Assembly (NCBI GenBank): GCA_021295965.1
Contig: JAGWBI010000013.1
Span: forward strand, 1-38,359
Length of the DNA stretch: 38,359 nt
From: Dehalococcoidia bacterium
Lineage (GTDB): Bacteria; Chloroflexota; Dehalococcoidia; Lucifugimonadales; UBA3495
Reading direction: 5' to 3'
The notes under the pieces were generated by a model that saw only the letters and a program-made list of their open reading frames with translations, was not told the DNA's origin and made no database searches. Of the stretch, positions 1-38,359 are shown piece by piece. The stretch's first letter is position 1. The number at the start of each line of letters is the position of its first letter. The position numbers and the translations under genes are program-made.

Positions 1-850
1 TCCCCACCAGCGCGACGCTGACGGCGGGGTTCGACAGCACCCAGCGCAACGCCAGGTGGGGCATATTCTTGCCTCTTGCTTCGGCGATGGGTTTCAAGTC
101 TTCGACGACCCGCAGGTTGCGTTGGAAATGCTCCTCGGCGAATACGCCCACGTTCCAGCCGGGCCGGCCGCCGGTGCTGCGCCAGTCGTTGCCGCCGAAG
201 GTGGTATCCGCGGACATCGTGCCGGTCAGCAGCCCAAAGGCCAACGGCCCATAGACCATCACGCCGGCGCCCTGCTCCACGCAGTAGGGAAAGATTTCTT
301 GCTCCATGCGCCGGTCGAACATATTGAGGCCATACTGCACGACGTCCACGCTGCGGACCGCCTCACATTCCTTGATCTGCTCCAGGGTGAAGTTGGAGAC
401 GCCGACGGCTCGCACCTTGCCCTGGTGTACCAGCCCATCCAGCGCGTGCATGGTCTCGTCGAAGGGGGTATTGACGTCGGGCCAGTGGATGAGCAGCACG
501 TCCAGGTAGTCGGTGCCAAGGTTTTGCAGGCTCTGCTCCACGGAGGCGAGGATAGACAACGCCCGGCTGTCGCGGCCCTTGGGCCGGTCGGCGTAACCCA
601 CGCCGCACTTGGTGACGACGACAACGTCCTTGCGCCGGCTGCCCAGGGCCTTGCCCAGCACCACCTCCGACTTGCCTCTGCCGTAGGCCGGCGCGGTGTC
701 GAAACAATTGATGCCCAGATCGATGGCCCGGTTCACGGCGGCATCCAGCTCGGAACCGGACACGTCACCATAGGTGCCGCCCATCTCCCAGCACCCGAAG
801 CCGAGCGCCGAAACCGTCATGTCAGTGGGTCCGAAACGTCGGTATTCCAT
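1..850 (-). CDS. Aldo/keto reductase, 3' end outside the window
   Basis: NAD(P)H-dependent aldo/keto reductase of the (beta/alpha)8 barrel superfamily, reducing aldehydes or ketones in the cytoplasm; the substrate cannot be read from the sequence. About 283 residues are visible and the frame runs off the left edge. The N-terminus reads MEYRRFGPTDMTVSALGFGC. The expected catalytic tetrad is present: D51 and Y56 (FDTAPAYGRGKSE), K81 (VVTKCG) and H122 (LLIHWPD). The SNF motif of the barrel follows (VGVSNFTLEQIKE). The ATG at 848-850 has GGAG at 860-863 nine bases upstream. That ribosome binding site lies inside a short remnant of an amidase C-terminus, which is the odd feature here. The gene reads in the same direction as the amidase to its right. 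I am sure of the family and unsure of the physiological substrate. Confidence 0.93.
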   Translation of the reverse strand, partial: MEYRRFGPTDMTVSALGFGCWEMGGTYGDVSGSELDAAVNRAIDLGINCFDTAPAYGRGKSEVVLGKALGSRRKDVVVVTKCGVGYADRPKGRDSRALSILASVEQSLQNLGTDYLDVLLIHWPDVNTPFDETMHALDGLVHQGKVRAVGVSNFTLEQIKECEAVRSVDVVQYGLNMFDRRMEQEIFPYCVEQGAGVMVYGPLAFGLLTGTMSADTTFGGNDWRSTGGRPGWNVGVFAEEHFQRNLRVVEDLKPIAEARGKNMPHLALRWVLSNPAVSVALVG

Positions 851-856
851 AGCGCC

Positions 857-895
857 TCACTCCAAATTGGGCCACACGCCCCGGCTGGGGAAGTA
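857..895 (-). pseudogene. Remnant of an amidase C-terminus
   Basis: On the minus strand this stretch encodes FPSRGVWPNLE followed by TGA. The intact amidase at 1408-2832 ends in SPSRGVWPNLE followed by TAA, so 10 of 11 residues and the stop position agree, with synonymous differences between them. No further amidase sequence is visible upstream. The remnant ends six bases before the ATG of the aldo/keto reductase, and its GGAG serves as that gene's ribosome binding site. Together with the intact copy it brackets the small membrane-protein gene at 930-1364. Confidence 0.7.
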
Positions 896-929
896 GATTG
901 GGTAGGTGACCGAACCGGGTTCGCCTCGG

Positions 930-1364
930 TTAACTTCCCGGCGGGGGGTCATTGAATTCGCGCCCTTCGGCAGCCGCCCTCATGCGCGCCTCGTTCCACT
1001 GCTGCCACCGCTCGCGTTCCGCGGCGGCGCCCGCGGCGGCCCCCGCAGCTTTTATCTCTTCCAGCTCCCGCCGTCGCTTCTCCCTATCCTTGCCGATTAA
1101 TGACAAAGTGTAAAACACTCTGAAGCCTCCTTCCGCCAGCACCGCTATTATGCCGTAAGAAATGGCGCCCAAGCCTGCCATCTCTGCGGCCATGTCCCAG
1201 TGGTCCCAAAATCGCGGCTGGCTCGTCCAGAACCACGTCATGAGTGCGGCGCCGAATGGCGAGGCCGCAAAATGCCTGACTTGCCACCCTTCCGGCTGTA
1301 TTAGCCAATCCCAGAGGTGGCGAGGTATTGACTTGATCCCGTCGCGAGTGCCGCGCCACACCAT
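930..1364 (-). CDS. Small hypothetical membrane-associated protein
   Basis: I do not recognise the family. The 144-residue product begins MVWRGTRDGIKSIPRHLWDW. It has a tryptophan-rich N-terminal third (WDWLIQPEGW, WFWTSQPRFWDHWD), one hydrophobic segment at about residues 59-80 (MAGLGAISYGIIAVLAEGGF), and a charged, alanine-rich, probably coiled-coil stretch at about 92-125 (DREKRRRELEEIKAAGAAAG). The C-terminus is polar. A single-pass inner-membrane protein with a cytoplasmic coiled coil is plausible. No clear ribosome binding site precedes the ATG. It lies between the intact amidase and a copy of the amidase tail, which suggests it was inserted there. The coding frame is open throughout and its codon positions look like the neighbours', but no function can be given. 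Confidence 0.6.
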   Translation of the reverse strand: MVWRGTRDGIKSIPRHLWDWLIQPEGWQVRHFAASPFGAALMTWFWTSQPRFWDHWDMAAEMAGLGAISYGIIAVLAEGGFRVFYTLSLIGKDREKRRRELEEIKAAGAAAGAAAERERWQQWNEARMRAAAEGREFNDPPPGS

Positions 1365-1407
1365 GACTTGATTTTACCATGCTGATTTTGCCGGCCCATT
1401 GACGACG

Positions 1408-2832
1408 TTACTCCAGGTTGGGCCACACCCCCCGGCTGGGCGACACGCCCTCGTAGGCGTGGGCGATCCGGAACAGGTTGCCCTCCTCCCACGGCCGGGC
1501 GATAAACTGGAGGCCGATGGGCAGGCCGAGCTCGCTGAAGCCGCAGGGCACGGTGATGGCCGGGAAGCCGGTGGAGTTCATCGGGCTGGTGTTGCGGGAG
1601 ACGTGACCGGAGCCGGGGCCGCGCACCTTCTGGCGACGCCCTTCCGCCTCCAGGGTGTCCGCGTCGATGCGCGGGGCCGGCAGCGGCGTGGTCGGCGTCA
1701 CCAGGAAGTCCACCTCCTGCAAAACGCGGGCGTGCTCCTCCTTGATGAGACGCTGCACCTTCATGGCTTTGGAGTAGTCCCGGCCCAGCACGAACTGGCC
1801 GGCCAGCGTGCGATACAGCGTGTCCGGGCCGTAGTCCTCGCGGTTGGAGGTGATGTAGGGCTCGTGGGTGACCACGCTGTCGGCCATGCTGGAGAAGCGC
1901 AACGCGCCGGCGTACTGCATGGTGGGCACGCTGACCTCGCGGGTGACGACGCCCAGCTCTTCCAGGGCGGCGATGGCCGCGCGCACGGCGGCCTCCACCT
2001 CGGGATCCAGGTGGTCGTAGTAGTAGTTGGACGGTATGCCCATGGTGAGGCCGCTGATGCCGCGCTCCAGGATGAGAGCGTAGTCGTCCACCGGAACCGG
2101 CACGGTGCTGGGATCCAGCGGGTCGTAGCCGGCGATGGCCTGCAGCACCAGCGCGCTGTCCCGCACGGAGCGGGTCATGGGGCCGATGTGGTCGCCGTTG
2201 AAGCTGGTCACCAGCAGCCCGCGTTGGCTGACGCGCCCGAAGGTCTGCTTCAGGCCCACCACGCCGCAGAACGCGCCGGGCAGCCGTACCGAGCCGCCCA
2301 GGTCGGTGCCCAGGGAGGCGAAAGTCACGCCGGCGGCCACGTTGGCCCCGCCGCCGCCGCTGGAACCGCCGGGGATGTGGTCCACGTTCCAGGGGTTGTG
2401 CACCGCCCCGTAGTGAGGGTTGTTGGAGGTTGCGCCGGCGGCGAACTCCTCCAGGTTCTCCTTGCCGAGGATAATCGCGCCGGCTTCCTTGCAGCGTCGG
2501 ACGACTTCAGCATCCTCGTCGGGCACGTGGTCTCGCAGCACCTTGGTGCCCAGGGTGGTGTTGATGCCGCCGGTGGCGATGTTGTCCTTGATGCCGATGG
2601 GGATGCCGTGGAGCGGCCCCCGGTACTCCCCGCGAGACAGGGCGTCCTCGGCTTCCTCGGCCTGGGCCAGGGCTTGCTCCCGCATGATCGTGATGAATGA
2701 GTTGAGCGTTGGCTGCTGCCTTTCAGCCTCAGCCAGCGCCGCCTCCGTGAGGTCAACGGGAGAGACCTCCCGCGCCTGGATCATGGGAGCGACTTCGGAA
2801 ATGGTCAGCTTGAGCAGTTCGGAGCTAGGCAT
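1408..2832 (-). CDS. Amidase, amidase-signature family (GatA/AtzE-like)
   Basis: Amidase-signature hydrolase cleaving a carboxamide C-N bond; 474 residues, normal for the family. Numbered from MPSSELLKL, the Ser-cisSer-Lys triad is K82 (GIPIGIKDN), S157 (PGGSSGGGG) and S181 (TDLGGSVRLPG), with the usual 24-residue spacing between the serines. I chose the ATG at 2830-2832 over the one at 2848-2850 because GGAGGAGGAG lies just upstream of it. This start overlaps the end of the small GatC/AtzG-like gene by eight bases, so the two are translationally coupled. No gatB lies nearby, so a role in the tRNA amidotransferase is not supported. A stand-alone amidase with a small stabilising partner, as in AtzE-AtzG, fits better. 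The stop-proximal sequence is echoed at 857-895. Confidence 0.93.
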   Translation of the reverse strand: MPSSELLKLTISEVAPMIQAREVSPVDLTEAALAEAERQQPTLNSFITIMREQALAQAEEAEDALSRGEYRGPLHGIPIGIKDNIATGGINTTLGTKVLRDHVPDEDAEVVRRCKEAGAIILGKENLEEFAAGATSNNPHYGAVHNPWNVDHIPGGSSGGGGANVAAGVTFASLGTDLGGSVRLPGAFCGVVGLKQTFGRVSQRGLLVTSFNGDHIGPMTRSVRDSALVLQAIAGYDPLDPSTVPVPVDDYALILERGISGLTMGIPSNYYYDHLDPEVEAAVRAAIAALEELGVVTREVSVPTMQYAGALRFSSMADSVVTHEPYITSNREDYGPDTLYRTLAGQFVLGRDYSKAMKVQRLIKEEHARVLQEVDFLVTPTTPLPAPRIDADTLEAEGRRQKVRGPGSGHVSRNTSPMNSTGFPAITVPCGFSELGLPIGLQFIARPWEEGNLFRIAHAYEGVSPSRGVWPNLE

Positions 2833-3028
2833 CGGCTTCTCCTCCTCCATCCGCCGGCCGGAGCAGGCGCGCGGACATCACGTCGGACAGGTCGAGATCA
2901 CGCAGGTTCTGCAACTCGGTCAAGTAGTTCTCCAGCTCCGGCTTGACCAGCTCCAGCTCAGCGTCGGACAGCTCGAACCCGCCGTATTCGGCAATAATGC
3001 GCTTCATGGTTTCGTCGGAAATCGGCAT
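2825..3028 (-). CDS. Small GatC/AtzG-like amidase partner
   Basis: A 67-residue acidic helical protein, MPISDETMKRIIAEYGGFEL..., ending GGGEADA. Its size, helical character and position directly before an amidase match the GatC-like/AtzG-like (DUF4089-type) small subunits that bind and stabilise AtzE-type amidases. This is inferred mostly from context and general resemblance. The ATG at 3026-3028 is chosen over the GTG at 3035-3037 because GGGAGGTG sits eight bases before it. The 3' end overlaps the amidase start by eight bases in an ATGCCTAG junction, a strong sign of coexpression. Confidence 0.7.
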   Translation of the reverse strand: MPISDETMKRIIAEYGGFELSDAELELVKPELENYLTELQNLRDLDLSDVMSARLLRPADGGGEADA

Positions 3029-3136
3029 TCGCCACACCTCCCGGTACGGTAGAGGTTACGTACGTTACGCGGGAGTGTACACGCCGAGCGCGGGGGATGC
3101 CAACCCGCAGACTGCGAGCATCGGAGCAGGGTACGG

Positions 3137-3625
3137 CTATTCTTGTAGCGCGTCGACCAGGCGGGATCCACAGCGGACCAATTGGATGGCCACGGACTGT
3201 CCTCGGAAGTTAATCCGGCTTGAAGGCCTCCGGAGATTCGTGATCTCATCGCGATGCAAACCGCGGTCATGCGCTGCGACGGGGTAGAACCTGACCGGTG
3301 CGCCGGGTGGTACGAGTTCATTCGCGATGACAGCACCACCACGTAATTGCGCCAGAAACTCACTGGCCCTTTTCCTGCCAGTGGTCAATTCAACAGGGAC
3401 AACCCATGAACCCGAATTTGCGTCGTTGCCGCCGATAAACAGGTAATCGCAGCGTTGACGGTCACGTACGATTTGCGCCGCCGCGTCGTCTTCCAGATGG
3501 ATTAATACCGAGGGCTGGGGTGTTCCTTCCAGTAGAAGGGTGCAACCACTATCGCTACACCTGGTTACTTGGCAGCGCGGGTCGGTTCGGGTCCGCACTG
3601 CCTCCACTGCCGACGCCGGCGTCAT
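3137..3625 (-). CDS. Small companion of AAA ATPase, PD-(D/E)XK nuclease-like signature
   Basis: 162-residue protein encoded immediately after an AAA ATPase, with a 4-base ATGA overlap. It contains CDYLFIGG (D60) followed by SWVVPVELTTGRKR (E79, with T81 at the lysine position) and then FLAQLRGGAVIANEL. This order resembles small PD-(D/E)XK-like proteins in which a CDF/CDY strand is followed by a P-x-E-L-K strand and an EQLQxGA helix. The expected catalytic lysine is replaced by threonine, although K84 lies three residues further on. The C-terminal half contains FYPVAAHDRGLHRDEI and INFRGQSVAIQLVRCGS. It could be a nuclease with a migrated lysine, an inactive nuclease-fold partner, or something else. 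The coupling to the ATPase is certain; the fold assignment is inference. Confidence 0.6.
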   Translation of the reverse strand: MTPASAVEAVRTRTDPRCQVTRCSDSGCTLLLEGTPQPSVLIHLEDDAAAQIVRDRQRCDYLFIGGNDANSGSWVVPVELTTGRKRASEFLAQLRGGAVIANELVPPGAPVRFYPVAAHDRGLHRDEITNLRRPSSRINFRGQSVAIQLVRCGSRLVDALQE

Positions 3626-5172
3626 TCGCCCCGCTCGATACGGTTGGTAATGAGTGCCCAGCGGTTGTAGAGAGCTTCTGATACCAACCCGAACTTGGAC
3701 GGGAATGTGCCCGTTTCCTCTTCAAGAGGAATTTCCCGAACCATAGATCCTCCCTCTTTCCCGTTCGGCTCGAATAACCATGCGCCTACTTCGTCCGGGC
3801 TAAGGGCCAGATCAGCCCCCTCAATTCCTTCGCGACGCTCCGGGGGAAGTTCCGACAACTTGACCAGGTTCGCTAACTCCTCCAGCACCCATTCGCTGTG
3901 GGTGGTGATGATGATGCGGATATCGGCTTTCACCGCTGCGGCGAGCAGGCGCGTGAATTCGACCTGTGCCTCTGGGTGGAGGTGAGACTCTGGCTCTTCG
4001 ATGATGAGGGTATCGCCTGGTTGGACCACATGGCGGAAGTAGAGAACAACGGGGGCTAATTCCGCGACCATCGATGAGGCGTTCATCAAGGGCAGATCAC
4101 GCTGCCAGTCATTTGGTCTGTACAAAAACGAAGGAAACCCTACAGGGTTGTTTTCGATGCGGATTGTGCCTTTCAGCACGTCCTTTTCGATGCGATACGC
4201 GATCAACGAATCCGTCTCCTGCGGCATGTTTGCGCTGCCAATGCTAATCAGTCGATCGAGAAAGTCGCCAATTACGCCAGTAAAAATCCTCATTGGCGAT
4301 TCATTCGGGCCGGATGAACCAGACCCACTGAGTATCAATATACGCACCAGATTTTGAAGCGAGTGCATGACAGTAGCACGATCGGCCGGAAGGTAATGCG
4401 TATAGAGACCGAGAGGACCTACGCTGCGGGAGAGCACGATGCCGCTGAGAGCAGCCAACTGCAAATTGGCGCTAAAGAGCCGTAGGTCCTCGGTGTCTTC
4501 TGGTGACAGAAAAAACGAACGTGATTGGAGGCGCTGCATGATGCTGACTGGTACAGCGGTCGGTTTTAACATCTCGACACGGGTTCCGTCGCTTGAAAAC
4601 TCGATTTCGTACTGGAAAGTATCTCCGTAATCGGACATATGTACCACAGCACAACGCATTGGAGATCCTGAGATGCCCCCTTTCGGATAATGAACTATGC
4701 CAGAAGCCTCATCAGTCCCAAAGCATCTTATTATGGCCTCTTCCAAAACCTCTCTCGAGCGACCTATTCCATCTAGAACTTTGCCAACCAAGTCAGCGAC
4801 TACCTTCTGCAGTTCTGAAGGAGGCGACACAGACGCAGACTGGCTGGTTAGTTCTGTTCTGAATCGTTCCATGCTGACCCATCGATAAAGGTCATCGACT
4901 TCCGACACGGACAACGCGACGTTGGTGAGGTACCTCAGGTTAGTTGGCCGGTGGAAAGAGGTCTGACCGGGTCTCCTTGAAGTGACAACCGGTCCAGAAA
5001 AGGAACCGAAAAATTGATTCAGCGCATAGATCAGGACGGCCAAATACGACTTGCCCGTGTTGCTCGGCCCTACGAAAACCGTCATCGGCCGCAGCTCGAC
5101 CGTGCCCTCGGCGATGGGGCCGAAGTTGGTGACCTCCAGTTTGAGGTGCTTGGTTTCGGGTGCAGCAGGCAT
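3622..5172 (-). CDS. AAA family ATPase, SMC/OLD-like (AAA_21 type)
   Basis: 516-residue ATPase of the ABC/SMC-like group found in OLD-family and related defence proteins. The N-terminus LKLEVTNFGPIAEGTVELRP is the typical first strand and is followed by Walker A GPSNTGKS (35-42). Around 261-266 is LPADRA, and an ABC-signature-like region NASSMVAELAPV lies at 364-375. Walker B is LIIEEPESHLHP (389-400), and the sensor/H-loop is IITTHSEWVLEEL with H425. The middle 100-350 is helical and poorly conserved, as in this group. No nuclease domain is fused to it; the coupled downstream gene at 3137-3625 may supply that role. No convincing ribosome binding site precedes the ATG. A two-gene anti-phage cassette is plausible but unproven; a housekeeping DNA-repair role is the alternative. 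Confidence 0.85.
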   Translation of the reverse strand: MPAAPETKHLKLEVTNFGPIAEGTVELRPMTVFVGPSNTGKSYLAVLIYALNQFFGSFSGPVVTSRRPGQTSFHRPTNLRYLTNVALSVSEVDDLYRWVSMERFRTELTSQSASVSPPSELQKVVADLVGKVLDGIGRSREVLEEAIIRCFGTDEASGIVHYPKGGISGSPMRCAVVHMSDYGDTFQYEIEFSSDGTRVEMLKPTAVPVSIMQRLQSRSFFLSPEDTEDLRLFSANLQLAALSGIVLSRSVGPLGLYTHYLPADRATVMHSLQNLVRILILSGSGSSGPNESPMRIFTGVIGDFLDRLISIGSANMPQETDSLIAYRIEKDVLKGTIRIENNPVGFPSFLYRPNDWQRDLPLMNASSMVAELAPVVLYFRHVVQPGDTLIIEEPESHLHPEAQVEFTRLLAAAVKADIRIIITTHSEWVLEELANLVKLSELPPERREGIEGADLALSPDEVGAWLFEPNGKEGGSMVREIPLEEETGTFPSKFGLVSEALYNRWALITNRIERGE

Positions 5173-5243
5173 GACGGAATGGTCCCGCGTCGGCAGTTAT
5201 GCGACTACGATGCCATTCTAGCAGACGGGTTTGCTCACGCTGC

Positions 5244-5271
5244 GAGATTGCCGCGCTTCGCTCGCAACGAC
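5244..5271. repeat. Dispersed inverted repeat between two minus-strand genes
   Basis: A GATTGC ... GCAACGAC motif around GCGCTTCGCTCG, able to form an imperfect hairpin. A related but shorter sequence (GCATTGCTCGCAATGAC) lies at 13647-13663. It resembles short intergenic repeats common in bacterial genomes. The 210-base gap between the AAA ATPase start and the regulator's 3' end holds nothing else I can identify. Confidence 0.4.
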
Positions 5272-5382
5272 CGGTCGAGCGAAACTGGGCGTCGTTGCCC
5301 AGAAGGGCCCGGCTGCTCCCGTGGGCGGCTACTGCGGTGCCTTGGGGTTCGGACTCACTGGTCCGAGTGGATTGGCTGCGGG

Positions 5383-7539
5383 CTAAGGTCTCGCCATGCG
5401 GTAGCCAACACCGTGCTCCGTGAAGATGTATGTGGGCTTCCTGGCGTTGTCCCGAAGCTTCTGGCGTAGGGACTTTATGTAGGAGCGCAGGAGCTGGGAC
5501 TCCCCTGAATACCCCGGTCCCCAAACCTTGTGCAGCAACATGTCCTGCGTGAGAACCCGGCCCGCGGAATTGCAGAGCTCGGTGAGCAGTTTGTACTCCG
5601 TGGCCGTCAGCTGCACCGGTTGCCCCGATACGTTGACGGTTCGCTCATCGAAATTGATTGCCACTTCCCCCAACTGGAACGTGCGGTTGCCGGCAGGTTT
5701 TCCGCCGGCGTTCGACCTCCGAAGTGTCCCCCTTATCCTTGCGATCAGTTCCGAAGGCGAAAACGGCTTTACCATATATCCGTCCGCCCCCATTTCGAAA
5801 GCGCGCACGACGTATTCCTCATCGTCCCGGTCACAGAATACAATCGCCGGCAGGTTCAGGGGTTTCCCGGCGGCACGCAAGGCGCGGAAGGACGCTTCTT
5901 CTCGGCCAGCGATGTCCAGGAGAATCAGCTTCGGCCTTTCCGACGACGCCAGTTGCTCAATCTCATCCAGGCCAAATGTCTCCACGGTCCCATAGCCCGC
6001 GTCGAGCAGGACTCTGCGGACTGTGCGCAGCAATTCGGGTTCTTCGATTGAGACGAGTATCTGCGTCTTGTCCGTCGGCGCTGGCATTGGCTCGCTGGCA
6101 ATTCTCGGCATTGCGGAGAGTTGAATTTCGTCCGCGTCTTCCACTGATGGGAGCGTGAAGGTCATGGTCAACCGACCTTCTTGTTCATCAACTTCAGTAC
6201 CGATTCGCCCTCCATGAGCCTCAATAACGCCACGGCAGAAGGAGTACGCCAGACCTTCGCCCTGGGACGCCATGTCAACAAATTTGTCATGGGAACGGGC
6301 AATCTGTTTGAAAAGCAGCGGAGGCGCGTCATGCTCAGCTTCGCGTGGAAGATCTGCGGGCCGGTCGAACGAGCCTGCCACGGACAATGAGATTGCGACG
6401 TGGATACCCATCTTCGAAGCGGCTACTTTGATCGGCAGCGACTCGTTTGAGTGGTTCGCGACCTGGCGCAGCAAATTATGCAGTACCTGGCTCATGCGCT
6501 GCTTGTCCACCAAAATTTTAGGCAGCCCAGCCGGAATGTCCAATTGCACGGTGACCGCGGAGTGGTCTCTCAGAAACCCTCCACAGGACTGATGTATCAA
6601 CCCTGCTACATCCGTTGACTCGGTAGCCACCGATAATTTTCCAGTCTCGAATTGGGTCAGTTCGATGAGGCTGTTGAGCTGACTGCGCATCAGGTCCGTC
6701 TGCTGGTCGATGATACGCAGGAGTTGCAGCGGCTCGGTCGGGACCATCGACTCAACTATGTCTTTGAGTGCGGCGGCGGAACCCTTGATGCTTATCAAAG
6801 GCGTTCTCAGTTCTTCGCTCACCATCGCCAGGAATTCAACCTGCTTCCGATCCAGATCATCCAGGGATGTCATGTCCTGCACGACGGACACCACCGACAC
6901 TATCTCCCCTGACTCGGAGAAGATTGGCGCGGCGCTTAGCAGGGTGGTAATCGCGTTCCCGTTCGGGGCCTGGATCACGATTTCCTCTGCCGGCACAGTC
7001 TCGCCGATTTGAAGCGCCCTGGTGGCCGGAAGATCCATGTAGGTGACTTCTCGCCCGTCCGCTCGTCGAAAGGACAACACTTCGAAAACGTTGTCCATGG
7101 AACTTTCGGGCATCTCAAGGGTGTCTATCAAGCGCAGGAGTTCCTGGTTCATATAGGCCACCTCACCCCCGCGCACGTCAAAGACGATGACTCCCATCGG
7201 AGAGATGTCCAGCAGCGTCTCGAGATCCGCCTTTGCGCTGTGTTCAGCTTCATATCTACGGGCGTTGGCGATTATCGACGCGGCCCGCGCGGCAAACATC
7301 GCCGCTATGTTCTCATCTTCATCCGTAAACTCCGGTCCGCCGTCTTTGTCCACGAGACAAATGCTGCCGATACGTTCGTCGCGATGGCAGATCGGCATAC
7401 CCAGGAAAGTCTCGAAGAGCGCGTGTTCTGGCTGAAGACCTGCATATTCAGGTTGGGCAACCCTATCCTTCAGCCGGACCGGGCCCTTTATCTCATTCAG
7501 ATAGCCCAGCATTCCGAGACCTTCGGGCGATTGTGTCAA
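5383..7539 (-). CDS. GAF-PAS-kinase-like-receiver-winged helix regulator, portion after an in-frame TGA
   Basis: This open frame encodes 718 residues of a one-protein signalling fusion. In order: most of a GAF domain (about 1-97), a PAS domain (about 105-225), a HisKA-like helix pair, a HATPase-like domain ending near 475, a receiver (about 495-610) and an OmpR/PhoB-type winged helix (about 620-716, ending FTEHGVGYRMARP). The H-box reads VSEELRTPL, so glutamate occupies the phospho-acceptor histidine position (residue 242). The ATP-binding lid is also eroded (GEGLAYSFCRGVIEAHGG). The receiver keeps the aspartate (LILLDIAG) and lysine (MVKPFSP). It therefore looks like a sensor pseudokinase fused to a DNA-binding regulator. 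The frame continues upstream through a TGA at 7642-7644 into the true N-terminus at 7806; the first ATG after that TGA lies inside the GAF domain, so this piece alone would be truncated. Confidence 0.85.
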   Translation of the reverse strand: MTQSPEGLGMLGYLNEIKGPVRLKDRVAQPEYAGLQPEHALFETFLGMPICHRDERIGSICLVDKDGGPEFTDEDENIAAMFAARAASIIANARRYEAEHSAKADLETLLDISPMGVIVFDVRGGEVAYMNQELLRLIDTLEMPESSMDNVFEVLSFRRADGREVTYMDLPATRALQIGETVPAEEIVIQAPNGNAITTLLSAAPIFSESGEIVSVVSVVQDMTSLDDLDRKQVEFLAMVSEELRTPLISIKGSAAALKDIVESMVPTEPLQLLRIIDQQTDLMRSQLNSLIELTQFETGKLSVATESTDVAGLIHQSCGGFLRDHSAVTVQLDIPAGLPKILVDKQRMSQVLHNLLRQVANHSNESLPIKVAASKMGIHVAISLSVAGSFDRPADLPREAEHDAPPLLFKQIARSHDKFVDMASQGEGLAYSFCRGVIEAHGGRIGTEVDEQEGRLTMTFTLPSVEDADEIQLSAMPRIASEPMPAPTDKTQILVSIEEPELLRTVRRVLLDAGYGTVETFGLDEIEQLASSERPKLILLDIAGREEASFRALRAAGKPLNLPAIVFCDRDDEEYVVRAFEMGADGYMVKPFSPSELIARIRGTLRRSNAGGKPAGNRTFQLGEVAINFDERTVNVSGQPVQLTATEYKLLTELCNSAGRVLTQDMLLHKVWGPGYSGESQLLRSYIKSLRQKLRDNARKPTYIFTEHGVGYRMARP

Positions 7540-7641
7540 GCGTTCACGCTCTTCGTCTGTTCCTCCCGATACGTAAACGTCGCCAATCCCACCCGCGTTA
7601 TCAAAAGTCAGGAGCGCACCGTACCGGGCGCCGGTGAGCTT

Positions 7642-7806
7642 TCAGGCGCTGTTGACAACTTCCTGGAGAACATCCTCGGCGCCAAGGTTTTCGGAGATGC
7701 TGATGCTTGCCCGGCTCAATCCGGCAAGCCGATCCTTCAGAGCGTCAATTTCCTGCCGGAGCGTTTCCGTTTCGGTGATTGCGGCATTCGCCTGGAAAAG
7801 ACTCAT
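7642..7806 (-). pseudogene. N-terminal fragment of the GAF-PAS regulator, separated by an in-frame TGA
   Basis: From the ATG at 7804-7806 the frame reads MSLFQANAAITETETLRQEI and forms a short coiled coil leading into the start of a GAF domain (SISENLGAEDVLQEVVNSA). It then meets TGA at 7642-7644. Past this codon the same frame continues with a perfect GAF sequence (KLTGARYGALLTFDNAGG) into the large downstream portion without any shift. An arginine codon CGA at this place would restore an 807-residue protein. The candidate explanations are a recent nonsense mutation, a sequencing error or readthrough. GAGG six bases before the ATG is a reasonable ribosome binding site. The 69-residue version that begins further upstream at 7851 has no such site. 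Confidence 0.75.
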
Positions 7807-8279
7807 CGTCGTCCTCGCGGATCGGTGTGGATTGTGGAACAACCTACCCAACTACATCATTGCCCTACACAACCCAGCGTAGATTCGGCAAGATATGTCG
7901 CCCAGGGAACGTTCCTTAAGCAAGTAAACCGCGCGTGCGCCTTCAGAGTTGATGCTCACAGGGCTGAGAGTCGGCGGACGAGTCATAATACCAATCATTA
8001 ATGTGAAATATATACAGACAACATATGATTTCAAAGATTTGTTCACAATATCTTCACAATTGGTCCCTTGAAAATTCATACATATATCACGTTCGCCCTT
8101 TCCTGATCTCGAAGGAGAAAACCGTGGTGCTTTGCCACTTCGCGATCGATTCAACACAAGGCAACGCCCGACTGCTGCCTCCGCAATGGCTTCAGGTGGG
8201 CGGCTCCGCTATGGCGCGAGTGGAGCCGTTGGCGTTATAGTTATCCAACGTCCGGCAACAGCGAATTCCCCCTCCAACC
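7807..8279. other. 473-base divergent intergenic region
   Basis: It separates the minus-strand regulator from plus-strand dnaX. The part from about 7985 to 8095 is markedly AT-rich and holds the direct repeat described at 8042-8059. A perfect 7-bp stem (CGGCTCC at 8201-8207 with GGAGCCG at 8222-8228) lies before dnaX. I looked for an SRP RNA or tRNA here, because such RNAs often lie near dnaX, and found no conserved core. No convincing small gene is present. Confidence 0.5.
8042..8059. promoter_or_regulatory. Candidate PhoB/OmpR-family binding box
   Basis: Two identical heptamers, TTCACAA at 8042-8048 and TTCACAA at 8053-8059, are separated by the four bases TATC, giving an 11-base period. 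This is the classic geometry of a PhoB/OmpR-family half-site pair. It lies in AT-rich DNA upstream of the regulator that carries a winged-helix domain of that family, which suggests autoregulation. No promoter hexamers could be assigned with certainty. Confidence 0.5.
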
Positions 8280-9983
8280 ATGACCACTTCCTCGCAAGTC
8301 TATTATCGCAAGTGGCGGCCCGGCACGTTCAGCGACCTGGCCGGACAGGATCACGTTGGCAACACCTTGCGGCAAGCCGTTATGCAGGGGCGCGTCAGCC
8401 ATAGCTACCTGTTCTGCGGCACCCGGGGCAGCGGCAAGACCACCACCGCCCGCGTACTCTCCAAGGCCATCAACTGCCTTAATCCACAAGAAGGCGATCC
8501 CTGCGACGAATGCGCCATCTGCGTGTCGATCAACGAGGGACGCAACCTGGACGTCATCGAACTGGACGCCGCCAGCAACCGGGGAGTGGAGGAAATCCGC
8601 GAGATCCGCGACAAGGTGCATTTCCAGCCGGCCCAGAACCGGCGCAAGGTCTATATCATCGACGAAGCCCATATGCTGACCCGGGAGGCGTCCAACGCCT
8701 TTCTGAAAACGCTGGAGGAACCGCCGGCCCACGTCATCTTCATCCTCTGCACCACCGAGGCCGACCGCATCCTGCCCACCATTCTCTCCCGCTGCCAGCG
8801 TTACGACTTCCGCCGCTTGCCGGGGCAGACCATCTACGACCGGCTGGCCTACATCACCGACCGGGAGGGCGTGGCGATACAGCCCGACGCCCTGCGCATG
8901 GTGTCCCGCAACGCCGGCGGCTCCATGCGCGACGCTCTGAATATGCTGGAGCAACTGGCCGTATCCGCAGACCGGGAGATCACCCTGCGGGACGTTGAGG
9001 ACGCCCTGGGCATCGTGCGCAGCGACGCCTACCTATCCTTGGCGCAGCAGATGCTGGCCGGCGATACCTCGGGCGCGCTGGAGACCATCAACCAGGTGGT
9101 GTGGGAAGGCGGCGAACCCCGCCAACTGCACCGGCAGACCCTGGACATCCTGCGGGCCATGCTCCTGCTGGCATGGGACGCCGGCGATACCCTGGACCTG
9201 CCCGACGACACCCTGGCCGGCCTCCGTGCGGCGGTGCAGAAGACCGACGCGGCCAACATCCTGCGGGCGGTCCGCATCTGGGGCGAGGCCAACCTGCGCT
9301 ACGACGCGCCGTCGTCCCTGCCTTTGGAAATCGCCGCCGCCGAGATCTGCCGGCCTGCGCCCGTGGCCAATAACGCTGCGCCGGCCATCGCTGCCGAACC
9401 GCCGGCGCAGCCCCAGCCTCAATCCGCCGGAGGCGGACGCGCGCCACAGCCCCAACGGGGAAGGGAGCCGGCCCGCAACGACCCGCCGCCGTCCGCCAGA
9501 GGCGGACAACGCCCGGCCTCCGGGCCACCGCCATCACCGTCGCGTCAGCCGCCACCCGGCAACGGTGGCCCTGCTCCGGCCCGCTCACCCACGCCAGCGG
9601 CCGCACCCGACAGCCTGCAGGGACGCTGGGGAGAAGTGGTACGGCGACTGGGCCGGGAAAAGGGCAGCAAGTACAATCTGGGCGCGCTACTGCGGGATTG
9701 CCGCCCTGATGGCGTTCGCCTGGGCGACGACAACGCCACGCTGGTATTGCCCTTCAGCAACGCCGCCAACCTGGACCGGATGCAGGAAGAACTGAACGAC
9801 CCCCGGGTTCGTGATACTATTGAACAAGCCATAGAGCAGTGTTTTGGCGAACGTCACCCCTTCACGGTGACGCTGGCCGGCGCCAACGGCGACAATGGTC
9901 GCCAAACCCGCAGTTCCGTCCAGGACAGCCCTCTGTACCGCACCGCCATCGGCCTGGGAGCGCGTCCCATCGAGGAAAACTGA
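8280..9983 (+). CDS. dnaX: DNA polymerase III subunit gamma/tau
   Basis: Clamp-loader ATPase that loads the sliding clamp and organises the replisome. The N-terminus VYYRKWRPGTFSDLAGQDHV is diagnostic. Walker A is GTRGSGKT (47-54), the zinc site uses C66, C75, C78 and C81, Walker B is DEAH (128-131), and the sensor/SRC motif is LSRCQRYDF (169-177). Domain III follows to about residue 360. A proline-, glycine- and alanine-rich linker covers about 370-445, and a C-terminal tau-like domain ends the 567-residue protein. No slippery A-rich frameshift signal was seen. The sequence before the ATG (CCCCCTCCAACC) contains no Shine-Dalgarno motif, so initiation may be leaderless or unusual. It heads the dnaX-ybaB-recR order conserved in many bacteria. 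Confidence 0.96.
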   Translation: MTTSSQVYYRKWRPGTFSDLAGQDHVGNTLRQAVMQGRVSHSYLFCGTRGSGKTTTARVLSKAINCLNPQEGDPCDECAICVSINEGRNLDVIELDAASNRGVEEIREIRDKVHFQPAQNRRKVYIIDEAHMLTREASNAFLKTLEEPPAHVIFILCTTEADRILPTILSRCQRYDFRRLPGQTIYDRLAYITDREGVAIQPDALRMVSRNAGGSMRDALNMLEQLAVSADREITLRDVEDALGIVRSDAYLSLAQQMLAGDTSGALETINQVVWEGGEPRQLHRQTLDILRAMLLLAWDAGDTLDLPDDTLAGLRAAVQKTDAANILRAVRIWGEANLRYDAPSSLPLEIAAAEICRPAPVANNAAPAIAAEPPAQPQPQSAGGGRAPQPQRGREPARNDPPPSARGGQRPASGPPPSPSRQPPPGNGGPAPARSPTPAAAPDSLQGRWGEVVRRLGREKGSKYNLGALLRDCRPDGVRLGDDNATLVLPFSNAANLDRMQEELNDPRVRDTIEQAIEQCFGERHPFTVTLAGANGDNGRQTRSSVQDSPLYRTAIGLGARPIEEN

Positions 9984-10038
9984 AAGGCCAGGAAAAACTG
10001 ACCGGCGAGGAAACCCAGCAGGAGGCCCAGACCTAACC

Positions 10039-10341
10039 ATGATGAACCGCAAGATGATGCGCCAGGCCCAGCAGTTGCAGAACCGTTTGGCCAAGGCCCA
10101 GCAGGAACTGGAAGAGATGAGCGTGGAGGGATCCGCCGGCGGCGGCGTGGTCCGCGTTACCATGACCGGCAAGCAGGAAGTGACCGAGGTGATCATCGAG
10201 CCGGAGGCCGCCGAGGACATCGACCTGCTGCAGGATCTGGTCGCCGCTGCCGTCAACGACGCCTTCACCCGTACCCAGGAGCTGGCCGCCCAGAAGATGG
10301 GCGCCGTCACCGGCGGGATGAACATACCGGGCCTGTTTTAG
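10039..10341 (+). CDS. ybaB: YbaB/EbfC family nucleoid-associated protein
   Basis: A 100-residue DNA-binding, nucleoid-associated protein that forms a dimer. It begins MMNRKMMRQAQQLQNRLAKA, a lysine- and glutamine-rich helix. The conserved beta core has VVRVTMTGKQEVTEVIIEPE, and the C-terminal helix LLQDLVAAAVNDAFTRTQEL is followed by GGMNIPGLF, the signature tail of the family. The ATG at 10039-10041 is chosen; AGGAGG at 10020-10025 is 13 bases upstream, and a second ATG follows at once. It lies between dnaX and recR as in many genomes, but here a duplicated accessory module separates it from recR. Confidence 0.95.
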   Translation: MMNRKMMRQAQQLQNRLAKAQQELEEMSVEGSAGGGVVRVTMTGKQEVTEVIIEPEAAEDIDLLQDLVAAAVNDAFTRTQELAAQKMGAVTGGMNIPGLF

Positions 10342-10372
10342 ATCCGTTATGCCGGACCTGGTATCGGCGGGC

Positions 10373-10396
10373 AGGGGCGAATAATTATTCGCCCCT
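10373..10396. repeat. Palindromic repeat, GGGGCGAAT family, copy 1
   Basis: A perfect palindrome with arms AGGGGCGAATAA and its complement. It lies 32 bases after the ybaB stop, at the upstream edge of the inserted module. Further copies lie at 26247-26270, 26793-26816 and 29838-29861, with a variant at 26198-26225. It could act as a transcription attenuator because each strand folds into a long hairpin. Confidence 0.85.
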
Positions 10397-10426
10397 GCAT
10401 ATGCTGCATATTCCGGTCCAAGCATC

Positions 10427-10810
10427 GTGCCCAGGGAGCGGAGTGTACCTCAGCCCGGTGAGGGACACACTCTGCCAGAGACCATCACCGCCGGCGGCGT
10501 CACCCGATGGCTGACCAGGCATTTGCGTGATAACCCAGACCCTGGCGTTACAAACAACAGGATTCAACACGTTCTGGAACATTGGATTGTCCGGGGAATT
10601 TGCAGAGACGGACGAAGCAGCCGAGAAGCGATGGTCTATTGGGGAATTGTTCCTGGCCGAAAAGTTCCGTTGCGGATTGCCGTTTCGCTCGACGACCAAG
10701 AGATCATAACGGCCCACTTCGACAAACGCGCCGCCAAGCGGATTGAAGATGAAGGCCGTCCCTGGTTTCAAAGGCGTTGCAGAGACTTGGAGGTGCGCGA
10801 TGGAGGTTAA
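10427..10810 (+). CDS. DUF4258-like small protein, module copy 1
   Basis: 127 residues from a GTG start at 10427. The core ITAGGVTRWLTRHLRDNP... RIQHVLEHWIVRGIC is followed by a beta-rich half (MVYWGIVPGRKVPLRIAVSLDDQEIITAHFD), and the protein ends FQRRCRDLEVRDGG. A helix with RIQHVLE and a strand ending in DDxEIITA recall DUF4258/RelE-like small proteins, which often sit beside DUF2283 genes. That resemblance is my inference. It overlaps the next gene by 11 bases, and the same overlap recurs in copy 2 at 11225-11605, with which it shares most of its sequence. A toxin-antitoxin-like pair is plausible. Its start context (AAGCATC then GTG) matches that of copy 2 and of recR. Confidence 0.7.
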   Translation: MPRERSVPQPGEGHTLPETITAGGVTRWLTRHLRDNPDPGVTNNRIQHVLEHWIVRGICRDGRSSREAMVYWGIVPGRKVPLRIAVSLDDQEIITAHFDKRAAKRIEDEGRPWFQRRCRDLEVRDGG

Positions 10811-11219
10811 GTACTACCCCGAAGACGATGCTCTGATTATGGACATTGCCCGTGGAGGATGCAGTGGAGCCACTTTGCGGGAGGACTTCGGCGTCATACT
10901 CGTGTTTGAAAGTGAAGGAAACGAGAATATTGCAAGAGTGCGTGTGCTGAATGTCAGTGACTTCCTTCCCTTGAGCGCGGAACGGGGCTACGACGCCGAC
11001 ACCGACACTCTGACGCTGGGCGACAAGCCTGCTGCCGATTTTCACGTGGTGGACAACGGTGACTTCGTGAGTTACCGGCAGTGGTTTGACGACGGAAGTG
11101 AATGGGACGTCGTGGCGGTGGAATTGCGGCGGGCTTCGGCGCATCTGGCGCCCGTTCTGGGACGCTTGGTCACAGCCGGCGCCGGTCAGCACAGGGTAAT
11201 CGTCGGCCCGTCGGCATAA
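10800..11219 (+). CDS. DUF2283-like protein, module copy 1
   Basis: 139 residues beginning MEVKYYPEDDALIMDIARGG, the YYPEDDAL pattern of DUF2283-type small proteins, which are often partners of DUF4258 genes. It is longer than the usual 60-90 residues. A second half contains FLPLSAERGYDADTDTLTLG and SYRQWFDDGSEWDVVAVELR, apparently a second repeat of the same fold (YDADTDTLTL against YYPEDDALIM). The ATG lies within the end of the preceding gene (ATGGAGGTTAA overlap), so the pair is coupled. The C-terminal 20 residues differ completely from copy 2, whereas residues about 55-120 are almost identical to it. Confidence 0.75.
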   Translation: MEVKYYPEDDALIMDIARGGCSGATLREDFGVILVFESEGNENIARVRVLNVSDFLPLSAERGYDADTDTLTLGDKPAADFHVVDNGDFVSYRQWFDDGSEWDVVAVELRRASAHLAPVLGRLVTAGAGQHRVIVGPSA

Positions 11220-11224
11220 GCATC

Positions 11225-11605
11225 ATGGTCAGCGAGGGGAGTGAGCCTCAGCCCGGTGAGAGACACACTCTGCCGGCGACCATCACCGCCGGCGGCGTCA
11301 CCCGATGGCTCACCAGACATTTGCGCGAGAACCCCCACGCCGGCGTTACTGCCAACAGAATTCAACACGTTCTTGAGAATTGGGTTGTCCGAGGAATTTG
11401 CACAAACAGCGAGGGCAACGTGACCATGACCTATTGGGGATTTGTCCCCGGCAGAAGCGCCATGTTGCGGGTTCCCGTTTCACTGGATGACCGGGAGGTC
11501 ATAACAGCCGTCTTTGACGATTCCGCAGCTGGACGCGTCAGGCAGCAAGCATTGCCCTGGTTTCATCGCCGTTGCAGAGATCTGGAGGTAAGGGATGCAG
11601 GTTAA
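11225..11605 (+). CDS. DUF4258-like small protein, module copy 2
   Basis: 126 residues from the ATG at 11225-11227 (MVSEGSEPQPGERHTLPATI). It matches the product at 10427-10810 over nearly its full length: TAGGVTRWLTRHLRENP, NRIQHVLENWVVRGIC, YWGFVPGR, VSLDDREVITAVFD and HRRCRDLEVRDAG. It begins with MVSE, the same first four residues as RecR, and the 20 bases around its start (11217-11236) match the recR start (12011-12030) with one difference. It overlaps the next gene by 11 bases. Function unknown; see copy 1. Confidence 0.72.
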   Translation: MVSEGSEPQPGERHTLPATITAGGVTRWLTRHLRENPHAGVTANRIQHVLENWVVRGICTNSEGNVTMTYWGFVPGRSAMLRVPVSLDDREVITAVFDDSAAGRVRQQALPWFHRRCRDLEVRDAG

Positions 11606-11993
11606 GTATTACCCCGAAGAGGATGTGCTAATCATAATCGCATCCCGTTACGGGCGTAGTGGAGGCACGTTGCGGGATGACTTTGGTGTCATCTTCGCAC
11701 TTGAGGACGAGGGCGTCGAAAACATAACAAGGGTTGACTTACATCGCGCCACTCGCTTCCTTCCGTTGAGCGCGGAGCGAGGCTACGATGCCGACGGCGA
11801 TACCCTGACGCTGGGCGACAAGCCTGACGCAGATTTTCGCGTGGTGGACAACGGCGATTTCGTCAGTTACCGGCAGTGGTTTGACGACGGCAGCGAATGG
11901 GACGTCGTAGCCGTCGATTTGCGGCGGGCGTCGGTGCATCTGGCGCCGGTTCTGGCCGCCCTGTCCCAGCCGACGCCGGTCGGCGGAGAGTGA
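11595..11993 (+). CDS. DUF2283-like protein, module copy 2
   Basis: 132 residues beginning MQVKYYPEEDVLIIIASRYG. It parallels copy 1 at 10800-11219: the stretch FLPLSAERGYDADGDTLTLG is almost the same, as are DFRVVDNGDFVSYRQWFDDG and SEWDVVAVDLRRAS. The first 50 residues are more diverged, which points to gene conversion or stronger constraint on the second half. It is coupled to the gene before it by an 11-base overlap and lies 25 bases before recR. If the pair is a toxin-antitoxin module, this acidic product would be the natural antitoxin candidate. Confidence 0.75.
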   Translation: MQVKYYPEEDVLIIIASRYGRSGGTLRDDFGVIFALEDEGVENITRVDLHRATRFLPLSAERGYDADGDTLTLGDKPDADFRVVDNGDFVSYRQWFDDGSEWDVVAVDLRRASVHLAPVLAALSQPTPVGGE

Positions 11994-12018
11994 GCACCGG
12001 CGCGGCGGAGTAAGCATA

Positions 12019-12642
12019 ATGGTCAGCGAGTACAATCCGGGCACGGCTCGTTCTCTGAACCGGCTCATTGAGGAACTGCACCGGCTGCCCGGCATTGGCC
12101 CCAAAAGCGCCCAGCGCATCGCCGACCATATCGTCCAGATCCCGGCGGAAGAGGTCCGGTCGCTGGCCGATGCTATTGTTGCGGCCAAGGACGGCCTCCT
12201 GTTCTGCGACGAATGTCGCAACCTAACCGATGCCTCGCCCTGCGAGATTTGCTCCAACCCTCAGCGCAACCGGGAGCAGATCTGCGTCGTCGAGGAGCGG
12301 CGCGACCTGGTGGCCCTGGAACGCACCCACGCCTACCGGGGGTTGTATCACGTCCTCCACGGCGTGCTGTCGCCGCTGAACGGCGTCGGCCCGGAGGACA
12401 TCCATCTGCCGCAACTCTTCGACCGTCTCCAGGGGACGGACAGCCCGTTCCAGGAACTCATCGTCGCCACCAACCCCACGCTGGAGGGGGACGCCACCGC
12501 CGACTTCATCAACCGCCGCCTGGCCGGCGCGGGCATACGCATCACCCGCCTCGCTCGCGGCCTACCCGTGGGCGGCTCGCTGGAGTTCGCCGACGAAACC
12601 ACCCTCAGCCGGGCGCTGGCCGGACGCAGCGCGCTGGAATAG
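12019..12642 (+). CDS. recR: Recombination protein RecR
   Basis: RecFOR-pathway recombination mediator that helps load RecA at gaps. 207 residues, the usual length. A helix-hairpin-helix (LHRLPGIGPKSAQRIADHIV) lies at 20-39. The four-cysteine zinc site uses C63, C66, C75 and C78 (FCDECRNLT...CEICSN). The TOPRIM domain starts with ICVVEERRDLVALERT. The tail contains ITRLARGLPVGGSLEFADETTL, a hallmark of RecR. The ATG at 12019-12021 has only weak complementarity upstream. It follows the duplicated DUF module rather than ybaB directly. Its start region is nearly duplicated at the start of the second module copy. Confidence 0.97.
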   Translation: MVSEYNPGTARSLNRLIEELHRLPGIGPKSAQRIADHIVQIPAEEVRSLADAIVAAKDGLLFCDECRNLTDASPCEICSNPQRNREQICVVEERRDLVALERTHAYRGLYHVLHGVLSPLNGVGPEDIHLPQLFDRLQGTDSPFQELIVATNPTLEGDATADFINRRLAGAGIRITRLARGLPVGGSLEFADETTLSRALAGRSALE

Positions 12643-12675
12643 GGCCGCCGCAACCGCGCCGCGTACGCAGGTAAC

Positions 12676-13437
12676 ATGACCCTCCCCCGAACCTACCGCA
12701 CCGTCGGCCTCACGCTCCGGAAAACCCCCGTCGGCGAGGCTGATCTGGTGTCGGCCATCTACACCAGGGAACACGGCAAGCTGGAATTGCTGGCCCGGGG
12801 CGCGCGGCGGCTGACCAGCAGGCTGATGGGCCACTTTGAGCCGCTGACCCTGCTGCGCCTCTCCGTCGCCCGGGGCCGCTCGCTGGACATCGTGGCCGAG
12901 GCCGAGGTGGTCACTGCCTTCCCGGAGGTCAAATCCGACTATGCCGTTACCGCTCGCGGCCTGTACGTGGCCGAGTTGGTGGACGCCTTCAGCGCATTGT
13001 CCGCCCCCAACCCGGAGCTGTTCGACCTGGCGGTGCAGACGCTGGAAGCCGTCGGCGACCACCCGACCGCCGAGCTGCTCCTGCGTTACTTCGACCTGCA
13101 ACTGCTGGCGGGGTCCGGCTTCCTGCCCGAACTGTATCAATGCGTGGAATGCGGTGAGGAACTGGAACCGGAACGGCACCGCTTCGCCGTCGGAGCCGGC
13201 GGGACGCTGTGCCCGGATTGCGGCCCGCCCGACGTCATCGTCCGCTCGCTGTCGCTGCCGGCCCTCAAGGTGCTGCGCCTGCTCCACCGCACGGAAGCAG
13301 TGGGCCGGCTGCCGGATCTGAACATTCCGGCGGCAATCCAGCGCGAAGTCCACGGCGTATTGACCGCGACGCTGCAATACTGGATGGATAGGCAGGTTCG
13401 GACGCAGGCTTTCCTGGACGCCGCGAAATTGCCCTGA
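12676..13437 (+). CDS. recO: DNA repair protein RecO
   Basis: Single-strand DNA annealing and RecA-loading factor of the RecFOR pathway, here next to its partner gene recR. 253 residues. The N-terminal OB fold begins YRTVGLTLRKTPVGEADLVS and continues YTREHGKLELLARGARR, the typical RecO signature. A helical middle follows. The C-terminal zinc site has C156 and C159 (YQCVECGEEL) and C179 and C182 (TLCPDCGPP). The start lies 33 bases after recR, so the two are very probably cotranscribed. Confidence 0.95.
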   Translation: MTLPRTYRTVGLTLRKTPVGEADLVSAIYTREHGKLELLARGARRLTSRLMGHFEPLTLLRLSVARGRSLDIVAEAEVVTAFPEVKSDYAVTARGLYVAELVDAFSALSAPNPELFDLAVQTLEAVGDHPTAELLLRYFDLQLLAGSGFLPELYQCVECGEELEPERHRFAVGAGGTLCPDCGPPDVIVRSLSLPALKVLRLLHRTEAVGRLPDLNIPAAIQREVHGVLTATLQYWMDRQVRTQAFLDAAKLP

Positions 13438-13455
13438 AACTCGGCGGAAAATTCG

Positions 13456-13485
13456 TTGACTTATCCACAAGGTATGGCGTAAAAA
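13456..13485 (+). promoter_or_regulatory. Possible promoter for accC overlapping a DnaA-box sequence
   Basis: TTGACT at 13456-13461 and TAAAAA at 13480-13485 are 18 bases apart, a fair sigma-70-type arrangement in the 277-base gap between recO and the biotin carboxylase. A perfect DnaA box, TTATCCACA, occupies 13461-13469 within the spacer. A single box could regulate a promoter or be chance. Experimental start-site data are lacking. Confidence 0.35.
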
Positions 13486-13641
13486 GCCGTCATACAAATT
13501 CTCCGAACCCTATGTAAAGTACCTGTCCATATTTGAGTCGCCTATCTGCCATCGCGGTAATGATGGCAAAGGTTCCGTGGCGATCCGTTCCACGGAAAAC
13601 AATAACCACATACCGAACGAAACGACATCACAAAATAATAA

Positions 13642-13665
13642 TCGTCGCATTGCTCGCAATGACGA
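13642..13665. repeat. Short imperfect palindrome upstream of accC
   Basis: TCGTCGCATTGC followed by TCGCAATGACGA forms a near-perfect hairpin. It belongs to the same loose type as the repeat at 5244-5271. It lies between the candidate promoter and the GTG start of the biotin carboxylase, so it would be in the mRNA leader. Confidence 0.4.
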
Positions 13666-13714
13666 GCCGTCGTACGCGCGAAGCGCCCATTGGGAGCGTG
13701 TTGGGGGTGAACCC

Positions 13715-15313
13715 GTGTTCGAGAAGATATTGGTAGCCAACCGGGGCGAGATTGCCGCCCGGATCATCCGGACCTGCCAGCGCCTGGGCGTCGCCACCGT
13801 CGCCGTCTATTCGGAGGCCGATGCCGGCGCCGTGCATACGCAGATGGCGGAACAAGCCGTGTGTATCGGCGGCGCGGCGGCATCGGAGTCCTACCTGAAC
13901 ATCAACGCCGTGCTGGACGCCTGCCGGGATACGGGAGCGCAGGCGATTCATCCCGGCTACGGATTCCTGTCGGAAAACAGCGAGCTGGCCCGCCGCTGCA
14001 AAGACGCCGGTGTGGTGTTCATCGGTCCCGGTGAGGAAGTGCTGAACCAGATGGCCGACAAGCTCTCCGCCCGCCGGGTGGCCCGCAAGTCGGGGCTGCC
14101 CGTCATGCCCGGCACCGAGGAGCCGGTCAGCGACGACGAGGCCATCACCCGCGCGTGGGAGTTGGGTTTCCCCATGATGGTCAAGGCCACCGCCGGCGGC
14201 GGCGGCATCGGTATCCACGTGGTTCATTCCATGGCCGAGCTGGAACCCATCATCCAGCGCACCCGCAAGACTGCCCAGGCCGCCTTCGCCGACTCCAGGC
14301 TCTTTTACGAGCGTTACCTGCAGGATGCGTCCCACATCGAAGTGCAGATCATCGCCGACCAGTACGGCAGCGTGCTGCACCTGTATGAGCGGGACTGCTC
14401 CATCCAGCGCCGCAACCAGAAGCTCATCGAAGAAACGCCGGCTTCGGCCAAGCTGTCCGCCGAGGTCCGGGAGCAGGTCGGCCGCCTGGCCCGCCAGCTG
14501 GGCCGCGAGGTCGGCTACACCAACGCCGGCACCGTGGAGTTCCTCGTGACCGACGACGGCCATTTCTACTTCCTGGAGATGAACCCCCGTTTGCAGGTGG
14601 AGCACGGCGTCTCGGAACTGATCACCGGACAGGATATTGTGGAGCTGCAATTGCAGTCCGCCGCCGGCATTCGTTTCGATATTCGCCAGCGCGACATCCG
14701 GGCCAACGGCCACGCCATCGAGGCCCGCGTCTATCCGGAGGATCCCGATACCTTCATGCCCAACGTGGGCGTAGTAACCGGCCTGCACCTGCCGGAAGGA
14801 GACAACGTCCGCGTGGACACCGCGCTTTGCGTCGGCTACGAGGTTTCGCTACACTACGAGCCGTTGCTCGCCAAGGTCATGGCCTGGGGAACCGACCGCG
14901 ATGACGCCATTGCCACGCTGGACGCGGCCTTGGCCGACTTCCGGCTGGAAGGCGTGAAAACCAACATTCCCCTGCTGCGGGACGTGCTGGTCAGCTCCGA
15001 GTTCATGTCGGGCCGCTACCACACCGGCAGTCTGGCCGGCATAATCGAGCGACGACTACAAGCCAAAGGCATGAAGAGCAGCATGAACGGGAACGGGGGC
15101 CGGAACGAAACCAGCGTCAACGGACACGGGCCGGTCGCCGGTGATGGTTCTACCCTAGATCCACGGGCGCTGGCGGCCGCCATCGGAGCCGCCGTCGTGG
15201 CCAGCCAGGCCGCCCAGCAGGGAACGGCCGCCGCTTCCGACGGCGGCTCCCGCTGGCGCACCCAGGGACGCCGGGAACTCTTCCGCTCGCGGCTGGGGAG
15301 CGCGTCCTGGTAG
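13715..15313 (+). CDS. accC: Biotin carboxylase subunit of an acyl-CoA carboxylase
   Basis: ATP-dependent carboxylation of the biotin carried by BCCP, the first half-reaction of acetyl- or propionyl-CoA carboxylase. The start is the GTG at 13715 (VFEKILVANRGEIAARIIRT), with GGGGGTG just upstream; the open frame to its left is non-homologous. Other features are HPGYGFLSEN, the ATP-grasp loop KATAGGGGIG (about 157-166) and the catalytic EMNPRLQVEHGVSEL. The loop has isoleucine where most biotin carboxylases have arginine. The core ends near residue 450. It is followed by about 80 extra low-complexity residues rich in Gly, Asn and Ala, absent from minimal AccC. The carrier gene follows one base later. 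No carboxyltransferase gene is in view, so the acyl-CoA substrate is undecided. Confidence 0.93.
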   Translation: MFEKILVANRGEIAARIIRTCQRLGVATVAVYSEADAGAVHTQMAEQAVCIGGAAASESYLNINAVLDACRDTGAQAIHPGYGFLSENSELARRCKDAGVVFIGPGEEVLNQMADKLSARRVARKSGLPVMPGTEEPVSDDEAITRAWELGFPMMVKATAGGGGIGIHVVHSMAELEPIIQRTRKTAQAAFADSRLFYERYLQDASHIEVQIIADQYGSVLHLYERDCSIQRRNQKLIEETPASAKLSAEVREQVGRLARQLGREVGYTNAGTVEFLVTDDGHFYFLEMNPRLQVEHGVSELITGQDIVELQLQSAAGIRFDIRQRDIRANGHAIEARVYPEDPDTFMPNVGVVTGLHLPEGDNVRVDTALCVGYEVSLHYEPLLAKVMAWGTDRDDAIATLDAALADFRLEGVKTNIPLLRDVLVSSEFMSGRYHTGSLAGIIERRLQAKGMKSSMNGNGGRNETSVNGHGPVAGDGSTLDPRALAAAIGAAVVASQAAQQGTAAASDGGSRWRTQGRRELFRSRLGSASW

Positions 15314-15314
15314 C

Positions 15315-15752
15315 TTGACCACAATTAGAGTACGCATCGGCGACCACTGGTACACCGTAGAAGTCGGCGACCTGAGCCAATCGCCCGTCCAGGTCACCGT
15401 TGATGGTGAGACCTTCGAGGTGGACGTCGAGGCCCAGGCCGGGCCAGCGCCGCCGCGCCGGGGCCGTCCCGCCGGCGGCCTTTCCGTGCCCGACGCTCCG
15501 TCGGGTTCCGCCGCGTCCCCGGCCGGCGTCCCGGTAGATGACGACATCCTCCGCTCGCCCATGCCGGGGCGGGTGATGTCGGTGATGGTGCGCCCCGGCG
15601 ACCCCGTGTCCGCCGGCGACGAGGTCTGCGTGGTTGAGGCCATGAAGATGGAGCAAAGCATCCTGGCCCATCGCGACGGCGTGGTGAAAACCGTCTTTGT
15701 GCAGCCCCTGGACTCCGTAAACGCCAACGACCCTTTGGTAGAATTGGAATAG
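15315..15752 (+). CDS. Biotin carboxyl carrier protein
   Basis: 145-residue biotin acceptor that shuttles carboxybiotin between the carboxylase and the carboxyltransferase. The biotinyl domain (about 75-145) has SPMPGRVMSVMVRPGD and the attachment motif VVEAMKMEQ with K111. The N-terminal third is a small beta domain (TIRVRIGDHWYTVEVGDL), linked by a Pro/Gly/Ala-rich hinge at about 41-75. The only start matching this beginning is TTG at 15315-15317, one base after the accC stop. TTG and the tight spacing suggest translational coupling. The layout resembles the carrier of propionyl-CoA or decarboxylase-type carboxylases more than AccB of E. coli. Confidence 0.92.
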   Translation: MTTIRVRIGDHWYTVEVGDLSQSPVQVTVDGETFEVDVEAQAGPAPPRRGRPAGGLSVPDAPSGSAASPAGVPVDDDILRSPMPGRVMSVMVRPGDPVSAGDEVCVVEAMKMEQSILAHRDGVVKTVFVQPLDSVNANDPLVELE

Positions 15753-15780
15753 CCAGCAAGCCTCCAAAGGACGGCCCGCC

Positions 15781-16200
15781 ATGATCGAGAAAAAAGGGCG
15801 TCATCCCGTGGAAGTTATCGCCGAAGTTCAGTCCATGGAACTGGACCTGAACCACGATGGCTCATACAAACTGCTGCTGAAAGACGGCGCCACGTTACGG
15901 GCCGACTTCACCGCCTCCCAGTGGGGTTCTTTGGAGGGTATGCACAACCACGGCCGGTACGATATCAAAATAGTCGGCCAAGGCGACTACGCTGACGGAC
16001 GGTTGAATCGGATAGTCAGCATCGACCTGACCAAAACGCATAGGGTGGTTCCGCCGGAAGACCCGGAGGAGCCTACGCTGCTGCACAGGCTTGCCGAGAT
16101 TCGAAAAAAATACCCGCCGGATGATTGGGACGATATTCCCACCGACCTGGCCAAAAATATGCACCATTATCTTTACGGCCGGCCGAAGGTGGATGAATGA
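15781..16200 (+). CDS. Hypothetical protein coupled to a PIN-domain gene
   Basis: 139 residues, not recognised. The first half is beta-rich (VIAEVQSMELDLNHDGSYKL, then LKDGATLRADFTASQWGSLE) and may form a small barrel. The second half is helical and charged (TLLHRLAEIRKKYPPDDWDD, then PTDLAKNMHHYLYGRPKVDE). The stop overlaps the start of the PIN-domain gene by four bases (ATGA). In toxin-antitoxin pairs of the VapBC type the upstream coupled gene is the antitoxin, and the C-terminal tail DDIPTDLAKNMHHYLYG resembles the toxin-binding tails of some antitoxins. The beta-rich N-terminus is not one of the usual DNA-binding folds. Antitoxin is therefore an inference from position only. Confidence 0.6.
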   Translation: MIEKKGRHPVEVIAEVQSMELDLNHDGSYKLLLKDGATLRADFTASQWGSLEGMHNHGRYDIKIVGQGDYADGRLNRIVSIDLTKTHRVVPPEDPEEPTLLHRLAEIRKKYPPDDWDDIPTDLAKNMHHYLYGRPKVDE

Positions 16201-16607
16201 TGCGAGCGGTCTTTGCGGACGCCTGCTATTGGATTGCGTTACTTCTGGAACGCGATGTCTTCCATGAGATGGCAACGCTGTTGTCCATTGAAATGAGATA
16301 TCGACAGATTGTAACGACGCAAATGGTACTGGCGGAAACCCTGAACGCCGTCGGGCGATTTGGCGCGATGAATAGACGGTATGCCGTGGAATTGGTCCAC
16401 GACCTCACGACTGGTTCTCGCGTGGACGTGATAGACCAGACTCCCGAACAATTCTGGAACGCCGTAAATTACTACAATGCCCGCCCTGACCAGGAATGGG
16501 GACTCGTCGATTGCGCCAGTTTCCTGATTATGGATAACCAGGGTATTAGAGAGGCGCTTACCAACGACCACCACTTTGAGCAGGCCGGTTTCACCATCCT
16601 CATGTGA
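16197..16607 (+). CDS. PIN-domain protein, VapC-like ribonuclease
   Basis: 136-residue PIN-domain nuclease. The acidic metal-binding residues fall in the expected places: D8 (RAVFADACYWIALL), E47 (MVLAETLNAVGRFG), D105 (WGLVDCASFLIMDN) and D124 (LTNDHHFEQAGF). Such proteins cleave RNA as the toxin of VapBC-type modules. It begins in a 4-base overlap with the preceding gene, supporting a two-gene module. The final residues AGFTILM are typical of the last PIN strand. The module lies between the biotin carrier and uvrA, with only 12 bases to uvrA, so it may be read through into uvrA. Confidence 0.88.
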   Translation: MMRAVFADACYWIALLLERDVFHEMATLLSIEMRYRQIVTTQMVLAETLNAVGRFGAMNRRYAVELVHDLTTGSRVDVIDQTPEQFWNAVNYYNARPDQEWGLVDCASFLIMDNQGIREALTNDHHFEQAGFTILM

Positions 16608-16619
16608 GAAAGCTCTTTT

Positions 16620-19655
<3,036 letters not shown>

Positions 19656-20792
19656 ATGGAGCCGCCCGGTAGGCAAGTGAACGCCATGCCCGACGCAAAG
19701 CCGCTGGACCAGTCCCTGCATCTCCCCAGCCTGGTCATCAAGAACTTCCGCGGCATCGACGAACTGACGATACCGCGCCTGGGTCGGGTGACGCTGCTGG
19801 CCGGCAAAAACGGCGTGGGCAAGACGACGGTGCTGGACGCGGTGCGTGTGTGGGCTGACCGTGGCCTCAACAGCGTCCATGACCTAGTGCTACACGACCG
19901 GGGCGACTCATTCACCACAATCGGTAGCGATACTGAAAAAAAGGCCATCGTTGATCGCAAAGCCTTGTTCAAAAAACGTCTCATTTCGTCTGGGGAGGCT
20001 ATATCAATCGGCCCGACCGACGATTCCAATACACTCCAGATCCGGGCACTTCTACCGCAAGCTTGGCCATTTAGTCAGAACTCTCCGTCTGATTGGCAAA
20101 TTTCCTCACCGATGGATGTATTAGGCAATATCCGGCTTGAAACGCATTTTGGGAATTTGGAGCCACGGATTGAAGGCATACCGTTCGTGTTCGACGATGG
20201 AGCGAACGCGATAGGTTGTAACTTAATGGGCCCCAACGGCCCGACCGATGAGGTCGTTGAACAACATTGGAGCGAAGTGGCGCTGACCTCGCACGAGGAC
20301 AAGGCCCTCGAAGCATTGAATTTGATCACTGACCAAGAAGTTGAACGAGTTGCAGCATTGGGGCCACCGGTAGCCAGCAGTGGAATAACCCAACCACGAC
20401 GGATGATGGCGAAAGTGACTGGTGTTGACTACCAAGTTCCGTTACGTACCCTCGGCGATGGCGCGTTGCGTACCTATGCCGTCGCCCTCGCTCTCGCCAA
20501 AAGCAGCGGTGGCTTCCTCCTGATCGACGAAGCCGAAAACGGCATTCACCATTCCATCCAGGCCAAGTTCTGGAAGATGGTGTTGCAGACCGCCCAGCGC
20601 AACAACGTGCAAGTGCTGGCTACCACTCACAGCTGGGATTGTGTAAAAGGGTTCGCGCAAGCCGCCAACGAGTTGGAGGATGTGGAGGGGATGCTTTACC
20701 GTATTCAGCGCAACACTGAACGACTGCGCGCGGTGCCCTACCCGGAAGACCAACTTCTCATTGCTGCTAAACACGGCATAGAAGTCCGCTAA
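19656..20792 (+). CDS. AAA family ATPase (AAA_15/21 type), partner of a TOPRIM-like protein
   Basis: 378-residue SMC/OLD-like ATPase. The first strand SLVIKNFRGIDELTIPRLGR leads to Walker A GKNGVGKT (50-57). The ABC-like signature is LGDGALRTYAVALAL (266-280), Walker B is FLLIDEAENGIHHS (287-300), and TTHSWDCVKGF (323-333) carries the H-loop. The ATG at 19656 directly follows the uvrA stop. A second ATG at 19686 (MPDAKPLDQ) would still leave the whole domain, and neither has a strong ribosome binding site. The middle (85-260) is less GC-rich than uvrA and poorly conserved, hinting at separate origin. The next gene starts three bases later and encodes a TOPRIM-like protein, so the pair looks like a split OLD/PARIS-like system. 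Confidence 0.87.
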   Translation: MEPPGRQVNAMPDAKPLDQSLHLPSLVIKNFRGIDELTIPRLGRVTLLAGKNGVGKTTVLDAVRVWADRGLNSVHDLVLHDRGDSFTTIGSDTEKKAIVDRKALFKKRLISSGEAISIGPTDDSNTLQIRALLPQAWPFSQNSPSDWQISSPMDVLGNIRLETHFGNLEPRIEGIPFVFDDGANAIGCNLMGPNGPTDEVVEQHWSEVALTSHEDKALEALNLITDQEVERVAALGPPVASSGITQPRRMMAKVTGVDYQVPLRTLGDGALRTYAVALALAKSSGGFLLIDEAENGIHHSIQAKFWKMVLQTAQRNNVQVLATTHSWDCVKGFAQAANELEDVEGMLYRIQRNTERLRAVPYPEDQLLIAAKHGIEVR

Positions 20793-20795
20793 TCC

Positions 20796-21443
20796 GTGAC
20801 CACAGTAGGACCGACCTCATCACCCGGTTGGCTCGTTGTGGAGGGTCAGAATGATCTGCACCTCGTAACGCATTTGTGCAGGCGTTCCGACCCTGGCCTT
20901 GGCTCGGCGTTCGCATTCCATGACGCCCAAGGCGTTAACGGTGTGCTGGATAGGGTGCGCGCTTACATTAACCAGCCAGACGTCTCCGCCGTCGGTTTCG
21001 TTGTGGACGCTGATGCCGACCCGGTCAACCGTTGGCGAGAAGTCGCGGACCGGATAACCGCTGCCAACAGCGACATTCAGTTGCCAACGGCACCCGACCC
21101 GGACGGCACCGTCATCCCCGAAAACCCCGCCATCGGCAGCCCCCGCATCGGCATCTGGATCATGCCCGACAATTCTGCTACCGGCGAACTGGAAGACTTT
21201 GTCGCGCAGATGATTCCCGGCGGTGATCCGGTTTGGCCTTTATCCCAAGACTACATCGACGGTATCCCGCCCGAAGCCCGCAAATTTGACGATGACTCAA
21301 TCACCAAGAATCAAGTCCATGCTTGGCTGGCGGCAAGAAGGTTCCCGGGCCTCGTGGGTCTAGCCATCCGCGAAGGAGACCTCAGCGTCAACAACCCCCT
21401 CTCCCAGCGTTTCCTAACCTGGCTCTCCCGCCTTTTCCGCTGA
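20796..21443 (+). CDS. TOPRIM-like protein, DUF3226 type
   Basis: 215 residues from a GTG start at 20796. The TOPRIM landmarks are a glutamate after the first strand (GWLVVEGQNDLHLV, E16) and an acidic cluster after a later strand (AVGFVVDADADPVNRW, D71, D73 and D75). A further segment IGIWIMPDNSATGELEDFVA is typical of DUF3226-type proteins. The C-terminus is helical. TOPRIM domains of this kind act as metal-dependent nucleases in OLD, Gabija and PARIS-like systems, driven by an AAA ATPase. Here the ATPase is encoded by the gene three bases upstream. Family naming rests on motif pattern from memory. A nuclease role is inferred; primase- or RecR-like TOPRIM use is the alternative. Confidence 0.78.
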   Translation: MTTVGPTSSPGWLVVEGQNDLHLVTHLCRRSDPGLGSAFAFHDAQGVNGVLDRVRAYINQPDVSAVGFVVDADADPVNRWREVADRITAANSDIQLPTAPDPDGTVIPENPAIGSPRIGIWIMPDNSATGELEDFVAQMIPGGDPVWPLSQDYIDGIPPEARKFDDDSITKNQVHAWLAARRFPGLVGLAIREGDLSVNNPLSQRFLTWLSRLFR

Positions 21444-21460
21444 GCGCCCCCCGTATGCCC

Positions 21461-21484
21461 GCTCATGGTGAGCCTGTCGAACCA
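21461..21484. repeat. Dispersed repeat forming the 3' end of the MFS gene
   Basis: GCTCATGGTGAGCCTG with flanking TCGAACCA. Another copy lies at 29672-29695 and an inverted, diverged relative at 29714-29739. In the minus-strand reading it encodes the last residues (GSTGSP) and the TGA stop of the transporter gene, so the repeat became part of the coding sequence. Confidence 0.65.
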
Positions 21485-22800
21485 CCCGCGTCGCTCTCAA
21501 TCCCCATCCCGCCCCCGGCCGCCTTCCGGCCCGGCCGCGTCGCCGTAAGCATCAGCAGCGATACTACCGCCAGGTTGACGCCGAAGGCCAGGAACGCCCC
21601 TTCGTAGCTGCCCACCCGGTCCACCGCCAGGCCGGCCGCCAACGGCCCCAGCGCCTGTCCGCCCACCTGCGCCGCCAGGCCCCATGACCTGATCACGCCC
21701 AGGTGCAGCCGTCCGAAGTAGTCAGCCCAGGTGAGGCGGGCGATCATGTGCAGGCCGCCCACGCCGAACCCCAGGAAGAACGCCCCCAGCACTCCCACCG
21801 CGATGCCGCTGGCGAAGGCCGTCGTTATCGCGCCGGCGGCCACCACCAGTCCCGACGCCGGCATCATCAGTCGCGCCGCGAAACGCTGCGACAATGCCGA
21901 CCAGAAGATGCTCGCCGGCACCTGCGATATGGCGAAGGTGCTGGCCGTCCAGACCGCGACCGACGGCGGCACCCCCTGGTCAACGAAGTGCGGCACCTGG
22001 TGGAGGGACACCCCCGCCTGCACGATGAACCCGGCGAAGGCGAACAGCATCATCAACCAGAAGGCGCGGGTTCGTATCGCCTGGCGCTGGGTGAAGTTGA
22101 TCTCGTCAGCGACGTTCTGGGGCCGCCGCCCGGAGCCCGTTCTCCGTCCCGCCGGCGTGTTCCCGGCGCCGCCGTCGGGTTCCAGCCCCAGGTCTTCCGG
22201 GCGTCGCGCCATCAGCAGCATCGCCGGCACGACGCCCACCGCGATGGTCCAGATGCCCAGGGCGTACCACGCCGTTTCCCAGTTCCAGGCCCCGATGATG
22301 GCCTGAGACACCAGCGGCATTATCGCCAGTCCCGAACCCTGGGAGACGTGGTTGAGGGCCAGCGCAAAGGGCCGGCGACGAATGAACCAGTTGCTCACCG
22401 CCACCGACGTCCCCAACTCCAGCGGGCTGGCGAACGTCGCCCGTCCCGGCACGTACACCAAATAAAACAGCCAGATCTGGTTAACCGCGCCCAACGCCAC
22501 CGCGCACAGCCCGGCAATGCCCGACGATATGCCCACCACCATGCCCGAGCCGTAACGGTCCAGTACCGGCCCCACCAGCGGCGCGGCCACTACCGCCAGC
22601 ACTCCGCCCAGGCTCACCGCGCCGGCAACTTGCGCCCGCGTCCAGCCGAACTGCTCCGACATGGGCACCACGAACACCGTCAGCACCGCCACCGACATCA
22701 GGGGTCGCGACGAACACGACGCAATCGCGGACAGGCCGAGGATCACCCATCCATAGTAGAAGGGAGTGGCCCGCGCCGTGCGGGTTTGCAACCCGCGCAT
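21463..22800 (-). CDS. MFS transporter, oxalate/formate antiporter-like
   Basis: 445-residue major facilitator with about 12 hydrophobic segments in two halves. The N-terminal PFYYGWVILGLSAIASCSSR is the pattern of the monocarboxylate/oxalate-formate antiporter-like branch. The loop between helices 2 and 3 reads GPVLDRYGSGMVVG, and that after helix 4 reads PGRATFASPLELGTSVAVSN. A cytoplasmic loop at about 207-237 (LEPDGGAGNTPAGRRTGSGR) splits the halves. Substrate unknown; organic acids are typical of this branch. The last six residues and the stop codon come from a dispersed repeat. It converges on the AAA/TOPRIM pair, whose stop lies 19 bases away. Confidence 0.9.
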   Translation of the reverse strand: MRGLQTRTARATPFYYGWVILGLSAIASCSSRPLMSVAVLTVFVVPMSEQFGWTRAQVAGAVSLGGVLAVVAAPLVGPVLDRYGSGMVVGISSGIAGLCAVALGAVNQIWLFYLVYVPGRATFASPLELGTSVAVSNWFIRRRPFALALNHVSQGSGLAIMPLVSQAIIGAWNWETAWYALGIWTIAVGVVPAMLLMARRPEDLGLEPDGGAGNTPAGRRTGSGRRPQNVADEINFTQRQAIRTRAFWLMMLFAFAGFIVQAGVSLHQVPHFVDQGVPPSVAVWTASTFAISQVPASIFWSALSQRFAARLMMPASGLVVAAGAITTAFASGIAVGVLGAFFLGFGVGGLHMIARLTWADYFGRLHLGVIRSWGLAAQVGGQALGPLAAGLAVDRVGSYEGAFLAFGVNLAVVSLLMLTATRPGRKAAGGGMGIESDAGGSTGSP

Positions 22801-23016
22801 CAGACGGCTTGACGCTGATGAGGTGGAATGGCCTCCTCAAAGCGGCGGCGGTATGAGATAGATAGGCGGTTCACAGGATCGCGTCGGATTGGCCGACGTC
22901 TCTGAACCCCGACCGGAATGCCCGGCGATTATAGCAGAGGGAATTCGGCTAATCTTTTGGTACGATAAGGCTCACGTAGGTCATCCATGATGCCCACAAT
23001 TTGAGAAAACTTCCCC

Positions 23017-23448
23017 ATGAAACGTTTACCTGGTGCGCGGTACTGGCACATTCCTCTCTTGTATCTAGTCGCTACCCTGATGTTGGCGGCCATCTTCGCC
23101 TTGCATGATCAGCCCGATTTCTTGGGCCCGTACTTGCTTTTGTTGGGAGAGCTTCTAGCCGGCATTCTCGTACTCCGTTTTAATGAGAAAGGCAAAAAAA
23201 TTCCTCATCTTGCGGTGGTCTCTGTCGCCCTTTGTGGAACATTTGTCGTCTTGGTAAGTATGTCAGTATGTTCTCCAGCTGATCTGCCAGCGGGTGAGTC
23301 GTGCTCTATTTCTCGGTATTGGTCCGCTTTTCGTATGCTAATGGTCAATTTTTTCGTGGCGTTGTTCTTGACCGCTATGTTTATACCTACCCACTGTCTT
23401 GTGGTAAGTCTCTGGCGTAATCGTCATAGAATGGGAGCGGCAAAATAA
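23017..23448 (+). CDS. Small hypothetical membrane protein
   Basis: 143 residues with four predicted transmembrane helices: IPLLYLVATLMLAAIFAL (12-29), FLGPYLLLLGELLAGILVL (35-53), LAVVSVALCGTFVVLVSMSV (65-84) and MLMVNFFVALFLTAMFIPTH (107-126). Both termini are positively charged, suggesting they face the cytoplasm. Codon use is visibly less GC-rich than in the neighbours, with many T-ending codons, so recent acquisition is possible. I do not recognise the family. The GAGAAAA before the ATG is a weak ribosome binding site. Confidence 0.65.
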   Translation: MKRLPGARYWHIPLLYLVATLMLAAIFALHDQPDFLGPYLLLLGELLAGILVLRFNEKGKKIPHLAVVSVALCGTFVVLVSMSVCSPADLPAGESCSISRYWSAFRMLMVNFFVALFLTAMFIPTHCLVVSLWRNRHRMGAAK

Positions 23449-23484
23449 CTCCCTGTAATGGAACCAACCCAACCCAATATCCGG

Positions 23485-23630
23485 CCTGCGTTATAGTACC
23501 CCAATGCAGCGCATTCTCCGGCTGGCCCCTGGCCCGGTTTGACCCCCCGTCGGCAACACCGCTCGCATCATCAAGCAGATTGACGAGGCGCAAGCTGCCC
23601 ACGCCGACCTGGTGGCATTCTCCGAGTTGA
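23485..23630 (+). pseudogene. Decayed copy of the nadE 5' end and promoter
   Basis: This stretch matches the region around the nadE start at 24406-24565. It contains CCTGCGTTATAGTACCCCAA then ATG CAG CGC ATT CTC CGG CTG GCC, against CCTGCGTTATAATACCCCAA then ATG CAA CGC ATC CTC CGG CTG GCC. A one-base insertion after LRLA shifts the frame to TGA, and about a dozen bases are missing near the codons for VGDIP. Similarity then resumes (CGCTCGCATCATC, CAGATTGACGAGGCGC, CACGCCGACCTGGT) and fades at the 3' end of the Uma2 gene. The copy and the intact nadE start bracket that Uma2 gene. Confidence 0.85.
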
Positions 23631-23637
23631 AGGCAGG

Positions 23638-24327
23638 TTATCCGTCCTGGCTGCGGATCTGTTCTTCCAATTCCCGAACCCGGGCTTCAGCGGCGAGACG
23701 GGCGGCCTGTTCTTCTTCATGGGTCAACAGATAGCGGCGGCCCACCGGGTCCCACAATCGCAGCTCCCCGTCCTCCCAGCAGATGTCCAGGTTGAGAATG
23801 TCGCTGCGGCCCCAATAGTTGCGATCATCCGTCCGGCGGATGGGTATCGGTTCGTACCGGCCCTCCGCCAGCCGGTCGCCGGCCAGCGACGCCGGGTACA
23901 ACTGGCCGCCCGTATGGTCAAACCGCCAGTACTCCGGCACGCCGAAGGCAGCGTAGGCGGTCCGTTTATGAGTGTAGTCATTCTCCGCGTTGTTGTCCGA
24001 GGCGATTTCCAGAACGAAGTCCGGAGCCTTGACCCACTCGTCGATTGAATAGCCTTTCTGGGCCACGATGGCGGCCCGGTCAACATTGAAGGCCACCAGC
24101 AGATCGGGCTTGAGCAGTCCCGATTGCTGCCGGTGATTCCAGCCCACGGGGACTTCGCTGAGGACGATGGTGGTGGCCGGATTGCCCAGATGCAGACGCA
24201 AGGCTGGCTGGTGCCCCTGGTCGTGGAGGAAAAGGGGATTGTTCATATCGTCCCGCGGCGGCAGTTCAGGGAACTGCCTGGGGTGCCTGACGGCGCCTGC
24301 CGCCGGTGCAACGGGTTCGGTGGTCAT
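23638..24327 (-). CDS. Uma2 family protein (PD-(D/E)XK fold), copy 1
   Basis: 229 residues from the ATG at 24325-24327 (MTTEPVAPAAGAVRHPRQFP), chosen because GGAG lies just upstream; a longer frame begins at 24426 but runs over the nadE promoter. The core has LLKPDLLVAF (the PD-like motif), DFVLEIASDNNAENDYTHKR (E-x-x, then K) and AAFGVPEYWRFDHTGGQLYP, the usual Uma2/DUF820 order. The C-terminal end is a short charged helix (EEEQAARLAAEARVRELEEQ). These proteins have a restriction-endonuclease fold but their physiological role is unsettled; they multiply in cyanobacteria and Chloroflexota. It is read divergently from nadE and is bracketed by a copy of the nadE 5' end. Confidence 0.9.
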   Translation of the reverse strand: MTTEPVAPAAGAVRHPRQFPELPPRDDMNNPLFLHDQGHQPALRLHLGNPATTIVLSEVPVGWNHRQQSGLLKPDLLVAFNVDRAAIVAQKGYSIDEWVKAPDFVLEIASDNNAENDYTHKRTAYAAFGVPEYWRFDHTGGQLYPASLAGDRLAEGRYEPIPIRRTDDRNYWGRSDILNLDICWEDGELRLWDPVGRRYLLTHEEEQAARLAAEARVRELEEQIRSQDG

Positions 24328-24413
24328 GGCAAGTCTCCGGCTACGGCTGGCCGGGCTGAATTGATGCGCCGCCGCGCCGGGCATTCTACCATAGCTGGCT
24401 TCCCCTCCTGCGT

Positions 24414-24419
24414 TATAAT
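24414..24419 (+). promoter_or_regulatory. nadE -10 hexamer, implying a leaderless mRNA
   Basis: A perfect TATAAT lies six bases before the ATG of nadE, and the six bases between are ACCCCA. Transcription starting seven or so bases after the hexamer would begin at or next to the ATG. No Shine-Dalgarno sequence is possible in that distance. The -35 region is weak. The decayed copy at 23485-23630 carries TATAGT at the same place. Confidence 0.55.
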
Positions 24420-24425
24420 ACCCCA

Positions 24426-26201
24426 ATGCAACGCATCCTCCGGCTGGCCCTGGCCCAGTTCAACCCCACCGTCGGCGATATTCCCGGCAACACCGCTCGC
24501 ATCATCGAGCAGATTGACGAGGCGCGGGCCGCTCACGCCGACCTGGTCGCCTTCCCTGAGCTGGCCGTCACCGGATATCCCCCTGAAGACCTGCTCTTCA
24601 AGCCGTCCTTCCTCTCCGACAGCGTCACCGCCGTGCAGCGCATCGCCGCCTCGACCCGTGGCATCGCCGCCATCGTGGGTTCTCCCGGAGTGCTGGCTGG
24701 CCGGAACGACATTTCCAATGCCGCCGCGATCATCAACGACGGGCGCGTGCTGGACTGGTATCACAAGATGTACCTGCCCAACTACGGCGTGTTCGACGAG
24801 GACCGCTACTTCCGCAAGGGCGAGGAGTGCCCGGTGTATATCATCAACGGCACACCCGTGGGCGTGGGCATCTGCGAGGACGTCTGGTATCCCATCGGCC
24901 CCATCGCCGTGCAGCGGGAAGCCGGCGCGGAGGTCATCGTCAACATCAACGCGTCGCCTTTCCACGCCGGGAAGGCCGGCCAGCGCGAGCGCATGATTTC
25001 CACCCGCGCCGCCGACCACGGCGTGTTCGTCGCCTACCTCAATACCGTGGGCGGCCAGGACGAGTTGGTGTTCGACGGAGCCAGCATCATCTGCTCCCCC
25101 GACGGAGCGATCATCGCCCGTGGCCCGGCCTTCGAGGACCGCCTCATCGTCGCCGACCTGCACGTGGAATCGGTGTTCCGCCAGCGGCTGCGTGACCCCC
25201 GGGCTCGCAAGGAGAACCCGCAGATCCTGAGTGAAGTCGGGCCGGCCCGGGTGACCAGGGTATCCGACCATCGCCTTTCCGACCGCAAGCCGTCGGGTGC
25301 GCCGGCTCTCTGTCGCACGCTGGATGAAACCGAGGAGGTGTACCAGGCCCTCGTGGTGGGCACCCGCGATTACGTCCGCAAGTCGGGCTTCGGTCGGACG
25401 CTGGTGGGACTGTCCGGCGGGATAGACTCCGCCCTCACCGCCACCGTCGCCGTCGATGCACTGGGCGCGGAAAACGTCGTCGGCGTCACCATGCCCTCTC
25501 GCTATTCCTCAGAGGGCAGCGTCGCCGACTCCCAGGAACTGGCCGACAACCTGGGCATCAGCCTGTGGCGCATCCCCATCGAGCCGGCGCACCTGGCCTT
25601 TACCGAGATGCTGGCCGACCACTTCGCCGGCGCCGAGGCCAACGTGGCCGAGGAAAACGTGCAGGCCCGCATCCGTGGCAACGTGCTGATGACCATTTCC
25701 AACAAGTTCGGCTGGCTGGTGCTGACCACCGGCAACAAGAGCGAAATGGCCATGGGGTATGCCACGCTGTACGGCGACATGGCCGGTGGCTTCGCCGTGC
25801 TGAAGGACGTGCCCAAGACCAAGGTGTACGAACTCTGCCGCTGGCGCAACGCGCGGACCCACCCTGATTCGTCGGGCTATCGACGGCCGCTGATCCCCCA
25901 GGCCGTGCTGGACAAGCCCCCCAGCGCCGAACTGCGGCCCAACCAGACCGACCAGGATACCTTGCCGCCCTACGACCTGCTGGACCCCATCATCAAGGCA
26001 TACGTGGAGGATGATTACGGCTACGCCGAGATGGTGGCCATGGGCCACCACCCCGAGTGGGTGCGGCAGGTGATGGCCTTCGTGGATCGCAACGAGTACA
26101 AGCGCCGCCAGGCTCCGCCCGGCGTCAAGATCACGCCCCGCGCCTTCGGCAAGGACCGCCGCCTGCCCATAGTCAACCGCTACCGGCCGGCATCAACGTA
26201 G
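24426..26201 (+). CDS. nadE: Glutamine-dependent NAD+ synthase
   Basis: Converts nicotinic acid adenine dinucleotide to NAD+ with ATP, using ammonia released from glutamine. 591 residues, two domains. The N-terminal nitrilase-type glutaminase has the triad E45 (VAFPELAVTGYPPEDLL), K114 (WYHKMYLPNYGVFDE) and C150 (GVGICEDVW). The C-terminal synthetase has the P-loop LVGLSGGIDSALTATVAVDA (about 324-343) and LTTGNKSEMAMGYATLYGDM, followed by GGFAVLKDVPKTKVYEL. The start ATG follows TATAAT by six bases, so the message is probably leaderless. The stop codon TAG is formed by the first bases of a palindromic repeat. Confidence 0.96.
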   Translation: MQRILRLALAQFNPTVGDIPGNTARIIEQIDEARAAHADLVAFPELAVTGYPPEDLLFKPSFLSDSVTAVQRIAASTRGIAAIVGSPGVLAGRNDISNAAAIINDGRVLDWYHKMYLPNYGVFDEDRYFRKGEECPVYIINGTPVGVGICEDVWYPIGPIAVQREAGAEVIVNINASPFHAGKAGQRERMISTRAADHGVFVAYLNTVGGQDELVFDGASIICSPDGAIIARGPAFEDRLIVADLHVESVFRQRLRDPRARKENPQILSEVGPARVTRVSDHRLSDRKPSGAPALCRTLDETEEVYQALVVGTRDYVRKSGFGRTLVGLSGGIDSALTATVAVDALGAENVVGVTMPSRYSSEGSVADSQELADNLGISLWRIPIEPAHLAFTEMLADHFAGAEANVAEENVQARIRGNVLMTISNKFGWLVLTTGNKSEMAMGYATLYGDMAGGFAVLKDVPKTKVYELCRWRNARTHPDSSGYRRPLIPQAVLDKPPSAELRPNQTDQDTLPPYDLLDPIIKAYVEDDYGYAEMVAMGHHPEWVRQVMAFVDRNEYKRRQAPPGVKITPRAFGKDRRLPIVNRYRPAST

Positions 26202-26225
26202 GGGCGAGGCATGCCTCGCCCTTAC
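26198..26225. repeat. Palindromic repeat variant, GTAGGGGCGAGG type
   Basis: GTAGGGGCGAGGCA followed by TGCCTCGCCCTTAC, a 28-base near-perfect palindrome. It shares the GTAGGGGCGA end with the GGGGCGAAT family but has a different centre. Its first bases supply the TAG stop codon of nadE. It may also act as a terminator hairpin. Confidence 0.75.
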
Positions 26226-26246
26226 ACCGCATACGCTACTACCCAC

Positions 26247-26270
26247 AGGGGCGAATAATTATTCGCCCCT
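26247..26270. repeat. Palindromic repeat, GGGGCGAAT family, copy 2
   Basis: A perfect 24-base palindrome, identical to the copy at 10373-10396. It lies between nadE and the RidA-like gene, 22 bases after the GTAGGGGCGAGG variant, so two hairpins stand in tandem here and could end nadE transcription. Confidence 0.85.
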
Positions 26271-26315
26271 ACAGTTTGTATCCCATTCATTCACGCCAGA
26301 AGGAGGCAAAGCCAC

Positions 26316-26780
26316 ATGGAAGTAGAACGCAAACTCGCTGACCTAGGCCTGGAGGTATCCGAGCCCAACCCGTCCATCGGCAACTTCGTCCCCGCCGTCC
26401 GCGCCGGCAACCTGCTCTTCGTGTCCGGCAACCTGCCCCGTCTCCCTGATGGCAGCATGGCCGCCACCGGCAAGCTGGGCCGCGAGGTTTCCGTGGATGA
26501 GGGCTACGCCGCGGCCCGGCAGTGCGCCGTCAACTGCCTTTCCGCCGCCAGGAGCATCATCGGCGACCTGGACAAGGTGCAGCGAGTTTGCAAGCTGTTG
26601 GTGATGGTCAACAGCGACCCTGAGTTCAGCGATCAGCCCCTGGTGGGCAACGGCGCATCCGACCTATTGGTGGAACTGTACGGCGAGAATGGCCGCCACG
26701 CCCGCTCCGCCGTGGGCATGGCCGCGCTGCCCCGGCAAGCGCCGGTGGAAGTGGAGATGATATTGGAAGTGGCGGACTGA
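26316..26780 (+). CDS. RidA family protein (YjgF/YER057c/UK114)
   Basis: 154 residues of the RidA superfamily, whose members hydrolyse reactive enamine/imine intermediates or related compounds. The product begins MEVERKLADLGLEVSEPNPS and has the strand VPAVRAGNLLFVSGNLPRLP with the typical LLFVSG motif. A helix CAVNCLSAARSIIGDLDKVQ follows, then GRHARSAVGMAALPRQAPVEVEMILEVAD, where R and E near the end match the RidA-subfamily pattern. It is longer than canonical RidA (about 128) and resembles the atypical branch usually annotated as LLPSF or endoribonuclease L-PSP. AGGAGG lies eight bases before the ATG, a strong ribosome binding site. Confidence 0.92.
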   Translation: MEVERKLADLGLEVSEPNPSIGNFVPAVRAGNLLFVSGNLPRLPDGSMAATGKLGREVSVDEGYAAARQCAVNCLSAARSIIGDLDKVQRVCKLLVMVNSDPEFSDQPLVGNGASDLLVELYGENGRHARSAVGMAALPRQAPVEVEMILEVAD

Positions 26781-26792
26781 TCGGGTCGAATC

Positions 26793-26816
26793 AGGGGCGA
26801 ATGATTATTCGCCCCT
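26793..26816. repeat. Palindromic repeat, GGGGCGAAT family, copy 3
   Basis: AGGGGCGAAT, GATT, ATTCGCCCCT: a palindrome with two central mismatches. It lies between the convergent RidA-like and Uma2 genes and would be a two-way terminator. Its right end provides the minus-strand TAG stop codon of the Uma2 gene. Confidence 0.85.
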
Positions 26817-27366
26817 ACAGAATCTCCTGCACCAGGCAGCTGAACCCCGGCAGAACCTCACCACCCTCCAATGTGTCGTCCACGGTGAGTATGACCGTCG
26901 GCAGGTCCGGCTGCCGCACTCGTATCGTTCTGGTCTCAGGATTTATGACCAGCGCCATCCGCACGCCAAAGCTGAGCCACATGGTGGCCTTGTCGTCCAT
27001 CGCCTGTTCCGTGTCGCTGGGTGAAACGATCTCCACCACGAGGTCAGGCGGTACGGGGCAATAGCCGTCCAGCTCGGCGTCAAGTGGTAGTCGCTCTGCG
27101 GAAACGTAAGCCAGATCGGGTTCCCGAACGGTGTCAGGATTTCTCTCCAGCAGCACGCCGGAGTCGGAACCAAAGACATGGCCCAGGCGGCCTTGTTCAA
27201 CGTGGACATCCATCCTGCCACCCAGTCGGATCGCAATTTTCCCGTGTCTCACTCCCGCTGCCATCGTTTCGTGCAGCACCCCCCGTATCAGCTCACCCTT
27301 CACGCCCTTGCTGTATAGACGCAGCAGGTCGCCGGCAGTCATCAATTTTGATCTTGCGGTGGTCAT
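26815..27366 (-). CDS. Uma2 family protein (PD-(D/E)XK fold), copy 2
   Basis: 183 residues, the standard Uma2/DUF820 size. It begins MTTARSKLMTAGDLLRLYSK and has ELIRGVLHETMAAGVRHGKI, REPDLAYVSAERLP (the PD motif), PDLVVEIVSPSDTEQAMDDK (E-x-x with a downstream K) and WLSFGVRMALVINPETRTI. All three core motifs are intact, more canonical than copy 1 at 23638-24327, and the two are not close paralogues. AAGGGG lies before the ATG. The stop codon lies in the end of a palindromic repeat. Role unknown; a transposon-derived or restriction-fold protein is the usual interpretation. Confidence 0.93.
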   Translation of the reverse strand: MTTARSKLMTAGDLLRLYSKGVKGELIRGVLHETMAAGVRHGKIAIRLGGRMDVHVEQGRLGHVFGSDSGVLLERNPDTVREPDLAYVSAERLPLDAELDGYCPVPPDLVVEIVSPSDTEQAMDDKATMWLSFGVRMALVINPETRTIRVRQPDLPTVILTVDDTLEGGEVLPGFSCLVQEIL

Positions 27367-27399
27367 TGGATTGCCCCTTACCTTGCTGACGCCAGTGTA

Positions 27400-28062
27400 T
27401 CACTGCCCCGCGTTTCCCTCGCCCTCACCGCCGGTTTCTTTGTAGGCGTACACGGCGAACAGCGGGTCGCCCGGCGGGGCCATGTCGGGGTTGGAGAGGC
27501 CGCCGCGCACGCCGTTGAACCCGCCGGCGTGGAGCATATACTGCCCCACCAGCTCGATGTGGTCCTCGTCGTTGGTGGAACGCCAGACCTGCACCGCCTT
27601 GGTGGGAAAGCAGCGGTTGGAGAAGGTCACGATGAACACCCCGCCGGGTCGCAGGATGCGCGACACCTCGGAGAACACCACCACCGGCTGGGTCAGGTAC
27701 TGCACCGACACCGTGATAACCACCGCGTCGAAGGACTCGTCCTCGAAGGGCAGCGACGGATCGACGTTGATGTCCTTCAGCAGGTATTCGTTCAGCTGGG
27801 GGTTGTCGGCCATCTCCGCGGCGTTCATGCCCAGGCCCACAATGCGCTGGCGGGGGTGTTCCTCCGGCCAGTGGGTGCGCCAGCTGCTCATCAGGTCCAG
27901 CACCTCGGCGTTCTCTGGTATCAGCTGGCGGAACAGCCGTCCCACTGCGGTGATGGCCCCATCGTCGATGTGGACCACCAGCCGGGGCATGGTGTAAAAC
28001 TCGGCGTCGTTGCTTTCGTCCACCCGCTGGAAGAACTCCGGCGGGAAGCGCTGGGGGTCCAT
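27400..28062 (-). CDS. SAM-dependent class I methyltransferase
   Basis: 220 residues from the ATG at 28060-28062 (MDPQRFPPEFFQRVDESNDA), preferred because AGGAGG lies 12 bases upstream and the frame before it is not conserved-looking. The Rossmann-type methyltransferase core has EVLDLMSSWRTHWP (motif I without the usual glycine-rich E/DxGxG), RIVGLGMNAAEMADNP, INVDPSLPFEDESFDAVVIT (the LPFEDxSFD motif of methyltransferase type 11) and EVSRILRPGGVFIVTFSNRC. The eroded motif I might mean altered SAM binding, though LMSSWRTHWP is typical of a known subset of these proteins. Substrate unknown. It follows the PaREP1-like gene on the same strand. Confidence 0.87.
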   Translation of the reverse strand: MDPQRFPPEFFQRVDESNDAEFYTMPRLVVHIDDGAITAVGRLFRQLIPENAEVLDLMSSWRTHWPEEHPRQRIVGLGMNAAEMADNPQLNEYLLKDINVDPSLPFEDESFDAVVITVSVQYLTQPVVVFSEVSRILRPGGVFIVTFSNRCFPTKAVQVWRSTNDEDHIELVGQYMLHAGGFNGVRGGLSNPDMAPPGDPLFAVYAYKETGGEGEGNAGQ

Positions 28063-28138
28063 AGCCAAACCCAACCTCCTGATGAGCGCCACCTGGCCGG
28101 TTACGGGCGGGAAGCGCACTGTAACTGGCGACCGACGG

Positions 28139-28513
28139 CTACGCGTCTTCCAGCAGGGTGAGCAGCCGGTTGACGAAGTAGTGCACCGCAGGGCGCTCGC
28201 TTTCAATCTCGTAATCTTCCAGGTGGTCGTGGAAGAAGTTCTCGTGGAACCGATTGGCGGCGGAGTATCCGCCGATAAGGAGCAGCTGGTTGTATTCCTG
28301 CGAGAGGGCGGTAACGGCCTGCTGCATCGCTCGGTGGCTCTTGTAGCGCCAGCCTCGTTGTTGGCAAACGGCGATTATCGCCTGCGTGGCCGCGCCGTAG
28401 AGCTTCTCCGAGCCTTGCAGGTGGTCGCCGGCAGCGAACTCCCGGTCGGAGACCGCCAGAAAATCCCGGGCGGTTTCCGCGTGCTCCGCAGCATTCATTT
28501 CTTTGCTGGCCAT
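28139..28513 (-). CDS. PaREP1/HEPN-like helical protein
   Basis: 124 residues of all-helical sequence. The pattern FAAGDHLQGSEKLYGAATQA, IIAVCQQRGWRYKSHRAM and AANRFHENFFHDHLEDYEIE matches PaREP1-type proteins, which are HEPN-related; the RFHENFF motif corresponds to the conserved LHxNFYE. Such proteins may be RNA-binding or RNase-related, but the classic HEPN Rx4-6H catalytic motif is not clear here. GAGGAGGGG lies before the ATG at 28511-28513. It starts 16 bases after the amidohydrolase stop and is probably cotranscribed with it. It may have no functional link to the amidohydrolase. Confidence 0.78.
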   Translation of the reverse strand: MASKEMNAAEHAETARDFLAVSDREFAAGDHLQGSEKLYGAATQAIIAVCQQRGWRYKSHRAMQQAVTALSQEYNQLLLIGGYSAANRFHENFFHDHLEDYEIESERPAVHYFVNRLLTLLEDA

Positions 28514-28528
28514 GGCGCTGCCCCTCCT

Positions 28529-29554
28529 CTAGCTCTCGGACAACCGGTACGCCCGCGCCGCGCAGCCGTGGAACATATCGGCCCGCTCGGAGGGGGAAAA
28601 GTCCTCCGACATCCGCTTGAAGGCGTTCCACATTACGCCGTAGGAGAAGGACTCCTTGTCCACCGGGAAGTTGCTCTCGAACATGCACCGGCTCGGGCCG
28701 AACTGCTCGATGCAGTAGCGCATCACCGGGTCGATGGCCGCCGCCAGCTCCTCGGAACCGATTGGAACTTGCCTAGTGTGGAAGTCGTAGCCCAGCCGGG
28801 GCATACCGACGCCGCCCAGCTTCATCACCACGTTGGGCGCCGCGGCCGCGGCGTCGATCCCGCTGCGCCAGTTGGCCATCACCTCGTCGGGATTGTTGGC
28901 GTACGGGCCGACGCGGATCAGCCCGCCGACGTGGTTGAGCACGATGGTCAGGTCGGGCACGGCCTGGGCGAAGTCAGCCAGCTCCGGCAGCTGCGGGTGC
29001 AGCAGGGACACGTCCAGCGACATTCCCAGCTCCGCCAGCACTCGCGCGCCGGCCCGGTAGTCCTCGCTGGCCAGCTGGTTGGGTTGGGGATACGCTCCCG
29101 GATTGGGGACCTCGGGATGCGGGTCCCAGCTCACGCCGTGGCGGATGCCGCTGAAGCGGTTAGGGCTGGCCGCCCGCAACGCCTCCAGCACGGGTCGAAC
29201 ATCGGCTCCCAGGTGCAGGTTGGCGTGCCCGACGATGCCGTGGGCGGCGCGGGTGTCGCCGTATATCCCGCTGGCGGATTGGGCCGCGATGCCCTGCACG
29301 AACTCTACCTCGCCCACGGTGCGCATGGGGTTGTCCGGTTCGGGTCGGTACATGGAGCGGGCCTCCACGAACACGGTGGACACGATGTTGTGTCCGCTGC
29401 CGGTGTCGGCCAGCAACTCGTCCAGCATATAGCGCGGCTCCACCCGGTCGGTGCGCCCGTCCCACAGGTGATGATGGGGGTCGCAGATGGGTAGTTCCGG
29501 TTCCAGCGCCGGCTCCACGGTCTGAGCCAGCCAGTCATTGATCGGCGCCGCCAT
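28529..29554 (-). CDS. Amidohydrolase family protein, metal-dependent TIM barrel
   Basis: 341 residues of the amidohydrolase_2 type (2-pyrone-4,6-dicarboxylate lactonase and related decarboxylases or lactonases). The first strand ends ICDPHHHLWDGRTDRVEPRY with the metal-binding H27 and H29. Further conserved parts are STVFVEARSMYRPEPDNPMR, HGIVGHANLHLG, FSGIRHGVSWDPHPEVPNPG, DLTIVLNHVGGLIRVGPYA and RCMFESNFPVDKESFSYGVM. The SNFPVDK motif is typical of this group. Substrate unknown; lactones or carboxylates from aromatic breakdown are typical. It is the first gene of a three-gene minus-strand run with the PaREP1-like protein and the methyltransferase. Confidence 0.92.
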   Translation of the reverse strand: MAAPINDWLAQTVEPALEPELPICDPHHHLWDGRTDRVEPRYMLDELLADTGSGHNIVSTVFVEARSMYRPEPDNPMRTVGEVEFVQGIAAQSASGIYGDTRAAHGIVGHANLHLGADVRPVLEALRAASPNRFSGIRHGVSWDPHPEVPNPGAYPQPNQLASEDYRAGARVLAELGMSLDVSLLHPQLPELADFAQAVPDLTIVLNHVGGLIRVGPYANNPDEVMANWRSGIDAAAAAPNVVMKLGGVGMPRLGYDFHTRQVPIGSEELAAAIDPVMRYCIEQFGPSRCMFESNFPVDKESFSYGVMWNAFKRMSEDFSPSERADMFHGCAARAYRLSES

Positions 29555-29643
29555 GATTCACGCTCCTTTTCACTGTGCCGTCACCCGTTTCACCGCGCCA
29601 TTGTAAAGGGTAGGGATAGCGGGCGATAGACCCGAAGCGGCCA

Positions 29644-29776
29644 GCAGGGCTTGTGCAAAGTCCCTTTAGCCGCTCATGGTGAGCCTGCCGAACCATGGCT
29701 CCGGCAACGGTGTATCCTTCGACAGGCGCAGGATGAGCGAGAACCAAAGAGGCCGATTACTTTGCACAGGCCCTGC
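29644..29776. mobile_element. MITE-like element with 18-base terminal inverted repeats
   Basis: GCAGGGCTTGTGCAAAGT at 29644-29661 is the inverse complement of ACTTTGCACAGGCCCTGC at 29759-29776, with one mismatch. Between them lie a GCTCATGGTGAGCCTG repeat copy (29672-29695) and a diverged inverted relative (29714-29739), so the whole 133 bases can fold back on itself. It encodes no protein. It lies in the divergent gap between the amidohydrolase and the sulfite-oxidase-like gene. A non-autonomous transposable element is the likely reading. No clear target-site duplication is visible. Confidence 0.6.
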
Positions 29777-29835
29777 GGCCTGGGTCACGTTCCGTTTCAA
29801 AGGGTTTGATCCTGCAGATGCCGTCCCGGACAACC

Positions 29836-29863
29836 GTAGGGGCGAATGATCATTCGCCCCTAC
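29836..29863. repeat. Palindromic repeat, GGGGCGAAT family, copy 4
   Basis: GTAGGGGCGAATGA followed by TCATTCGCCCCTAC, a perfect 28-base palindrome. It lies upstream of the promoter candidate for the sulfite-oxidase-like gene. The frame that continues upstream from that gene reads straight through it, an argument against the long start. Confidence 0.88.
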
Positions 29864-29910
29864 ACACGGAAACCGTGTCGATTGAACGCAACCTGAAGCA
29901 ACTACAGCGT

Positions 29911-29937
29911 TTGACAGGCCGATTCGATTTTTATACC
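29911..29937 (+). promoter_or_regulatory. Candidate promoter of the sulfite-oxidase-like gene
   Basis: TTGACA at 29911-29916 is a perfect -35 hexamer. TATACC at 29932-29937 lies 15 bases downstream, a short spacing, so the -10 assignment is uncertain. The predicted start lies about 30 bases before the ATG at 29977. Confidence 0.4.
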
Positions 29938-29976
29938 CTCGAAGATAGATCCGGCCTTTTCCAGGAGCTATTGCCC

Positions 29977-30582
29977 ATGGTCACCCGAGGATTTTTCGGG
30001 CGTCGTCGCGAAACGCCGCCCCGCCCCATACCGCCCGGCCAGTACCTGGAGCGTGGGTTTCCGGTATTGACCGCCGGGCCCACCCAGCGGGTTCCACTGG
30101 AACAATGGGCATTCACCCTGGTCAGCGTGGAGGGTGAGCCGTTGGCCGAATGGAACTGGGAGCAATTCCGCGCGCTGCCCGAAACCGAAATCCACACTGA
30201 CATTCACTGTGTCACCAAGTGGAGCAAGCTGGACACCACCTGGAAGGGCGTCACCATCGACGACCTGCTGACCGCCGCCGGCGTCGCCGACCCGGCGCCC
30301 TACATCATGGCCTTCTCCTACGGCGGCTATACCACCAACCTGCCGACGTGGGACGTGGTGGACGGACGCGGCATGGTGGCCTTCGAGTTCGACGGGAAAC
30401 CCATCGCCCTCGAACACGGCGGCCCGGCCCGCCTGGTGGTCCCCCACCTGTATTTCTGGAAGTCGGCCAAGTGGCTGCGGGGTATCCGCTTCATGCCCCA
30501 GGACCAGCCCGGCTTCTGGGAGCAGTACGGCTACCACATGTACGGCGACCCTTGGAAGGAACAGCGTTATTGGGGTGACTAG
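29977..30582 (+). CDS. Sulfite-oxidase-fold molybdopterin oxidoreductase
   Basis: 201 residues from the ATG at 29977 (MVTRGFFGRRRETPPRPIPP), with AGGAG nine bases upstream. The longer frame from 29806 reads through a palindromic repeat and is rejected. The domain is of the sulfite oxidase/YedY type. LVSVEGEPLAEWNWEQFRAL leads to TDIHCVTKWSKLDTTWKGV, where C78 is the expected molybdenum ligand. AFSYGGYTTNLPTWDVVDGR, GMVAFEFDGKPIALEHGGPA and RLVVPHLYFWKSAKWLRGIR follow. No signal peptide or Tat motif is present, so it is probably cytoplasmic. The electron acceptor and substrate are unknown. It lies one gene away from a molybdenum hydroxylase, in a region rich in molybdenum cofactor enzymes. Confidence 0.93.
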   Translation: MVTRGFFGRRRETPPRPIPPGQYLERGFPVLTAGPTQRVPLEQWAFTLVSVEGEPLAEWNWEQFRALPETEIHTDIHCVTKWSKLDTTWKGVTIDDLLTAAGVADPAPYIMAFSYGGYTTNLPTWDVVDGRGMVAFEFDGKPIALEHGGPARLVVPHLYFWKSAKWLRGIRFMPQDQPGFWEQYGYHMYGDPWKEQRYWGD

Positions 30583-30608
30583 AGCTCGGTGACGATTGGA
30601 AAATAATC

Positions 30609-30634
30609 CGTCACTCCTGCGAAAGCAGGGGTCC
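30609..30634. repeat. REP-like hairpin, CCTGCGAAAGCAGG type
   Basis: CGTCACTCCTGCGAAAGCAG then GGGTCC: a hairpin with stem CCTGC/GCAGG and the loop GAAA. The inverse-orientation relative at 37188-37213 uses CCCGC/GCGGG. Lying just after the sulfite-oxidase-like gene, it may terminate transcription. Confidence 0.7.
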
Positions 30635-30795
30635 AGGAACGGTACGGAAGAGACATTACAGCCGGAGTTGACGCATCCGGTCGCTGGATTCCTGCTGTGG
30701 AATTCAACCGGCTTTGGCTGGCGCGGGGACAGCGCCCCAATCCGATCGTGCGCTGTCCACTCCATAGCGCCGCGGGCTTAATTCCTCAGATCTAT

Positions 30796-31803
30796 TTATA
30801 GGACGTGATACATCAGCAGGTGGTCGCGCAACACGTCGGCGGCGAAGTCGTTTTCCACGTCGCGTAGGACCGAGTGGATGTGGTTGGCGCCGTTCTGCCG
30901 GTTGTCGTACTCCACCACGAACTCGCCGCCGTGCAAACGGTAGTAGTGGGGCTGCGTGCGGTCAACGGGCCCGCCCCAGGCCAAGTGGATCTTCTCGAGG
31001 CCGCCTTGGCGCAGCGCATTCAGCTTTTCTTCCGCCACATCGGAGCGGATGCGGGTTACGTACTCGCTGGCCAGCGCCATGAGCATTTCCCGCTGGGTGC
31101 CCGACATGGCCGTGGCCGGCAGACCCTCTTCCTTGGGGAGTGATGCCTTGGAGGAGTTGAAGGTGATGATGTCGGCCGGCGCTTCATCGTAAATCAGCGC
31201 CCGGCTCTTTTGGCCGGCGTCCAGGCTCTCCATCAGTTCCAGCGCGATGTCCTGGCTGGCGCTCAGGATGCGGAGCCCTTGCTTGGGGCCCTTGCGAACC
31301 TCCGCCGGGTTCGCGCCGAAGAAGAAGGGAGTCACGGACAGCACGCGATCTCCCCAGACGCTGTAGTGCAGCGAAACATGGTGGCCTTCCACGCGCCACC
31401 CCCAGGGTTCGGCATCGCTGCCGGGATCACCGAAGATGGTCCAGGAATAGAGCAGCGGATCCCGCACGAAAGTAACGCGCCCTTGCTCCTTTTCCAGCGG
31501 CCCAAGCACTTCCTCGTGCTCGATGATCAGGCGAGCTTTCCGGTTGGAGTCCTCGGTCAATCCCGTTGCCATCAGGGCGTAGGCCAGTCCGCGTTGCTCT
31601 TCGGTCATATCCCGTAGGAGCAGGCCGTGGCGGTTCATCGGCGGGTAGTACCAGAAAATCCGCTCGCCGTCGTGGTAGCTGTAGTTGATGGCCGATTTCT
31701 GGTTGGCGTCCAGGCTGTTCAGCAAAGCCAGCGCCGCCGCGCGCATCTCCGAGGCCGCCTGCGGGTGCGTGTGGGGATGATCATGGGTATGTGCGGTGGT
31801 CAT
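30796..31803 (-). CDS. DUF3500 domain-containing protein
   Basis: 335 residues of a DUF3500-type protein of unknown function. The N-terminus is histidine-rich (MTTAHTHDHPHTHPQAASEM), possibly metal-binding. Then come LALLNSLDANQKSAINYSYH, MNRHGLLLRDMTEEQRGLAY, GDPGSDAEPWGWRVEGHHVS and LHYSVWGDRVLSVTPFFFGA. IHLAWGGPVDRTQPHYYRLH and GEFVVEYDNRQNGANHIHSV close the domain, with conserved His and Trp residues that look like a binding site. No signal peptide is visible. It is read in the same direction as the [2Fe-2S] subunit gene upstream, 82 bases away, so cotranscription is possible. Confidence 0.9.
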   Translation of the reverse strand: MTTAHTHDHPHTHPQAASEMRAAALALLNSLDANQKSAINYSYHDGERIFWYYPPMNRHGLLLRDMTEEQRGLAYALMATGLTEDSNRKARLIIEHEEVLGPLEKEQGRVTFVRDPLLYSWTIFGDPGSDAEPWGWRVEGHHVSLHYSVWGDRVLSVTPFFFGANPAEVRKGPKQGLRILSASQDIALELMESLDAGQKSRALIYDEAPADIITFNSSKASLPKEEGLPATAMSGTQREMLMALASEYVTRIRSDVAEEKLNALRQGGLEKIHLAWGGPVDRTQPHYYRLHGGEFVVEYDNRQNGANHIHSVLRDVENDFAADVLRDHLLMYHVL

Positions 31804-31885
31804 ATCGGGTTTGTCCTCCGTGGAACGTCGCGGCTGGCGAAAAATATTCCCTCGGCGGGAGTTTATGCGTCCCCGTCGCGAGGTG

Positions 31886-32374
31886 TCAAACCAACTGGGC
31901 GCCGCGCTGGGCGGCTGTCCTCACCGACGCCAGGATGCGACCATAGGCGTTGCACCGGCAGAGGTTGCCCGACAGGGCCTCGCGTATCTCGTCGTCAGTT
32001 GGCGATTGATTGCTATCCAGCAAGGCCCGTGCCGCCATCACGAAACCGGGCGTGCAGAACCCGCACTGTCCACCGTCCTCATCCAGGAAAGCCTGCTGCA
32101 ACGGCGACAACTCCCCAGCCGGCGCCAGCCCTTCCACCGTCAATACCTCACGCCCGGCGGCCCGGACCGCAAGTACCTGGCAGGCGTTTACCGGCGTTCC
32201 GTCCAGCAAGACGGTGCAGGACCCGCACTCGCCACGGTCACAGCCCCGCTTGGCTCCCGTCAGTCCCAACGTCACTCGCAAAACGTCCAGCAGCGACCAG
32301 TGGTGGTGGACGGACAGGGTGTGTTCCGTGCCGTTGACGGCGAGGGCGATTTCGGCGGTATGCAGATCGGTCAT
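31886..32374 (-). CDS. Molybdenum hydroxylase [2Fe-2S] small subunit
   Basis: 162-residue iron-sulfur subunit of a xanthine dehydrogenase/CO dehydrogenase-type hydroxylase; it passes electrons from molybdenum to FAD. The plant-type [2Fe-2S] cluster uses C45, C50, C53 and C65 (GAKRGCDRGECGSCTVLLDG). The second, helical-domain cluster uses C104, C107, C139 and C141 (GGQCGFCTPGFVM and LSGNLCRCNAYG). All eight ligands are present. Unusually, this gene is on the opposite strand from the large subunit, with the two starting divergently 50 bases apart, instead of all three in one run. A shared divergent promoter region (32375-32424) could coordinate them. Confidence 0.95.
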   Translation of the reverse strand: MTDLHTAEIALAVNGTEHTLSVHHHWSLLDVLRVTLGLTGAKRGCDRGECGSCTVLLDGTPVNACQVLAVRAAGREVLTVEGLAPAGELSPLQQAFLDEDGGQCGFCTPGFVMAARALLDSNQSPTDDEIREALSGNLCRCNAYGRILASVRTAAQRGAQLV

Positions 32375-32424
32375 GGTGCCCGGTATGCTACCTCAGCAGG
32401 CATGGAAGCGACAAGGAGTCCAAC

Positions 32425-34743
32425 TTGACGGTCGTTGACGACGTGTGGGCCGATTGCTACCATCCCGCAATGACCGCTACATCGCCATCCTTCTCCACCG
32501 TTGGCAGCAGCGTTCCTCGCTACGAACTGGCGGACAAGCTCACGGGCGCCGCTGAATATTCTGCCGACATATCCTTGCCGGAGATGCTGCACGGCGTCAT
32601 CGTGCGCAGTCCGCATCCCCATGCCGACGTTCTGGCCGTGGACGTCAGCGCGGCCCTGGCCCTGCCCGGCGTGCGCGCCGCCGTGACCCCTGACGACGTT
32701 CCGGACGCACGGCTTGCGCCGGACATGCCGATCCTGGACAATCGGGTCCGGTTCGCGGGCGACGAGGTGGCGGCCGTTGCCGCCGACGACCTGGACACCG
32801 CCCGCTACGCCGCTGACCTGGTGCAGGTCGAATATCAACCCCTACCCTTCGTGATCGACCCGGTGGCCGCGCTGGAACCCGACGCGCCGCAGATTCATTC
32901 CCAGGGTAATCTCGCCATCCCCGAACCGCTGGCGTTGCAGCGTGGCGACGTCGACGCCGGTTTTGCCGACGCAGACATCATCCTCGAAGAAACCTACTAC
33001 GTGCCAACCCACTCCGCCACGCCGCTGGAGCCGCGGGCGGCGTTGGCGCACTGGGACGGCGACCAGCTCACGGTGTGGAAATCCACTCGCGGCGTTCACG
33101 TTGACCGTGCGGCGCTGGCCCAAGTCCTGGGCCTTGACACCGCCAACGTCCGCGTCATCGGTCCTAACATGGGCGGCGGCTACGGCAATAAGGATGAATC
33201 CCGCATGGCTGCGCTGGCCGCTTTGATGTCTCGCCAAGCCGGCCGGCCCGTCCGCATCGAGTACAGCCGTGAGGAGGAGTTCGTCGCCGGCCGTACCCGC
33301 CACGGCGGGCGGATCATCCTGCGCGTCGGCATCAAAAACAACGGCGACATCACCGCCATCCACGGCGACGCAGTGGTGGATTCGGGCGCGTACCAGGCGA
33401 CCGCTCCCCGGGTGGCCCGCCGCATGGGACAAGGAATGCTCTACCTGTACCGCTGTCCCAACGTTCGGTTTGACGCCCGCCCGGCCGCCACCAACAAACC
33501 CGTCTCCGGCAGCTATCGGGCGTTGGGAGCGCCTCAGGGCCACTTCGCCCTGGAAACCCTGATGGACCGGGCCGCCGAAGCCATCGGTATGGATCCGCTG
33601 GCCTTCCGCCTCCGCAACCATGTCCCGCCGGAAGGTCAGGCCGGCCCGCGCCTGACTCCGCCGGACGAGATCGTGGATGGCCAACCGGTGGAGGGTGGGA
33701 TCCCCTTCTCCAGCAATGGGCTGGAGGAATGCCTGCGCCGGGGCGCCGCCGAATTCGGCTGGAACGAACCCTTTGAACGTTCCGACCCCACCGACCCTTT
33801 CATCAAGCGGGGTCGCGGCGCCAGCATCATGATCTATCGCGGGGGAGTGGGAGACGCATCCGCGGCCCGCCTTTCTATCGATAAAGACGGCAAGATACAC
33901 CTGGTCAGCGGGCTGATCGACGTGGGCGAGGGAGCGGTTACGGTGCTGTGCCAGATGGCCGCCGAAGCCCTGTCCGTGCCTTACGAGGAAGTGATCCCCC
34001 GCTTCGCCGACACCGAGGACACGCCCGACGCGCCCATCACGGCCGGCTCCACCGCCACCTTTTCCACCGGCACCGCCGTGCTGCAAGCAGCGGAGCGGCT
34101 GCGGGAAGGGATGCTGGAGACCGCCGCCGGGAAGTTGGAAGCCGAAGTCACGACACTGTCAATTGCCAATGGCGCGGTGTTCGTCACCGACGACCCGACC
34201 CGCCGCATCACCTATGGGGGGTTGGCCCAGGCCGTCGGCTCCGACACACTGTCCGCCGACGCTACCATCATACCCGGCAGTCCGGACTACATCGTCAATT
34301 CCTTCGGCGCTCACTTCTGCGAGGTCGAGGTGGACACCGCCACCGGACGGGTGCGGGTGAAACGATATGTTGCCGCCCACGACTCGGGGCGCATCATCAA
34401 TCCACGTACCGCGCTGAACCAGGTGGAGGGCGCAATCTCCCAGATGCTGGGCTTCGCTCTCAGCGAGGAGTTGATCACCGACGGCCCTACCGGGATAACC
34501 CTCAACGGCAGCTACCTGGAACACAAGAGTCCCACGATCCAGGACTACCCCGACATCACCGCCATCTTCGCCGACGTGGTGGACCCGGTGGGACCCATGG
34601 GCGCCAAGGGTCTGGGCGAAGTGCCCTCGGTAGGCGTTGCTCCCGCCATCGCAAACGCCCTCTACGACGCCATCGGCGTCCGCTTCACCCGTCTGCCCAT
34701 TACGCCAGACCGGGTGCTAGATGCCCTGGCGCAACGGGGCTAG
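32425..34743 (+). CDS. Molybdenum hydroxylase large (Moco-binding) subunit
   Basis: 772-residue catalytic subunit of the xanthine dehydrogenase family, holding the molybdopterin cytosine dinucleotide cofactor. The start is TTG at 32425 because AAGGAG lies eight bases before it; an ATG at 32470 has no such site. Landmarks: VPRYELADKLTGAAEYSADI, GPNMGGGYGNKDESRMAALA (cofactor loop near 250), SGSYRALGAPQGHFALETLM, and GPMGAKGLGEVPSVGVAPAI, with the catalytic base glutamate at about 732. Sequence alone does not fix the substrate. The FAD subunit gene lies 485 bases downstream with a minus-strand retropepsin-like gene between them. Confidence 0.95.
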   Translation: MTVVDDVWADCYHPAMTATSPSFSTVGSSVPRYELADKLTGAAEYSADISLPEMLHGVIVRSPHPHADVLAVDVSAALALPGVRAAVTPDDVPDARLAPDMPILDNRVRFAGDEVAAVAADDLDTARYAADLVQVEYQPLPFVIDPVAALEPDAPQIHSQGNLAIPEPLALQRGDVDAGFADADIILEETYYVPTHSATPLEPRAALAHWDGDQLTVWKSTRGVHVDRAALAQVLGLDTANVRVIGPNMGGGYGNKDESRMAALAALMSRQAGRPVRIEYSREEEFVAGRTRHGGRIILRVGIKNNGDITAIHGDAVVDSGAYQATAPRVARRMGQGMLYLYRCPNVRFDARPAATNKPVSGSYRALGAPQGHFALETLMDRAAEAIGMDPLAFRLRNHVPPEGQAGPRLTPPDEIVDGQPVEGGIPFSSNGLEECLRRGAAEFGWNEPFERSDPTDPFIKRGRGASIMIYRGGVGDASAARLSIDKDGKIHLVSGLIDVGEGAVTVLCQMAAEALSVPYEEVIPRFADTEDTPDAPITAGSTATFSTGTAVLQAAERLREGMLETAAGKLEAEVTTLSIANGAVFVTDDPTRRITYGGLAQAVGSDTLSADATIIPGSPDYIVNSFGAHFCEVEVDTATGRVRVKRYVAAHDSGRIINPRTALNQVEGAISQMLGFALSEELITDGPTGITLNGSYLEHKSPTIQDYPDITAIFADVVDPVGPMGAKGLGEVPSVGVAPAIANALYDAIGVRFTRLPITPDRVLDALAQRG

Positions 34744-34781
34744 ACCAACCGGCCCGCCGCCCCTTGGGTGAATACCGCCAG

Positions 34782-35159
34782 TTATAGTGGGCCGCCCCAA
34801 CCAAAACGTAGCGCCGGTACGGGGATCAGTTCCTGTCCCACTGGGTCCACCGCCAGTTTGAAAATTTCCAGCGTTGTTGACCCCAGCAAAAACTGATTAT
34901 CCGGCCCGAAAATCACCGGGCAGATATTGGTCTGTTCGCCGATGCGGATTGCGGCTGCGCCATAAGCGCGCGTGTCGGTTTCACCGTTTGCGTACCGACA
35001 AGGATACGTTCCTTGAGGCTCAATGTGCAATTCTTCAAACAGCGATGCGGGAAACATCGAATCCGACGCCCCGGTGTCAACCACCGCCTCCAACGGGCGC
35101 ATATCGCCTCCGGACCCCCACGGATGCCCCATGTGGATCAAGACGCTGAAGTATCCCAT
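34782..35159 (-). CDS. Retropepsin-like aspartic protease, clan AA
   Basis: 125 residues from the ATG at 35157-35159 (MGYFSVLIHMGHPWGSGGDM), chosen because AAGGAG lies six bases upstream. The single aspartate triad VVDTGASDSMFPASLFEEL (D28-T29-G30) and the second-half motif FLLGSTTLEIFKLAVDPVGQ are typical of bacterial clan AA proteases that act as homodimers. The substrate is unknown. It lies on the minus strand between the large and FAD subunits of the molybdenum hydroxylase, an interruption of the usual subunit order. Similar small genes are scattered in cyanobacteria and Chloroflexota, often with toxin-antitoxin or Uma2 genes. Confidence 0.88.
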   Translation of the reverse strand: MGYFSVLIHMGHPWGSGGDMRPLEAVVDTGASDSMFPASLFEELHIEPQGTYPCRYANGETDTRAYGAAAIRIGEQTNICPVIFGPDNQFLLGSTTLEIFKLAVDPVGQELIPVPALRFGWGGPL

Positions 35160-35227
35160 TTCGCTCTCCTTGCCGCCTCTTGCCACACGCCACTGTAGCA
35201 TATGCAACGTCAATTTGAGGATTTCCC

Positions 35228-36217
35228 ATGACATTCCAACTGCTTCAACCCACGTCCCTCGCCGAAGCCTGCTCGATGCTTGCCGCTGCGCCAGATGAGA
35301 CCGTCCCCATCGCCGGGGGAACCGATCTGCTGTCCGAGATCCGCGACGGCACGGCATGGCCGTCCACCCTGATTGCCCTCGATTCCATCACAGACGCCAG
35401 CCTCGTCGGGATCACCGAAACCCGTGACGGCGGCCTCCGCATCGGCGCGCTGACCACCATCGCCGACATTGCGGCGCACGAAGGGATCCGCAGCCGTTAC
35501 GCCGCCCTCGCCCAGGCCGCCGGCGGTCTGGCCACGCCGCAGGTTCGCAACTTGGGAACACTGGGCGGGAACCTGAACCAGCGACCCCGCTGCTGGTACT
35601 ACCGCCATCCGCTCACCGTGTGCCTGAAACGGGGCGGAGACCGGTGCTACGCCGTGCCGGGCGTGGGCAAATACCTGTGCGTTACCGGCGGCGACCGGTG
35701 CTTCATCGTGCATCCGTCGGATACGGCCACAGCGCTGACGGCATTGGGGGCATCGGTCACCGTCGCTTCGACAAGCGGGGAACGCACCATTCCCATTGAA
35801 GACTATTTCATAGGCCCGGACGTGGATTTGATGCGGGAGAACGTCCTGCGACCCGGCGAGTTGTTGACCGCCGCTACCCTCCCGCCGCCGGCCGCCGGCC
35901 TGCGTAGTGTCTATCTGAAGGCGCGGGAACGGGAATCGGGTGACTTTGCGTTGGTCAGCGTGGCGGCGGTCCTCGACATCGCCGACAGCACGATTGCGGC
36001 AGCATCCGTCGTCCTGGGGGGCGTGGCGCCCACGCCATATCGAGCGACCGGAACCGAAGACTATCTGGCTGGCCGCGCGGGAACGGCGGTTGTACCGGCG
36101 GATGCCGGAGCAGCGGCCATCACTAATCCGCGTCCGCTGCCCGACAACGCCTATAAAATCCCGATGGCGTCCAATCTGACCGCCCGCGCCGTTGCGAACC
36201 TCCTGACGGCTGCGTGA
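35228..36217 (+). CDS. Molybdenum hydroxylase FAD-binding medium subunit with a cysteine-rich insert
   Basis: 329 residues of the FAD subunit of the xanthine dehydrogenase family. The FAD-binding loops are TVPIAGGTDLLSEIRDG and RNLGTLGGNLNQRPRCWYYR. The CO dehydrogenase-type C-terminal domain begins near ERESGDFALVSVAAVLDIAD. Between residues 122 and 158 lie five cysteines (C122, C132, C140, C151, C158) in RCWYYRHPLTVC, GDRCYAVPG, YLCVTGGDRC. The beta subunit of 4-hydroxybenzoyl-CoA reductase has a 4Fe-4S cluster in a comparable insert. An extra cluster is therefore possible here. AGGA lies before the ATG. It completes the three-subunit enzyme with the genes at 31886-32374 and 32425-34743. 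Confidence 0.93.
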   Translation: MTFQLLQPTSLAEACSMLAAAPDETVPIAGGTDLLSEIRDGTAWPSTLIALDSITDASLVGITETRDGGLRIGALTTIADIAAHEGIRSRYAALAQAAGGLATPQVRNLGTLGGNLNQRPRCWYYRHPLTVCLKRGGDRCYAVPGVGKYLCVTGGDRCFIVHPSDTATALTALGASVTVASTSGERTIPIEDYFIGPDVDLMRENVLRPGELLTAATLPPPAAGLRSVYLKARERESGDFALVSVAAVLDIADSTIAAASVVLGGVAPTPYRATGTEDYLAGRAGTAVVPADAGAAAITNPRPLPDNAYKIPMASNLTARAVANLLTAA

Positions 36218-36317
36218 AGCCAGTCATCGCGAGAACGGCCCCGGCGAATGCAATTTCTTGGAGCAACAAGGCTCTACACCAAATAGTCTCCGCCTTACTC
36301 GTCTAGATGCCTTATCC

Positions 36318-36346
36318 TTGACATCCTGTTACCCCTGTAACAGAAT
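36318..36346 (+). promoter_or_regulatory. Promoter with embedded operator-like palindrome
   Basis: TTGACA (36318-36323), a 17-base spacer, then CAGAAT (36341-36346) form a good sigma-70-type promoter. A perfect inverted repeat CTGTTAC-CCCT-GTAACAG (36326-36343) fills the spacer and reaches into the -10, ideal for a repressor. It lies 34 bases before the alpha/beta hydrolase start and would control that gene and the flavin monooxygenase. Confidence 0.6.
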
Positions 36347-36379
36347 GTCGCCATCCTTGCTTTGTACAGGAACGAGAGT

Positions 36380-37174
36380 ATGACAACAGTACAAAACGGT
36401 TCACGCACTACCGTAAATGTCAACGGAACCGCCGTCGAAATGTATTCCGGGGGCAATGGTCCGCCGCTGGTGTTCTTCCACGGCGCCGGCGGTTCCAACG
36501 GCTGGCAGCCCTACCACGAGGACCTGTCCTCGGACTACACGGTCTTCGTGCCCAGCCAGCCCGGTTTCAACGGCACCGAGGCTCCCGCCTGGGTCAAGAC
36601 CATCAGCGATGTGGCCCATTTCAACCATATGTTCATTGATGCCCTGGGTCTCCAGGACATCGTGTTGATGGGTTCGTCCATGGGCGGTTGGGTTTCCGCC
36701 GAGATGGCGGCCATGGACGACCACAACATCGACGCCCTCGTTCTGGTGGACGCCGCCGGCATCAAGCCCCGGGAAGGTGAAATCGCGGAAATCTTCATGG
36801 TCTCGGCTGAAACCCGCCTCCAGCAGCGTTTCTACGACCCCAGCCAGGTGCCCAACTACGAGAACTACGCCCGCGAACTATCCCCCGAAGAACAGCTCGT
36901 CGTTCACTCCAACGCCATCACGGCGTCGCAACTGTGCTGGAAGCCCTACCTGCACAACCCCAGCCTGCCCTACACCCTTTCCCGCGTGGATACCCCCACC
37001 CTGATCGTCTGGGGCAACGAGGACGCCATCATCCCCGTTGAGTGCGGCCACCTGTTCCAGCAGGCCATCCAGGGCAGCCAACTCCGCATCATCGACAACT
37101 GCGGACACTCGCCGGCCGTGGAAAAGCGCGGCGAGTTCGTTGCCGCCGTCACCGGGTTCCTGAACAGCCTGTAG
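36380..37174 (+). CDS. Alpha/beta hydrolase
   Basis: 264 residues from the ATG at 36380; the frame upstream starts at a TTG without merit. Oxyanion-hole strand: PPLVFFHGAGGSNGWQPYHE. Nucleophile elbow: VLMGSSMGGWVSAEM with S100. Acid: LIVWGNEDAIIP with D215. Base: DNCGHSPAVEKRGEF with H243. This is a canonical soluble hydrolase of the meta-cleavage-product hydrolase/epoxide hydrolase-like group. Its neighbour is a flavin-dependent monooxygenase 64 bases downstream. Such pairs may oxidise a ketone or cyclic compound and then hydrolyse the product; this is inference. Confidence 0.94.
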   Translation: MTTVQNGSRTTVNVNGTAVEMYSGGNGPPLVFFHGAGGSNGWQPYHEDLSSDYTVFVPSQPGFNGTEAPAWVKTISDVAHFNHMFIDALGLQDIVLMGSSMGGWVSAEMAAMDDHNIDALVLVDAAGIKPREGEIAEIFMVSAETRLQQRFYDPSQVPNYENYARELSPEEQLVVHSNAITASQLCWKPYLHNPSLPYTLSRVDTPTLIVWGNEDAIIPVECGHLFQQAIQGSQLRIIDNCGHSPAVEKRGEFVAAVTGFLNSL

Positions 37175-37187
37175 CGCTGTCGCCTCC

Positions 37188-37213
37188 GGATTCCCGCTTT
37201 CGCGGGAATGACG
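37188..37213. repeat. REP-like hairpin, CCCGCTTTCGCGGG type
   Basis: ATTCCCGC-TTTC-GCGGGAAT is a perfect hairpin between the alpha/beta hydrolase and monooxygenase genes. It is the reverse-orientation relative of the element at 30609-30634. It may reduce read-through or stabilise the upstream message. Confidence 0.75.
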
Positions 37214-37238
37214 AAACTGCACAGAAGGAGCAGACATC

Positions 37239-38359
37239 ATGGCGCACCAACTCGAAGTATTCTGGTTCTCCGAACAGCCCTACGGCCACGTCACCGAAGA
37301 TGACCTGGCTCCCTACGAATCGGGCCGGATGCACTTCCCCAACACCTATTTTGACCCCGAAAAGGCCCACGTCCTCTACACCAACTACCACGACCAGTAC
37401 GAATTGGCCGACCAGGTCGGCTTCGACGGCATCATGTCCAACGAGCACCACAGTTCCTACTGGTGCATGAAGCCCTCCGTCAACGTCGATGCCGCCGTCA
37501 TCACCCAGCGCACCAAGAACGCCAAGATCGCCATGCTGGGCAACGTCATCGCCGTCAACGACCCGGTGAAGATGGCCGAAGAGATCGCCATGCTGGACTG
37601 CATCAGCAACGGCCGCATTATCTCCGGTTTCGTGCGCGGCACCGCCGTCGAGACCCTCCACGCCGGCTATCCGCCCACCGAGAACCGCCCCCGGTTCGAG
37701 GAGGCCCACGACCTCATCGTCAAGTGCTGGACCGAGCCCGGCCCCTTCCGCTGGGAGGGCGAATACTGGCCCCACCGCATGGTCAACCCCTGGGTGGTTC
37801 CGATCCAGAAGCCCCATCCGCCCGTCTGGTTCCCCGGCACCGGTAGCCCTGAATCCGTGATCTGGGCCGCCAAGCACCGGTATCCGTACATGAACCTGGG
37901 TTCGCTGCTGGACCTGACCAAGCAGCTCAAGGGCATCTACCACGAGACCGCCGCGGAGGAGGGCTACGAAGCTGGCCCCGAGCACTTCGGCTACTTGATC
38001 CGCTGTCTCGTCGCCGACACCGACGAGAAGGCCCAGGAAATCGGCCGCACCTTCCTGTGGACCGAGAACCATCGCAACCGCGGTCCGATGGAGTTCAACG
38101 ACCCGCCCGGTTACCAGTCCCGCGAGGCCCTGCGCATCAAGATGTCGCGCCCCCTCATCGGCACCGGCACCATGGGTCGCCGCATGAGCTACGAAGACCT
38201 CCAGGACGCCTACAACATCATCGTCGGCAGCCCCGAGACGGTCATCGAGAAGCTGCGCCACATCCGCCAGGACCTCGAGCCCGGCTACATCCTCATCTAC
38301 GGCAACGAAGGCCACATGCCCCACGAAGACGTGATGCGCTCCGTCGAGCTGCTGGGGAC
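37239..38359 (+). CDS. LLM class flavin-dependent oxidoreductase, 3' end outside the window
   Basis: Luciferase-like monooxygenase of the TIM-barrel FMN/F420 family; 373 residues are visible and the frame runs off the right edge. It begins MAHQLEVFWFSEQPYGHVTE. Typical elements are FDGIMSNEHHSSYWCMKPSV (the NEHH motif), MLGNVIAVNDPVKMAEEIAM and LDCISNGRIISGFVRGTAVE. The SGSPETVIEKLRHI-type end reads VGSPETVIEKLRHIRQDLEP. Members hydroxylate or cleave alkanes, ketones or sulfonates with reduced flavin and O2. AGAAGGAG lies upstream of the ATG. SAR202-type Chloroflexota carry many paralogues of this family, which is part of the taxonomic argument. Confidence 0.95.
   Translation, partial: MAHQLEVFWFSEQPYGHVTEDDLAPYESGRMHFPNTYFDPEKAHVLYTNYHDQYELADQVGFDGIMSNEHHSSYWCMKPSVNVDAAVITQRTKNAKIAMLGNVIAVNDPVKMAEEIAMLDCISNGRIISGFVRGTAVETLHAGYPPTENRPRFEEAHDLIVKCWTEPGPFRWEGEYWPHRMVNPWVVPIQKPHPPVWFPGTGSPESVIWAAKHRYPYMNLGSLLDLTKQLKGIYHETAAEEGYEAGPEHFGYLIRCLVADTDEKAQEIGRTFLWTENHRNRGPMEFNDPPGYQSREALRIKMSRPLIGTGTMGRRMSYEDLQDAYNIIVGSPETVIEKLRHIRQDLEPGYILIYGNEGHMPHEDVMRSVELLG

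Follow-up and report, generated by a model that had tools for sequence, protein, structure and literature searches.

A split OLD-like ATPase–TOPRIM gene pair with a hypervariable ATPase block in Dehalococcoidia is a candidate anti-phage unit

OLD-type ATPase–TOPRIM systems, among them Old, Gabija, PARIS and retron effectors, are widespread. Directly downstream of uvrA, a contig of a Dehalococcoidia bacterium (JAGWBI010000013.1, assembly GCA_021295965.1; its 38,359 nucleotides are called the window) carries an ATPase gene followed by a small gene with TOPRIM-type residues, which raises the question of whether the two genes form a defense system or an accessory of the neighboring repair gene. 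Defense is the best-supported function in our sequence analysis, and we put at about 70% the probability that the pair is an anti-phage unit of the PDC-M38 kind, made of two proteins and resembling a split OLD, with an ATPase as predicted sensor and a TOPRIM protein as predicted nuclease.

An ATPase gene and a separate TOPRIM gene

An earlier note, made from the letters alone, had given the coordinates and lengths of the two ORFs and the 3-base gap between them, and all are correct (Table 1). A stop codon separates the ORFs, which rules out a fused OLD nuclease (classes 1–3). Methionine occupies the position of ATPase residue 11 in all 12 aligned sequences of the genus, so the ATPase probably starts at ATG 19686 (giving 368 aa) and probably not on the base right after the uvrA stop; 8 of 11 pairwise alignments to other genus members begin at this residue. 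GC content is ~0.67 in uvrA, 0.54–0.61 in the pair and again 0.66–0.71 in the MFS gene.

Elsewhere in the window, a second ATPase-led pair lies on the minus strand at 3137-5172, where a 516-aa AAA_15 ATPase (PADLOC PD-T4-4_A, 4.9e-35; PDC-M47A, 1.8e-28) overlaps by four bases a 162-aa ORF without a match in Pfam (E 0.01) or PADLOC (E 1e-4). Immediately 5' of uvrA, in a GC dip (15781-16607, plus strand), are two small overlapping ORFs; a PIN-domain match of the second (3.7e-8) makes them a likely toxin–antitoxin pair. Within 22900-23600, GC falls to 0.48 at ~23000-23500, and the sole ORF listed there is small (23017-23448).

Table 1. Features of the uvrA–MFS locus, in window coordinates. ATPase residues and codons are numbered on the 378-aa ORF.
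Feature	Position	Strand	Evidence
uvrA, left neighbor	16620..19655	+	Pfam UvrA_DNA-bind 1.1e-36, UvrA_inter 2.3e-34
OLD/AbiLi-like ABC ATPase ORF, 378 aa	19656..20792	+	AAA_21 2.5e-20, PDC-M38A 4.5e-72
Conserved N-terminal block, ATPase codons 1-66	19656..19853	+	pS 0.25-0.38 vs 0.24-0.41 in uvrA
Walker A GKNGVGKT, residues 50-57	19803..19826	+	G50, N52, G55, K56 in 60/60
Hypervariable block, ATPase codons 67-200, proposed trigger-sensing part	19854..20255	+	median pN 0.49, pS 0.75 (pS perhaps inflated, see text), 10 pairs
Degenerate ABC signature LGDG, residues 266-269	20451..20462	+	G267, G269 in 60/60
Walker B LLIDE, residues 288-292	20517..20531	+	D291, E292 in 60/60
Conserved C-terminal tail IEVR, terminal R378	20778..20789	+	R378 column 60/60
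DUF3226 TOPRIM protein, 215 aa, putative nuclease effector	20796..21443	+	PF11536 2.2e-48, PDC-M38B 1.1e-35
E16 and D20, first TOPRIM acidic motif	20841..20855	+	E16 59/59; D20 = D 52, E 7 of 59
D71-A-D73, TOPRIM DxD	21006..21014	+	D71 59/59; D73 = D 45, N 12, E 2 of 59
GIWIMPDN motif including D125	21150..21173	+	columns 119-126 invariant in 59
K171, candidate counterpart of Bp OLD catalytic lysine	21306..21308	+	K 57, R 2 of 59
MFS transporter, right neighbor	21463..22800	-	MFS_1 5.1e-35

The first protein matches AAA_21 (74.2 bits) and AAA_15 (65.6 bits) in Pfam and, in PADLOC-DB, PDC-M38A (PDLC04611), AbiLi (1.4e-39) and AriA (4.1e-23); its predicted model has a pLDDT of 87.1. We aligned it with ATPases from 59 of the 63 named loci of the survey described below (L050, L064, L080 and L084 omitted). 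The key residues of the Walker A, signature-like and Walker B motifs are invariant in these 60 sequences, confirming the SMC/OLD-like ATPase that had been proposed. The C terminus, perhaps a docking tail, reads exactly IEVR in 37 of the 60 relatives and ends in arginine in 59. Weak matches to folylpolyglutamate synthase in the PDB were judged to be due to chance.

The second protein is a DUF3226 protein (PF11536; PADLOC PDC-M38B, PDLC04624), and Pfam at E up to 10 adds only a weak match to a GlgE domain. Its AlphaFold model (mean pLDDT 95.2) matches OLD TOPRIM domains and so returns the TOPRIM fold that the earlier note had predicted, in a form like that of OLD-family nucleases; together with the motifs, this model makes an OLD-type nuclease identity well supported. 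The acidic metal-binding residues of the OLD TOPRIM domain appear conserved in both prediction and sequence. In an alignment of the window protein with those of 58 of the 63 named loci (L050, L077, L079, L080 and L090, which are short, broken or contain unknown residues, were omitted), E16 and D71 of the proposed acidic residues are invariant and D73 is less so. Most of the further elements D20, D125, E133, K171 and GIWIMPDN, absent from the first list, are more conserved than D73. K171 sits in helix 166-179 of the predicted model and may be equivalent to K562 of Bp OLD, an assignment made, as for all catalytic residues other than E16, D20, D71 and D73, from residue order and topology.

The OLD-like_TOPRIM family (PF20469) matches one DUF3226 protein above its cut-off and two below. 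In profile comparisons with small sets (23 fused OLD, 8 standalone, 5 DUF4435 and 9 RloB sequences), a relationship to RloB was rejected, as its alignment probability of 0.3 was no better than that of two controls. In two cyanobacterial MAGs the DUF3226 gene lies in pieces next to an ATPase of the usual length (L077 9807-10453, L079 10001-10642). At eight other loci (L173, L176, L177, L179-L181, L183 and L185), separate ORFs of 226-328 aa match OLD-like_TOPRIM in genomes for which no DUF3226 match is listed; these are possibly other split systems.

On its matches to PDC-M38A and PDC-M38B, the pair is a member of the existing candidate PDC-M38 of PADLOC-DB (2023, 2.0.0) and so not a new candidate. 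Its genes are adjacent, which we assume to be PADLOC's own rule for PDC-M38. A full-text literature search found no paper on DUF3226 or naming PDC-M38, and no experiment on a DUF3226 pair. PDCs are presented in PMC12988326 as putative candidates from guilt by embedding that mostly await experimental validation.

The pair resembles PARIS (AriA/AriB, class 4 OLD) in placing an AAA_15/AAA_21 ATPase gene beside a TOPRIM gene. According to PMC9122126, the PARIS rule combines an AAA_15 or AAA_21 ATPase over threshold with a DUF4435 partner. The window ATPase matches both families, but its partner is DUF3226, for which Pfam (E up to 10) gives no DUF4435 match, and the predicted fold of this partner is nearer to the OLD TOPRIM domain than to AriB. 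Of the earlier label "split OLD/PARIS-like", the split OLD-like ATPase and TOPRIM partner thus stand, while membership of PARIS does not. The chemistry of PARIS could still apply, with the TOPRIM protein caged by the ATPase, set free by a phage protein and then cleaving host tRNA as a dimer. Such a release would serve the same defense purpose through another effector chemistry, and we regard it as possible but doubtful.

The two separate polypeptides of the window also set the pair apart from the OLD family of classes 1 and 2, to which P2 Old, Ts OLD and Gabija GajA belong, and there is no GajB helicase neighbor, the next gene being the opposite-strand MFS transporter. The AbiLi match extends to the C terminus of the ATPase (best stretch 212-340 of 340), and no family named AbiLii is among the three PADLOC matches of the DUF3226 protein (E up to 10), in a library that may hold no such model. 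A hypothetical protein also counted among the closest known, PH0156 of Pyrococcus horikoshii (PDB 2p62), did not come up in sequence searches with the single protein or the profile (E up to 10).

Linkage, distribution and genomic company

A scan that took a single genome from each GTDB species and used only the DUF3226 protein as query yielded 63 named loci, whose record titles include Acidobacteria, Gemmatimonadetes, Armatimonadetes, Chloroflexi, Cyanobacteria, Bacteroidetes, Planctomycetes, Proteobacteria and others. An ATPase lies directly upstream of DUF3226 at all 63, as a contig-end fragment in L064 and L084, and the 28 DUF3226 places of a GTDB family search, the window included, all have an adjacent ATPase. 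The linkage on which the earlier proposal depended thus holds in other genomes. Distances between ATPases and between their DUF3226 partners correlate across 57 loci (r 0.92; none of 2000 permutations was as high), showing that the two proteins co-diverge across phyla. Altogether, this supports the OLD-like ATPase and the separate TOPRIM protein as one conserved two-gene unit.

DUF3226 is present in 20 of 50 family genomes (the genus counted) and in 28 of 400 genomes of a phylum sample, with no match in the other 372. Among plasmid records, eight match the window protein (four cover at least 80%) and eight match a Citrobacter protein, in overlapping sets; several of the pair-bearing plasmids are of 6-40 kb. 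A search of 50,697 phage records with either DUF3226 query brought up no relative, and the Citrobacter pair was unmatched in a DNA-level search of E. coli. In Nostoc, where the pair is not unusually variable, a 1.9 kb unit consisting of the pair alone is common to loci with different flanks (L067/L075, 94%), so the pair moves as a unit. This mobility and the small plasmids are what a toxin–antitoxin or plasmid-addiction module would also display, in which the ATPase would neutralize a TOPRIM toxin without sensing phage and loss would be harmful. We consider addiction unlikely, on grounds that begin with the company that some relatives keep.

In a Gemmatimonadetes MAG (L031) the pair is embedded in a BREX operon, in the order brxA, brxC, pair, TIR-like gene, unmatched ORF, pglX, Dsr2. 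In a Dehalococcoidia MAG (L037) it lies in an Hma operon, in the order hmaA, an ORF weakly matching pAgo, an OLD-like gene, pair, PDC-S19, hmaB, hmaC. Both were found through ten large neighbors of eight loci, followed up at those two loci only, and both speak against simple addiction.

We further investigated whether such company is general. Around 17 phylum loci, 115 of 129 selected neighboring proteins (L200 and L202 were dropped as syntenic with L199, and L201, with no DUF3226 ORF called, was unused; a PDC-M38A fragment, L190:9045-9686, is among the 115) had scattered matches to 81 PADLOC families (E up to 1e-10), with several models per protein. Among the matches listed, SIR2-type families occur in two members and PDC-S19, PDC-S58, DrmD, HmaA, ShosA and others in one each; one Pfam match is of the DprA type. 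For comparison, 15 random regions were taken from these genomes (20 were intended, several being incomplete); 115 of their 135 selected ORFs (153 called) gave 36 families, including restriction-modification genes and mad3 in five members. These scans show no clear excess of defense proteins near the 17 loci over random regions. Around 28 named loci, 111 of 156 selected neighbors, a set without matched control, include among the matches listed mad3 in six members, PDC-S03 in up to five and AriA in up to three. BrxC, BrxA and HmaB occur in one member each of the 111, so embedding in BREX or Hma operons is not the rule. The expectation that the pair lies in defense islands is thus not borne out as a general enrichment, the two operons aside; "defense cassette" remains the best reading on the PDC-M38 matches, these two embeddings and the hypervariability described below.

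Two fixed sites in the genus and the uvrA question

The window-type pair is found in 12 of 14 genomes of the genus, at two fixed sites. Between uvrA and the MFS gene it occurs in seven (G000, G008, G009, G011, G013, G015 and G017). A second shared site, whose flanks are ~82–88% identical over kilobases, holds it in five (G006, G010, G012, G014 and G016). G018 carries a distant pair type only, and in G007 uvrA and the MFS gene adjoin tail to tail without the pair. Because the uvrA site is filled in G017, the window and a tight clade of five genomes, the empty site of G007 looks like a loss. In the uvrA-site genomes the flanks of the second site are on different contigs or far apart, and so unusable as an empty site. 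The second site (flanks of L122-L126) adjoins DNA homologous to window 3-3057, ~1.9 kb beyond the edge in L122. Six of the 14 genomes also carry an additional pair, whose DUF3226 is ~24–28% identical to that of the window.

The earlier note had observed that the pair directly follows uvrA and had offered a DNA-repair accessory as an alternative. The adjacency is true of the ORF order in the window and local, reaching half of the genus genomes. A role with UvrA would fit this position and the fact that UvrA and the pair ATPase are both ABC ATPases, but G007 keeps the uvrA–MFS junction without the pair, four genomes with uvrA have the pair at the other site (as does G010, in which full uvrA was not found), and among the 63 named loci, with flanks of up to 10 kb, uvrA is within reach at L049 only. 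With an adjacency confined to part of one genus, we reject this hardly credible alternative.

The intact junction of G007 likewise counts against addiction, in which loss should be harmful. Two fixed sites in 12 of 14 genomes are, in turn, steadier than many defense systems, and this counts against the defense reading. Near-universality in the genus would suit a housekeeping role, for which the OLD family offers a precedent in Cran1, an archaeal OLD protein described in PMC12796447 as having a role in the cell cycle. The lack of a match in most of the phylum sample, the natural absence in G007 and the fast allele replacement described next make housekeeping very improbable.

A hypervariable ATPase block and allele exchange

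We compared the locus among the five genomes of the tight clade (G008, G009, G011, G013 and G015; 10 pairs). Identity is 96–98% for uvrA and 83–92% for the MFS protein, and 60–69% for the ATPase and 55–69% for DUF3226. Median pS in windows is 0.24–0.41 in uvrA, 0.25–0.38 in ATPase codons 1–66 and 0.27–0.45 in the MFS gene; it reaches 0.68–0.82 in ATPase codons 67–220, where misalignment may inflate it in the hypervariable block and lower GC could add, 0.45–0.72 in codons 221–374 and 0.58–0.79 in DUF3226. Silent divergence thus roughly doubles from ATPase codon 67 through the end of DUF3226 relative to the flanking genes. In the well-aligned stretch 287–308, pN is 0.042 and pS, at 0.54, is still above uvrA, while pN is highest at codons 133–154 (0.65). 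As a silent-site jump within a gene is unexpected under protein-level selection, we interpret the jump as the product of recombination with long-diverged alleles, with a breakpoint after codon 66, behind the Walker A block.

Mosaic genomes agree with a reshuffling of ATPase and DUF3226 alleles between genomes. The ATPase of G012 is 80% identical to that of G014, but in DUF3226 it shares 75% identity with G013 and 45% with G014; the ATPase of G006 is 83% identical to that of G013, at the other site, and their DUF3226 proteins are 64% identical. Partner distances within the genus correlate weakly (0.55 over 11 genomes, 0.36 without G017).

A hypervariable ATPase middle recurs in two further genera. 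In g83, L199 and L200 are 92–93% identical over ~10 kb, with pN of 0.16–0.61 in ATPase codons ~50–300 and at most 0.10 in DUF3226; L200 and L202 show a milder pattern, with pN reaching 0.37 in the ATPase and 0.26 in DUF3226. In g82, where four of seven loci were compared, L194 differs from L201, L196 and L197 at ATPase codons ~50–175 (pN 0.27–0.62), L201 and L196 form one allele class there (pN at most 0.10), and DUF3226 varies too, with pN up to 0.47. The clean breakpoint after codon 66 is demonstrated in the window's genus only, and between L199 and L200 of g83 even the N-terminal windows have high pS (0.58, 0.36). What this analysis newly adds is the exchange of alleles with a breakpoint behind the Walker A block.

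From variability alone, we infer that the hypervariable block is the sensor. Simple addiction leaves such a block inside its proposed antitoxin unexplained. As DUF3226 varies as well, the ATPase may not be the sole partner under pressure.

In the split OLD-like mechanism that we propose, the ATPase head would assemble with the DUF3226 protein and keep it inactive, perhaps with the conserved C-terminal tail of the ATPase as the docking element. Residues ~67-200, the hypervariable block, would recognize something phage-made or phage-altered, and trigger binding with ATP turnover would switch on the TOPRIM nuclease. The nuclease would cleave nucleic acid by two-metal OLD chemistry, DNA being a likelier target than tRNA because the predicted fold and active site resemble OLD more than AriB. 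Cleavage would stop the phage, probably along with the cell, and arms-race pressure on the sensor would drive allele exchange. Against this explanation count the asparagine at D73 in 12 of 59 proteins, the weak partner correlation within the genus and the lack of relatives in phage records.

We tentatively extend this to a proposal that seems to us somewhat more probably wrong than right. DUF3226 pairs would form a distinct class of split OLD nuclease and a polymorphic innate-immune locus, in which homologous exchange, anchored in an unchanging Walker A block, would swap the sensor block and the nuclease. Close species would keep the system and rotate its specificity, like restriction specificity subunits.

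The PDC-M38-type pair is an uncharacterized candidate with a confident nuclease model, and genome comparison singles out one ATPase block as variable in three genera, against catalytic parts that stay constant. If this block is the sensor, swaps of natural alleles would bear directly on specificity in this class of defense systems.
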